From positions 1 to 44,060 of the IMG/VR virus record IMGVR_UViG_3300022857_001013: 44,060 bases of DNA. One strand, given 5' to 3'. Positions 1-44,060 of this stretch are shown here, piece by piece. The DNA comes from a virus. A model generated the notes under the pieces. It was given only the letters and a program-made list of their open reading frames with translations, did no database searches and was not told where the DNA came from. Both the position numbers and the translations under genes were made by a program. Numbering within the stretch: position 1 is the stretch's first letter; each line of letters starts with the position of its first letter.

Positions 1-92
1 TCAATAGCTATATCGCCGGAAATATTTGTGCCCCCTGGTATATATGTTTTAGGTGGTAATTCATTACCTGAAATGTTTATAAACTTACTCAT
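1..92 (-). CDS. Partial virion-associated protein (N-terminal 30 residues only)
   Basis: The reading frame starts with ATG at the complement of 90-92 and runs off the left edge of the window. The visible peptide begins MSKFINISGNELPPKTY and contains no recognisable domain. It is the last visible gene of the minus-strand block of putative tail-fibre or appendage genes. Its start lies 1 nt past the stop of the upstream gene (stop at 94-96), so translational coupling is likely. Function is inferred only from position. Confidence is limited because only 92 bases are present. Confidence 0.55.
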   Translation of the reverse strand, partial: MSKFINISGNELPPKTYIPGGTNISGDIAI

Positions 93-93
93 A

Positions 94-1476
94 TTATATT
101 TTATTAACGGATGTAATTACCCCTGTATTATCTACCCTAAAGGTATAATCAAACTTATCACCTACAGTCTTTTCCGAATCGTTTCTAACATACCCCCACC
201 ATCCTGATGTAAGCATTTGCAGCTTAGAATCTCTAATATCATAAGATTCGCTATTTATAGGAACTGCATCTAAGTCTAAATCTGGTAACTCTGATCTATA
301 TTTTGCAATATCACCAACATTCATAGTAGCTCCATCAGTACTACTAGGGTCACTAAAATATACTCTCGCGCCCCCTATTATAGAATCAAAAGTTTCACTA
401 TAGAAAAATAATAAAAATTTTATTGTAGATTGATCACCAGTAGGAGCTGACGGTGTATCCCCTACAGCATTTAATTTTGTTACCCAACCCGATTTATACA
501 TTAAATTTATTGACGCTGGATATTTAAATGATTGAGATCTCCTTAATTTAACAGAATCTTCTGTAGGCAATAATACATTTTCATTAGATAGCTTTTCAAG
601 AATTAAAACACTCTGATTTATCTGCGTGGTATTAAAAAGAGTACGACCAGGTACAGCAGCAGAGAGAGTGTTACCTATAGACGTTGTATTCGCTCCTGGC
701 ATAAATGACCCTATGGTGCTAACAGTAACCCCATATTCCTCTATTTCATCTACATATATAAAACCATTTAAATTTAAGGTGACAGTAGATCCAGATTCTG
801 TATATGTACAAACTGAGTCACCATTTATCACAAATCGTTTAGGTGATGTTAAATTATATAGCGATAAAAATGCCCATATATTTTCTCTTGCATCTATATC
901 TGCCTGTGTTGGTAAAAGCGGTATATCTATTTGAGGGATCACATATGGTGAAATAGAGACGGTACATGTAATTTTATATGTACCTCTTGGTAGACATATA
1001 GTCCCCCTATTTATATAGTTTTTACATGGGGCACATTCACTAGTATCCAAACTCGATATATCTACATCAATATTACTTACAAAGATATCGTTAAATTTAA
1101 TTATATTAAGAGGCCCTATTATTGTATTATCTTGAAATTTAGTCTCCTCATTAAATTCTGGAGTTCCAGCTGTACCAGAACTAGTTGTTGTGATTGTAGT
1201 GACCTTTTGATCTACCGTCGTTAGTCTCGCTGAACTATCCGCAGCGGCTTTAAGTATCTCTAGATTATTCTCTGACGTTTGGGCAATATATATTGAATCA
1301 TCATATGCCTTATATACTATAGGGTTAAATGTAGTTTGATTCTCTCTGATATAAATATTATCAACTTTAAGTAGTTTTAGTCTGCCTGAATCCTCACTAT
1401 CTAATATTAAAATATTATCTCTATCTGGTAAGATGCTATCTATAGGCTGGAGTTCCGATATGGATGGTATACTCAT
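94..1476 (-). CDS. Putative tail-fibre/appendage structural protein, 460 aa
   Basis: I do not recognise a named family. The first ~300 residues resemble the N-terminal part of the 1030-aa protein at 3006-6098. Both start with a short acidic segment (LDSEDSG here, LETEDSG there). Both then show a beta-rich stretch with an 'LPRGTYKITCT' or 'LSPGVYRVECT' strand, a region of aromatic and Thr/Ser strands, and a closing 'ILEKL' or 'IFEKI' strand. The shared part is probably a virion-attachment module, and the differing C-termini are probably tips. The composition (Ser/Thr/Asn-rich, few Lys clusters, no signal peptide or membrane segment) suits a beta-structured fibre subunit. It could equally be another virion decoration protein. 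Confidence 0.6.
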   Translation of the reverse strand: MSIPSISELQPIDSILPDRDNILILDSEDSGRLKLLKVDNIYIRENQTTFNPIVYKAYDDSIYIAQTSENNLEILKAAADSSARLTTVDQKVTTITTTSSGTAGTPEFNEETKFQDNTIIGPLNIIKFNDIFVSNIDVDISSLDTSECAPCKNYINRGTICLPRGTYKITCTVSISPYVIPQIDIPLLPTQADIDARENIWAFLSLYNLTSPKRFVINGDSVCTYTESGSTVTLNLNGFIYVDEIEEYGVTVSTIGSFMPGANTTSIGNTLSAAVPGRTLFNTTQINQSVLILEKLSNENVLLPTEDSVKLRRSQSFKYPASINLMYKSGWVTKLNAVGDTPSAPTGDQSTIKFLLFFYSETFDSIIGGARVYFSDPSSTDGATMNVGDIAKYRSELPDLDLDAVPINSESYDIRDSKLQMLTSGWWGYVRNDSEKTVGDKFDYTFRVDNTGVITSVNKI

Positions 1477-1485
1477 TTATTATAT

Positions 1486-2301
1486 TTAAGTTATATACTC
1501 ATTATAGTTTTGACCGTATGCAGATAAATTATTAATATAATCCTCAGGGTATAGTGAGCTAAACTCTGTAACAGTGTTATCTTGCAGTCTAAAGAAAGTA
1601 TCAAAATCTATACCAGTCCCCCCAGCTAATAAATGTGGAGTACTTTTCTTTGTTATTAGACCATACCACCCATCGTTTAGGCATAATGCCTCTTCTTGTA
1701 GTATATCACCTTCATTATTATAATTTGATATATAACTATTACTGTTAATCTCGCCAAACCCCCCCTCCCCTATAAATTTATTTTTATTAGTACTATTTAG
1801 TATAGATACAGGAGTACGATTTTGAATACTCATATTTTTTGCAAACAGTTTACTACCTAGATTAATACTACCTAACATATCGGGGGAATACGCTTGTATA
1901 TCGCCCCCCCACAAATTCCAATTACCTACTGAAGATGATATAGGAATAAACTCTGTACTATTAGAATTAGACCTTATAGGTGTTTGCATTGTATATCGCC
2001 TAGCGGTAGCCGCAATATAATAAAATCTCTCCTGGATAGAAGTCTCAAATATACTGAGAGTTGAATTTAAATCTTCTTTTTTTAACGATATTGACTCAAT
2101 TACATCTTCCGGCTTATTTACAAAGTCTAAATTAGATCCTTGTAAATTAGCACGAGCTTGAGGGGTAGTATCAAAATTAGTATTTTTAGGTAAATTTAGC
2201 CAAGACCAGCTATTTATATAAAATAAAAAACCTGTGAACTTAAGAAAATCGACGGTTGTATCCACAGATCGATTGAGATTTATATAATTAACTTGTGCCA
2301 T
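1486..2301 (-). CDS. Hypothetical structural protein, 271 aa
   Basis: No family is recognised. The protein begins MAQVNYINLNRSVDTTVDF and is rich in Asn, Ser, Tyr and Leu. It has no signal peptide, no membrane span and no obvious catalytic motif. It sits between two genes of the appendage block with only a few bases on either side (the upstream gene stops at 2305, the downstream gene starts at 1476), so it is probably co-transcribed with them. The composition and the neighbours suggest a virion component such as a fibre, a fibre adaptor or a fibre chaperone. This is inference from context only. Confidence 0.55.
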   Translation of the reverse strand: MAQVNYINLNRSVDTTVDFLKFTGFLFYINSWSWLNLPKNTNFDTTPQARANLQGSNLDFVNKPEDVIESISLKKEDLNSTLSIFETSIQERFYYIAATARRYTMQTPIRSNSNSTEFIPISSSVGNWNLWGGDIQAYSPDMLGSINLGSKLFAKNMSIQNRTPVSILNSTNKNKFIGEGGFGEINSNSYISNYNNEGDILQEEALCLNDGWYGLITKKSTPHLLAGGTGIDFDTFFRLQDNTVTEFSSLYPEDYINNLSAYGQNYNEYIT

Positions 2302-2304
2302 ATA

Positions 2305-3000
2305 CTACCATTTATTTATTGGACAACTTTCAGTCTGAACCATTAGTTTAAATTTAGTTGAGCACCCACATAATGTACATCTTCCAGTTCTACCTAAAGC
2401 TTCTGCATCCCACTTATCGCAATCCTTACATATAGCTAATCGTTCTGCTACCATAGCTTCTGATGATACAGAGAATCCATTGTTCAACCAATCACTCATA
2501 CTTTTTGTAAAATTGTGTGCCATATCCTTACCGGATGGGTAATTATCATTACTATTAGCTAGTAGTATCGATTTGACTTTTCTTGATGCCCCTTTGAGAG
2601 TTACCCTTATATTTTCATTTTTAGGCTTTCTTATAGTCTTATGTTTATAAAATATTAATTCATCATAAAAATTAAAGTAAGATGCCTTTTCAATTTCGAA
2701 TTTTCTTGCGTATATTCTTAATTTCCACCTATACTTGTATAATATATTTAAAAATTCACTAGAATCCTTAACTACTTCTTTATTAAAAATATCTATAACT
2801 CTACCATAGGCCGGTAACATAGTACCGTTATATATATTTCTACCTTTTGTAGCATATATAATATCTAAATCCTCACCCAGAGCTGGGAACTCGACCTTTA
2901 AATCTCTTATAAATTTTAATTTAAACCTAATGCCGTAAATAGCGGCTGGTATAGCTATCGTAATAGGTATATTTGTACCTGGTATTTTTCTAACCTTCAT
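2305..3000 (-). CDS. Zinc-ribbon protein of unknown role, 231 aa
   Basis: The first ~180 residues are basic and unrecognised. The last ~45 residues hold a clear metal-binding cluster: ICKDC, then RCTLCGC about 15 residues on, and finally ESCPINKW at the very end. This spacing is seen in small zinc-ribbon tails of many phage proteins, where 'R..IC..C' is followed by 'C..CGC' and 'CP..KW'. Such tails are found on virion-associated and DNA-associated proteins of unknown function. It lies between the large appendage gene (stop at 3006) and the 271-aa gene (start at 2301) with almost no spacing. I therefore place it in the same transcript. Function is not known. Confidence 0.65.
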   Translation of the reverse strand: MKVRKIPGTNIPITIAIPAAIYGIRFKLKFIRDLKVEFPALGEDLDIIYATKGRNIYNGTMLPAYGRVIDIFNKEVVKDSSEFLNILYKYRWKLRIYARKFEIEKASYFNFYDELIFYKHKTIRKPKNENIRVTLKGASRKVKSILLANSNDNYPSGKDMAHNFTKSMSDWLNNGFSVSSEAMVAERLAICKDCDKWDAEALGRTGRCTLCGCSTKFKLMVQTESCPINKW

Positions 3001-3005
3001 ATTAT

Positions 3006-6000
3006 CTATTCAATACACCCCAGATGGTATGTACCATCCGCTGCAGTATACCCATCTGCAGTCTTTGCATTAGGTAAAGGGCTGTTTAGTATAGCAACAA
3101 TATCCACAAAATATCCCATCCACGGATACTTCCTTTTTATTAGTTCTTGATCCCATACCTCTTTTCCCCCGATTTCCTTCTCATACCATTTTTCATGATC
3201 TGTAACTTTACCATCCTCATCTATTATAGGTATTAGTAAATCCTTATTCCAAAAGTAGGCCTCTATAATCATACTCTCTCGTCGCATACAACAATTCCCA
3301 GAAGTTTCTAATACAGAGCTAGTACGACCACCAGTATTTTTACCATTACCAAATAGATCTCCTGCAACCTGAGCTCTATCAGGATCTCCTTCTGAATCCT
3401 TAATTATAGTTGCGAGTAGATTAGACTTCCACCATGCTCTCATAGATAAGAAGCCACTCTTAGTATTTGCTCGCTGCCAAAATTTAACTGCATCTAGCCC
3501 AGACCCAACTGTACTAGCAAGATTAGATGTATATACAAAAAAGTCACATTGTATTACATACTCCGCTAATTTGTATAATTTTGCAAAGTTACTCTCCGAC
3601 CGTGACCCGATGTTTCCACTTTTTATATTATCTAAAAATGATTTTGATATATCTTTATTAATCCCTATATATTTATTTAATAAGGCTAGATTATCCATAT
3701 CTTCTAGAAGTTCTACCAGAAGAACTTCTAGATTTTTATCATTTGCGACGGATAAATAATCAGTAAACGGTGTAATTAATAAAATTTTGATTTTAGGTAT
3801 TATCTTATCCTCTAACTCAAATTCCTCTTTAGTCCTTTGACCTAGCTTTACATTATCCGCTAATTGATTCTCCCAATTATTATCTGCCTCGACCCTCGAT
3901 GCCTCTATATTTAAACTACCCTCAATATAATTATCTATATATCGCTGCTTGAGAGTCTCGAGAGTTGGAGGTATATCAACCTGAAATAATTTTTCAGCCT
4001 CCTCATGCAGAGTCTTTCTTTTATCTGCATTTAGAGAATTTACTACTACAGGCTTTAATTTTTCAAAACCAGATATAGCATCTTTTACTCGCTTCTCTGG
4101 CTTTAAGTCATCAATTTTTGTACCATCTGGATTCACACTAGATTTATATTTTGAAGATCCAAAATCTTTAACATAGCAAGGGTATATCAGAGATACATTA
4201 CATGTATATGTATCCCCAGTTGTATCATCATCGTATAGATGATTAAATTCCCCGTCACCCATATCGGGGTAAATATTAGGTAAATAGTAACCTAAATATA
4301 CTTGATAATCAAATTCAGCTGATGCTGCATCATAAAACGGTGTACCTGGGGTTGGGGTCAGCCACCCACTAAAAGATGGCTGCGCGCATTTCGGCTTTTC
4401 TTCCTCACCCCCCTCACCGTCTGTTTCAGAATCTGTTTCAGATCCCTCAGCCTGACAAAACTTCTGGTTGGAATGAGGGCTACTCTGCATCGGGGGTACT
4501 GGGAATCCGTACGGTTTAGGTCCATTTCCTAAATCTCTACACATATCGCACATTTTATGCCCAGAATTGTTATTATTACTCTCTGGGCGATTTGCTTCGC
4601 AATTACTTTCTATACTCTCTATATAGGAATCATAATTTGACTTCCCAGACTGATCAGTCCCATCAAAGACATGCCACCCCCCCTCACCAGTTTCAGGGTT
4701 CTCATGCCAAGTTCTACCCATTAAATACGCACCGTCCCATATATCACCTTCCCATTCCCTATCCTCTTTCTCCTCAGCAGTACCCGGATCGAAGTGAAGA
4801 GATTGTATTAGTATCGGTTGAAGATTTCCACCTGCGCTAACATGAATTGTTTGAGCAGCATTAGCAGACTCATATTCACTATACCAAGCCCATCCAGGCA
4901 AATCTAAAGATCCAGCATCCCATCTACCTCGACCACCACCTATCCAGGAATTGCTGCACAAGTTTAAACTTCTACAGTCTTCCAACTCTGGAGATTTTTC
5001 TCTAGTTGGACCACCCGGTGATCCGCTCCCACCTCCACCTCCACCACCACCACCGCCACCGTTAGTGCTTCCGGAGCTGCTGGTAGATGTTCCAGGAATA
5101 AATATAGGATCAGCTATATTTACTACACCTGGAGCTGACGTTGTAGTATTTACTACAGTAGGTGGAAGTGGTGGTAGAGATGGAGGAGCAAGCGTGGTTG
5201 TTACGAGGGGCGTAAAGCCAGTCAATGTATCTAGTTCTCCTGAGGCAATATCAAATATTAATGGATCTGAATTAATTTTTTCAAATATTATTTGAATAGG
5301 GTTTAAAAAAGTGTCGGAAAAATCTCCGGCAGATTGATTATCAATGGACCCAATTATATATTCGCCAGCGGTTTTTGCTCTCAGCTTTAATATAGATGGG
5401 TTACATACTGATATATACCCATACATATAGCATGTTGATGTATAAGAGGTCTCGTCAATATTACCGCTTGTAGCTCTTTCAAATGACGGAGTACTATATA
5501 GTAATATTTCATTAGGTGTAGTCTCTTTAAATAGCTCTAAGACAATATATGCCTTATCACCATTACCGAATGATTTACCTCGAAGATCTACTCCTCCAGG
5601 TACTCCAGCTAGTGTAAACGTCCCTGTGCATTCGACCCTATAAACTCCTGGCGATAGTATAATTTCAGTTGAACTATATTCCCTAGCAATAGATTTACCC
5701 GTGGTCGCATTTTTTGATATAGGTAAATTGTTTGTCAGATCTACATTTTTAATTGTATTGACATGCTCTTCAAAAGGTATATCCGTCAATACGTGACCTG
5801 CGATGCCTATTGTATCTCCCTGAATATTTGATGGTACTTTATACTGTAAGGCTAAAATTTCTGGAGTTTCAAAAGACGAAAGTTTATTGTTTGTTGTAGT
5901 ATTAATGTAAGAGGATAGAGAATCTATTGCCGTTAATAGCCCATTAATATTTATATCTGGAAAATTATTCGATGAAAATCTAAGGTCTCCAAACTCTACA

Positions 6001-6098
6001 CGCACTGTACCCGAATCCTCTGTTTCTAATATAATTTCGTCAGAAATAGATATAATCTTATCTTTTGGGGGAAATGTATCTCTTAAATTTTCAGACAT
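3006..6098 (-). CDS. Large putative tail-fibre/appendage protein with Gly-rich hinge, 1030 aa
   Basis: This is a multi-part protein. Residues 1 to ~285 form the module shared with the 460-aa protein at 94-1476. Residues ~290-345 are a Thr/Pro/Ser linker followed by a run of about twelve glycines, a probable flexible hinge. Residues ~370-650 are rich in Cys, Trp and acidic residues (CRSLNLC, KMCDMCRDL, an EEE-rich stretch) and resemble no family I know. Residues ~660-1030 look mainly helical and include paired cysteines (GNCCMRRE). There is no signal peptide or membrane span. An octamer-like promoter lies about 10 nt upstream of the ATG. It is likely the first gene of the minus-strand appendage operon. 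A fibre or receptor-binding role is inferred. Confidence 0.65.
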   Translation of the reverse strand: MSENLRDTFPPKDKIISISDEIILETEDSGTVRVEFGDLRFSSNNFPDININGLLTAIDSLSSYINTTTNNKLSSFETPEILALQYKVPSNIQGDTIGIAGHVLTDIPFEEHVNTIKNVDLTNNLPISKNATTGKSIAREYSSTEIILSPGVYRVECTGTFTLAGVPGGVDLRGKSFGNGDKAYIVLELFKETTPNEILLYSTPSFERATSGNIDETSYTSTCYMYGYISVCNPSILKLRAKTAGEYIIGSIDNQSAGDFSDTFLNPIQIIFEKINSDPLIFDIASGELDTLTGFTPLVTTTLAPPSLPPLPPTVVNTTTSAPGVVNIADPIFIPGTSTSSSGSTNGGGGGGGGGGGSGSPGGPTREKSPELEDCRSLNLCSNSWIGGGRGRWDAGSLDLPGWAWYSEYESANAAQTIHVSAGGNLQPILIQSLHFDPGTAEEKEDREWEGDIWDGAYLMGRTWHENPETGEGGWHVFDGTDQSGKSNYDSYIESIESNCEANRPESNNNNSGHKMCDMCRDLGNGPKPYGFPVPPMQSSPHSNQKFCQAEGSETDSETDGEGGEEEKPKCAQPSFSGWLTPTPGTPFYDAASAEFDYQVYLGYYLPNIYPDMGDGEFNHLYDDDTTGDTYTCNVSLIYPCYVKDFGSSKYKSSVNPDGTKIDDLKPEKRVKDAISGFEKLKPVVVNSLNADKRKTLHEEAEKLFQVDIPPTLETLKQRYIDNYIEGSLNIEASRVEADNNWENQLADNVKLGQRTKEEFELEDKIIPKIKILLITPFTDYLSVANDKNLEVLLVELLEDMDNLALLNKYIGINKDISKSFLDNIKSGNIGSRSESNFAKLYKLAEYVIQCDFFVYTSNLASTVGSGLDAVKFWQRANTKSGFLSMRAWWKSNLLATIIKDSEGDPDRAQVAGDLFGNGKNTGGRTSSVLETSGNCCMRRESMIIEAYFWNKDLLIPIIDEDGKVTDHEKWYEKEIGGKEVWDQELIKRKYPWMGYFVDIVAILNSPLPNAKTADGYTAADGTYHLGCIE

Positions 6099-6108
6099 TA
6101 CTAATAAT

Positions 6109-6116
6109 TATTTATT
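6109..6116 (-). promoter_or_regulatory. Late-promoter-like octamer upstream of large appendage gene
   Basis: On the minus strand the sequence reads AATAAATA, within TCTAAATAAATAAT. Ten nt separate it from the ATG at 6098. It differs by one base from the T4 late consensus TATAAATA. In so AT-rich a sequence a single site is weak evidence; the repeated placement across the window supports it. Confidence 0.4.
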
Positions 6117-6157
6117 TAGATAGTTGAAAAACGCCAACTAGATAGTATAATTAATTT

Positions 6158-6994
6158 ATGAATAGTAAATTTGGCGTCGGCTTTATAACCTGCAATAGAG
6201 AATCCTTCATACATCGATCGATGGATTCTTTTTCAAATAGTATATTTGAACATGATTCTAAGGCAAGTAATGTAGTTGTAGTTAATGACGGAGACCCATT
6301 AGATAAAACAATAGCCTACGGAGATTTAATAGATAATCCCAATAATCTTGGTGTAGGTAAGAGTAAAAATATTGCAATAAAAGAGCTAATGGCTCGAGGG
6401 TATGATCATATTTTTATAATTGAAGATGACATTATACAAAAAGATAAATCAGTAAATGTTTTTGAAAAATATATGGATTGTAGTGATCAAACCGGCATTC
6501 AACACTTTATGTTTGGGTATCACGGACCCGCTAATAAGGGGAATGTATCAAAAGGGATCCCACAACCTAGATTGGTTGTTAAATATAATGAGAATTGCTC
6601 AGTATTACTTAATCTGCATTGTGTCGGTGCTTTTTGTCATTATACTAGAGAGTGTATAGAAGCAATTGGGATGTTTGACGAAGAATATAATAATGCATTT
6701 GAACATGTTGATCATTCATATAGAGCTGCTAAACATGGAATGATTCCAGGTTATTGGTGGTGGCCGGATATATCAAACAGTTATGATTATTTAGACGAGA
6801 TTGAATGTAGTGAAAACAGTTCATCTATTAGACCTAGGGCAGACTGGGGAGAAAATATACAAAAAGGCGCAGTACATTTCCATAGAATGCACGGTTATCA
6901 ACCCGCATGGGATAATTATGTACCAGATCAGTCTGAATATAAAATTAAAAATGCTCTTAAAGCCATTTTCAGTAATTATACAGTTGAAAAATAA
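6158..6994 (+). CDS. Family 2-type glycosyltransferase, 278 aa
   Basis: The protein is expected to transfer a sugar from a nucleotide donor. The N-terminus reads GVGFITCNRESFIHRSMDS, the beta1-loop-helix of GT-A fold enzymes. It is followed by NVVVVNDGDP, NNLGVGKSKNIAI, and then IIEDDII at about residue 88, a DxD-like metal and nucleotide site. The segment 'AIGMFDEEYNNAFEHVDHSYRA' (about residues 168-189) fits the acceptor-side acidic motif of this superfamily. The length is normal for a single catalytic domain. It opens the plus-strand glycan cassette and diverges from the appendage operon. Acceptor and donor cannot be read from the sequence. Confidence 0.85.
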   Translation: MNSKFGVGFITCNRESFIHRSMDSFSNSIFEHDSKASNVVVVNDGDPLDKTIAYGDLIDNPNNLGVGKSKNIAIKELMARGYDHIFIIEDDIIQKDKSVNVFEKYMDCSDQTGIQHFMFGYHGPANKGNVSKGIPQPRLVVKYNENCSVLLNLHCVGAFCHYTRECIEAIGMFDEEYNNAFEHVDHSYRAAKHGMIPGYWWWPDISNSYDYLDEIECSENSSSIRPRADWGENIQKGAVHFHRMHGYQPAWDNYVPDQSEYKIKNALKAIFSNYTVEK

Positions 6995-7003
6995 AAAACG
7001 AAA

Positions 7004-7011
7004 AATAAATA
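7004..7011 (+). promoter_or_regulatory. Late-promoter-like octamer AATAAATA
   Basis: AATAAATA lies 7 nt before the ATG at 7019, in the short gap after the first glycosyltransferase. It matches the T4 late consensus at seven of eight positions. Confidence 0.4.
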
Positions 7012-7018
7012 ACTTTAT

Positions 7019-7480
7019 ATGAATGAAAAACCTTGGAGCTGGCGAATTAACCATCAACATGAAAATGGCAATGTTGATGCACAAGTAATATCGAGTGATG
7101 AAAAATCGTCTCTTTATTTAAGTAATGTACAACCCGGCTTAGCAGAATCCGTTACATCTCTATTAGAGAGCTCCTTTAAGTGGGGGTATAGCGAAAATGA
7201 GCAAGTCAGCTCACCTGAAAAACAGGCAGAGCTACACGCCTCAATTGATGAATTTCTAGATGGTGGGGATAATGATTTAAAATTGTTGGAACAGGTTGAA
7301 GAGAATAATAGGCTCATAGAGCAAATAAAGGATCTGACTGCAGCGAAAGCAGCCGGTCACACTTCTGCACCTGGTGCAGATATAACAGATGTAACAGAAA
7401 CTGTAGAACCAAAACCTGAACCAAAATCTATAAAATACAAAGCTAAGACAAAAGTAACCCCCGCTAAGGCTACCTCTTAA
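7019..7480 (+). CDS. Hypothetical protein with coiled-coil and Lys/Pro tail, 153 aa
   Basis: No family is recognised. Residues ~1-85 are mixed, beginning MNEKPWSWRINHQHENG. Residues ~85-115 form a plausible coiled coil (DLKLLEQVEENNRLIEQIKD). The tail from about residue 118 is low-complexity, rich in Pro, Glu, Thr and Lys, and ends KVTPAKATS. It is inserted between two glycosyltransferase genes and has its own octamer-like promoter. This suggests it may be expressed late and could be a virion or accessory protein rather than a sugar enzyme. The tail looks like a disordered linker or nucleic-acid contact. No catalytic motif is seen. Confidence 0.6.
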   Translation: MNEKPWSWRINHQHENGNVDAQVISSDEKSSLYLSNVQPGLAESVTSLLESSFKWGYSENEQVSSPEKQAELHASIDEFLDGGDNDLKLLEQVEENNRLIEQIKDLTAAKAAGHTSAPGADITDVTETVEPKPEPKSIKYKAKTKVTPAKATS

Positions 7481-7501
7481 AATAGCTTATAATTATATAT
7501 T

Positions 7502-8314
7502 ATGCTAGATTTTAGCCGTATATCTTTTATTTGTCATGTTAGAGTTGATACATATCTACGTGAAAAAAATATTAGAACAATATACGACTATTATAATAAA
7601 CATACAAATGGTGAGTGTGAGTTTATATTTGTAGAAGACGATAAATCTCCTTTGCTATCTAAAATATTACCCCCTCCTTCAAATAATATTACGATCGATT
7701 TTATTAAGAACGATTGTGAGGTACATAAATCATTTTGCTATAATAGGGGAGCTAAGTTAGCAACGAGGGAAATTTTTGTATTTTTAGATGTAGATGTAAT
7801 ATTAGACACTCGCTTATTATTTGAAACTATAAGCGAAGCTATAGAGAGAGGCAGCTTAGAATGCTTGATAGGGTATAACGGTATAGCTATATACTGCAAT
7901 ACTTCTGCTGAACAGGAATTCTTAAAATCTCTAGACATAGAGGATTTATACTCTAAAATAAATGACTTGCCATTAAAGACGATGGCTCAAAATCAATTTG
8001 CAACAGTAGGTAATACTCAAGCGGTTGGAGGTTGTTTATGTATGACCAGAGAATCATTTAAAAAAATAAATGGATTTAATCCTTTATTTAAAGGTTGGGG
8101 GTATGAGGATAATGAAATTATATCTAGAGCAAATAAGTTAGGTCTGCAGGTTTGTAAAAGCTCTATAGCGAATAATTACCTATTCCATCTCCAACATGAG
8201 ACTGTGTCTATAGATAAGAGTAAACACAAATTCTATAAAAATAACGGCGACATTGTAAATAATGTAGAGTGTATGTCTCGAGAGGAATTAGAACAATATA
8301 TTAAGAAATGGTAA
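7502..8314 (+). CDS. Glycosyltransferase with galactosyltransferase-type C-terminal motif, 270 aa
   Basis: This is a GT-A fold enzyme. FVEDD appears at about residue 41 and VFLDVDVIL at about residue 91, the metal-binding DxD site. From about residue 176, GGCLCMTRESFKKINGF and then GWGYEDNEI follow. The latter is the hallmark of the C-terminal domain of beta-1,4-galactosyltransferase-like and related polysaccharide enzymes, where the E-D pair contacts acceptor and base. The length fits a single soluble domain. Its stop overlaps the start of the next glycosyltransferase by 7 nt, so the two are translated together. Donor sugar is unknown; N-acetylhexosamine or galactose transfer is typical of the family. 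Confidence 0.85.
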   Translation: MLDFSRISFICHVRVDTYLREKNIRTIYDYYNKHTNGECEFIFVEDDKSPLLSKILPPPSNNITIDFIKNDCEVHKSFCYNRGAKLATREIFVFLDVDVILDTRLLFETISEAIERGSLECLIGYNGIAIYCNTSAEQEFLKSLDIEDLYSKINDLPLKTMAQNQFATVGNTQAVGGCLCMTRESFKKINGFNPLFKGWGYEDNEIISRANKLGLQVCKSSIANNYLFHLQHETVSIDKSKHKFYKNNGDIVNNVECMSREELEQYIKKW

Positions 8315-9150
8315 CTATAAATATTAGAGACAAAAACTTCGGAGGTGAGGAATCCTCATGTCATAAAGCTACGAATGATTATGTTAAGTGGGATTTCGGA
8401 AATAAAGCAATTTCTAATTCCTGCTTTATTACAGATATGTGCTTAGATGATGTACATAAGGCCTCAGGGGTAAAGCGAAAGATTGCTTGGATCTTAGAGC
8501 CACGAGCTATACACCCGCATATATATGATTGGATAGAGAAAAATAATAGACTTTTTGATTACGTATTAACATATGATACTTATTTAATTAATAAGGGAGA
8601 AAATTATATATATTACCCACATGGTCGATGTTGGATTACTAGGAAAAAATCTGAAAATGAATATTTTAAGATAGCAAACGGAAAAACAAAGATGTGTTCT
8701 ATAATTGCCTCAGGTAAGAATGACACAGTCGGTCATAAGTTGCGGCATGAAGTTATTTTTAATAATTATTCAAATATAGATGTATTCGGTCATGGTTATA
8801 AAAGTGTAGAATTTAAAGAAGAAGCATTAGAGGATTATAGATTTTCAGTAACTATAGAGAATTCTAAACAGCCAGGGTACTGGACTGAAAAAATTGTAGA
8901 TTGCTTTGCAACTCAAACTATTCCTATTTTTTGGGGTGATGAATCTGTATTTGATCACTTTGACTCATCTGGTATAATTACATTTAATACCATATATGGG
9001 CTAGAAGAAATATTAGACAATATAAATGAGAACGGGGAAGAGATATATCGCTCTATGCAGCCAGCGATCGCTCATAATTTAAAATGTGTAGAGCAATATA
9101 GAATACCAGAAGATTGGATTTATAAAAATTACAATTTTTTAATGAATTAA
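8308..9150 (+). CDS. GT10 (alpha-1,3-fucosyltransferase-like) glycosyltransferase, 280 aa
   Basis: The C-terminal half carries the GT10 signature: FSVTIENSKQPGYWTEKI at about residues 179-196, then TIPIFWG at 204-210. In characterised family members this region binds GDP-fucose, and the usual form is 'FENS...GYVTEKL...A...VPIYWG'. The N-terminal half is divergent, as expected for the acceptor domain (WILEPRAIHPH, YYPHGRCWI). No signal anchor is present, consistent with bacterial and phage GT10 enzymes. It overlaps the previous glycosyltransferase by 7 nt. Fucose or another 6-deoxyhexose transfer is plausible. That links it to the deoxy-sugar genes at 26.9-28.5 kb, though those point to rhamnose-type donors. 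Confidence 0.85.
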   Translation: MVTINIRDKNFGGEESSCHKATNDYVKWDFGNKAISNSCFITDMCLDDVHKASGVKRKIAWILEPRAIHPHIYDWIEKNNRLFDYVLTYDTYLINKGENYIYYPHGRCWITRKKSENEYFKIANGKTKMCSIIASGKNDTVGHKLRHEVIFNNYSNIDVFGHGYKSVEFKEEALEDYRFSVTIENSKQPGYWTEKIVDCFATQTIPIFWGDESVFDHFDSSGIITFNTIYGLEEILDNINENGEEIYRSMQPAIAHNLKCVEQYRIPEDWIYKNYNFLMN

Positions 9151-9155
9151 AATTT

Positions 9156-9950
9156 ATGAATATTGGTATAATTGGTTTAGGGGCTGTAGGTACTGCAAAT
9201 TCGAATGGATTTAAGCAGGTTGGTAATACAGTAAAAGAGCATGATATCAAGATGGGGACATCTATTACTGATATTATAAATACAGAACTAGTATTTATAT
9301 GTGTGCCAACTCCCGCAGCAGAAGACGGCTCATGCGACGTTAGTATAGTGCATACAATTATTAATGATCTTAATGATCTTAAATATCAAGGCGTCATTGC
9401 AATTCGTAGTACATGTTATCCGGGATTTACACAATCAATTATAGATAAATATAAAGATCTCCATATTGCATTTGCTCCAGAATTTTTACGAGAGCGATTT
9501 GCCGATGAGGACTTCTTACACAATCATAATTTATTAGCGGTCGGTACTGAAGATGAAGAGATTTTTAATTTAATTACTCACGCACATTCATTTTTACCAA
9601 AAAATACTGTAAGGCTCACACCTACAGAAGCTGAATTATTAAAGTATTATAATAATGTATACGCCGCATCACGAGTTGTATTTGCAAATATAATGTATGA
9701 GCTTTGCTCCAAATTAAATTGTAATTATACGGAAATTAAAAATGCATATATAAAGACTGGTAAAGCAACCGATCTATATCTTGATGTAAATGATAATATG
9801 AGAGGGTATGGTGGAATGTGTTTACCTAAGGATACTAAAGCTATAGCTGATCTTTTATCGAAGCATAATTTAGACTTCGATTTAATTAAAGCGATCGATA
9901 GTGACAATTCGAAGCTCAAGACTACAGTATTCCCCGGGATGCGTTCATGA
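9156..9950 (+). CDS. UDP-glucose/GDP-mannose dehydrogenase-like, short form, 264 aa
   Basis: The N-terminal Rossmann fold starts NIGIIGLGAVGTANSNGF. It continues with VFICVPTPAAEDGSCDVS (family form 'VPTP...dgs.D.s') and APEFLRERFADED, close to the family 'sPEFLrEG.a..D'. The central domain has TEAELLKYYNNVYAA and the active-site loop GGMCLPKDTKA, which includes the catalytic Cys. The family normally has another ~120 residues forming the nucleotide-binding C-terminal domain. Here the protein ends about 37 residues after the catalytic loop, and its stop overlaps the next ATG (ATGA). It may be a naturally short enzyme, work with a partner, or be inactive. In the full family the reaction oxidises a sugar nucleotide to its uronate. 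Confidence 0.8.
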   Translation: MNIGIIGLGAVGTANSNGFKQVGNTVKEHDIKMGTSITDIINTELVFICVPTPAAEDGSCDVSIVHTIINDLNDLKYQGVIAIRSTCYPGFTQSIIDKYKDLHIAFAPEFLRERFADEDFLHNHNLLAVGTEDEEIFNLITHAHSFLPKNTVRLTPTEAELLKYYNNVYAASRVVFANIMYELCSKLNCNYTEIKNAYIKTGKATDLYLDVNDNMRGYGGMCLPKDTKAIADLLSKHNLDFDLIKAIDSDNSKLKTTVFPGMRS

Positions 9951-10897
9951 AAAATATACTTGTAACAGGTGCGGCTGGTTTTATGGGCAGCCATTTATGC
10001 GATCGCCTCCTTGCTGATGGTCATAATGTAATTGGTGTAGATAATTTATTCAGGGGTAGTATAAATAACTTACAGATGGGAAATCCTGCATTCGAATTAG
10101 ATCAATGCGATTTATCATACGATAGTAGCAGATTGCATCTCCGACAGATTATCCAATCAGAAAAAATTGATACAGTATTTCATTATGCTGCAATCAATGG
10201 AACGGAATATTTTTATGATATACCGTATGAGGTTTTTAGGGATAATAATCAGATAACAAGAAATGTTCTAGGTGCATTAGCTGGTACGACTGTTAAAAAG
10301 TTTGTATATACATCCTCTTCTGAAGTTTATGGTGATGAGCCAATTATACCAACTCCAGAAACTAGTCCAATACTGCTTAATATATTTTCAGATAGAGACA
10401 GTTATGCTAGCTCGAAAGCTATGGGGGAATTTGATGTAAAATTTTCTTGTGAGAGGTCTAATATATCCTATGTTATTCTGAGACCATTTAATACATACGG
10501 GTCGAGAATGGTAGATACTAAATATGGTCAAGTTATTCCTGAATTTATTAAAAGAGTATCTGATGATGCGAAATTTACTATTATAGGGGACGGGACTCAG
10601 CAGAGAAGTTTCTGCCATATTAGTGATCATGTACGATTGGTAGTATCAGGTATTAATAAAATGCATAACGAGATTATAAATATTGGCAATCAAGAAATGA
10701 TTACAATTAATAACTTAGCTGAGCGGATACATAAAATAGCCAATAGAGAATTTAAGCCGAAATATTTAACAGGGCGAGAATACGATACTCAACATAGACA
10801 GCCATGTATATCTAAAATAAATAAATTATATCCAGAGTATAAATTTGCCAATTTAGATAAAGAGCTTAATATATTATATAATGAACCTACTTATTAG
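9947..10897 (+). CDS. NAD-dependent epimerase/dehydratase, extended SDR, 316 aa
   Basis: The N-terminal NAD-binding motif is VTGAAGFMGSHLCDRLL (GxxGxxG), followed by VDNLFRG. Catalytic elements are YTSSSEVYG at about residue 125 and SYASSKAMGE at about residue 148, giving the S-Y-K triad (YxxxK). Downstream are RPFNTYGSRM and QQRSFCHISD, the substrate-binding motifs of nucleotide-sugar epimerases and decarboxylases. TSSSEVYG is unlike the TDEVYG of RmlB, so I do not call it a dTDP-glucose 4,6-dehydratase. UDP-glucuronate decarboxylase, 4-epimerase or another 4-keto chemistry is possible. It overlaps the dehydrogenase by 4 nt, consistent with sequential steps. Confidence 0.85.
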   Translation: MKNILVTGAAGFMGSHLCDRLLADGHNVIGVDNLFRGSINNLQMGNPAFELDQCDLSYDSSRLHLRQIIQSEKIDTVFHYAAINGTEYFYDIPYEVFRDNNQITRNVLGALAGTTVKKFVYTSSSEVYGDEPIIPTPETSPILLNIFSDRDSYASSKAMGEFDVKFSCERSNISYVILRPFNTYGSRMVDTKYGQVIPEFIKRVSDDAKFTIIGDGTQQRSFCHISDHVRLVVSGINKMHNEIINIGNQEMITINNLAERIHKIANREFKPKYLTGREYDTQHRQPCISKINKLYPEYKFANLDKELNILYNEPTY

Positions 10898-11276
10898 TAT
10901 ACCAGTTGGAGACGCCTTTGATAAATTGTCTATATTAGAAATTAAAAGAGATCATGCAGATAATAATACTCCACAAAAAACGAATATAGAGAATGAGATT
11001 AATTCTCTCAGCGGTGATTTAAATCATTTATGGGAAGGTGGAGGTGATAGACTTCTCAATCTGTATGATGAGTTGAAATCGACTAATTTAGAGATGTGGG
11101 TCATTGAAGATTCTATTAGACTAAAGGAGAAAGCTAAACAATTTGATTCAGAGTTCATTCAGCTAGCTAGAGATGTATATTACACTAACGATAGACGGTG
11201 TAGAGAAAAAAATAAGATAAGTAAGTTAATGGGGAGCAATTTAGTTGAAGAGAAAATTTACGAAAGTTATGAGTAA
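10881..11276 (+). CDS. DUF6165-like protein, 131 aa
   Basis: The start MNLLISIPVGDAFDKLSILEIK resembles a small family found in LPS and polysaccharide loci, where 'PVS.GELIDKITILEIK' is typical (DUF6165). The remainder is helical and charged, with no catalytic motif. It overlaps the preceding SDR gene by 17 nt and the following GT9-like gene by 8 nt. The tight coupling supports a role in the same glycan pathway. The biochemical function of the family is not established to my knowledge. Assignment rests on the N-terminal motif and on context. Confidence 0.65.
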   Translation: MNLLISIPVGDAFDKLSILEIKRDHADNNTPQKTNIENEINSLSGDLNHLWEGGGDRLLNLYDELKSTNLEMWVIEDSIRLKEKAKQFDSEFIQLARDVYYTNDRRCREKNKISKLMGSNLVEEKIYESYE

Positions 11277-12003
11277 AGTTTGTTTAATATATCAGCCAGC
11301 AGGTATAGGTGATATATTATTTTGCCAGGGAATTGCGAAGAATTTTGTAGATCGTGGATATAGAGTTATATTTCCAATTTTAAATCGGTTGATGTTTTTA
11401 CAGGATTATATTAATAACCCCGGTGTAGAGTTTGTAGACGAAGCCTTAGAGTTTGAATATAAAGATAAGTATAATCAATCTATAGGGTCCTATAATGAAG
11501 ATAATTTTTCATTTGTAAATACAGATACATCAACTAGCCAGATACCCTCAAATAGCCCTAATGGTATATATATAATGCCATCAAAATATGAACATATAGG
11601 TCTAAATTTTAGAGAGTGGTCATCGGGATTCAATCTAATACGAAATAAGGCTAGGGAGGATAAACTTTTCTATGACATTTTAAAGCTAACCGATAAAGAT
11701 GAGTATGCAGTATGTAATAACAAGTACGGTACGCCACCAAACACTATTGAATACCCAATCCCAGAAATTGAATCTAAACGAAGAATAGTACATATGGAAT
11801 TTATAGATGGTACTAATATTATGGACTGGTGTAAGGTGCTTGAACGGGCAAATGGTATAGTAACTGTGGATACCTGTATATTATATATTATGACGATGCT
11901 GAAAATAACACATTATGATATGTACTACTGCTATCTGCGACCTGGTTGGACTAAAGAGCAATATAATGAAATTACACCCTTTGCTTGGAAATATTTAAAC
12001 TAA
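11269..12003 (+). CDS. GT9-like (heptosyltransferase-type) glycosyltransferase, 244 aa
   Basis: I place the start at ATG 11269, giving MSKVCLIYQPAGIGDILF, rather than at the upstream in-frame TTG at 11245. The ATG overlaps the previous stop and the family motif follows at once. 'GIGDILFCQGIAKNF' corresponds to the N-terminal 'G.GD.L...P....L' of ADP-heptose:LPS heptosyltransferases and related GT-B enzymes. Near the C-terminus, ERANGIVTVDTCILYIM matches the family element in which a conserved Asp follows a 'VTVDT' strand. The middle is divergent and the protein is shorter than a canonical heptosyltransferase (~320-350 aa). A GT9-like fold is likely; the donor is unknown. Confidence 0.65.
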   Translation: MSKVCLIYQPAGIGDILFCQGIAKNFVDRGYRVIFPILNRLMFLQDYINNPGVEFVDEALEFEYKDKYNQSIGSYNEDNFSFVNTDTSTSQIPSNSPNGIYIMPSKYEHIGLNFREWSSGFNLIRNKAREDKLFYDILKLTDKDEYAVCNNKYGTPPNTIEYPIPEIESKRRIVHMEFIDGTNIMDWCKVLERANGIVTVDTCILYIMTMLKITHYDMYYCYLRPGWTKEQYNEITPFAWKYLN

Positions 12004-12010
12004 TAAAGTT

Positions 12011-12622
12011 ATGGGAGATTTAAGTATATTTGACTTATCACATATTAAGAATACTAATAATATAAATGTATTAGTAGAAACAGGCACATTTAAAGGTGAC
12101 GGTACCTTGTTTGCAAAGTCTGTTTTTGATACAGTACACTCTATAGAGATAGATGAAGAGCTTTATAATGACGCTACCGAAAGATTTAAAGATGAGCCAA
12201 ATATTAATATATATTTAGGAAATTCAGTAGACATATTACCTAGAGTATTACCCGCTATTACTGAAAATGTATTATTTTGGCTGGATGCTCACTTCCCAGG
12301 TGCAGATTGTCATAAAAAAGCATATGATAGTGAGTCGGATAAAGTAAAAAGAATTCCACTCACTGAAGAGTTAAAGCTAATCTGCTCCTTAAGATCTGGT
12401 AACGATGTAATTATTATAGATGATTTATGGTTATATGAGGATGGTCCGTTCGCATGGGGATCGTGGGATGATCACTCCGCAACGTGTGGGTTTAATGTTA
12501 CTAGAGAAGACCTAATGAAGGGAGAGACTCTTGATGAGAGTATAGAATTGCTCTCCAATACGCATAATATCCGACGGCAGTACGACCATCAGGGATATCT
12601 CATCTGCACACCTATTATTTAA
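12011..12622 (+). CDS. Class I SAM-dependent methyltransferase-like protein, 203 aa
   Basis: VLVETGTFKGDGTLFAK (about residues 20-36) is a motif I-like glycine loop. HSIEIDEELY supplies the acidic residue that normally binds the SAM ribose. FWLDAHFPGADCH and VIIIDDLWLYEDG lie in the positions of motifs IV and V. Proteins of this layout occur in glycan clusters and are usually annotated as class I methyltransferases or related hydroxylase-like proteins. It sits between the GT9-like gene and the GDP-mannose epimerase-like gene, 7 nt and 1 nt away, so sugar methylation is the simplest guess. Substrate is not visible from the sequence. Confidence 0.65.
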   Translation: MGDLSIFDLSHIKNTNNINVLVETGTFKGDGTLFAKSVFDTVHSIEIDEELYNDATERFKDEPNINIYLGNSVDILPRVLPAITENVLFWLDAHFPGADCHKKAYDSESDKVKRIPLTEELKLICSLRSGNDVIIIDDLWLYEDGPFAWGSWDDHSATCGFNVTREDLMKGETLDESIELLSNTHNIRRQYDHQGYLICTPII

Positions 12623-12623
12623 T

Positions 12624-13619
12624 ATGAAAGACAATCAAACAAAAACAGCTCTGGTATTAGGGGCAGGTGGATTCATCGGGAATCACCTTGTTAATAGATT
12701 AAAGGATGAAGGTTATTGGGTTCGGGGGGTAGATTTAGTACCACCAGAATATGAAAAAATATCCTCCGCAGATGAATTTATTATAGGTGATTTAAGAGAT
12801 ACCGGATTTACATCTGTATGTATGACCTCCCCAAATCAAATATCCAAGACTGCAGGAGGCTTTGATGAAGTATACCAATTAGCGGCTGATATGGGTGGCG
12901 CTGGGTATATATTTACTGGAGATCATGACGCAAATGTGATGCATAATTCTGCTACAGTTAATCTTAATGTAGCTCACCACTCAAATCTGCTGGGGGTAAA
13001 GAAATTATTTTACAGTAGCTCTGCATGTATGTATCCTGAGTATAATCAACTTGATCCTAATAACCCTAATTGCTCAGAAGATTCTGCATATCCAGCCGCT
13101 CCAGATTCAGAGTATGGATGGGAAAAACTGTTTAGTGAGCGACTGTATTTAGCTTATGCTAAAAACTATAAATTGAATGTAAGAATCGCGAGATTTCATA
13201 ACATATACGGCCCTAAGGGTACATATAAGGGAGGGAGAGAAAAGGCTCCGGCTGCAATATGCAGAAAGGTAATTACTGCTACAGATACTATCGAGATTTG
13301 GGGTGACGGGAAACAAACTAGATCATTTTTATATATAGACGAATGTATTGAAGCTATTCGAAGAATTATGGAGAGTGAGGTAACGGAACCACTCAATGTT
13401 GGCTCGGATGAAATGGTAACAATAAATGAATTAGTAAATATAGCTGAGACCGTAGAAGGTAAACAGTTACGTAGAGAATATAAACTAGACGCACCACGGG
13501 GAGTAGCTGGTAGAAATTCCTGCAATAAACTAATTATGGAAAAACTTGGTTGGGCCCCAAACTTTTCGCTTGAAAAAGGTATAGGTATAACCTATAATTG
13601 GATAAAGAACCAATTATGA
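12624..13619 (+). CDS. GDP-mannose 3,5-epimerase-like SDR, 331 aa
   Basis: Resemblance to plant and bacterial GDP-mannose 3,5-epimerase is strong across the length. The NAD motif is VLGAGGFIGNHLV, followed by YQLAADMGGAGYI (family 'NLAADMGGMGFI') and FYSSSACMYPE with Cys135. EYGWEKL gives Tyr164 and Lys168. Then come RIARFHNIYGPKGTY and GGREKAPAAICRK, which in the known enzyme position the catalytic Lys and bind GDP-mannose. All expected catalytic residues (Cys, Tyr, Lys, Lys) are present and the length is about normal. The known reaction converts GDP-D-mannose to GDP-L-galactose or L-gulose. It overlaps the next gene by ATGA. Confidence 0.88.
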   Translation: MKDNQTKTALVLGAGGFIGNHLVNRLKDEGYWVRGVDLVPPEYEKISSADEFIIGDLRDTGFTSVCMTSPNQISKTAGGFDEVYQLAADMGGAGYIFTGDHDANVMHNSATVNLNVAHHSNLLGVKKLFYSSSACMYPEYNQLDPNNPNCSEDSAYPAAPDSEYGWEKLFSERLYLAYAKNYKLNVRIARFHNIYGPKGTYKGGREKAPAAICRKVITATDTIEIWGDGKQTRSFLYIDECIEAIRRIMESEVTEPLNVGSDEMVTINELVNIAETVEGKQLRREYKLDAPRGVAGRNSCNKLIMEKLGWAPNFSLEKGIGITYNWIKNQL

Positions 13620-14209
13620 AATTAACAAATATTCCAGTATATGACGGAGAAATGATCCACGATCGCTTTGCGTATAAATACTTCCGAGAAAATACATCAC
13701 CGTTAGGCAATATTGTAGCTTTTAGAGCTCCAATGGATGTACCCGTACATAATATGATTGATCTGGAGGATGTGCTTGAAGAGGATACTATTACTAGTAG
13801 AGATGCCATTAATTTTTGTTGGGAAATACCCAACCTTTGCGCACTCGGCGCTGTAGCATTTCAAAGATTATTTAATACTCATATAGCATCAATTTTATCT
13901 TCTAAAATAATAAATAAGCCTATTGCTGTAGATGGTGATGACCTAATGGTTCCAGAAAAGTTTACAGGGCATGACGGCGTTCAATATGACGAAGGTAAGT
14001 GTAGTGTTTCTATTACATACTCAAAATACGACGTCGCATTAGGACATACGGGTATTAATGTTGTTGCTGGTACAAAGGCACCAGGATTTGCATATTCTAC
14101 TAATATGAATGATGAGCAATGTGAAGAATTTATGCGTCTATGTATTGAGCAGTTTTACTTTATTTTAGGAGGCCTTTTTACTGCTACGACTAAAATTATA
14201 ATAAAATGA
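13616..14209 (+). CDS. DUF366-like protein, 197 aa
   Basis: The start is ATG 13616, overlapping the previous stop (ATGA); an in-frame TTG 18 nt upstream is less likely. The pattern resembles DUF366 proteins of archaea and bacteria. These have an early 'YDG..I...'-type segment (VYDGEMIHDRFAYKYF), then 'IVAF.APMDVP..NMIDLEDV', a central 'DGDDLMV', and a 'CSVSI..S....LGHTGINV' strand pair. The acidic and basic positions (DLEDV, DGDDL) hint at an enzyme, but no reaction is established for the family to my knowledge. The coupling to the GDP-mannose epimerase-like gene and to the clamp-loader-like gene downstream is the only context. Confidence 0.6.
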   Translation: MKLTNIPVYDGEMIHDRFAYKYFRENTSPLGNIVAFRAPMDVPVHNMIDLEDVLEEDTITSRDAINFCWEIPNLCALGAVAFQRLFNTHIASILSSKIINKPIAVDGDDLMVPEKFTGHDGVQYDEGKCSVSITYSKYDVALGHTGINVVAGTKAPGFAYSTNMNDEQCEEFMRLCIEQFYFILGGLFTATTKIIIK

Positions 14210-14583
14210 CCATATTTAATATTTTAAATTCTATATTATTTTCTAAAAAATATATAGATTTAAATCAGGACGACGAATCGCAGTTTAATTGTTATATGGT
14301 TAATAGATGGATGTCTATGTACTCTATAGATATGGTATCTATTATTAATGATACATCAAATAGATATGGACATATAATAAAAACCAAAAGAGATCAATTC
14401 AATTGGCTCTATAATTTCTTCCCCCGCCTCCGTTTTAAGAGGATATCTTATATTAAAAAAGCAAAGGCAGCTGAAGATCAAGATAACTCTATCTCAAATG
14501 ATGAGTTATTATTTCTTGCAAAAAATATGGAAATAAGTTCTAGAGAGTTGAGAGATTATAGATCCTTAGGGTTAATTAGTTGA
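14206..14583 (+). CDS. Probable clamp-loader small (A) subunit, gp62-like, 125 aa
   Basis: Short helical protein with FNILNSILFSKKY at the N-terminus and then 'NCYMVNRWMSMYSIDMVSIIN'. This pattern is seen in the phage clamp-loader A subunit family (T4 gp62 relatives). It has a hydrophobic start, a conserved Asn-Arg in 'VNR.LS...' and a basic RFKRISYIKKAK segment. The C-terminus, LFLAKNMEISSRELRDY, matches the family's short helices. T4 gp62 pairs with the gp44 ATPase to load the sliding clamp; gp44 and the clamp gp45 are not in this window. It overlaps the DUF366-like gene by ATGA. Sequence similarity to T4 itself is slight, so this is a moderate call. Confidence 0.5.
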   Translation: MTIFNILNSILFSKKYIDLNQDDESQFNCYMVNRWMSMYSIDMVSIINDTSNRYGHIIKTKRDQFNWLYNFFPRLRFKRISYIKKAKAAEDQDNSISNDELLFLAKNMEISSRELRDYRSLGLIS

Positions 14584-14613
14584 TATTTTTGAAAAAACCG
14601 ATAATTATATTAT

Positions 14614-15039
14614 ATGAGAGAATCCATTGATAAATTAATACCAGAGAGAGGCTTAATCCAATTATCTGCCGAAACTTCGATCGATTTTAATATCGACGAT
14701 TTTCAACTATCACGACTTAACGGTGATGTACTATTATGCGAGTATATAGATATTACAGAAGATGGTGATAGTATCTATAGAAACGGTCTACATGTACCAA
14801 TTCATAGCCAGACAAAAGCCTGGAGGAAAGCGAGAGTTGTACTTACCGGTCAAGATACTCAATGGTCAAGTGTAGGGGATGTTGTTATATTCCCGAACAA
14901 CTTTGGAGTGGAAGTACATAAAATGGACGTGAAGGGTCACGGGTCGTTAAAGCATGGGGTATTTCTGAACGAGTCGCGTATATTTGGTGCATGCGAAGCA
15001 AAGGCATCATCTAAGGTGAAAAGTAAGGTTAAAGCTTAA
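14614..15039 (+). CDS. GroES-like co-chaperonin (gp31-type function), 141 aa
   Basis: The protein has the chaperonin-10 layout. A GDVLLCEYIDI strand is followed by a mobile-loop-like region (DSIYRNGLHVPIHSQ). VVLTG then leads into GDVVIFPNNFGVEV, the typical 'GD.V.F....G' core strand. It closes with GVFLNESRIFGACE, corresponding to the GroES C-terminal '...E.dIlai'. A short Lys-rich tail follows. T4 uses gp31 in place of GroES to let host GroEL fold the large capsid protein gp23, and the same role is likely here. The gene is separated from the head genes by about 2.5 kb on the same strand. Confidence 0.75.
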   Translation: MRESIDKLIPERGLIQLSAETSIDFNIDDFQLSRLNGDVLLCEYIDITEDGDSIYRNGLHVPIHSQTKAWRKARVVLTGQDTQWSSVGDVVIFPNNFGVEVHKMDVKGHGSLKHGVFLNESRIFGACEAKASSKVKSKVKA

Positions 15040-15050
15040 TATTATAATTA

Positions 15051-15428
15051 ATGAAAATAGCTAGGGCAAGTTTACAATCTCTACTACTACAAAATGTAGC
15101 AGAGATTAGATTTAGACGACGAACTATGGATTCCATTAGATCACCATATAGAACTATGCTGTGTACTAACAGTAATGAGATTTTATATGGAGTAAATGGT
15201 AGAACAACTCTAAATTTTAAGCCACCGAAAAAAGCTATAAAATATATACCAGCTGCAAAAAATATAGTACTTACTTGGGACTTATTAATGCAAGAGTTTA
15301 GGGCAGTATCTATGGAGGATTGCGAGGTTATTAATAAATATCCAGCCACCGACGAATTTTGGAAGATGTTTAATGAGAAATTTTTTATAATGTCCCCTGA
15401 ACAAAAACTTTTATATATGAACGCATGA
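15051..15428 (+). CDS. Small SH3-like barrel (DUF2693/WYL_2-type) protein, 125 aa
   Basis: The pattern 'VAEIRFRRR' then 'RTMLCTNSNEI' then 'NIVLTWDLLMQEFRAVSMEDC' matches a phage family of Sm/SH3-like beta barrels. In that family a 'V.V.F.K..G..R.M.CT' hairpin is followed by '.VWD....WRSFR..SV'. No catalytic residues are evident. These proteins are common in T4-like phages and have no firmly known role. It is followed by an ATGA overlap with the next gene. The residues after about 95 are unlike the family and may be a phage-specific tail. Family assignment is by eye and moderate. Confidence 0.55.
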   Translation: MKIARASLQSLLLQNVAEIRFRRRTMDSIRSPYRTMLCTNSNEILYGVNGRTTLNFKPPKKAIKYIPAAKNIVLTWDLLMQEFRAVSMEDCEVINKYPATDEFWKMFNEKFFIMSPEQKLLYMNA

Positions 15429-15796
15429 TTAATTCTTTTTCTCTTAATGGAATGATTAACACCGAGAAGCTGGAAAAGAAGTTGGAGCACTTATTGCAGC
15501 GCGAAGTTAGATTTGAAGTAAACGGGAAGGTATTACGGCGAGGGAAGCTCCAGATATATCAGGTGAAAGATTTTTATATAAATTTTACAATTATTAATGA
15601 TCGGGGCGATATTAAGAAATATGATGTACCGTATCCATTCGCAATAAATATAACCGAAGATAGCGCATTTTTAAGCTACACTTTAGAGCATTTAGCGTGC
15701 GGTAATAAAATGCTACATCATAGGCTTAAGTGTGTTAATAAAATTAAGAAAAATAAATTATATAATAGTATTTTAAAAATTATACCTGATATTTAA
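15425..15796 (+). CDS. Hypothetical protein, 123 aa
   Basis: I do not recognise this protein. It begins MINSFSLNGMINTEKLEKKL and has a mixed fold: a helix (residues ~12-25), beta strands around EVNGKVLRRGKLQIYQVKDF and YDVPYPFAINI, and a basic helical tail (KCVNKIKKNKLYNSILK). There is no signal peptide or membrane span. Its ATG overlaps the stop of the preceding SH3-like gene (ATGA), and 48 nt separate it from the helicase gene. It is therefore part of the small-gene cluster before the helicase. A nucleic-acid or protein-binding role is possible but unsupported. Confidence 0.6.
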   Translation: MINSFSLNGMINTEKLEKKLEHLLQREVRFEVNGKVLRRGKLQIYQVKDFYINFTIINDRGDIKKYDVPYPFAINITEDSAFLSYTLEHLACGNKMLHHRLKCVNKIKKNKLYNSILKIIPDI

Positions 15797-15844
15797 AGTA
15801 CTATTTAGATTGACTTATCTATTTTATTTCCTATAATATAATAG

Positions 15845-17431
15845 ATGACAATCTTAAAGGACTTCCCTGATGGCTTTCAGCCACGACCTATTCAAATTAA
15901 GCTTTTAAATGATATTGAAAAAGCTTTTAAGGAGTATAATATTGTTATTTGTTCTGCTCCTACTGGTACAGGTAAATCTTTCTTAGCGAAAACTCTGAGT
16001 AATTCAGGAGTTGAAGTAGATAATGATTTTGTAGATAGTGTAAACTCATACAGCGCGTATACCAATACCGGGACAAAATCACAATATCAAGGCACTGCCT
16101 GCTTAACTATAACAAAAGCCCTTCAGGAGCAATATAAAGAGCTATTTACTGACGGTGAATCGCTGAAGGGTAAAAGTAACTACCAATGCAAGGTAGATCC
16201 AAATGTAGATGTAGAGTTAGGGCCATGTGTATGTCTACCCAAGATAAAAAAAGATTGCTGGAGTAATGATATCTGCCCATATTTTTCTCAACGTAATAGA
16301 TCCCTAACAAGTAAGTTTTCGATATATAATTACAATATGTTTATGGCATTGCCTGATCATCTTAAGAATCAGGAGTATATAATATGCGATGAAGCTAGTG
16401 AAATAGAGGATCAATTAGTACAACATTTTTCACTATCATTAAATTCTAAGACTTTAAAATATCTTGAGATACCATCCCCAGAGCTCCCTAAGATCACAAA
16501 CTATAAAAATTTCTACGATTGGCTAGTAACACTTGAAGCAGATATTGTAGATAGCTTAGATAAATACAAAGTTATAGTTCAATCAAATACAAAAACAGAA
16601 TCAGCAGTTTCTAAATATAGAGCCTTGCTGAGGATGAGTGATAAGATAAATTTAATTATAAACTCCTGGAGCGAGTGTGAGTATGTGCTATCTATTACTG
16701 AGGGTAATCTTAATATTGTACCATTGTATGTATCAGCCTTAAGCTCTGAGATATTTAAATATGGTAAAAAAATATTATTAATGTCTGCTACTATTATTGA
16801 CCCTCAACATTTTGCAAAGTCTCTAGGTATTGAACGATATAAATTTGTTGAGGCTAAGTCTACTTTTCTTAGTGAGAAGTCCCCTATTCATATCTCTAAT
16901 AAATTTAAATTAAATTATAAAAACCTCCAAGCTAATCTACCGAAGGTAACAAAAGCAATCCAAGATATATGTGATTTTCATGGAGAAGAAAAAGGCGCTA
17001 TTCATACTCACACTGGGAGAATTACAGACTATTTACGTGATAATTTACTAGGTGATCGTTTTCTATTCAGATTTCAAGATAACAATAATGAAAAACTAAT
17101 TTTATCTCATACATTATCAGAGCTACCAACTGTAGTTGTCAGCCCGTCGATTACACATGGTGTTGATTTTAAGGATGATTTAGCCAGATTTCAGATTATA
17201 GTAAAATTACCATATCTACCGCTTGGAGATGCACGTGTCAAAGCGTTGTTTGAGGTTGATAGTGATTGGTATACAAACAAGATGCTAAGTACGTTAGTAC
17301 AGTCCTCTGGAAGAGGTAGTAGAAGTCAAGATGATTGGTGTACTACATATATATTAGATGGTACAGCCGCCGCCGTAATTAATAGATCGAAAAACAAAAT
17401 CCCAGAATCATTCCTAGAACGGATTCATTAA
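15845..17431 (+). CDS. DinG/XPD-type SF2 helicase with Fe-S-like cysteines, 528 aa
   Basis: Superfamily 2 helicase. A Q-like FQPRPIQIKLL segment precedes Walker A 'APTGTGKS' at residues 38-45. Motif II is CDEAS at residues 181-185. Motif III is LMSATI, and motif VI is SSGRGSRSQDDW near the C-terminus. Between motifs I and II lie Cys115, Cys128, Cys130, Cys138 and Cys144, following LKGKSNYQC. This matches the 4Fe-4S insertion of the XPD/DinG family, where 'KGR.NY.C' starts the cluster. That family unwinds DNA 5' to 3' and DinG acts on R-loops and D-loops. T4 itself uses other helicases (gp41, Dda, UvsW). The length suits a compact enzyme without an N-terminal nuclease. Confidence 0.85.
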   Translation: MTILKDFPDGFQPRPIQIKLLNDIEKAFKEYNIVICSAPTGTGKSFLAKTLSNSGVEVDNDFVDSVNSYSAYTNTGTKSQYQGTACLTITKALQEQYKELFTDGESLKGKSNYQCKVDPNVDVELGPCVCLPKIKKDCWSNDICPYFSQRNRSLTSKFSIYNYNMFMALPDHLKNQEYIICDEASEIEDQLVQHFSLSLNSKTLKYLEIPSPELPKITNYKNFYDWLVTLEADIVDSLDKYKVIVQSNTKTESAVSKYRALLRMSDKINLIINSWSECEYVLSITEGNLNIVPLYVSALSSEIFKYGKKILLMSATIIDPQHFAKSLGIERYKFVEAKSTFLSEKSPIHISNKFKLNYKNLQANLPKVTKAIQDICDFHGEEKGAIHTHTGRITDYLRDNLLGDRFLFRFQDNNNEKLILSHTLSELPTVVVSPSITHGVDFKDDLARFQIIVKLPYLPLGDARVKALFEVDSDWYTNKMLSTLVQSSGRGSRSQDDWCTTYILDGTAAAVINRSKNKIPESFLERIH

Positions 17432-17444
17432 CTAAATATAAGTA

Positions 17445-18578
17445 GTGAAAAATAGAGCATTTCATTGGGAGACAAAAGATATAATTGCGCAATTCATTGC
17501 GGCTTTTGATGATGTAGTAATCGGCAGGTATAATAGAGATAGAGAAGAGAGGGATACAATAGCGGTTGCATATGTGTATTCCCCTAAGCGTCGAGTAATT
17601 CATGACCTAGAAAATAGATCGCAAAATTTAAATTTACCCATAGTCGCTGTAACTATGGGAGGTATTACTAGAAATGCATCTCGTTCCTTTAATAAGGCTG
17701 AAGGTTTTACATACCCTAATACGAGATACCCCGGGCAGAATGCAACATCATCTGCAAGAATTCCTCCCGCGGTGCCTATAGATATTGATGTTAATATGTC
17801 TATATTGACGTCATATCAGTCTGATCTTGATCAAATTGTAAGTAACTTTGCTGCTTACGCGAACCCATATATAATGATATCATGGAAGGTACCAGAAGCA
17901 ATGGGCCTACCAGCAGGAATGATTATAAACTCGAAGGTTGAGTGGTCTGGATCTACCACGTTTGATTACCCCGTGGATATAAATCACGCTTCAAGATCAG
18001 TAATTACAGCGGATACTTCCTTTAGAATAGAAGGTTGGTTATTTAAAGAAGAGGTAGATCCGCTAAATCATATATATTATATAGAATCTAATTTCCATAG
18101 TAACAACTCATTATCTGCAGGCAATTATATTACATACGATAGTTATAATACATTATCTGGAAGTAATTCAGTATTAGATACTATAACATTGTCAGGGACA
18201 CCAACTATAACAAACGCTTATTTCCGTCCGGAAGATAGATCAAAGGCAATTAATATAACTAATACTAATTACACTATTAGTACCCCTGGTAGTATAGTTT
18301 TATATGGTACGAGATTCGAGGAAATAGATTATGTAATGCTTAGTGGTGGTAATAATTTTTATGGCAACAATACATCCCTTTCTGGGTTTGATTATTTCCC
18401 AGATTTAACAGCAGCGATAATACCATTGAGTTCATATAGGGTTGTAACCGATAATATTTTAGAAATTGATATAGTTAACGAATTAAATAATTCAGGTAAA
18501 TTTGATATAGTTGTAGTTACGCCAGCTGGCTGGTTTACATCATACGAAAGTATAGCTGGTCATTTCATAAAACCCTAA
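17445..18578 (+). CDS. gp15-like tail sheath terminator with extra C-terminal domain, 377 aa
   Basis: The start is GTG 17445, since no ATG precedes the conserved region. Residues 1 to ~230 follow the T4 gp15 pattern. There is a 'F..F..AFDDVVIGRYNRDREERD' segment, then VAYVYSPKRRVIHDL. Later comes 'RIPPAVPIDIDVNMSILTSYQSDLDQIVSNFAAYANPY', which corresponds to gp15 'PSPIKMIYELSIFTRYEDDMFQIVEQILPYFQP'. gp15 caps the tail tube and sheath and docks the tail to the head. T4 gp15 is 272 aa; here about 100 residues more form a Ser/Thr/Gly beta region (from about 255) that resembles an Ig-like IPT/TIG domain. It precedes the portal gene by 14 nt. Confidence 0.75.
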   Translation: MKNRAFHWETKDIIAQFIAAFDDVVIGRYNRDREERDTIAVAYVYSPKRRVIHDLENRSQNLNLPIVAVTMGGITRNASRSFNKAEGFTYPNTRYPGQNATSSARIPPAVPIDIDVNMSILTSYQSDLDQIVSNFAAYANPYIMISWKVPEAMGLPAGMIINSKVEWSGSTTFDYPVDINHASRSVITADTSFRIEGWLFKEEVDPLNHIYYIESNFHSNNSLSAGNYITYDSYNTLSGSNSVLDTITLSGTPTITNAYFRPEDRSKAINITNTNYTISTPGSIVLYGTRFEEIDYVMLSGGNNFYGNNTSLSGFDYFPDLTAAIIPLSSYRVVTDNILEIDIVNELNNSGKFDIVVVTPAGWFTSYESIAGHFIKP

Positions 18579-18584
18579 TAAATA
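18577..18584 (+). promoter_or_regulatory. Late-promoter-like octamer before portal gene
   Basis: AATAAATA overlaps the stop codon of the gp15-like gene and ends 8 nt before the ATG at 18593. It matches the T4 late consensus at seven of eight positions, where a late promoter for the portal gene would be expected. Confidence 0.45.
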
Positions 18585-18592
18585 TATAATAG

Positions 18593-20389
18593 ATGGCTAA
18601 GAATTTTACTGGATCAGGAAAAGAATCAACTTTCGGTCGCAACTTAATGAATTATGTTGCAGCAAAACTACCATACTCTGGGTATAGTGCAATAGACCTC
18701 ACATCAGAGACAAACCCAAAATTTAAATATTTTGAAAATATGGGGTCACGGAGAGCAGAAGTTCTCTCTAAACATTCAATCTCACAATCTAATGATTATA
18801 ATGAGCAAGGTGTAGGCGAAATTGGTGCTGATAGTAACTTTAGCGAGATGATGTACGCTAATGTACAGAAGGATAAAGATTCCAGAATACAAGATTATAG
18901 AGTAATGGCCGCCTTTGCGGAGGTTTCTGATGCATTAGATGAGATTTGTGATGAGATAATCAACATAGATGATCAGGGTGAGATAGTTAAGTTGCATATC
19001 GATAATAGATTAGAGACTGAGCTCAGCGCTGAGTTAAAAACTCAGTTAACTGATGAATTTCATAAGTACATTCAGTACTACGAGTTAGATGATAAAGGTT
19101 GGAATTATTTCCGAGACGTATTAATCGAAGGGGAAGTATATTTTGAGCATATTATGCACTCAAAGCACCCAGCTGAAGGGGTGTTAGGTATTGTAAGAGT
19201 CCCATCTGAATTAATAGACCCTATTTATACTAATATACAAAATATGTTAATAAAGGGCTTCTTATATCGAAAGCCTATTATGGAGCCAGATAAATTAATT
19301 CAGGGTGAAGACTTCGAATTTATACCTCTTGACTCTAATCAGATTGTTTATTCGGATAGTGGTATTTGGAATGAAAATAAATCTATTAAGATGCCCTTTA
19401 TTGAAAATGCCAGAAGAGCATATAGACAATTATCTCTAATTGAGGATGCTATACTTATATATAGATTAGTCAGAGCGCCTGAACGGTTAGTATTTAATGT
19501 AGATGTCGGTACTATGTCACCGCCTAAAGCTGAGCAGTACCTTAGAAAGCTAATGTCGCAATATTGGTCCACAAAAACATTTGATGGCAATCAAGGCGAT
19601 ATTGTTAATAAATTTAACCCACAATCGATGCTAGATGCTTTCTGGTTTGCAAAAAGAGCTGGATCCGAAGGTACAGAGGTCAGTCAGTTAGAGGGAGGTG
19701 CTAATTTAGGTGAGTTAGCTGACTTAATGTATTTTGTTAAGAAATTATATAAAGCTCTTAAGGTACCTACCAACAGATTAGAAGCAGAATCTACATTAAC
19801 AGATTCAAGTGCGATGCTTAGAGAGGAATTAAAATTCGCAAAGTTTGTTGTTAGGTTGCAGAGAAAATTTGCAGGTGGGTTAAAGCTGGGATTTATAACT
19901 CATTTAAAAATGATCGGAGCCTGGAAGGATTTAGATATGAAGGAGCATGATATATTCCTCGAGTTCAACCCCCCTTCAAACTTCTATGAGCTACGTGAAG
20001 CTCAAAAATTAGGAATAAAAGCTGATAACTACAATAATATGGCCAGCTCGGAACTGGTATCTCCTACCTATTGTCAGAAAAAATATCTCGGTTGGGATGA
20101 TAGGGATATACTTGCAAACCGAAGTTATATGAGAGCCGATGCCTCATTTACATGGGAGAAGCAACAGATTGAATCATTAGGGCCCGACTGGGAGAAGCAA
20201 ATTGCTGCTCAGGCTGACCAATTGGCTGGAGAAGAACCGATGGGTGATATGGGTATGGGTGGTGGAGATCTAGGAGCAGGAGGACCACCTGCTTTTGGAG
20301 GTGGTCCTGGCAATCTAGATTCAGATGATGCTATAGTAGACGAACCTATATCGGGTGAGGTCGAAACAGTAGAGGCTCCAGAGTTGTAG
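18593..20389 (+). CDS. 20: Portal vertex protein (gp20)
   Basis: T4-type portal, 598 aa (T4 gp20 is 524). Family signatures are VMAAFAEVSDALDEICDEI, then GLVR-like 'GIVRVPSELIDPIY' and LIYRLVRAPERLVFNVDVG. Next come KAEQYLRKLMSQYW, NKFNPQSMLDAFWFAKR and LEGGANLGELADLMYFVKK. KALKVPTNRLE and then FITHLKMIG follow. The dodecamer forms the DNA channel at one head vertex and nucleates prohead assembly. The last ~50 residues are Gly- and acid-rich (MGDMGMGGGDLGAGG) and probably disordered. An octamer-like promoter lies 8 nt upstream. Confidence 0.95.
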   Translation: MAKNFTGSGKESTFGRNLMNYVAAKLPYSGYSAIDLTSETNPKFKYFENMGSRRAEVLSKHSISQSNDYNEQGVGEIGADSNFSEMMYANVQKDKDSRIQDYRVMAAFAEVSDALDEICDEIINIDDQGEIVKLHIDNRLETELSAELKTQLTDEFHKYIQYYELDDKGWNYFRDVLIEGEVYFEHIMHSKHPAEGVLGIVRVPSELIDPIYTNIQNMLIKGFLYRKPIMEPDKLIQGEDFEFIPLDSNQIVYSDSGIWNENKSIKMPFIENARRAYRQLSLIEDAILIYRLVRAPERLVFNVDVGTMSPPKAEQYLRKLMSQYWSTKTFDGNQGDIVNKFNPQSMLDAFWFAKRAGSEGTEVSQLEGGANLGELADLMYFVKKLYKALKVPTNRLEAESTLTDSSAMLREELKFAKFVVRLQRKFAGGLKLGFITHLKMIGAWKDLDMKEHDIFLEFNPPSNFYELREAQKLGIKADNYNNMASSELVSPTYCQKKYLGWDDRDILANRSYMRADASFTWEKQQIESLGPDWEKQIAAQADQLAGEEPMGDMGMGGGDLGAGGPPAFGGGPGNLDSDDAIVDEPISGEVETVEAPEL

Positions 20390-20433
20390 TATTTACCATC
20401 AAAGAGTCACTGTTACATTAAATAGATATAACA

Positions 20434-21609
20434 ATGGCTTGTAATATTACACCGGTATCTGCGTTCCAGACAACAAATCTAAATAATAAGATTGATACAT
20501 TCAATCGATTAGCAGATAGAATTGTTCGATCTTTAGGAGCGCCTCTCGTTCAAGTTGAACTACATCAAGATCAATTATTTGAAAATATCTCTATTGCGGC
20601 TGAGATGTTTTCAAAATTTGCTGGTTATACGGAAGAGTATTTGGTATTTGACTCTAATTTATATGAAGCAAATGTAGGCTTACGGTTAGATCATTTGTTT
20701 ACATTAACTAATCCTACATTAACTATCCAGGATAAAGTGGATAATAAAATAACTGCTCCTGAAGCAGGATATTACTTTGAAGATAGATCTACTATGTATA
20801 TAGCTACTTCTACAATACCCGCTACTACATTTTCCAGCGTATCGGCTCTGAGTGCGATATTTGATGAGGGTATATTTCAACATCAAATATTTGACGATTT
20901 GACATATACTAGTGTTATTACAGCTTTTGCTGCTACACCTAGTACTAGTACTATACCGATATCGTCTCACTTTATAGAATCATATGTAACAAAAAGAACA
21001 AGATCTGGAGATGAGATAACTCCAGATTCTGAAACCCGCTCTAATAATATGTTCGATTATGATCTTCTAGATTATAGAAAAGTTATTGCTGTCAGTAACT
21101 TCGAGGAAGGTTCTTCTACTGGCATAAATACTCTATTTACAATAGAGCAGACTATGGCGCAACAAACATATTTTTCTTATGCTATGGGTAATAATGGTTT
21201 CGATCTAGTATCTTGGTATACTTTAAAGGAGTGGATGGAAATGAGAGAAAAATTATTAGCATTAAAAAGATCATTTAAATTTGATGAAAGAACTCAAATT
21301 CTCCAAATATACCCCGAGCCTAAAAATACGAGATTTTACGGAGTTATCTCCTGTTATGTCGAAAGACCTATCAGAGATATTATCAAAGAACAATGGGTAT
21401 ATCAATATGCACTAGCTTTATGTAAGATAACTTTAGGGCAAGTTAGAGGTAAATTTGGTAATATAACTCTCTTCGGGGGTCAGACATTTAATGCTACTGA
21501 CATAATGACTGCTGGAATCTCAGAAAAAGAAACTCTAGAGACTAAGTTGTATGAAGGCGCATCTCCGGGGTTTGGAGACGCAGATCCAATTTGCTTTCTT
21601 GTTGGTTAA
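20434..21609 (+). CDS. 13: Neck protein (gp13-like), 391 aa
   Basis: The N-terminal 'ADRIVRSLGAPLVQVELHQDQLFENISIAAEMFSKFAGYTEE' region aligns by eye with T4 gp13 '[34 protein letters not shown]'. The C-terminal 'WVYQYALALCKITLGQVRGKF' and the final PICFLVG match the gp13 '...YATALAKELNGQILARH' and '...FGILVG'. gp13 joins gp14 to form the neck collar between the filled head and the tail. It is longer than T4 gp13 (309 aa) because of an insertion around residues 80-210. In T4, gp13 lies in the 13-14-15 cluster; here it follows the portal gene directly. Confidence 0.85.
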   Translation: MACNITPVSAFQTTNLNNKIDTFNRLADRIVRSLGAPLVQVELHQDQLFENISIAAEMFSKFAGYTEEYLVFDSNLYEANVGLRLDHLFTLTNPTLTIQDKVDNKITAPEAGYYFEDRSTMYIATSTIPATTFSSVSALSAIFDEGIFQHQIFDDLTYTSVITAFAATPSTSTIPISSHFIESYVTKRTRSGDEITPDSETRSNNMFDYDLLDYRKVIAVSNFEEGSSTGINTLFTIEQTMAQQTYFSYAMGNNGFDLVSWYTLKEWMEMREKLLALKRSFKFDERTQILQIYPEPKNTRFYGVISCYVERPIRDIIKEQWVYQYALALCKITLGQVRGKFGNITLFGGQTFNATDIMTAGISEKETLETKLYEGASPGFGDADPICFLVG

Positions 21610-21640
21610 TATTTTATTGTTTGTAATATTTACACTATGA

Positions 21641-21648
21641 TATAAATA
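21641..21648 (+). promoter_or_regulatory. T4-type late promoter TATAAATA
   Basis: Exact TATAAATA in the intergenic gap after gp13. It lies 25 nt before the start of the 105-aa gene at 21674 and 2 nt before a micro-ORF at 21651. A transcription start about 6 nt downstream would leave a leader for the 21674 gene. Confidence 0.6.
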
Positions 21649-21673
21649 CTATGGTATATACTAAAAAATTATT

Positions 21674-21991
21674 ATGATAGGAAATGAAGATACAAAATTA
21701 ATGATGGAGGCTTGGAAGAAGTATAAGGACGAATGTGAGGAAACATCATCTAATACCCTACTCTCAAAGGCTACTGTAGATCCAAAATCTTACGAATTGA
21801 GACTAATGAAGATGTATGGGTTGGATTGGGACGATATACAAGAGGAGTGGGATGAATATGTGGGGTTTATATATCCCATAGATGAAGTGGGAGTAGTTGA
21901 GTCAGTTCCGGAAGAGGTCACTGGTAGAGACTTAAAGCAGTTGATTAATATATTCCAATCCGATGCTCCAGAGAATATAGATACAAATTAA
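21674..21991 (+). CDS. Small acidic head-region protein with gp21-site-like N-terminus, 105 aa
   Basis: Unknown family. The N-terminus is MIGNEDTKLMMEAWKKY; the 'NEDT.L..EA' segment resembles those of the genes at 22000 and 23158. MME-A is close to the T4 prohead protease rule (L or I, any, Glu, then a small residue) but has Met in place of Leu/Ile. The body is acidic, with KMYGLDWDDIQEEWDEY at about residues 44-60. It lies between the neck gene and the protease gene, downstream of an exact late-promoter octamer. It may be a minor core or internal head protein. That role is inference from position and the N-terminal motif. Confidence 0.6.
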   Translation: MIGNEDTKLMMEAWKKYKDECEETSSNTLLSKATVDPKSYELRLMKMYGLDWDDIQEEWDEYVGFIYPIDEVGVVESVPEEVTGRDLKQLINIFQSDAPENIDTN

Positions 21992-21999
21992 ATAAAATT

Positions 22000-22305
22000 A
22001 TGCACAATAATGACGTAGAATTAATATGGGAAGCTTTATCATCCTCACAATATGCTGGTACAATGGCATCTCTAATGAGCACACCTTGTGAGTTTACGAT
22101 TGAAATAAGTTATACCCCAGACATGGACTATGATGGGAATGAAATTTCCAGAGTAGAGGGTAATCTATTTAAAGGTGATGAATTTTTAGAGAGATTATAT
22201 GGATCTGAACTTGAAGACGCTATAGATAAATTAGAGTCTGAGTGCCCAGATAATATTATTGATAGGGACTCTCAAAATGCGATCGCTGGCAGAACTACTT
22301 ATTAA
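22000..22305 (+). CDS. Small acidic head-region protein with predicted gp21 cleavage site, 101 aa
   Basis: Unknown family. The N-terminus MHNNDVELIWEALSSS contains I-W-E followed by Ala at residues 9-12. This fits the cleavage rule of T4 gp21 prohead protease and so could be a removable capsid-targeting peptide like that of T4 internal proteins. The rest is acidic, with a strand pair (FTIEISYTPDMDYDG) and a C-terminal helix (LEDAIDKLESECPD). The ATG lies 8 nt after the previous stop and the stop overlaps the next ATG by one base, so it is within a translationally coupled run. Role unproven. Confidence 0.6.
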   Translation: MHNNDVELIWEALSSSQYAGTMASLMSTPCEFTIEISYTPDMDYDGNEISRVEGNLFKGDEFLERLYGSELEDAIDKLESECPDNIIDRDSQNAIAGRTTY

Positions 22306-22643
22306 TGGTAACATTCAGGCAATATATTATGGGACCGATTAATGAATCATGCAGCTCTCCTGCTTTCTTTAGAGCAAAAAAGTTATTACTATCTGCTTTA
22401 CCTTATATCCCTAGAAAATTTAACAAAAAAGTAAAGATTTGGGAAGATACTCTAAACTCCCCTAAACTAGTAAGGTCGAAGATCAATATACATTATATAG
22501 CAGCAGATATAATAGATACTTTAGGCCCAGGTACTCGTCGAGTTTTTCCAAAGATAATAGGGAATGATATATATACTTTAGCAAGAGCAGTATCTTCTAA
22601 ATACAAGCCACGGCCAAAGACTGACCCTGATAATGATGCCTAA
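22305..22643 (+). CDS. Small basic head-region protein with T4-like targeting peptide, 112 aa
   Basis: Unknown family. The N-terminus MVTFRQYIMGPINESCSS recalls the capsid-targeting peptide of T4 internal proteins (MKTYQEFIxEA). It has M-x-T-aromatic-x-x-aromatic-Ile, followed by I-N-E and Ser, which meets the gp21 cleavage rule. The mature part would be basic (RKFNKKVKIWED, TRRVFPKIIGNDIY, SSKYKPRPK), as expected of a DNA-associated internal protein. It overlaps the gp4-like gene by 11 nt. The packaging idea is inference; the motif is seen directly. Confidence 0.6.
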   Translation: MVTFRQYIMGPINESCSSPAFFRAKKLLLSALPYIPRKFNKKVKIWEDTLNSPKLVRSKINIHYIAADIIDTLGPGTRRVFPKIIGNDIYTLARAVSSKYKPRPKTDPDNDA

Positions 22644-23097
22644 GAAAAGAAAAAAGCCATCTACACAATATAAGCAAGGTATATTTAAACCAAAAAATTC
22701 TGATAAATTTGATGGCACAGCTGCAAAATATAGAAGCTCATATGAATTAAAATTTTTTAGATGGTGTGATGATAATATAAATGTACAAAAGTGGGGATCG
22801 GAAAATGTAGTAGTCCCTTATTTGAACCCACTTACTAATAAAGTTTCTCGGTATTTTGTAGATAATTTTATAGTCTTAACGGAAGGGTGTAATACAAAAA
22901 AATATCTTATAGAAATTAAGCCAAAACGCCAAACAAGGCCACCATGTGTAAATAGATATAGGAATAATAAAAACCTCATATATGAAACAAACATGTGGGA
23001 GCAAAATCAGGCGAAGTGGTCTGCTGCAGATAAATGGGCTAAAAAACACGGTGCAGAATTTATCATATTAACTGAAAAGGAACTTTTTAATAAATAA
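22633..23097 (+). CDS. 4: Head completion protein (gp4-like, TnsA-N fold), 154 aa
   Basis: Matches the T4 gp4 pattern closely. 'AKYRSSYELKFFRWCDDNINVQKWGSENVVVPY' is followed by RYFVDNFIV and LIEIKPKRQTRPP. It ends with 'WEQNQAKWSAADKWAKKHGAEFIILTE'. The E...D...ExK arrangement (Glu in SYELKFF, Asp in YFVDNF, Glu-Ile-Lys) is that of the TnsA N-terminal nuclease fold. In T4, gp4 completes the filled head before tail joining. Length equals the T4 protein (about 150 aa). Two adjacent ATGs (22633 and 22636) are possible starts. It overlaps the preceding gene by 11 nt. Confidence 0.88.
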   Translation: MMPKKRKKPSTQYKQGIFKPKNSDKFDGTAAKYRSSYELKFFRWCDDNINVQKWGSENVVVPYLNPLTNKVSRYFVDNFIVLTEGCNTKKYLIEIKPKRQTRPPCVNRYRNNKNLIYETNMWEQNQAKWSAADKWAKKHGAEFIILTEKELFNK

Positions 23098-23147
23098 TTA
23101 TAATTATTATTTTTAATTAACGGTAGTTAATAATGATTTATACTAAA

Positions 23148-23155
23148 TATAAATA
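23148..23155 (+). promoter_or_regulatory. T4-type late promoter TATAAATA
   Basis: Exact TATAAATA in the 60-nt gap after the gp4-like gene. Standard late-promoter spacing would put transcription start near 23161, at or after the likely start codon of the next gene. That makes this site important for deciding how that gene begins. Confidence 0.5.
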
Positions 23156-23157
23156 TT

Positions 23158-23436
23158 ATAAACGATACCGATACAGACCTTATATATGAAGCGTATGCCG
23201 ATAGATTGTTAACTGAAGGGTTAATCGATAAATTACAAGCTGCATTAGATGTTGCAGGTCTAGAGCCTACTATAGGTACTGGTGCAGATGCCGTCAATAC
23301 TGCAATATCAGCCTTGAGAGCGATAGCAGCAAAAGAGCCAGATGATCGTAATAAGCATATAATTAATGCTGGTATATCTGCGATATCTCTTATACCATTT
23401 GGAGATGTAGCAAAGATGTTAAAAATAAACATATAA
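23158..23436 (+). CDS. Small head-region protein, apparent AUA start, 92 aa
   Basis: The frame is open from 23137 to 23436 but contains no ATG, GTG or CTG near its 5' end; a TTG occurs only at 23206. Translating from ATA 23158 gives, after the initiator, NDTDTDLIYEAYADRLLTEG. This resembles the starts of the genes at 21674 and 22000 (ND/ED-T-x-L-x-x-E-A), and the ATA occupies the place where those have ATG. I-Y-E-A and L-T-E-G meet the gp21 cleavage rule. The body is Ala/Ile-rich and helical (GADAVNTAISALRAIAA, GISAISLIPFGDVAKML). It could use AUA, start at TTG 23206, or carry a one-base sequence error. A minor core protein is the likely role. Confidence 0.5.
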   Translation: MNDTDTDLIYEAYADRLLTEGLIDKLQAALDVAGLEPTIGTGADAVNTAISALRAIAAKEPDDRNKHIINAGISAISLIPFGDVAKMLKINI

Positions 23437-23461
23437 AGTAGCGGATAAAGTGCCGACACGT

Positions 23462-23469
23462 AATAAATA
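23462..23469 (+). promoter_or_regulatory. Late-promoter-like octamer before prohead protease
   Basis: AATAAATA followed by ACTAT and then the ATG of the protease gene. The 5-nt spacer would put transcription start at the start codon itself under T4 late-promoter geometry. Confidence 0.45.
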
Positions 23470-23474
23470 ACTAT

Positions 23475-24158
23475 ATGGGATTTCGTTTGATTACTGATGA
23501 GGCAGCTGCCACACTCGATGAGTTTGAGTATATTTTTGAGGAGAAAGGCCGTAATGAGCCAAGATCATTGTATATACAAGGACCTTATATGGTAGCAGAT
23601 GTAGTTAATAGAAATAAGCGAAAGTACCCCATACACGAAATGCGTAGGGAAGTCGATAGATATCGAGAGGAAATGATTAATAAAAAGCGGGCGATGGGAG
23701 AGTTAAATCACCCACAGTCACCTGATTTAGATTTAGAGCGTGCCTGCCACATGGTAGAGAATTTAAAAGAAGAGAAGGAAGGTGAAAAATATATATTTAC
23801 CGGTAGATCGAAAGTACTAACAACGCCATGCGGGAAAATTGTACAATCATTAGTTAACGACGGTGTGTCTGTTGGAATGTCATCCAGAGCATTAGGTCAA
23901 TTAAATGAGAAAGTGACCTATAACGAAGTTAGTCAGATGAGATTGGTTGCAGTCGATTGCGTTGCAGACCCATCATTTACAGAAGCTTTTGTAAATGGTA
24001 TATTAGAATCTAAGGAATGGGTATTAAAAGATGATGGGCAGTTTGAAGAAGATTATGACAAATTTAGCAAGTCTTTAAGGAAGCTACCTAAGGGATCGGT
24101 TGCGACAAAAGACCATATTACAGAACAAATTATAAGTTTTATAAAAAATATTCACTGA
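23475..24158 (+). CDS. 21: Prohead core protease (gp21)
   Basis: Serine protease of the T4 gp21/S80 family, 227 aa (T4 gp21 is about 212). The conserved blocks are RSLYIQGPYMVADVVNRN and then AMGELNHPQSPDLD with the catalytic His. GVSVGMSSRALG follows with the catalytic Ser after 'S-x-G-M-S', and then RLVAVDCVADPSF. It matures the prohead by cutting scaffold, core and capsid proteins at [L/I]xE followed by a small residue. It then degrades itself. The neighbours (portal upstream; core, scaffold and capsid downstream) are in T4 order. A late-promoter-like octamer sits 5 nt upstream. Confidence 0.93.
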   Translation: MGFRLITDEAAATLDEFEYIFEEKGRNEPRSLYIQGPYMVADVVNRNKRKYPIHEMRREVDRYREEMINKKRAMGELNHPQSPDLDLERACHMVENLKEEKEGEKYIFTGRSKVLTTPCGKIVQSLVNDGVSVGMSSRALGQLNEKVTYNEVSQMRLVAVDCVADPSFTEAFVNGILESKEWVLKDDGQFEEDYDKFSKSLRKLPKGSVATKDHITEQIISFIKNIH

Positions 24159-24162
24159 GTAG

Positions 24163-24170
24163 TATAAATA
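24163..24170 (+). promoter_or_regulatory. T4-type late promoter TATAAATA
   Basis: Exact TATAAATA immediately after the protease stop codon (24156-24158). It would drive the core-scaffold-capsid genes and leave a 24-nt leader before the ATG at 24200. Confidence 0.6.
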
Positions 24171-24182
24171 TTCATTGGGAAG

Positions 24183-24190
24183 CATAAATA
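24183..24190 (+). promoter_or_regulatory. Second late-promoter-like octamer CATAAATA
   Basis: CATAAATA lies 20 nt after the exact octamer at 24163 and 9 nt before the ATG at 24200. Tandem sites ahead of the scaffold and capsid genes would suit strong late expression. Confidence 0.45.
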
Positions 24191-24199
24191 TATATTAGA

Positions 24200-24355
24200 A
24201 TGGACGCACAATCTAGAATACACGTAAAGAAATTGATAGGGGCTATTTTAGATAAGAATTATAATAGCGCTCAAAAGCACCTGCAAGAAGCTGTTGATAC
24301 AAAAATTAAAAACAGAATTAAGCTTGCAAGTAAAAATAAACTTTTTGACAAATAA
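24200..24355 (+). CDS. Small prohead core protein (gp67/gp68-like position), 51 aa
   Basis: Short helical protein beginning MDAQSRIHVKKLIGAIL and ending KLASKNKLFDK. It lies between protease and scaffold genes, where T4-like phages carry small prohead core genes. The segment 'AILDKNYNSAQKHLQEAVDTKIKNRIKLA' has the family-like arrangement of a short helix, '..A...L..AV..KI..RI', and a basic tail. L-Q-E-A is a predicted gp21 cleavage site. The stop overlaps the scaffold ATG by one base (TAATG). T4 gp67 and gp68 are longer and gp67 is strongly acidic, so orthology is uncertain while the core role is likely. Confidence 0.7.
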   Translation: MDAQSRIHVKKLIGAILDKNYNSAQKHLQEAVDTKIKNRIKLASKNKLFDK

Positions 24356-25293
24356 TGGATCCGAAAAAAATTAAACAACAGGGGAGTGATATTAAGCGAA
24401 TATTAAAGGAGGCCACTAATGGTCTATTAGACTCTGAATCGCTGGCAGCTATCGAAGAAGCCTTCAATCATGAGGTCGAAGAGAGGTCGGTATTGAGAGA
24501 GTCAATTGCCTTAAATATTCAAGATGAGGAGTATTCTACTAAATTGATCGGAGTACTTGAGGCAGTTGATCGTGATAATGCTAAAAAGCTCATTAAGGTT
24601 GTCGAATCTGTAGATAAGAGTAATGCTCGCAAGCTTAAAAAAGTAGCCCAGAAGTTTAAGACAGCTCTAAATTCAGATGCTACTGCCTTTAAGGAATCTA
24701 CTATTACTCATATAAGTGATTACTTAGATCTGTATATTGAAGAGAATATTCCGCAATCGGCAATTAATGAAGCTGTAAAAAATAAACAGGCGATGTCTGT
24801 ACTAAGCGCTTTACGTGATCAACTATCCATTGGTACATCTCTATTAGATGAGTCAGTTAGAGCTGCCGTCCTAGACGGTCGAAGCCAGCTGGACACATTG
24901 ACTGAATCTCTTAAAGCTAAAGATGAGCAATTAACTTTAGTAAATGAAAAGCTGAGAGCAGTTTCTGCTAATTTACTTCTCGAACAGAGGAGTGCAGGTC
25001 TACCAGCTAAAAAGAAAGAATATTTAAAGAGAGTACTCAATAACAAGTCGCCGGAATTTATACAAGAAAATTTCGACTATACTTTAAAGCTATATGAGCG
25101 GAAAGATAATGAACATCGCTCAACTTTAAAGGAGGAGGCTATGACTAGCAGAACAACGCAGGAAGATACTGTAGAGACTACTAGATTCCGTCACCCAGCT
25201 AATAGAGAAAAACTAATTAACGAGCAAGCCTCTTTAACTCGATCGAGAGAAGCAATTAACCCATATTTGGAACAATTGGCTAAATACAACTAA
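24355..25293 (+). CDS. 22: Prohead scaffold protein (gp22)
   Basis: Scaffold of the T4 gp22 type, 312 aa, almost entirely charged and helical with long coiled-coil stretches. 'DSESLAAIEEAFNHEVEER' near the N-terminus is characteristic of marine T4-like scaffolds. Predicted gp21 cleavage sites are frequent: LKE-A, IEE-A, INE-A and LDE-S. This fits a protein that is shredded and expelled during maturation. It lies between the 51-aa core gene (1-nt overlap) and the capsid gene. The C-terminal third (LINEQASLTRSREAINPYLEQL) probably contacts gp23, by analogy with T4. Confidence 0.9.
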   Translation: MDPKKIKQQGSDIKRILKEATNGLLDSESLAAIEEAFNHEVEERSVLRESIALNIQDEEYSTKLIGVLEAVDRDNAKKLIKVVESVDKSNARKLKKVAQKFKTALNSDATAFKESTITHISDYLDLYIEENIPQSAINEAVKNKQAMSVLSALRDQLSIGTSLLDESVRAAVLDGRSQLDTLTESLKAKDEQLTLVNEKLRAVSANLLLEQRSAGLPAKKKEYLKRVLNNKSPEFIQENFDYTLKLYERKDNEHRSTLKEEAMTSRTTQEDTVETTRFRHPANREKLINEQASLTRSREAINPYLEQLAKYN

Positions 25294-25334
25294 TTTTTAA
25301 CTAATTTTAATGAGGCTCAAAGGGCCTGAACTAA

Positions 25335-25339
25335 GGAAA
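25335..25339 (+). promoter_or_regulatory. Shine-Dalgarno element AAGGA of capsid gene
   Basis: AAGGA in 'CTAAGGAAACAAAACG' lies about 11-12 nt before the capsid ATG. It is one of the clearest Shine-Dalgarno sequences in the window and fits the very high output expected of the capsid gene. Confidence 0.6.
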
Positions 25340-25350
25340 CAAAACGAAAC

Positions 25351-26844
25351 ATGAAAAATAACTCATACATCGACGGGAATAAGGCAAAAGCGCTTCTTGA
25401 AAAGTGGGCTCCAGTATTGGACTACACTTCAAAGAACATTGCACCTATTGAGGATGAACGTACTCGCACGAACACAGCGATCATGCTCGAGAACCAAGAA
25501 GACTGGTGTCAAGACCCGGATGGAGGCCTCCTTATGGAGACTTCGTATGCCGGTTCTAAGGCAGGTGGTGCTTTTGGTTCAAGCCAGCAGGGAACTGCTG
25601 GTGTAAAGAGTGGTGATAACTATGCTTCAGGTGACGCACGTCTTCCGAAGATTCTCATCCCGATGATTCGTCGAACTTTCCCTGAATTGATAAGTAATGA
25701 GATCGTTGGAGTTCAACCAATGAGCGGACCTGTCGGACTTGCCTTCGCTTTGCGATACAAGTACAACAGTGAAACTTTAGGTGATACTGTCATCGACGGT
25801 AAGTCAGGCGCTGCGGATAACCGTGCCGGCAGACAAACCGCCCCAAACTTTGGTTCCGGTAACGGAAAAAATGAGCTTGGGTGGCAACATCTTGATACTC
25901 GCTTTACGGGCGTGTCTACAAATCAACTTTCAGGTGATGGAAATTACTTCAATTTTTCAGCTCAGGATCAAGGCGTTGCCGAGATTCTTAAGAACTGGGA
26001 AATTAGTAACAAAATCCCTCAGGTTGATATCTCTTTTGAGAAGACCGCTGTTGAAGCAGGTACTAGACGCCTCGGTGCACGCTGGAGCGTTGAACTGGAA
26101 CAAGACCTCAAGAACATGAACGGTATCGATGTTGATGCTGAGATCACAAACGCCATGGCGTACGAGATCCAAGCTGAAATCGACCGCGAAATGATTATCC
26201 GGATGATACAGACTGCGCTTAATGCCGGTTATGGTTCTGGATTTTCTATCTGGTCCCCAGCTTCTGCTGATGGCCGATGGATTGTTGAGAGAAATAGAGA
26301 TTTCTATCAAAGACTTATCGTCGAAGCGAACCGAATTGCTACACGTAACCGTCGTGGTGCTGCTAACTTTATTGTTTGTACGCCACGTGTTGCCGCTATT
26401 CTCGAAATGCTTCCGGAGTTCCAATGGGCTCCGGTACAAGGCAACGTGAATACACAGCCAGTTGGGATCGCCAAAGTCGGTAATCTTGGTGGACGTTTTA
26501 ATGTCTATCGCGATACTCGTACAGAGGCTCAAAACGCTAGCGTTTATGGAGATCAAGGATATGGAAACCAGCCTAATGGTACTGCCTACACAGAGGGTGT
26601 AGAATATGCATTGCTAGGCTATAAGGGTCCAGAATTCTATGATACCGGTATTATATACTGTCCATATATTCCAGTGATGGTCCAACGTACTATCGGTCCG
26701 CAAGATTTTGCGCCTCGTGTCGGTCTTTTGACTCGATACGGTGTTGTAGATAATATCTTCGGTGCAGATTTGTACTACCACGTTATCATTGTTCAGGGAT
26801 TAGGAGCGGCTTTTACGCCTGCTTCACAGAGTGTATACTTCTAA
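25351..26844 (+). CDS. 23: Major capsid protein (gp23)
   Basis: T4-type major capsid protein, 497 aa (T4 gp23 precursor is 521). The N-terminal ~63 residues are a prohead targeting region; L-M-E followed by Thr at residues 61-64 is the predicted gp21 cleavage site, close to residue 65 in T4. Conserved blocks include PKILIPMIRRTFPELISNEIVGVQPM, RLGARWSVELEQDL, DREMI, NFIVCTPRVAAILE and the C-terminal 'GADLYYHVIIVQGL'. Codons here favour C- and G-ending synonyms and the gene is visibly richer in G+C than its neighbours. It also has an AAGGA ribosome-binding element about 12 nt upstream of ATG, unlike most genes here. A terminator follows. Confidence 0.96.
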   Translation: MKNNSYIDGNKAKALLEKWAPVLDYTSKNIAPIEDERTRTNTAIMLENQEDWCQDPDGGLLMETSYAGSKAGGAFGSSQQGTAGVKSGDNYASGDARLPKILIPMIRRTFPELISNEIVGVQPMSGPVGLAFALRYKYNSETLGDTVIDGKSGAADNRAGRQTAPNFGSGNGKNELGWQHLDTRFTGVSTNQLSGDGNYFNFSAQDQGVAEILKNWEISNKIPQVDISFEKTAVEAGTRRLGARWSVELEQDLKNMNGIDVDAEITNAMAYEIQAEIDREMIIRMIQTALNAGYGSGFSIWSPASADGRWIVERNRDFYQRLIVEANRIATRNRRGAANFIVCTPRVAAILEMLPEFQWAPVQGNVNTQPVGIAKVGNLGGRFNVYRDTRTEAQNASVYGDQGYGNQPNGTAYTEGVEYALLGYKGPEFYDTGIIYCPYIPVMVQRTIGPQDFAPRVGLLTRYGVVDNIFGADLYYHVIIVQGLGAAFTPASQSVYF

Positions 26845-26895
26845 GAAATTAGAGATATTATCTTTGCCTAGTTAAGACAATCAAACAACCGAAGG

Positions 26896-26923
26896 CCGTG
26901 TAGGGAAACCTACACGGTCTTTT
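26896..26923 (+). terminator. Rho-independent terminator after major capsid gene
   Basis: A 9-bp perfect stem, CCGTGTAGG and CCTACACGG, is closed by a GAAA tetraloop and followed by TCTTTTC. It ends the plus-strand head operon just before the convergent sugar-nucleotide gene whose stop is at 26932. Confidence 0.88.
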
Positions 26924-26931
26924 CGTGTATA

Positions 26932-27690
26932 TTAAGATTCCCCTAAAAGAAACTCTTGAGTACGAATCATCGATTCTGGAGTACCCATATCTGACCAGAA
27001 ATTATTAAATGCATACCATTCAGTTTCTTTACGATTTGCATAATACTTATTTATATCTGTGATCTCTAATTCACCTCTAAGAGAAGGTTTCAGCTGATCT
27101 GCAACTGTATAAACTTGCGATGTATAATAATACATCCCAGTTACTGCCGAATCGGATATAAATGTTTTAGGTTTTTCTATTATATCAATTATCACAGAGT
27201 CAGTAAAACCATCAAATTTAGCAATACCAAATCGTTCCCATTCGTCAGTATGTGATAAAAATAAGCCAGACTTTACATCTGGAGAGTTGGAGCACATATT
27301 TATGAAATTAATTATGTTGTTGTCCTCTTCATAGAAGTTATCCCCTAAGATCACTATGAAGTCTTCAGAATTTGTAAACCCTTGGGAGAGCTTAAGAGCG
27401 CTTGCGATTCCAGGGGGTCTCGATGGATCGCTCATGTCTTGTATTTTATAAGAAAAATCTAACCCGCTCGCAAATCCATCCCCCAAATACTCGACTATTT
27501 TACCGCAGTGCTCTTGAGAGGTAATTATTAAAATGTCTGTTATACCAAGCGACTTCAATGTATTCACAGGGTATTGTATCATTGGCGTTGCTCCTGATTT
27601 AGAATATACCGGAAGTAAATGTTTATTTGTTGAGCTCGTGGCTGGGTTCATTCGAGTGCCTAAGCCCCCCGCTAGTATAATACCTTTCAT
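26932..27690 (-). CDS. RmlA-like sugar-1-phosphate nucleotidylyltransferase, 252 aa
   Basis: The start MKGIILAGGLGTRMNPAT is followed by NKHLLPVYSKSGATPMIQYP, the nucleotide-binding and sugar-phosphate loop of glucose-1-phosphate thymidylyltransferases. ILITS-type strand (ILIITSQEH), YLGDGFASGLDFSYKIQD, PPGIASALKLSQGF and VILGDNFYEED supply the remaining active-site pieces, including the metal-binding Asp of LGDN. The family reaction joins dTTP or UTP to glucose-1-phosphate. At 252 aa it lacks the C-terminal allosteric part of full RmlA (~290 aa) and resembles the short class. Its ATG overlaps the stop of the epimerase/reductase gene by 4 nt, so the two form one operon. Confidence 0.85.
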   Translation of the reverse strand: MKGIILAGGLGTRMNPATSSTNKHLLPVYSKSGATPMIQYPVNTLKSLGITDILIITSQEHCGKIVEYLGDGFASGLDFSYKIQDMSDPSRPPGIASALKLSQGFTNSEDFIVILGDNFYEEDNNIINFINMCSNSPDVKSGLFLSHTDEWERFGIAKFDGFTDSVIIDIIEKPKTFISDSAVTGMYYYTSQVYTVADQLKPSLRGELEITDINKYYANRKETEWYAFNNFWSDMGTPESMIRTQEFLLGES

Positions 27691-28547
27691 AAATTATTTG
27701 CTGCTGCAACATCAATTAGTCGTTGGTGAGCACTTGGTATAGGTCTACCTAACGCTTCAGTTATTTTATCTACTGATAATACACAATTGCTTCTTCTACA
27801 TTTCATAATATTCTGTGACAAAAGATCATCTGTTGAGTAAAATCTCTTTTTATAAATATAACTACTACAAGTATTGAGTATATCTTGTGCAGTTTTAGCG
27901 CCAGGGTTGACTATATTATATATGCCTGGTTTCGGTCTTAGGGATATAATATCATTTACGCAATCAGCCAAATCGGGTATATATGTTAGAGAATTAGGGT
28001 AATTTACGAGTTTATTATATTTGAGAATCTTACCGATATAATTTTTATCCTCTGAAATATTATTATCAAACGGCATTCGAATTCTTAATAGATAATCACG
28101 ATTTAAATAGCCTCCATATTTTAATCTCTCTTCAAATTCGGATTTACATTGCGAGTAATACGAAGCCGTGGGGTTTGATTTTCCAAAGTTATGAGGGTCA
28201 TCTTCACTATAAGCTACAATTTCATTTGTATCATTATTATATATACACCCAGACGAAATAGTTATAGTTGGGGTTGGTGAATTTTTATGGATAACTAAAT
28301 TATCCATAACATTACGAGATCTACACTCGATCTTATTATCTTCACAGCTATCTACATTCGGCCGACCAGTATAACCGTAGCAATTTACAATAATATCAGG
28401 ATTGTATTGCTCTTTAATTTGCGCTAACCCGCATAAACTAGTATAGTCAATATCCTGCCTAGATATTAAATTAGTATTATGCACCCTACTTAATATTGGT
28501 AAAATTTTAGTTCCAATATACCCTCTACCTAATATGACCACATTCAT
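27687..28547 (-). CDS. Plant-type 3,5-epimerase/4-keto-reductase (NRS/ER, UER1-like), 286 aa
   Basis: The start is chosen at the complement of 28547 (MNVVILGRGYIGTKIL); upstream in-frame Met codons give an unlikely hydrophobic extension. The SDR motif is G-R-G-Y-I-G. Diagnostic blocks are GYTGRPNVDSCEDNK (plant 'GVTGRPNVDWCE..K'), TISSGCIYNND, and SYYSQCKSEFEE with Tyr131 and Lys135. LRIRMPFDNNIS, KILKYNKLVNYPNS and GIYNIVNPG complete the match. In plants this bifunctional enzyme turns nucleotide-4-keto-6-deoxyglucose into nucleotide-L-rhamnose; related genes are known in giant viruses. With the RmlA-like partner it supplies two of the three steps; no RmlB-like 4,6-dehydratase is visible here. 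Confidence 0.85.
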   Translation of the reverse strand: MNVVILGRGYIGTKILPILSRVHNTNLISRQDIDYTSLCGLAQIKEQYNPDIIVNCYGYTGRPNVDSCEDNKIECRSRNVMDNLVIHKNSPTPTITISSGCIYNNDTNEIVAYSEDDPHNFGKSNPTASYYSQCKSEFEERLKYGGYLNRDYLLRIRMPFDNNISEDKNYIGKILKYNKLVNYPNSLTYIPDLADCVNDIISLRPKPGIYNIVNPGAKTAQDILNTCSSYIYKKRFYSTDDLLSQNIMKCRRSNCVLSVDKITEALGRPIPSAHQRLIDVAAANNL

Positions 28548-28599
28548 TACTATCATATTTAATATACATAATAAGCTTATCAACAACCTAAATACTAAT

Positions 28600-29133
28600 A
28601 TGGTTTGGTTTACGGCAGATACACATTTTTTTGAAGATATTAATACTATGAAATATTACGGTCGTCGATTTAGATCTGTAGCAGAGCAAAATGCCACAAT
28701 AATAGACAACATAAATGAGATGGTATCTGTAGAAGATACCTTATGGCATATCGGTGATGTATTTAAGGGTAGTAACGATCAAGGTTCAGAAGTATTATCC
28801 AAAATTAAGTGTAAAGACAAATATTTAGTTCGTGGGAATTATGATACTGATGAAAGATTGCCGGTTTTAACACAATATTTTAATCGCGTTTTTGACGCTG
28901 ATGCTACTATAGAGATTGACAATCAATCAATATATATGAATCATTACCCGATAAACTGCCCAGAGACAAAATTTTCTATAACTGGACATATTCATGAGAA
29001 GTGGAAAATAAAAAAAGAAATGATTAACGTCGGGGTAGACGCCAATCATTTCTTTCCGCTATCTTTTACAGATATTATGTTTTATAAGAACGCAATGGAT
29101 AACCATTACGACGATAATGTATTTACTGCTTAG
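28600..29133 (+). CDS. Calcineurin-like metallophosphoesterase with altered GNHD motif, 177 aa
   Basis: The start ATG 28600 gives MVWFTADTHFFED, placing the D-x-H metal motif (Asp7, His9) at once. Further motifs are WHIGDVF, RGNYDTD, NHYP and TGHIHEKW, matching the metallophosphoesterase set. In most relatives the third motif is GNHD; here the His is Tyr (GNYD), so the usual proton donor is changed. The fold and remaining metal ligands are intact. It is a lone plus-strand gene between two minus-strand operons and its 3' end overlaps QueF by 11 nt tail to tail. The substrate is unknown; small phage members act on cyclic or dinucleotides or on phosphoesters. Confidence 0.8.
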   Translation: MVWFTADTHFFEDINTMKYYGRRFRSVAEQNATIIDNINEMVSVEDTLWHIGDVFKGSNDQGSEVLSKIKCKDKYLVRGNYDTDERLPVLTQYFNRVFDADATIEIDNQSIYMNHYPINCPETKFSITGHIHEKWKIKKEMINVGVDANHFFPLSFTDIMFYKNAMDNHYDDNVFTA

Positions 29134-30085
29134 GCGTTTTTACATGAGGTATTTTAGGATCGCTTAACGCTACGTGCATTAAGGAATTTTTACTAACACG
29201 CTCTGGATTAATATCTATACCACCGCGTCGTGCATATAAGCATTTTACACTAAGCTCTTCAGGCTTTAATTTATCCCATATACGCTTATATATAGTTTCA
29301 CAAATTTCTTCATGAAAGTGACACTCATCACGGAACGATATAATATATTTTAGCATACTAATAGGATCGATTGTTTCGCCTTCCTTCTTAATATATATAT
29401 AAACATCTCCCCAATCAGGTTGGGATGTTACTCTACAATTAGATTTCAGTAGGGAGCTATGGTAACATACTCTTGCACATTCGGATTTAACAACTTTAAG
29501 TAGTTTAGGATCCTCTTGATATTTTGTAAAATTAACTTCGTTTAGTACATAATCTTCTTCAATAGTACTATACACTGGCAGTAGCGAGTCTTTAGCATGT
29601 GTGTAGTGCTCCTCAGATGAGCTATTTGATATACCATGGTCCCACTCCCAATATGGCGATATCTTACACTTCAATATCTGAGAATTTGTGGCGAATACAA
29701 CCTCTACTTCAGTATCTAATAATTGAGATAAGTCCTTTATGACAACTTGCTGTATATTAGCAGCAACTTCAGTAGCAGTATCCCCCAGGGGGGTCATATT
29801 GAAGGAATTTAAATATAGTTTAAAGGATTTTGATTCTACAATATACTTACTAGTACATCCGTACACCATTTTAATTACCCCAGTCACCGGAAGACCTGAG
29901 TCTGTTAAAGCTGATACTTCGTATGCATTCCATACATCAGACCCTTTAAAGGGTAAGTCATCATCCTTTATCTTTAAATGTACTCTATTGGATGATCTCT
30001 CCTCTCGCACTAATAGACTTGAATCATATTTAGATTTATATTTAGAGGTTTTACCCAGGTGTTTGCTAATTTTTGTATTATCCAT
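29123..30085 (-). CDS. queF: NADPH-dependent preQ0 reductase QueF, long (type II) form, 320 aa
   Basis: The family reduces 7-cyano-7-deazaguanine (preQ0) to 7-aminomethyl-7-deazaguanine (preQ1). VESKSFKLYLNSFN at residues 83-96 is the N-terminal-domain binding motif. LLKSNCRVTSQPDWG carries catalytic Cys217, which forms the thioimide, and Asp224, with the same 7-residue spacing as E. coli Cys190 and Asp197. ISFRDECHFHEE and YARRGGIDINPER follow and complete the core. Length is a little above the E. coli enzyme (282 aa). It is the last gene of the operon with the transglycosylase, formyltransferase and P-loop gene (1-nt gap). This supports use of preQ1 for DNA, although tRNA queuosine cannot be excluded. 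Confidence 0.92.
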   Translation of the reverse strand: MDNTKISKHLGKTSKYKSKYDSSLLVREERSSNRVHLKIKDDDLPFKGSDVWNAYEVSALTDSGLPVTGVIKMVYGCTSKYIVESKSFKLYLNSFNMTPLGDTATEVAANIQQVVIKDLSQLLDTEVEVVFATNSQILKCKISPYWEWDHGISNSSSEEHYTHAKDSLLPVYSTIEEDYVLNEVNFTKYQEDPKLLKVVKSECARVCYHSSLLKSNCRVTSQPDWGDVYIYIKKEGETIDPISMLKYIISFRDECHFHEEICETIYKRIWDKLKPEELSVKCLYARRGGIDINPERVSKNSLMHVALSDPKIPHVKTPKQ

Positions 30086-30086
30086 T

Positions 30087-30638
30087 TTAAAAATTTATTA
30101 AAGTCTTCCTAATTTTTTCCATTCTCTCATTTACAGTTCCAGATAATATAGTATAAGATACTTTACCCTCTAGCCTCTCGAGTCTCTTCTCAAATATTTC
30201 AATTATATCTTCCCGAAATGTTTCATTTACGCTTCTCACACCATCGTCTTCCATAGTAATATCTGCATCAGGGTATGTATAAAATATATGATCTATTTTT
30301 GTAATTAACTCTTCAAATACATTCTCAGCATAATCTAATACCCAACCGTCTACACTTCCCTGATCATACAGCCACTGCGTATAGACTACCCCATCTAAGA
30401 TGCATCTATCCATAACAGTACTATATTTTGCCTCTAAGTAATTTTGAAGATGTTGATGGATGATACATAATTGAGTAATATTATCACCACTCTCATTTAT
30501 GTTTAAATTATGCTTCCGCTTTACTTGCCTAGTTACTTCTAACACAAAGTCGAAATTTTCAAAAGAGCGATCATTGCGGCAAAGATTCAGTAATGTTGTT
30601 TTGCCTGTATTCTGAGCACCTGTAAATGATATTATCAT
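30087..30638 (-). CDS. P-loop kinase/AAA_28-like NTPase in the deazaguanine operon, 183 aa
   Basis: The Walker A motif GAQNTGKTTL lies at residues 7-16, preceded by MIISFT. VMDRCILDGVVYTQWLYD resembles the Asp-Arg core of NadR/AAA_28-type and thymidylate-kinase-like enzymes. The C-terminus, ERMEKIRKTL, is a short helix. The size and single-domain layout suit a small-molecule kinase. It overlaps the formyltransferase gene by 4 nt and is 1 nt from queF, so it is co-translated with the 7-deazaguanine enzymes. Such NTPases are common in phages near nucleotide and cofactor genes. A role in base or nucleotide supply is plausible, but no substrate can be read from the sequence. Confidence 0.75.
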   Translation of the reverse strand: MIISFTGAQNTGKTTLLNLCRNDRSFENFDFVLEVTRQVKRKHNLNINESGDNITQLCIIHQHLQNYLEAKYSTVMDRCILDGVVYTQWLYDQGSVDGWVLDYAENVFEELITKIDHIFYTYPDADITMEDDGVRSVNETFREDIIEIFEKRLERLEGKVSYTILSGTVNERMEKIRKTLINF

Positions 30639-31207
30639 ACTATTAGTTTAAGCTTTAATCTTAAAAAATCAACCCATAGATTTAAGGAGTGGGCCCTTAT
30701 TTCTTTATTTAACCCCTCTATATTAATAAAAGATGTTTCTGATAGATTAAACGATGATTCACTTATTATCTTCCCTTCATCTACAGCGGGTACTACTTCA
30801 TGTATAACAGAGCCAGCCTCGGTATAATTATCTATATTAACCCATATTCTCTCAACTGGATCTTTACCTCGTAGTTCCGGATATTGTGAAATAAGACCCG
30901 GATGACCGTTATATATATTATAATTACTACAAATCTCAGGTGGTATAATTTTTAACCATCCATTTAAAGTAACTATACACTTACTACCGCAATCTTTTAA
31001 AATTTCCTTATATGTATCTATTGTAACATTAGGACCAGTCATAATACATCGATTTTTATCTGAGTGTTCATACTCAGATAAAAGTTTCGGTGATATATTT
31101 GATATGGTATTATTAGAAACAATAACGTCTGGAAATCTTCCGATGCGTCTAGATATATCCAATATCTCTGAACCAGTTTGACTAAAAAATGCTATCCAAT
31201 ACTTCAT
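30635..31207 (-). CDS. dpdN: Formyltransferase, candidate dPreQ1 formyltransferase DpdN, 190 aa
   Basis: Belongs to the formyl-tetrahydrofolate-dependent formyltransferase fold (PurN, Fmt). YNGHPGLISQYPELRGKDP carries Asn100 and His102, equivalent to the PurN catalytic Asn and His in 'N.HPSLLP.YPG'. EAGSVIHEVVPAVDEGKIIS supplies the Asp (Asp143) of 'D.G.I'. The N-terminus lacks the phosphate-binding 'SG.GSN' loop of true PurN (here FSQTGSE), which argues against glycinamide ribotide as substrate. It lies between the DpdA-like gene (8-nt gap) and the P-loop gene (4-nt overlap), with queF following. Published work proposed a formyltransferase, DpdN, that formylates preQ1 in phage DNA. Family is clear, substrate inferred. 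Confidence 0.75.
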   Translation of the reverse strand: MKYWIAFFSQTGSEILDISRRIGRFPDVIVSNNTISNISPKLLSEYEHSDKNRCIMTGPNVTIDTYKEILKDCGSKCIVTLNGWLKIIPPEICSNYNIYNGHPGLISQYPELRGKDPVERIWVNIDNYTEAGSVIHEVVPAVDEGKIISESSFNLSETSFINIEGLNKEIRAHSLNLWVDFLRLKLKLIV

Positions 31208-31215
31208 AAGTTATA

Positions 31216-32019
31216 TTAAGGGTTTAGTATATGATTAAATTTCCGCATATTGTATTCTATTAAATCCAGTGTATCCTTAGACGGTGTATCCCCATCAATG
31301 AAATCCTCATTATCAGCTAAATGTACTTCTTCTGTGAGACCTAAATTACCTGCATATTTTAGCGATTTAAGTCCAGCTATAACAGGGTTGCTCGTATCTA
31401 CAGACCTTATATTATATATATTATTATTTTTGTAGTAACTAAACTCTCTAGCAAGAGAGCAACCTAAGAGATGGTGAGGCTTATCCCAGTTCCAAATTCC
31501 AGCTGATATGAGGGTTTCAATTAACCTAATTCTACCACTTACTCTCATATCTGCTACAGACTTACCATGGCCAGTATATTCAAAATATTTCATATCAAAT
31601 GATATGGCAATATAATCGGCATTTTCGCTCATATGCTTATAACAGTTTACAATTTCTTGGTATGTTGTCCCTTGTACCGTTCCAATCTGTAGACCTGCTA
31701 CATTTTTAAAATTAGCGTTCCAACGCTGAAAATTAAATATGGTCTCTTCCGAGTCTTCTAATACATCTGGAACTATATAATATGTCGGTTCTAGTTTATC
31801 AATCCATTTTGAATATTGCTTAGGGTCAAATGATTTTTTGAGCTCATATATACTATTATCTAAGATTACCTCACGATCATTTAATAAAGCTACCTTAAAA
31901 AAATTATAATATCTATCGTATCTGTCAAAATGATGTACCAGCGCATAATCATAATCTGTGTGTTGTTGAACCATCCCCATTAAATTTATAGGGGCCTCAT
32001 GAGCTTTCATTATATTCAT
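31216..32019 (-). CDS. dpdA: DpdA-like DNA/tRNA-guanine transglycosylase, 267 aa
   Basis: TGT-superfamily pattern in a short protein. VILDNSIYEL (Asp54) is followed by YIVPDVLED (Asp85) and GLQIGTVQG ending at 117. Then HLLGCSLAREFSYY leads to RSVDTSNPV with Asp208, placed like the catalytic Asp of TGT enzymes. The family swaps a guanine for a 7-deazaguanine; DpdA members act on DNA. There is no zinc site of the tRNA TGT type (no C-x-C-x2-C cluster), favouring a DpdA-like protein over a tRNA enzyme. It heads the operon with the formyltransferase, P-loop and QueF genes. Similarity is by motif and context, so the exact subfamily is open. Confidence 0.72.
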   Translation of the reverse strand: MNIMKAHEAPINLMGMVQQHTDYDYALVHHFDRYDRYYNFFKVALLNDREVILDNSIYELKKSFDPKQYSKWIDKLEPTYYIVPDVLEDSEETIFNFQRWNANFKNVAGLQIGTVQGTTYQEIVNCYKHMSENADYIAISFDMKYFEYTGHGKSVADMRVSGRIRLIETLISAGIWNWDKPHHLLGCSLAREFSYYKNNNIYNIRSVDTSNPVIAGLKSLKYAGNLGLTEEVHLADNEDFIDGDTPSKDTLDLIEYNMRKFNHILNP

Positions 32020-32054
32020 ATATTAATTATACGGTGGATCCTTTGAGTTTCCAC

Positions 32055-32062
32055 AATAAATA
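32055..32062 (+). promoter_or_regulatory. Late-promoter-like octamer upstream of baseplate operon
   Basis: AATAAATA, then 6 nt, then the ATG at 32069. It lies in the divergent gap between the DpdA operon and the baseplate genes. Confidence 0.45.
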
Positions 32063-32068
32063 TAATAA

Positions 32069-32638
32069 ATGATAAGTTCATCAATATTTAATTTTCTATT
32101 TGTAAAGAATGATTTGTTTTTTATATTAACTGACAATATAACTGTATATAGTAGCCAAATTTTAAATTTACTTGAAGACCGTGTAACTGAGAATAAAACT
32201 AACAAATCGCGTAATATTGAAGCCGCCGCAGTTTTACGAGATTTATATAATAGTAATATAAGTATTCCGAGAATTAAGGCAGAACGAGTAATACCGACAA
32301 GCGACTCAGTCGCTTCCGTTGCCGCAATTTTCGAGTTCAGATTAGACACTGAAATTTCGAGGTTATTAGCTAATTCAACTGTAGCTAATATAAATAAATT
32401 AAAGAGATCTCAACAGTATTTTGCAGATAGTTTTATTAGGGCAGTATATACTGCAGAGTCTGGAATAATAGAAGATGTTTTGATAACATCTGGGTTAAAT
32501 ATAGATATACAAAACTTAAGTGCAGTAAATAAAGAAAATCTTAAGAATTCAAACCTCGGCACACATGGTAAACTGGATATACGAGACAAGACAGATGATT
32601 TTGCAACACTTACACGGGAGAAATGGTACATACAATAA
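32069..32638 (+). CDS. Hypothetical protein preceding the baseplate spike, 189 aa
   Basis: I do not recognise the family. It begins MISSSIFNFLFVKNDLFFIL and is mostly helical and charged. ENKTNKSRNIEAAAVLRDLY and IFEFRLDTEISRLLANST are clear helices, and the end FATLTREKWYIQ is basic. The N-terminal ~25 residues are hydrophobic but lack a cleavage site or lipobox. The stop codon is followed directly by the ATG of the gp5-like gene, so the two are coupled. A baseplate or tail-tube adaptor is a reasonable guess from position. It could also be a chaperone for the spike. Confidence 0.6.
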   Translation: MISSSIFNFLFVKNDLFFILTDNITVYSSQILNLLEDRVTENKTNKSRNIEAAAVLRDLYNSNISIPRIKAERVIPTSDSVASVAAIFEFRLDTEISRLLANSTVANINKLKRSQQYFADSFIRAVYTAESGIIEDVLITSGLNIDIQNLSAVNKENLKNSNLGTHGKLDIRDKTDDFATLTREKWYIQ

Positions 32639-35600
32639 ATGGACGATAATAACGAAAAACAATACCACGGATTCTATAAGGGTCTAGTTGTTCAAAATAA
32701 CGATCCAGCCAGAGCTGGTAGAATAAAGATTTTTATACCTAGTATAATGTCTAATGTTATTGAGAAGGAAAAATTAACGAATGAAGATACAAAAGAATAT
32801 ATAGATTTCAAAAATTTATTTAGTGACGGCACTGATGCATTTAAAGATAAAAAAGCATTAACTTTTCTTAAAAATAACTTATTATGGGCCCGGCAAATGT
32901 CCCCTCTTCTGGGGACCGGGAGCGGGGTAACTTATAGGCATCAGGATAATCTAAATACTACATCTGATAGTAATAACCGAGAAGAGTTCCCAGATAATAA
33001 AAAAATGGAAGGTTATCCGTTATCTATACCACCATTTTTTCAGCCGGGGGGTCATCAGGGCATAGAGCCAGCAATAACTGGTAATAAAAATTTAAAAGAT
33101 GTACCTACGATTCGTACAGACTTAGATAATAAATCGTTCGCTCCAGAACTAGGGTCAGGTCAAGCTAAAGGCATTTTTTCTATCCCAAGTGTAAATGCAT
33201 ATGTTTGGGTATTTTTTGATGGGGGCGATTATGATAAGCCAGTATATTTTGGATATGATCATAGTGATGACCAATGGAGAGGCATGTATGAAGCCGATCA
33301 AAAGGGACATAGAGGCGACAGCTATCCTAATATATATGAAAATGGTAAGACTGATGAGATTGAAAAGGATAGTATTTTATTAAGAAATAAGATTATATTT
33401 AATTTTAAATCGGGACGTTTATTGTTTGATGAAACAGATTATAAGCAGCGTATACAATTATCATATAGAAATGGCTCTAACTTTGAATTTGACCCTACAG
33501 GCTATAAGTTATATGTTCAAGGTAAGGGTAGTGAGCTAGTGAATGGTAATAAATTCTTGACAGTAAATGGAGACTATATTGGAAGAATTAAAAGAAATTC
33601 TAATATCACTATTGATAAAGATCTAGATCTCCGCGTAGGTAGTAGAAACGAAGAAACCTATAGAGAAGCGCGACGAGTATATTTAGATCGTTCTAAGATG
33701 CTTCATAATTTTAGAAAAAAAAGAACAGCTGGGCCTATACAGGAGCCGGAAGATGTGGATTATTATAAGCCGGTTCCATTTAATTATCTGCTAGGTATAC
33801 ATAGCCCGTTAGATCCAGGGTCTGAAGCTAGAATACACAATCTTAGTTTATATAATTCCGCTGCTAATAATAAGACCAATATATTACTGCCTGGTACCCC
33901 GCTATATACCCCAGCTACATTCAACAGAATATATTCTTCTTCTGCTAGTGTTAGGGGGCAACTCGCCCCTACTCCGGATTGTTCATTTACATTTGCAAAT
34001 ACCCACTTAGGTATATCTGAGACATCGAGAAACATGCCAGCTTTTTTGTTAGACTCTTACGATGGTAATATAGTATCTTCAGACTATAATTATAATAATT
34101 CCAAATTTAGAGTAGGTTTAGGTGACCCCAGAATGCCTATAAATGCGAAGAGTAAATCTAATAAACTTTACAAACAACGACATTGGCTATTCAAAACTAA
34201 TCCAAAAAAATCAACAGGGTCTCCATTAGCTTTTAATAGAAAGAATCGTATATCTCGGGTTGATATGAGAGATCAACAAAACAAAAGCCCAGCGTCTGCA
34301 GGAGGTATATATGAGGATAACCCTAAAACTTCAAAGGAAGATAGGGCGCAGGAGCTAGTCAAGCTTAATATTCAATTAGATAAAATATTAGCGGAAGATG
34401 AAACTGGAGGTGATGCTCGATTTGAAGTTACAAGAGATGCTTATTTTGATGTTGGTGTAATTACAAACGACTTCCCGGCAATTAGAGTAGACCCAGAAGG
34501 GGGATTGGTTTTTGCTGGCGTACATACTACAGCATCTGGCGGTTCTAATGTTTATAAATCTACGCCGATATATGAAGAGACTCAAAATAGCTCTAATATA
34601 CCAGTAGGTAACGTTGGATTTAACTTTGGAAATTCATTTAGTACTACAGTTGGGTCGGGAGGTATCACATTTAAAACGACCGGAGTTGTAGAGTGTAATG
34701 GCATAGCTACTAGATTGTCAGGTACACACTCGCTAGAGCTAACAACTGGAGGCAATGCGAGGCTGACTGCCGGTAGATCACTTATAATATCTGCAGATAC
34801 TATTTGTATGAAGCAATCAAACGATATGCAATTAGGTATAGGCGGGTCTATGGGGATTGAGAATAATCTGACCGTCGCAGGTAGCACTATTTTAAATGGT
34901 GAGACTTATGTGCAGCACATCACTGCTCCGGTCGAGATGCAGGTAACTGAGCAAATCAGTAATTTACAGGCTCGAACAAAATCCACAGAGCATGTAGCAT
35001 ATTTTCCGGAGGGTATGGTAATAGGTAAATTATCCACTCAAGATTGTCAAGCTATTGTTGCTGCTGCAGAGTCTGGGTCTGGTTCGGTATCTATTAGAGC
35101 ATGGACTGACACAGATGGTAGTGCAAAATTAGGAGAGCCCCCATCATATAAATATAGTATGGAGTTAGACGAATATATAATTGAGCCAGGGACTGGGTAT
35201 AATGATATAACAGATACTAATAGATCTGGGGATAGACGAAACTCTAAACTACTCAATGATGATGGTCTACCTACTACATCTTGGAAGCTACAGAATGACA
35301 ACTGGGTGCAGATTGCCGGTAAAAGTAGTAATTCGGTACCTATATTTGGTACTGATAGACTAACATCAATTGAAGTAGAGATGCACAGCCATCAATTTAA
35401 GAATTTACCGCTCTCTCTAAGAACATCTCATGAAGATGTATGTCTAGAAGCTTCTGATGTAGAATCCTATGCAGATATTAAATCTATAAGGAAAGGAAAT
35501 AAACATGGTAAGGTCTTAGTGAAAGACTATGGGGATTCAGAGAGGCATAAAAATATTATGAAGCATCTTGAAAATAGTAGAGATTTGAAAACTACTACAA

Positions 35601-35686
35601 GTAATGAAATAAAAAAAGCGCAGCTCCGAGGAACTGCGCTACCATCAATGATGGATGAAGTACAAAATAAAGTAAATATTAGCTAA
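32639..35686 (+). CDS. 5: gp5-like baseplate central spike protein, 1015 aa
   Basis: The N-terminus carries the spike OB-fold signature: HGFYKGLVVQNNDPARAGRIKIFIPSI, which in gp5-type proteins reads 'G.V.dN.DP...GRv.V.vP'. Its second half is FSIPSVNAYVWVFFDGGDYDKPVYFG. The middle has beta-prism-like repeats, for example GNKFLTVNGDYIGRI and SLIISADTICM. EMHSHQF lies near the C-terminus. No lysozyme motif is visible, unlike T4 gp5 (575 aa), so wall digestion is not supported here. It should form the trimeric needle below the tail tube. A minus-strand terminator is embedded in its 3' end. Confidence 0.8.
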   Translation: MDDNNEKQYHGFYKGLVVQNNDPARAGRIKIFIPSIMSNVIEKEKLTNEDTKEYIDFKNLFSDGTDAFKDKKALTFLKNNLLWARQMSPLLGTGSGVTYRHQDNLNTTSDSNNREEFPDNKKMEGYPLSIPPFFQPGGHQGIEPAITGNKNLKDVPTIRTDLDNKSFAPELGSGQAKGIFSIPSVNAYVWVFFDGGDYDKPVYFGYDHSDDQWRGMYEADQKGHRGDSYPNIYENGKTDEIEKDSILLRNKIIFNFKSGRLLFDETDYKQRIQLSYRNGSNFEFDPTGYKLYVQGKGSELVNGNKFLTVNGDYIGRIKRNSNITIDKDLDLRVGSRNEETYREARRVYLDRSKMLHNFRKKRTAGPIQEPEDVDYYKPVPFNYLLGIHSPLDPGSEARIHNLSLYNSAANNKTNILLPGTPLYTPATFNRIYSSSASVRGQLAPTPDCSFTFANTHLGISETSRNMPAFLLDSYDGNIVSSDYNYNNSKFRVGLGDPRMPINAKSKSNKLYKQRHWLFKTNPKKSTGSPLAFNRKNRISRVDMRDQQNKSPASAGGIYEDNPKTSKEDRAQELVKLNIQLDKILAEDETGGDARFEVTRDAYFDVGVITNDFPAIRVDPEGGLVFAGVHTTASGGSNVYKSTPIYEETQNSSNIPVGNVGFNFGNSFSTTVGSGGITFKTTGVVECNGIATRLSGTHSLELTTGGNARLTAGRSLIISADTICMKQSNDMQLGIGGSMGIENNLTVAGSTILNGETYVQHITAPVEMQVTEQISNLQARTKSTEHVAYFPEGMVIGKLSTQDCQAIVAAAESGSGSVSIRAWTDTDGSAKLGEPPSYKYSMELDEYIIEPGTGYNDITDTNRSGDRRNSKLLNDDGLPTTSWKLQNDNWVQIAGKSSNSVPIFGTDRLTSIEVEMHSHQFKNLPLSLRTSHEDVCLEASDVESYADIKSIRKGNKHGKVLVKDYGDSERHKNIMKHLENSRDLKTTTSNEIKKAQLRGTALPSMMDEVQNKVNIS
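35611..35640 (-). terminator. Minus-strand terminator embedded in the gp5-like coding region
   Basis: On the minus strand, AGCGCAG and CTGCGCT form a 7-bp stem with an inner TCC/GGA stem, and TTTTTTT follows (plus-strand A run 35611-35617). It terminates the minus-strand transcript of the gene at 35698-35961 and lies ~46 nt inside the convergent spike gene. Confidence 0.8.
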
Positions 35687-35697
35687 TACTAAATATA

Positions 35698-35961
35698 TTA
35701 CTTATTATTTGACCCACGTCTTATTGTATTATTTTCGTTTAAATCTGTTATTGATTGATCTAAAAACGCTCTCCAGGCTACCAGTCCAGGCATTGTTACT
35801 GAAGCAAATTTAGTAAACCAATGCATTATATGCATATTTGCTATATCTTCTATTGGTATACTGTTAAATTCGTTTATCATTGTCGTAAGCATAGCTATGA
35901 CAATATAAAGAATTAACCTCATGTTAACGCCACGGTTTGAAGGCTTGTTACTTGTGCTCAT
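35698..35961 (-). CDS. Small membrane protein (possible holin-like), 87 aa
   Basis: The start is set at the complement of 35961, giving MSTSNKPSNRGVNMRLIL. The longer in-frame reading would run through the promoter octamer. Residues ~14-32 (MRLILYIVIAMLTTMIN) form a membrane span; a second weaker one is around TKFASVTMPGLVAWRAFL. The tail DQSITDLNENNTIRRGSNNK is soluble and ends basic. The two-span small layout could fit a holin or another inner-membrane phage protein, but there is no lysozyme nearby to support that. An exact TATAAATA on the minus strand is 5 nt upstream of the ATG. A terminator follows its stop. Confidence 0.6.
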   Translation of the reverse strand: MSTSNKPSNRGVNMRLILYIVIAMLTTMINEFNSIPIEDIANMHIMHWFTKFASVTMPGLVAWRAFLDQSITDLNENNTIRRGSNNK

Positions 35962-35966
35962 CCATA

Positions 35967-35974
35967 TATTTATA
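35967..35974 (-). promoter_or_regulatory. T4-type late promoter on minus strand, 5 nt from ATG
   Basis: Exact TATAAATA on the minus strand followed by TATGG and the ATG at 35961. Under T4 late-promoter geometry the transcript would begin at the start codon, giving a leaderless mRNA. Confidence 0.55.
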
Positions 35975-35979
35975 GCGTA

Positions 35980-36016
35980 TACAAGTATAACCTCCAATTC
36001 TGGAGGTTATTTGTAT
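35980..36016 (-). terminator. Probable hairpin terminator after nrdB
   Basis: A TAACCTCCA/TGGAGGTTA stem with loop ATTC extends outward through ATACAA/TTGTAT with a 2-nt bulge. It lies directly after the nrdB stop (36022) on the minus strand. No strong T run follows, so it may be a weak terminator or an mRNA-stabilising end. Confidence 0.55.
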
Positions 36017-36021
36017 ATATA

Positions 36022-37023
36022 TTAGAAATCGTCATCTAGAGCTCCCGCTGACTGATAGTCAATTACCCGAGTCTCAAAGAAGTTTTTTGCTTTAATAAGA
36101 TCTTGTACCTCTGATAAGAAGTCGAAGGGGTTTGTATCATTAGGGAATCTATAATCTAGACCGATACCTTCAAGCCTTCTATTACCTATATATTGCATAT
36201 ATTTAACAAACATATCTGAATTAAGCCCTAACACACCACGAGGTAATACATCCTTTGCATACGCAATCTCTAAATCGACAGCTGTCTTTAAATACCCAAC
36301 CAACTCATCCTGAAAGTCTTTAGTCCATATTTCCGGATTTTGCTTTATTATAGTTCTTATAAGTTGGGAGCCAAATTGAATATGTAGAGATTCATCTCTG
36401 AGTGTATATTCAATTTGCTCTCCAATCCCTGGTAGTTTAGATTTTAATGCTAATAACATTGCAAACCCAGAGAAGAAGAAAGTTCCCTCACATACAATCC
36501 AGAACAGAAAGCAGGACTTTAAGAGAGCCTTAACTCCTTCAGGTGTAGATGAATCAATATCGTTGATATTGACATCTCTTGTAACTTCCATTAAAAAGTT
36601 ATCTTTAGCAGCAATAGACGGTATATTTTCATATGCTTCGTATACATCTTCAGCTTTAAGATCTGTAATAGAGTCGCACATATATACAATAGTATCGTTA
36701 TGCAAACACTCCTCCCAAATCTGTCTAGCCATATATTGTCTACATTCTGGGTCAGTTATATATTTAAATAGCGTAACTAAATTATTACCTACTAAAGATT
36801 CAGATCCAGCAAAAAAACCGAGGCATCGACGCACAACCAATTTTTCATCAGCTGTCAACACACCATTACTCCAGTTTTGTATATCTCTTGTCATCCCTAT
36901 ATCCTCAGGATTCCAATTATTATTTTTTCCTCTCTTATACAGATCCCATGCCCATTTATTAACATGGGGTAGTATCTGATTTACCCCCTCTTGTACTTCT
37001 CCAAATATTTTCCCTGTTTTCAT
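36022..37023 (-). CDS. nrdB: Ribonucleotide reductase small subunit NrdB, radical Tyr replaced by Ile, 333 aa
   Basis: Class I R2. Metal ligands by position are Glu75 (SESLVGNN), Glu105 and His108 (WEECLHND), Glu179 (VCEGTFFF), and Glu211 with His214 (RDESLHIQFG). The first ligand is Glu rather than Asp, and the block after His108 reads NDTIVYMCDS. That is the layout of the Chlamydia class Ic R2 ('EEAVHTHTFLYICES'), which uses a Mn/Fe centre and has Phe instead of the radical Tyr. Here that position is Ile112. The C-terminal tail ends DYQSAGALDDDF, suited to binding NrdA. It is 18 nt downstream of nrdA and probably in the same operon. Confidence 0.93.
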   Translation of the reverse strand: MKTGKIFGEVQEGVNQILPHVNKWAWDLYKRGKNNNWNPEDIGMTRDIQNWSNGVLTADEKLVVRRCLGFFAGSESLVGNNLVTLFKYITDPECRQYMARQIWEECLHNDTIVYMCDSITDLKAEDVYEAYENIPSIAAKDNFLMEVTRDVNINDIDSSTPEGVKALLKSCFLFWIVCEGTFFFSGFAMLLALKSKLPGIGEQIEYTLRDESLHIQFGSQLIRTIIKQNPEIWTKDFQDELVGYLKTAVDLEIAYAKDVLPRGVLGLNSDMFVKYMQYIGNRRLEGIGLDYRFPNDTNPFDFLSEVQDLIKAKNFFETRVIDYQSAGALDDDF

Positions 37024-37025
37024 AT

Positions 37026-37033
37026 TATTTATA
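37026..37033 (-). promoter_or_regulatory. TATAAATA on the minus strand just before nrdB
   Basis: Exact TATAAATA ending 2 nt before the nrdB ATG and overlapping the end of the nrdA-nrdB gap. As a promoter it would start inside the nrdB start region, so it may be coincidental in this AT-rich gap. Confidence 0.3.
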
Positions 37034-37041
37034 GTTAAAAA

Positions 37042-39516
37042 TTATTGACAGCTTTCACATGTAGGGTCATCGATTCTGCAGACCATAGCGCTCATATCTT
37101 CTGTTGTAGTCGCTTCTAATGCACTCTGATTAATTGAAGCCTTTTCTACCTGAGATGCACTTTTATTTCTTAGGTAGTATGTAGTTTTAAGACCTATATT
37201 CCAGGCGTGCATATATATGTCGTTTAAATGCTTCATACTCGTCTTATTATTAAATATATTTACGGACATCCCCATATCAATCCATTTACCCCTTACTGCA
37301 GCTGCAGTAAGCAATGACATTTGATCCACATTAAATGCATCTCTGTATTTTAAAGCAACATCTGAAGGTATCTCAGGTATTTTAGACAGATCACCATCAC
37401 ATCCCTTTATTCTACTAACCATATCATGGCTCCATAAACCTAAGGCTTTCATATCTGCAACAAACCAATCATTAATTACAGTAAAATCTCCACCTAATAC
37501 ACTACGAGCAAACAGCACATTAAAATAAGGCTCAGTACAAGATGAGCATCCAGCAATTTGAGAAATAGTCGCAGTTGGGGCAATAGCCATAGTATTTGAA
37601 TTTCTCATACCGTAATTCTTAACATGGGATCTAACTATTGACCAATCTAATAGCTTACTCTCTCCCCTATATAGAGCTTCGTTCTGGCCTCCCTCTCTCT
37701 GTTTTAGTAAATCTAAATGAGTATCAATTGGGAATTTATTCTGATCCCACAGCGATCCTTTATAGGTGCTATATTTCCCTCTTTCTTTTGCAAGCTTGCT
37801 ACTATTAAGTATAGTGTGATAAGATATAAATTCATATAGGTTGTCGCTATATTCTATAGCCTCCTGAGAGTCATATAGAACATCTAAAGCAATAAATAAA
37901 TCGTGCCACCCCATAGTTCCCATACCTACCGGTCTATGTCTAGTATTGGAATTTTTTGCCTCTTGCGTAGGGTAGAAATTAATATCAATGACATTATCCA
38001 GCATTCTCATACCAGTGGCAATAGTACTAGCAATCTTATTATAATTAATTGAATATTTACCATCTAAATTTTTAATGATATGCTCTTTAAGATTAATTGA
38101 ACCTAAATTACATACTGCAGTTTCCCCATATTCATCAATTTCTCGATTATTATTTTCTTTATATTTGGTAGCTTTGCTATGTAATAGAATTTCAGTGCAA
38201 AGATTAGAGCTGTTTACTGTACCTTCATGTTGGTTTGAGTATCTTATATTACTAGGATCTTTAAAAGTAATCCATGGGTGGCCAGTCTCGAATATCATTC
38301 CTAGCATTTTTTTCCAAAGATCTTTTGCCTGTACCTCTTTAAATAATCGCAGAGTTCCAGCCTTACCTAATATTACATATTCCCAATATTTATTTTCAAA
38401 CTCCTCACCAAAAAGACCATGAAGCTCAGGAGTTTCGTCAGGAGAAAACAAATACCAAGGGCCATCTTTTTTTACTTGATTTATAAATAAATCTGGGATC
38501 CAATTTGCAGTATTCATGTCATGTGTTCGTCTCCGCTCGTCACCTACATTTTTCTTTAGAGCTAAAAAGTCTTCAATGTCAAAGTGCCATGTTTCGAGAT
38601 ATCCACATCCTGCGCCCTTACGTTTACCTCCTTGGTTAATGGCTACGAGCATATCATTATATAGTTTCCAAAAATACACTGCACCTTGAGTATTACCATT
38701 AGTCCCCTTTATATATGCATTACTTCCTCTGAATGGTGTTAGGTCCATACCTAAACCTCCCGCAAATTTTGATTTCTGTGCCTCTTGATGCAGACCATCA
38801 AATATACCAAATACTGAATCCTCAAATGTATTTAAAAAGCATGAGCTTAATTGATTTCGAGTAGATCCTGAGTAAAATAACGTTGGCGTCGAACTCATAT
38901 ACGAAAACGTAGATAATAAATTATAAAATTCAATAGCTCTTTTTGTTTTATTATCTTCTTTAATAGCTAACCCCATTGCTACTCGCATTACCCAAGCTTG
39001 AGGAGTCTCTACTACTTTACCATCTATTCTAAATAAATATCTCTCAGCTACTGCTGCAAGACCCTCAAATTGAAAATTGAGATCTCTGTCAGGTATTAAG
39101 GCCGCAGAAATTTCATCCATATCGAATTCAGTAAGGAGCTCTGGATTTACAATTTCTTCATCAATTAGAGACTTTAAATTGTCTATAAAGCATTTACTAT
39201 ATTGCTCTTCAAACGCCTTATCGTTAGTATTACTCTTAAAACAAGTTTTATATATGGTAAACAATAAAAGACGAGCAGCAACATATTTATATTGTGGGTC
39301 TTCTTCAACTAAAGCCCTTGCAGACTTTATCAGTGACTCATCTATCTCTTGAGTAGTAACACCATCATATAACTTAACTTCTGCATTATATATAACTTGA
39401 CGATGGTCTACATCATCTAGCCCCTTACAAGCCCTTTTGACAGTTTGAGTAATTTTCCTTGCATCAAAATTAACGGATTTACCGCTTCGCTTTATAACAG
39501 TTATAGTATTGTTCAT
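37042..39516 (-). CDS. nrdA: Ribonucleotide reductase large subunit NrdA, 824 aa
   Basis: Class I R1, reducing ribonucleoside diphosphates with NrdB. Residues 1-~90 form an ATP-cone (VIKRSGKSVNFDARKI, then ARLLLFTIYK). Active-site Cys226 is in SSCFLNTF and Cys469 in AVCNLGSINL. Cys440, in the finger loop VNSSNLCTEI, is the thiyl-radical site and is flanked by Asn438 and Glu442. KTTYYLRNK near the C-terminus supplies the Tyr pair of the radical path. The protein ends DDPTCESCQ, a C-x-x-C redox tail for thioredoxin or glutaredoxin. All catalytic residues seem present. A full ATP-cone suggests dATP feedback is retained. Confidence 0.95.
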   Translation of the reverse strand: MNNTITVIKRSGKSVNFDARKITQTVKRACKGLDDVDHRQVIYNAEVKLYDGVTTQEIDESLIKSARALVEEDPQYKYVAARLLLFTIYKTCFKSNTNDKAFEEQYSKCFIDNLKSLIDEEIVNPELLTEFDMDEISAALIPDRDLNFQFEGLAAVAERYLFRIDGKVVETPQAWVMRVAMGLAIKEDNKTKRAIEFYNLLSTFSYMSSTPTLFYSGSTRNQLSSCFLNTFEDSVFGIFDGLHQEAQKSKFAGGLGMDLTPFRGSNAYIKGTNGNTQGAVYFWKLYNDMLVAINQGGKRKGAGCGYLETWHFDIEDFLALKKNVGDERRRTHDMNTANWIPDLFINQVKKDGPWYLFSPDETPELHGLFGEEFENKYWEYVILGKAGTLRLFKEVQAKDLWKKMLGMIFETGHPWITFKDPSNIRYSNQHEGTVNSSNLCTEILLHSKATKYKENNNREIDEYGETAVCNLGSINLKEHIIKNLDGKYSINYNKIASTIATGMRMLDNVIDINFYPTQEAKNSNTRHRPVGMGTMGWHDLFIALDVLYDSQEAIEYSDNLYEFISYHTILNSSKLAKERGKYSTYKGSLWDQNKFPIDTHLDLLKQREGGQNEALYRGESKLLDWSIVRSHVKNYGMRNSNTMAIAPTATISQIAGCSSCTEPYFNVLFARSVLGGDFTVINDWFVADMKALGLWSHDMVSRIKGCDGDLSKIPEIPSDVALKYRDAFNVDQMSLLTAAAVRGKWIDMGMSVNIFNNKTSMKHLNDIYMHAWNIGLKTTYYLRNKSASQVEKASINQSALEATTTEDMSAMVCRIDDPTCESCQ

Positions 39517-39550
39517 ATATGATTTTTTTTATTAAAAGTATTGTGTAGAT

Positions 39551-39586
39551 AAAAAAACGCATTGAAATTTTAAATTACAATGCGTT
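39551..39586 (-). terminator. Rho-independent terminator upstream of nrdA
   Basis: A perfect 9-bp stem, AACGCATTG (39556-39564) and CAATGCGTT (39578-39586), is followed on the minus strand by seven T (plus-strand A run 39551-39557). It lies 10 nt after the stop of the 122-aa gene and separates that transcript from nrdA. Confidence 0.85.
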
Positions 39587-39595
39587 AATTATACT

Positions 39596-39964
39596 TTAGG
39601 CTTTTACTGAGCCTCTTAGCTTATTTATATATTTTAGTACAGCCGGGTCACTTTCATTAGCTGCTAAGGAGGATACTGCCTCGTAGTTAGCTAATACTCG
39701 CCGAACGCTAGAGTCTGAAGCTGCAGCTATTATTTTTTCTGTCTGTTCTGATGTTAATTTAGGTGCATCCTCGTCACTAACATCCATTAATGATCTTATG
39801 TTGTCTATATTATACCCTTTTCTGAGAAGCAACTCTACCTTCTTGCATACATACAAAGATAAAAATTCAGGTAATGTTATATTATCTTTTGCTGCTCTAC
39901 TTTCGAGCATTTCAGTAGTTATATAATATTTACTACCGGTTATATTACAAGTGAGTTTAGGCAT
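39596..39964 (-). CDS. Hypothetical protein, 122 aa
   Basis: No family is recognised. It starts MPKLTCNITGSKYYITTEML, looking like a short beta hairpin. A mostly helical body follows, with paired residues FLSLYVCKKVELLLRKGYNI. The later segment EQTEKIIAAASDSSVRRVLANYEAVSSLAAN reads as two helices. It is 16 nt downstream of the 133-aa gene and ends at a strong minus-strand terminator. No membrane span or catalytic motif is present. A DNA-binding or regulatory role is possible from size and helical content, but I have no direct evidence. Confidence 0.6.
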   Translation of the reverse strand: MPKLTCNITGSKYYITTEMLESRAAKDNITLPEFLSLYVCKKVELLLRKGYNIDNIRSLMDVSDEDAPKLTSEQTEKIIAAASDSSVRRVLANYEAVSSLAANESDPAVLKYINKLRGSVKA

Positions 39965-39980
39965 ATACTAATATTATAGA

Positions 39981-40382
39981 TTAGGGTTTAATTATTTCTA
40001 CTTGTGAAATCCTAAATTTTAAATTTTGTATTGCTTCTACAGCTTGATCTGACGATGAAAAGTTATTATCTATTTTATCTTTGAATCCGGTCTGCTCAAT
40101 AGGTACAAAGTCTTCATCCTTTTTATATCTTATGTGTATATTATAACCCGAATCGTCTTCAACAATTTTGAATTGAAATGGCGTTTTAGTATTACGTACT
40201 AAATATTTATTTGCTCCTGATATCCCTGTTGTATCGCCCATCATTTGAGTTGTAACTGTAGATGGCTTCTGCATTATACCATTTAGCGATGCCTTTGAAA
40301 CACTCGACCCTAGACCGGCACCAGAGGCCTTCGACCCGTGGTGTACAAACTCTTCACAATATTGCTTAAATGTTTTATACAT
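39981..40382 (-). CDS. Hypothetical protein with targeting-peptide-like start, 133 aa
   Basis: I choose the ATG at the complement of 40382 (MYKTFKQYCEEFVHHG) over an upstream ATG at 40424 that would overlap the previous gene by 31 nt. The chosen start resembles T4 internal-protein peptides (M-x-T-aromatic-x-x-aromatic). However, no clean [L/I]xE-A/S/G site follows, so processing is unproven. The centre is Gly/Ser-rich (KASGAGLGSSVSKASLNG). The C-terminal half is a compact mixed domain (FQFKIVEDDSGYNIHIRYKKDEDF). It is separated from the PRTase gene by 11 nt and probably co-transcribed. Unknown function. Confidence 0.55.
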   Translation of the reverse strand: MYKTFKQYCEEFVHHGSKASGAGLGSSVSKASLNGIMQKPSTVTTQMMGDTTGISGANKYLVRNTKTPFQFKIVEDDSGYNIHIRYKKDEDFVPIEQTGFKDKIDNNFSSSDQAVEAIQNLKFRISQVEIIKP

Positions 40383-40393
40383 TACTAATGTAT

Positions 40394-40825
40394 TTAATAC
40401 ATCTCCCAAGGATAGACTATCCACTCGTCTTTTTTTACAGTTTTAGCTGTGAAATCGGGAGTAAATATTGCTGAAGGTCTGTAGTGGAGGCTAGCGAATA
40501 ATAGTATTGAACCATCTCCCTTATATTTCTGATAAATGCCCCCCATAGTTTCTCCAGAATCACATATATCGTCTATGTATAATGAATTACCTCTTTCTGA
40601 ATTTCCATAAATACTTAAATCCCCACGGGTCTCCCCATCATACGATTTAGCTGTTATTAAATATAGAGGTAATTTTAAAATTCTAGAAATTAAGCTGGCG
40701 GGGATTACACCACCTCTCTGTATGCCCACTACCTGATCAATCTCTGTATCGGATCGATTCACCTTAGCTGCAATATATGCGCAATATTCCTCGACCTCTC
40801 CCCAACTAATATTTAACTTTTTCAT
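40394..40825 (-). CDS. Phosphoribosyltransferase-like protein, 143 aa
   Basis: The start is at the complement of 40825 (MKKLNISWGEVEEYC); the longer reading from 40849 would run through a terminator hairpin. VVGIQRGGVIPASLIS is the first phosphoribosyltransferase strand-loop. SLYIDDICDSGETMGG is the PRPP-binding motif (family 'vlvvDDi.dTG.T'), with two adjacent Asp residues. The final YPWEMY is seen in xanthine/hypoxanthine-type relatives ('v.FPWE'). The family moves a purine base to PRPP. In a phage making 7-deazaguanine DNA this could recycle guanine released by base exchange, but that is inference. It may also simply salvage host purines. Confidence 0.82.
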   Translation of the reverse strand: MKKLNISWGEVEEYCAYIAAKVNRSDTEIDQVVGIQRGGVIPASLISRILKLPLYLITAKSYDGETRGDLSIYGNSERGNSLYIDDICDSGETMGGIYQKYKGDGSILLFASLHYRPSAIFTPDFTAKTVKKDEWIVYPWEMY

Positions 40826-40833
40826 ATGGCTAT

Positions 40834-40865
40834 AAAAAAGCGGGACCATCGATCCCGCTCTTTTT
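40834..40865. terminator. Bidirectional terminator upstream of the PRTase gene
   Basis: A perfect 7-bp stem, AGCGGGA (40839-40845) and TCCCGCT (40853-40859), has A's on the left and TTTTT on the right, so it can stop transcripts on either strand. It lies between the lipoprotein gene (stop at 40920) and the PRTase start (40825). Confidence 0.82.
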
Positions 40866-40870
40866 CCTAT

Positions 40871-40912
40871 AAAGTTAAGTTACACCTTTACATTAAGCTA
40901 TAACTTAACTTT
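40871..40912. repeat. 12-bp inverted repeat next to the terminator
   Basis: AAAGTTAAGTTA (40871-40882) and TAACTTAACTTT (40901-40912) are perfect inverted arms with an 18-nt spacer. The position just after the lipoprotein stop suggests an additional AT-rich terminator hairpin or 3'-end structure. Confidence 0.6.
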
Positions 40913-40919
40913 TAATTTA

Positions 40920-41456
40920 TTAAAGTGTTAATCTGCTGACACTAAGAGTAGTAATTGGGTTTGGCTCTGGAGAAGAAGCCCTAGCAGAAGAAGCAGCTAC
41001 AGGCTCTAATAGCCCATAGGAAATACCGTCAGCAATTGCAGTGAGTAAAATAACTAAATGATCGTCAATTTCTCCTTCAATGTTCTGAATATAAAAACTC
41101 CCATAGGCACTGAGTGCTAAGCCCAAAGCACCAGAGACAATACCACTATACTTGCCGGTGCCGCTATCTGTATAAAATTCGATATTCTCCATTATATCTT
41201 CAGGGGTTAGTTCCTTTGCGCCAATTGCAGCTCTAATACCTAAAGCAGCACTCTTAAAGTATCTAGATGAATCTGGATTATTAATTAATACGGCAGCCAC
41301 ACTAATAGTAGTACCGGCTTTAAGTACGCTTGCGATTTGAGCGACCTTTAGACTATCGTCGAGTATATTACTACCTTCTTTGCAGCCGGTAAAAAGGGAA
41401 CCGAACCCTAGACTGATAATAATTGCGAATGTAGTGAGAATAGATTTGATTTTCAT
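40920..41456 (-). CDS. Putative lipoprotein, 178 aa
   Basis: The start is chosen at the complement of 41456 (MKIKSILTTFAIIISLGFG), which gives a proper type II signal peptide: basic n-region, hydrophobic core, and lipobox LFTGC with Cys25 as the lipidated residue. A longer in-frame start at 41492 would bury this signal. The mature protein is Ala/Leu/Ile-rich with alternating helices (GIVSGALGLALSAYGSFYI). It could be membrane-associated beyond the lipid anchor. The end PEPNPITTLSVSRLTL is unrecognised. Lipoproteins in phage genomes may act in superinfection exclusion or lysis; the sequence does not decide. It ends before the terminator pair. Confidence 0.7.
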   Translation of the reverse strand: MKIKSILTTFAIIISLGFGSLFTGCKEGSNILDDSLKVAQIASVLKAGTTISVAAVLINNPDSSRYFKSAALGIRAAIGAKELTPEDIMENIEFYTDSGTGKYSGIVSGALGLALSAYGSFYIQNIEGEIDDHLVILLTAIADGISYGLLEPVAASSARASSPEPNPITTLSVSRLTL

Positions 41457-41463
41457 ATAAATA
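41456..41463 (+). promoter_or_regulatory. T4-type late promoter on plus strand
   Basis: Exact TATAAATA, then 8 nt, then the ATG at 41472. It abuts the divergent start codon of the lipoprotein gene (the first T is shared with the complement of its ATG). Confidence 0.5.
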
Positions 41464-41471
41464 TATTTAAG

Positions 41472-41786
41472 ATGGAAAACCAAAACGATCAACTAAAAAT
41501 ACAAAGATTATACGAAGATTTTAGAAATCCCGTGGGCTCAACTCAACCTTCACAAAATTTAGGGACGGTTCAGCACCCAAATGCTGCAAAGCCAGGATAC
41601 TCTTACGGTCCTTCAGCTACAACAACTGGGCCATCTGCCGGTAAACATAATATGCTTACAGCAGAAAATGAGGAGGATGATTTAAATTTAGCTGGGGAAA
41701 TCCGGGACGTTATTAGTAACTGGACTGGCGGGAACAATTTATCCGCATTTATAGTAGCTATACAACGAGTATTACCCGAAAAGTAA
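41472..41786 (+). CDS. Hypothetical protein, 104 aa
   Basis: Unknown family. The N-terminus MENQNDQLKIQRLYEDFRN is polar. Residues ~22-58 are Gly/Pro/Ser/Thr/Asn-rich and probably disordered. The last ~40 residues (NLAGEIRDVISNWTGGNNL) read as a helical end. L-Y-E followed by Asp at about residues 13-16 only partly meets the gp21 rule. It follows an exact late octamer by 8 nt, so late expression is likely. It overlaps the 67-aa minus-strand gene at 41772 by 15 nt, tail to tail. No membrane span or enzymatic motif is visible. Confidence 0.6.
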   Translation: MENQNDQLKIQRLYEDFRNPVGSTQPSQNLGTVQHPNAAKPGYSYGPSATTTGPSAGKHNMLTAENEEDDLNLAGEIRDVISNWTGGNNLSAFIVAIQRVLPEK

Positions 41787-41975
41787 TTTTTCGTTAGGTG
41801 CTGATTTATCGGATAAATCACTATTTTCGATAAAGGCTATTGCACCATTTAGTAATGCTGCTTCGGCTTTTTTAAGTGTAATTGAAGCACCAGAAGCGTT
41901 AGTTATCTTCACCATACCGCATCCTACATCTTCGATTGTTACATTCCGTTCATTGGGGTCTATTTGTGCTGCCAT
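41772..41975 (-). CDS. Small hypothetical protein, 67 aa
   Basis: The start is set at the complement of 41975 (MAAQIDPNERNVTIEDVG); the longer reading from 42017 runs through an octamer-like site. The body is a small beta/helix mix: VKITNASGASITLKKAEAAL and then LLNGAIAFIENSDL. No family is recognised. The stop overlaps the 104-aa plus-strand gene by 15 nt. A CATAAATA site on the minus strand lies 10 nt upstream of the ATG. Size and composition resemble many uncharacterised small T4-like ORFs. Confidence 0.55.
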   Translation of the reverse strand: MAAQIDPNERNVTIEDVGCGMVKITNASGASITLKKAEAALLNGAIAFIENSDLSDKSAPNEKLLFG

Positions 41976-41985
41976 AATTAATATA

Positions 41986-41993
41986 TATTTATG
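41986..41993 (-). promoter_or_regulatory. Late-promoter-like octamer CATAAATA, minus strand
   Basis: CATAAATA on the minus strand, 10 nt before the ATG at 41975. It is one base from the T4 late consensus. Confidence 0.35.
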
Positions 41994-42014
41994 GTATAAA
42001 GTTTCATTTTCTAG

Positions 42015-42022
42015 CATAAATA
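42015..42022 (+). promoter_or_regulatory. Late-promoter-like octamer CATAAATA, 5 nt from ATG
   Basis: CATAAATA, then ATAAT, then the ATG at 42028. The 5-nt spacer is the same as at 23462 and 35967. Confidence 0.45.
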
Positions 42023-42027
42023 ATAAT

Positions 42028-42234
42028 ATGGGCTGGCTTTTTAACTTACCGGGATTTGTACTTAGATTTGTATCTTCTGCTATTAATCGTGTAGATCAAT
42101 TATTAAAGAGGCAGAAGCGTCGAAAAGAAATAGAAGAGAATGATACACATGATGCAAAAATTGATCAGCATGTAGAAGACGGGGATATAGACGAGCTCAA
42201 TAAGGCCTTAGGGTGGTTCAAACCTAAGAAGTAA
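42028..42234 (+). CDS. Small protein with hydrophobic N-terminus and charged helix, 68 aa
   Basis: The start ATG 42028 (MGWLFNLPGFVLRFV) is preferred over an in-frame ATG at 41953 that would translate through the promoter octamer. Residues ~3-20 are a hydrophobic or amphipathic helix, and ~25-60 a strongly charged helix (LLKRQKRRKEIEEN). The end is LGWFKPKK. The stop overlaps the ATG of the lipoprotein gene by one base, so the two are coupled. An inner-membrane/outer-membrane pair like a spanin is possible but not shown, since the hydrophobic stretch is short. No family is recognised. Confidence 0.55.
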   Translation: MGWLFNLPGFVLRFVSSAINRVDQLLKRQKRRKEIEENDTHDAKIDQHVEDGDIDELNKALGWFKPKK

Positions 42235-42494
42235 TGATTAAACATATAAATATTATATTTTTAAGCGCAATGTTCGCTTTTTCTGTAGGATGTGTTAGCG
42301 GGGACAACCCTAGGATTAATACTATACAACCGATGCCAGCAGAACCAACCTGGATACATTTTACAGAAGCTCCGATTATAGGTAGACAAGAGTTGAATTT
42401 TATTGTTTCTTCGGAGTTTGTAAAATCCTCTATACAGCAGAAGAGATATTTAAACAAGCTGAAACGGTGGAAGGTTCTTAATCGTATACCGTAA
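42234..42494 (+). CDS. Small putative lipoprotein, 86 aa
   Basis: MIKHINIIFLSAMFAFSVGCVSGD carries a short type II signal peptide with lipobox FSVGC and Cys20 as the lipidation site. The mature ~67 residues are mixed (PTWIHFTEAPIIGRQELNF) and end with a basic helix (QQKRYLNKLKRWKVLNRIP). It overlaps the 68-aa gene by one base and is followed by a strong terminator, so it is the last gene of a short plus-strand operon. An outer-spanin-like or exclusion role is conceivable. The sequence shows only the lipoprotein export signal and no named family. Confidence 0.65.
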   Translation: MIKHINIIFLSAMFAFSVGCVSGDNPRINTIQPMPAEPTWIHFTEAPIIGRQELNFIVSSEFVKSSIQQKRYLNKLKRWKVLNRIP

Positions 42495-42516
42495 CAACCG
42501 ACAATCGTAAATGTTC

Positions 42517-42555
42517 AAAAAAAAGGTGTAGGGGTTAAATCCTACACCTTTTTTT
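42517..42555. terminator. Strong bidirectional terminator
   Basis: An A run (42517-42524) leads into a 9-bp stem, AGGTGTAGG (42524-42532) and CCTACACCT (42541-42549). It is followed by seven T (42549-42555). It ends the plus-strand lipoprotein operon and may also stop minus-strand transcripts reading on from queE. Confidence 0.9.
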
Positions 42556-42573
42556 GTAAATGGAAATACAATA

Positions 42574-42596
42574 CAGACCTAACTTAGTTAGGTCTG
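42574..42596. repeat. 23-nt near-perfect palindrome
   Basis: CAGACCTAACT and AGTTAGGTCTG are perfect arms around one T. It lies in the 179-nt gap between the terminator and the queE stop; no gene is seen in this gap. With such a short centre it may act as a protein-binding site or as a hairpin on the minus strand. Confidence 0.6.
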
Positions 42597-42673
42597 ACAG
42601 CAATAATGTTATTGTCGCAATATTTCAAACGTCACGATTACAACAATGCAAACTATAATAATTTCAATAATCA

Positions 42674-43507
42674 TTATACTCCTGTAGTCTTATCCCAAGC
42701 AGATACGTGCAGTCTTGTTAATCCGCGTACTCTATATTTCTTAGCTAATTCCATACACATAGCAGTCTTCGTATGGAAGTCTTTCTGATCATCAAGCGCC
42801 GGCATAATACACACCTTAGAGAGCGGTATATTAAATGGTGTAATATAGCTATCTATAGCTTCTAACATATCTTCTTCTCCAGAAACAACAAATTTAAATG
42901 TATAGTTACCATTGGCCAAAGACATTATAGATTCAATAGCTGCTGGGACAATCCGCTGCTGCTCACTCATCCCAGAATTAGAAAGTTTAGCACTACAATT
43001 AATTTGAGAAAGTTCCGCTAACAGTTCTGGACTCATCTCAATTGTACCATTTGTTTCTATTTCGTTATAGGGCAAATACCACAATTCATTATTTTCGCAG
43101 TACGCTTCAAAGTAATCCATAAAGGATATAATAGATTTAGAATTTCTAGGTAATGAAGGCTCCCCCCCTGTCCATATTAGATGAATATCACCAATAGCAA
43201 TTTCCTTTATTAAATTTTGCTCGTTCCACCTATTCAATAAATAATCCATTGGCTTCTTATGACCGAATGTCCAGACTGGAATAGTATCACAAGTCCATGT
43301 TGCTTTCCCACTCTCGTGAAGATCTCCTTTAAATGATCCAGAGTCTACAGCGCCCTCTCCTTGTGACTTAACATCTTTAACTAGAGCATTAGAAGCTCCG
43401 CATGTTAAGTTACAATCTCTTAATCTAACAAAATAAGCGGGTACTCCTGTTGAGAACCCCTCCCCCTGTATAGAATAAAAATCTTCTGATATAGTAATAT
43501 TATCCAT
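42674..43507 (-). CDS. queE: 7-carboxy-7-deazaguanine synthase QueE with displaced third cysteine, 277 aa
   Basis: Radical-SAM enzyme forming 7-carboxy-7-deazaguanine from carboxytetrahydropterin. Matches are FYSIQGEGFSTGVPAYFVRL, CNLTC (Cys32, Cys36), TWTCDTIPVW (Cys73), IHLIWTGGEPSLP and NEIETNGT. In the usual family the three cluster cysteines are close (C-x3-C-x2-C, or C-x14-C-x2-C in E. coli), but here 36 residues separate the second and third. The insertion (about residues 38-71, with FKGDLHESGKAT) is polar and looks like a loop. Length (277) is above the usual ~210-250 because of it. This supplies the 7-deazaguanine core used by QueF and the DpdA-like protein. FolE, QueD and QueC are not in the window. 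Confidence 0.88.
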   Translation of the reverse strand: MDNITISEDFYSIQGEGFSTGVPAYFVRLRDCNLTCGASNALVKDVKSQGEGAVDSGSFKGDLHESGKATWTCDTIPVWTFGHKKPMDYLLNRWNEQNLIKEIAIGDIHLIWTGGEPSLPRNSKSIISFMDYFEAYCENNELWYLPYNEIETNGTIEMSPELLAELSQINCSAKLSNSGMSEQQRIVPAAIESIMSLANGNYTFKFVVSGEEDMLEAIDSYITPFNIPLSKVCIMPALDDQKDFHTKTAMCMELAKKYRVRGLTRLHVSAWDKTTGV

Positions 43508-43560
43508 AAAACAATTGTAATATCATCTTTAAAATCTTCAACTACCTATTAAATAATAAT

Positions 43561-43827
43561 ATGAGAAAATTTAATAGAACGTTTTCAGATGCAGTTAATA
43601 CTGCAAAATATCTGAGCGATGAGGTAATTACTGAATCAGTAGATCTTCACGCTGTCGTAGCTGACGCACTCCAGGAAGATGAAGAGGCAGAAGAAGAGTC
43701 AAACCCTCTAGCTGCTGCAGTCGCCATCGCATCAGAGGTAGGCGACGATGAAGAAGATTCAGACTTACAAAATATTGAAAAGCAGGCTAAAAACACTCTT
43801 AGAGATACTGCTAGGTATCTCCAATAG
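43561..43827 (+). CDS. Small acidic protein, possible internal head/core protein, 88 aa
   Basis: Unknown family. MRKFNRTFSDAVNTAKYL is a basic-then-polar N-terminus. I-T-E followed by Ser at about residues 24-27 (DEVITESVD) meets the gp21 cleavage rule. The centre (residues ~40-75) is strongly acidic (ALQEDEEAEEESNPL, GDDEEDSDL). The end KNTLRDTARYLQ is helical. An acidic middle with a processed N-terminus recalls small prohead core proteins of the T4 gp67 kind, but it lies far from the head genes. An ATTAAATA-ATAAT-ATG arrangement precedes it. Function is inferred only. Confidence 0.55.
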   Translation: MRKFNRTFSDAVNTAKYLSDEVITESVDLHAVVADALQEDEEAEEESNPLAAAVAIASEVGDDEEDSDLQNIEKQAKNTLRDTARYLQ

Positions 43828-43830
43828 AAT

Positions 43831-44060
43831 TTATAATCCCATTATTCTATTTGCCAATGGAGTTTGTTCTCCATGTTTCTCTCTTTGTCTCTCAAGGTCT
43901 CTCTTAGGGTAAACCTCATCGTGTAAATCCATAACCAAAGAGATTAACTTAAGCTTAGACATGCCCTCTGTACTTCCAAAGGTTACAGATCTTCTAGGGC
44001 TCTTCTTAGATAAGTCTTTTATTATTGCAGACAATGCCTCTTCTGGCAATGCCTCTAATT
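43831..44060 (-). CDS. Partial hypothetical protein (C-terminal part)
   Basis: The frame is open to the right edge, so the true start is outside the window; a TTG at 44049 is unlikely to be the start. Visible residues include ALSAIIKDLSKKSPRRSV, GMSKLKLISLVMDLHDEV and the C-terminus TPLANRIMGL. It is basic and helical, with no recognised motif. The stop lies 4 nt beyond the stop of the convergent acidic protein. It probably belongs to a minus-strand operon continuing past 44060. Confidence 0.5.
   Translation of the reverse strand, partial: LEALPEEALSAIIKDLSKKSPRRSVTFGSTEGMSKLKLISLVMDLHDEVYPKRDLERQREKHGEQTPLANRIMGL

Follow-up and report, generated by a model that had tools for sequence, protein, structure and literature searches.

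A probable DpdA3-type 7-deazaguanine DNA-hypermodification operon with a closely linked kinase gene in a virus record

The window analysed here, the whole 44,060-base virus record IMGVR_UViG_3300022857_001013, which is probably a fragment, carries a four-gene operon on its minus strand (32019→29123) for a DpdA3-type guanine transglycosylase, a formyltransferase, a kinase-like P-loop protein and QueF. I read it as an operon of the DpdA3 type for 7-deazaguanine hypermodification of DNA, carried by a tailed phage that is a relative of the immuto-like phages, following the route to formyl-preQ1 (fdPreQ1), and put the probability of this reading at roughly 0.7. The strong linkage of the kinase to DpdA3, together with an apparent natural swap of the two genes in a Campylobacter phage, favours, without proving, a route in which guanine is exchanged in nucleotides and the polymerase incorporates these afterwards.

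Results

All four open reading frames of the operon were confirmed at the positions first given for them, and the original prediction of four packed minus-strand genes that include QueF holds with its spacing, which is, in order, 8 nt, an overlap of 4 nt (-4) and 1 nt (Table 1). The QueE gene expected at 42.7 kb is present as well. Genes for an RmlA-like nucleotidyltransferase and an RmlD-like reductase adjoin the operon (window 26932-28586, minus strand), and a metallophosphoesterase gene on the plus strand (28534-29133) is convergent with the QueF gene and overlaps its end.

Table 1. Genes of the window that bear on the proposed modification pathway
Feature	Position	Strand	Evidence
DpdA3-type guanine transglycosylase, 267 aa	31216..32019	-	AF2, Foldseek, phrog_19058, identity to immuto/CP220
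DpdN-like PurN-fold formyltransferase, 190 aa	30635..31207	-	PF00551; invariant catalytic residues
(Deoxy)nucleoside/nucleotide kinase-like P-loop protein, 183 aa	30087..30638	-	PF13521, phrog_2107, AF2, Foldseek
QueF, preQ0 to preQ1 nitrile reductase, 320 aa	29123..30085	-	TIGR03138; catalytic residues
QueE, 7-carboxy-7-deazaguanine synthase, 277 aa	42674..43507	-	phrog_2076 E 5e-37
Xanthine/guanine phosphoribosyltransferase-like protein	40394..40849	-	PF00156 E 2e-15
Ribonucleotide reductase large subunit (context: dNTP supply)	37042..39516	-	PF02867 E 1.5e-172
Ribonucleotide reductase small subunit (context: dNTP supply)	36022..37023	-	PF00268 E 3.5e-72

The transglycosylase matches no Pfam and no NCBIfam family and falls in phrog_19058. 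Its AlphaFold2 model, built on a 44-row alignment, has a pLDDT of 93.8 and a pTM of 0.91, and in a Foldseek search of the PDB the first seven matches are six TGT structures followed by DpdA 7ui4 (E 4e-7 to 4e-6), a ranking that places the modelled protein in the TGT superfamily, with a predicted TGT-type TIM barrel. The original prediction of a DpdA-like transglycosylase, which had named a place outside this superfamily as its counter-case, is thereby upheld, as Foldseek puts the protein inside. It is 40% identical to the DpdA of Flavobacterium phage vB_FspM_immuto_2-6A, and aligns over 87% of its length with the enzyme of Campylobacter phage CP220 (39% identity, E 1e-37), a close relationship that puts it in the subfamily called DpdA3. 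The catalytic aspartates of the LD(S/N) and SVD(S/T)S motifs, D54 and D208, are invariant in 11 diverse sequences and collinear with D72 and D215 of DpdA1, at a weak profile-profile score, and a DpdA3 profile found no match in a sequence search of the PDB. Net charge was rejected as a sign of DNA binding, as DpdA3 is just somewhat more acidic than DpdA1 and DpdA2, a weak difference, and the missing TGT zinc site was rejected as a mark of DpdA3, as DpdA1 and DpdA2 are also without CxCxxC. One contig has a second, tandem DpdA3 copy (L163:5806-6675) with LNCS in place of LDNS and hence without the first catalytic Asp, perhaps a non-catalytic partner; in another, a queuosine-precursor transporter gene (TIGR00697, L029:4848-5474) lies shortly upstream of DpdA3.

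The formyltransferase passes the cut-off of PF00551 (29.3 against 26.1 bits) and misses the PurN equivalog TIGR00639 (30.3 bits, cut-off 150.1). All 35 rows of an alignment have Asn100, His102 and Asp143, which bears out the expected PurN-fold enzyme with these residues. It had further been described as lacking the PurN phosphate loop, which is right only in part: the loop does align ('SGNGSN' in PurN, 'SQTGSE' here), and it is the PurN Asn that is replaced, by a Glu (Glu14) invariant in the 35 rows. Judged by its position and the changed loop, the protein is probably a DpdN with preQ1 as its substrate, though another substrate is possible. At the usual DpdN place, three contigs carry an FkbH-domain and GNAT protein (TIGR01686, over cut-off; L074:3327-5221, L080:6918-8812 and L090), accompanied by a methylmalonyl-CoA-epimerase-like VOC protein. 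FkbH is absent from all other DpdA3 contigs searched, and an acyl carrier protein was not found on these three short contigs; the FkbH-type gene possibly provides another acyl (glyceryl?) decoration of preQ1.

QueF matches TIGR03138 with an E of 4e-73 and 246 bits, formally below the equivalog cut-off of 293, and both T-fold domains, PF14819 and PF14489, above cut-off; the catalytic Cys217 and Asp224, noted already in the original prediction, and the His-Glu pair are all present, which confirms the assignment. The cluster Cys motif of QueE is split: between its second and third Cys the protein has about 30 inserted residues. FolE, QueC and QueD were searched for and not found within the 44-kb window; all three occur in every large relative contig searched (126-191 kb). 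The phosphoribosyltransferase-like protein (XGPRT-like) has XPRT as its best NCBIfam match, below the cut-off of that family, homologues of its gene lie in the FolE-DpdA operon of relatives, and a role in the salvage of released guanine is possible.

The third gene of the operon had been called a P-loop NTPase, which is correct and underreads it: Foldseek points to a nucleoside/nucleotide-kinase-like protein. The protein matches PF13521 and phrog_2107, and the best Foldseek matches of its AlphaFold2 model (pLDDT 92.1) are deoxyadenosine kinase, thymidylate kinase, the NadR kinase domain and dNK. Since the fold resembles deoxyadenosine kinase and NadR kinase about as closely, I do not rely on a thymidylate kinase annotation.

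IMG/VR scans yielded relatives when alignments were used as queries, and no matches with single proteins or with a Bacillus-type DpdA3. The first scan, with the window, immuto and CP220 proteins, gave 194 relatives, from which 80 loci were kept, and the second, with formyltransferase-poor relatives, gave at least 546, with at least 11 contigs common to both; the DpdA3 family is thus large. The usual gene order in the first scan is PRT-FolE-PRA-PH-DpdA3-formyltransferase-kinase-QueF-polA, and the order DpdA-formyltransferase-kinase-QueF recurs in dozens of viral contigs, so it is not due to chance. In the 73 loci of the first scan that are uncut by a contig end, the kinase is always found (73/73), the formyltransferase in 65 and QueF in 63; among the matches listed in the second scan, the complete loci have the kinase in 68 of 76 cases and the formyltransferase in 36 of 76. 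The kinase adjoins the DpdA3-type gene also in loci without formyltransferase or without QueF. Initially I read the kinase as always present, until the second scan weakened this with eight exceptions: among the matches listed, four contigs carry a kinase several kb away, one exception belongs to a bacterial MAG, and the last three, on the short contigs L159, L163 and L194, have no kinase on the contig. Owing to these last three loci, the DpdA3-kinase link is strong, not absolute.

In distant phages the partner kinase belongs to other families, being of the phrog_761 type in Youna2, BSTP12 and BSP7, a deoxynucleotide monophosphate kinase in Aeromonas phage Ahp1 and of the AAA_18 type in MA9V-3; the four partner families are mutually undetectable with the profiles used here, and a kinase tree gives no clean split between kinases linked to DpdA3 and those that are not. 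As a control, none of 19 DpdA1/DpdA2 loci has such a kinase closer than 4 kb; a deoxynucleotide kinase in pf16 comes nearest, at 5.8 kb. These loci are flanked by FolE and Que genes and frequently by ParB-like proteins or sliding clamps. Counted by my own judgement as distinct arrangements, DpdA3 has the kinase in 10 and lacks it in 3, against 0 of about 10 in the control, for a rough p of about 2.5e-4 calculated by hand on loci that are not phylogenetically independent. Among other nucleotide-level genes, which are common in phages, a GMP-reductase-like gene stands between DpdN and the kinase in two contigs (L012:7360-8316 and L013:7285-8340, the latter assigned by position and size), and PRA-PH-type genes occur in many of the operons.

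Campylobacter phage CC_R7 is placed in Firehammervirus, as is CP220 (PMC12398825). The CP220-type DpdA3-kinase pair near the tail-tube gene is absent from CC_R7, which has a diverged pair (L121:5385-6728) at 103-105 kb, flanked by QueC and DNA polymerase, with both its DpdA3 and its kinase about 27% identical to those of CP220. Judging from these sequences, DpdA3 and kinase seem to have been replaced together.

Discussion

The families, the fold, the conserved catalytic residues and the conserved linkage suggest the following substrates, order of steps and end product. QueE in the window, working with FolE, QueD and QueC that the host or another part of the phage would contribute, would supply preQ0, which QueF would reduce to preQ1; DpdA3 would swap guanine for a 7-deazaguanine, and DpdN would formylate the aminomethyl group with 10-formyl-THF, so that fdPreQ1 could stand in for much or all of the dG. 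The original prediction of fdPreQ1 as the end product is thus supported as likely. Its further claim, that the base is made after replication and exchange, is not supported as to this order, as the near-constant neighbouring kinase argues for a step at the nucleotide level. The kinase would be a core partner of DpdA3, and I lean slightly to a route in which DpdA3 would act on a dG nucleoside or nucleotide, the kinase would phosphorylate what results towards the triphosphate, and the polymerase of the phage would incorporate it. If the substrate of DpdA3 is a monomer, a kinase step is readily understood. Since the characterised enzymes of the TGT superfamily act on polynucleotides, I hold it at close to even odds that DpdA3-type enzymes are transglycosylases working on dG(MP), with a dedicated kinase and fully substituted DNA as the outcome. 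The three contigs without a kinase and the lack of FolE, QueD and QueC in the window count against the proposed pathway as a whole.

Alternatively, DpdA3 may exchange guanine in DNA after replication, with DpdN formylating preQ1 there and the kinase just aiding dNTP supply, and this has a real chance of being correct, with the odds somewhat against it. Known TGT and DpdA enzymes work on nucleic acid, 7ui4 being a DNA preQ0 insertase, DpdA1 and DpdA3 share collinear motifs, and polA lies near DpdA3 in many loci. However, it leaves unexplained why kinases of four unrelated-looking families stand by DpdA3 and none by the 19 DpdA1/DpdA2 genes, as well as the paired swap in CC_R7. It is unlikely that the kinase serves instead to recycle guanine, which DpdA3 would free from DNA in bulk, the phosphoribosyltransferase would turn into GMP and the kinase would raise towards GTP, the substrate of FolE for making new 7-deazaguanine. 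The XGPRT-like gene, in the window and also beside FolE in immuto-type operons, fits this, but many kinase-bearing loci have no phosphoribosyltransferase near DpdA3, the kinase fold fits deoxynucleoside and TMP kinases, and the partner in Ahp1 is a deoxynucleotide monophosphate kinase. It is quite improbable that the formyltransferase has some other metabolite of phage or host as its substrate, with plain dPreQ1 in the DNA: DpdA3-kinase-QueF loci without it are common, so the core works on its own, yet the gene sits tightly between DpdA3 and kinase with an invariant active site, and in three contigs the FkbH-type gene replaces it at this very place.

The linkage to the kinase makes testable how some phages replace every dG. 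Monomer-level action of DpdA3, if true, would explain such complete replacement and offer a route to modified dGTP analogues, and these would be, to my knowledge, the first TGT-superfamily enzymes known to act on monomers. It would also parallel the diaminopurine (Z) genome pathway, in which the modified nucleotide is made before replication.

Comparison with known systems

The closest known system is that of phage immuto 2-6A, which has the identical four-gene order, annotated as DNA guanine transglycosylase, formyltransferase, thymidylate kinase and QueF, with proteins 35-43% identical to those of the window. Near its operon lie FolE, QueD, QueE, QueC, a phosphoribosyltransferase and a PRA-PH-type protein, whereas in the window QueE and the phosphoribosyltransferase alone were found, both outside the operon. 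Cui et al. reportedly described fdPreQ1 in 2023 (NAR) and are said to have named DpdN and DpdA3 and to have stated that 7-deazaguanine insertion is post-replicative. With the gene order of immuto 2-6A already annotated and the modification published earlier, the operon is of a known kind and the novelty first claimed for it was overstated; it is another phage in an already published class.

PurN (GAR transformylase) shares its fold and its Asn/His/Asp catalytic residues with the formyltransferase, which differs in the invariant Glu at the phosphate-loop Asn and in scoring far under the PurN equivalog cut-off. The DpdA1/DpdA2 systems (9g, BcepGomr, VH7D) are alike in their TGT-superfamily enzyme and FolE-QueD-QueE-QueC precursor pathway, and DpdA1 in its collinear catalytic motifs; they differ from DpdA3 in that the enzyme is mostly longer, the neighbours are often ParB-like proteins or clamps, and no kinase lies nearby. 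The Firehammervirus CP220 resembles the window in its DpdA3 (39% identical) and adjoining kinase (31% identical), but has neither formyltransferase nor QueF beside this pair and bears a different modification. Campylobacter phages are reported to be highly modified by dADG, and for them a route through a modified dGTP has been proposed (PMC6884629).
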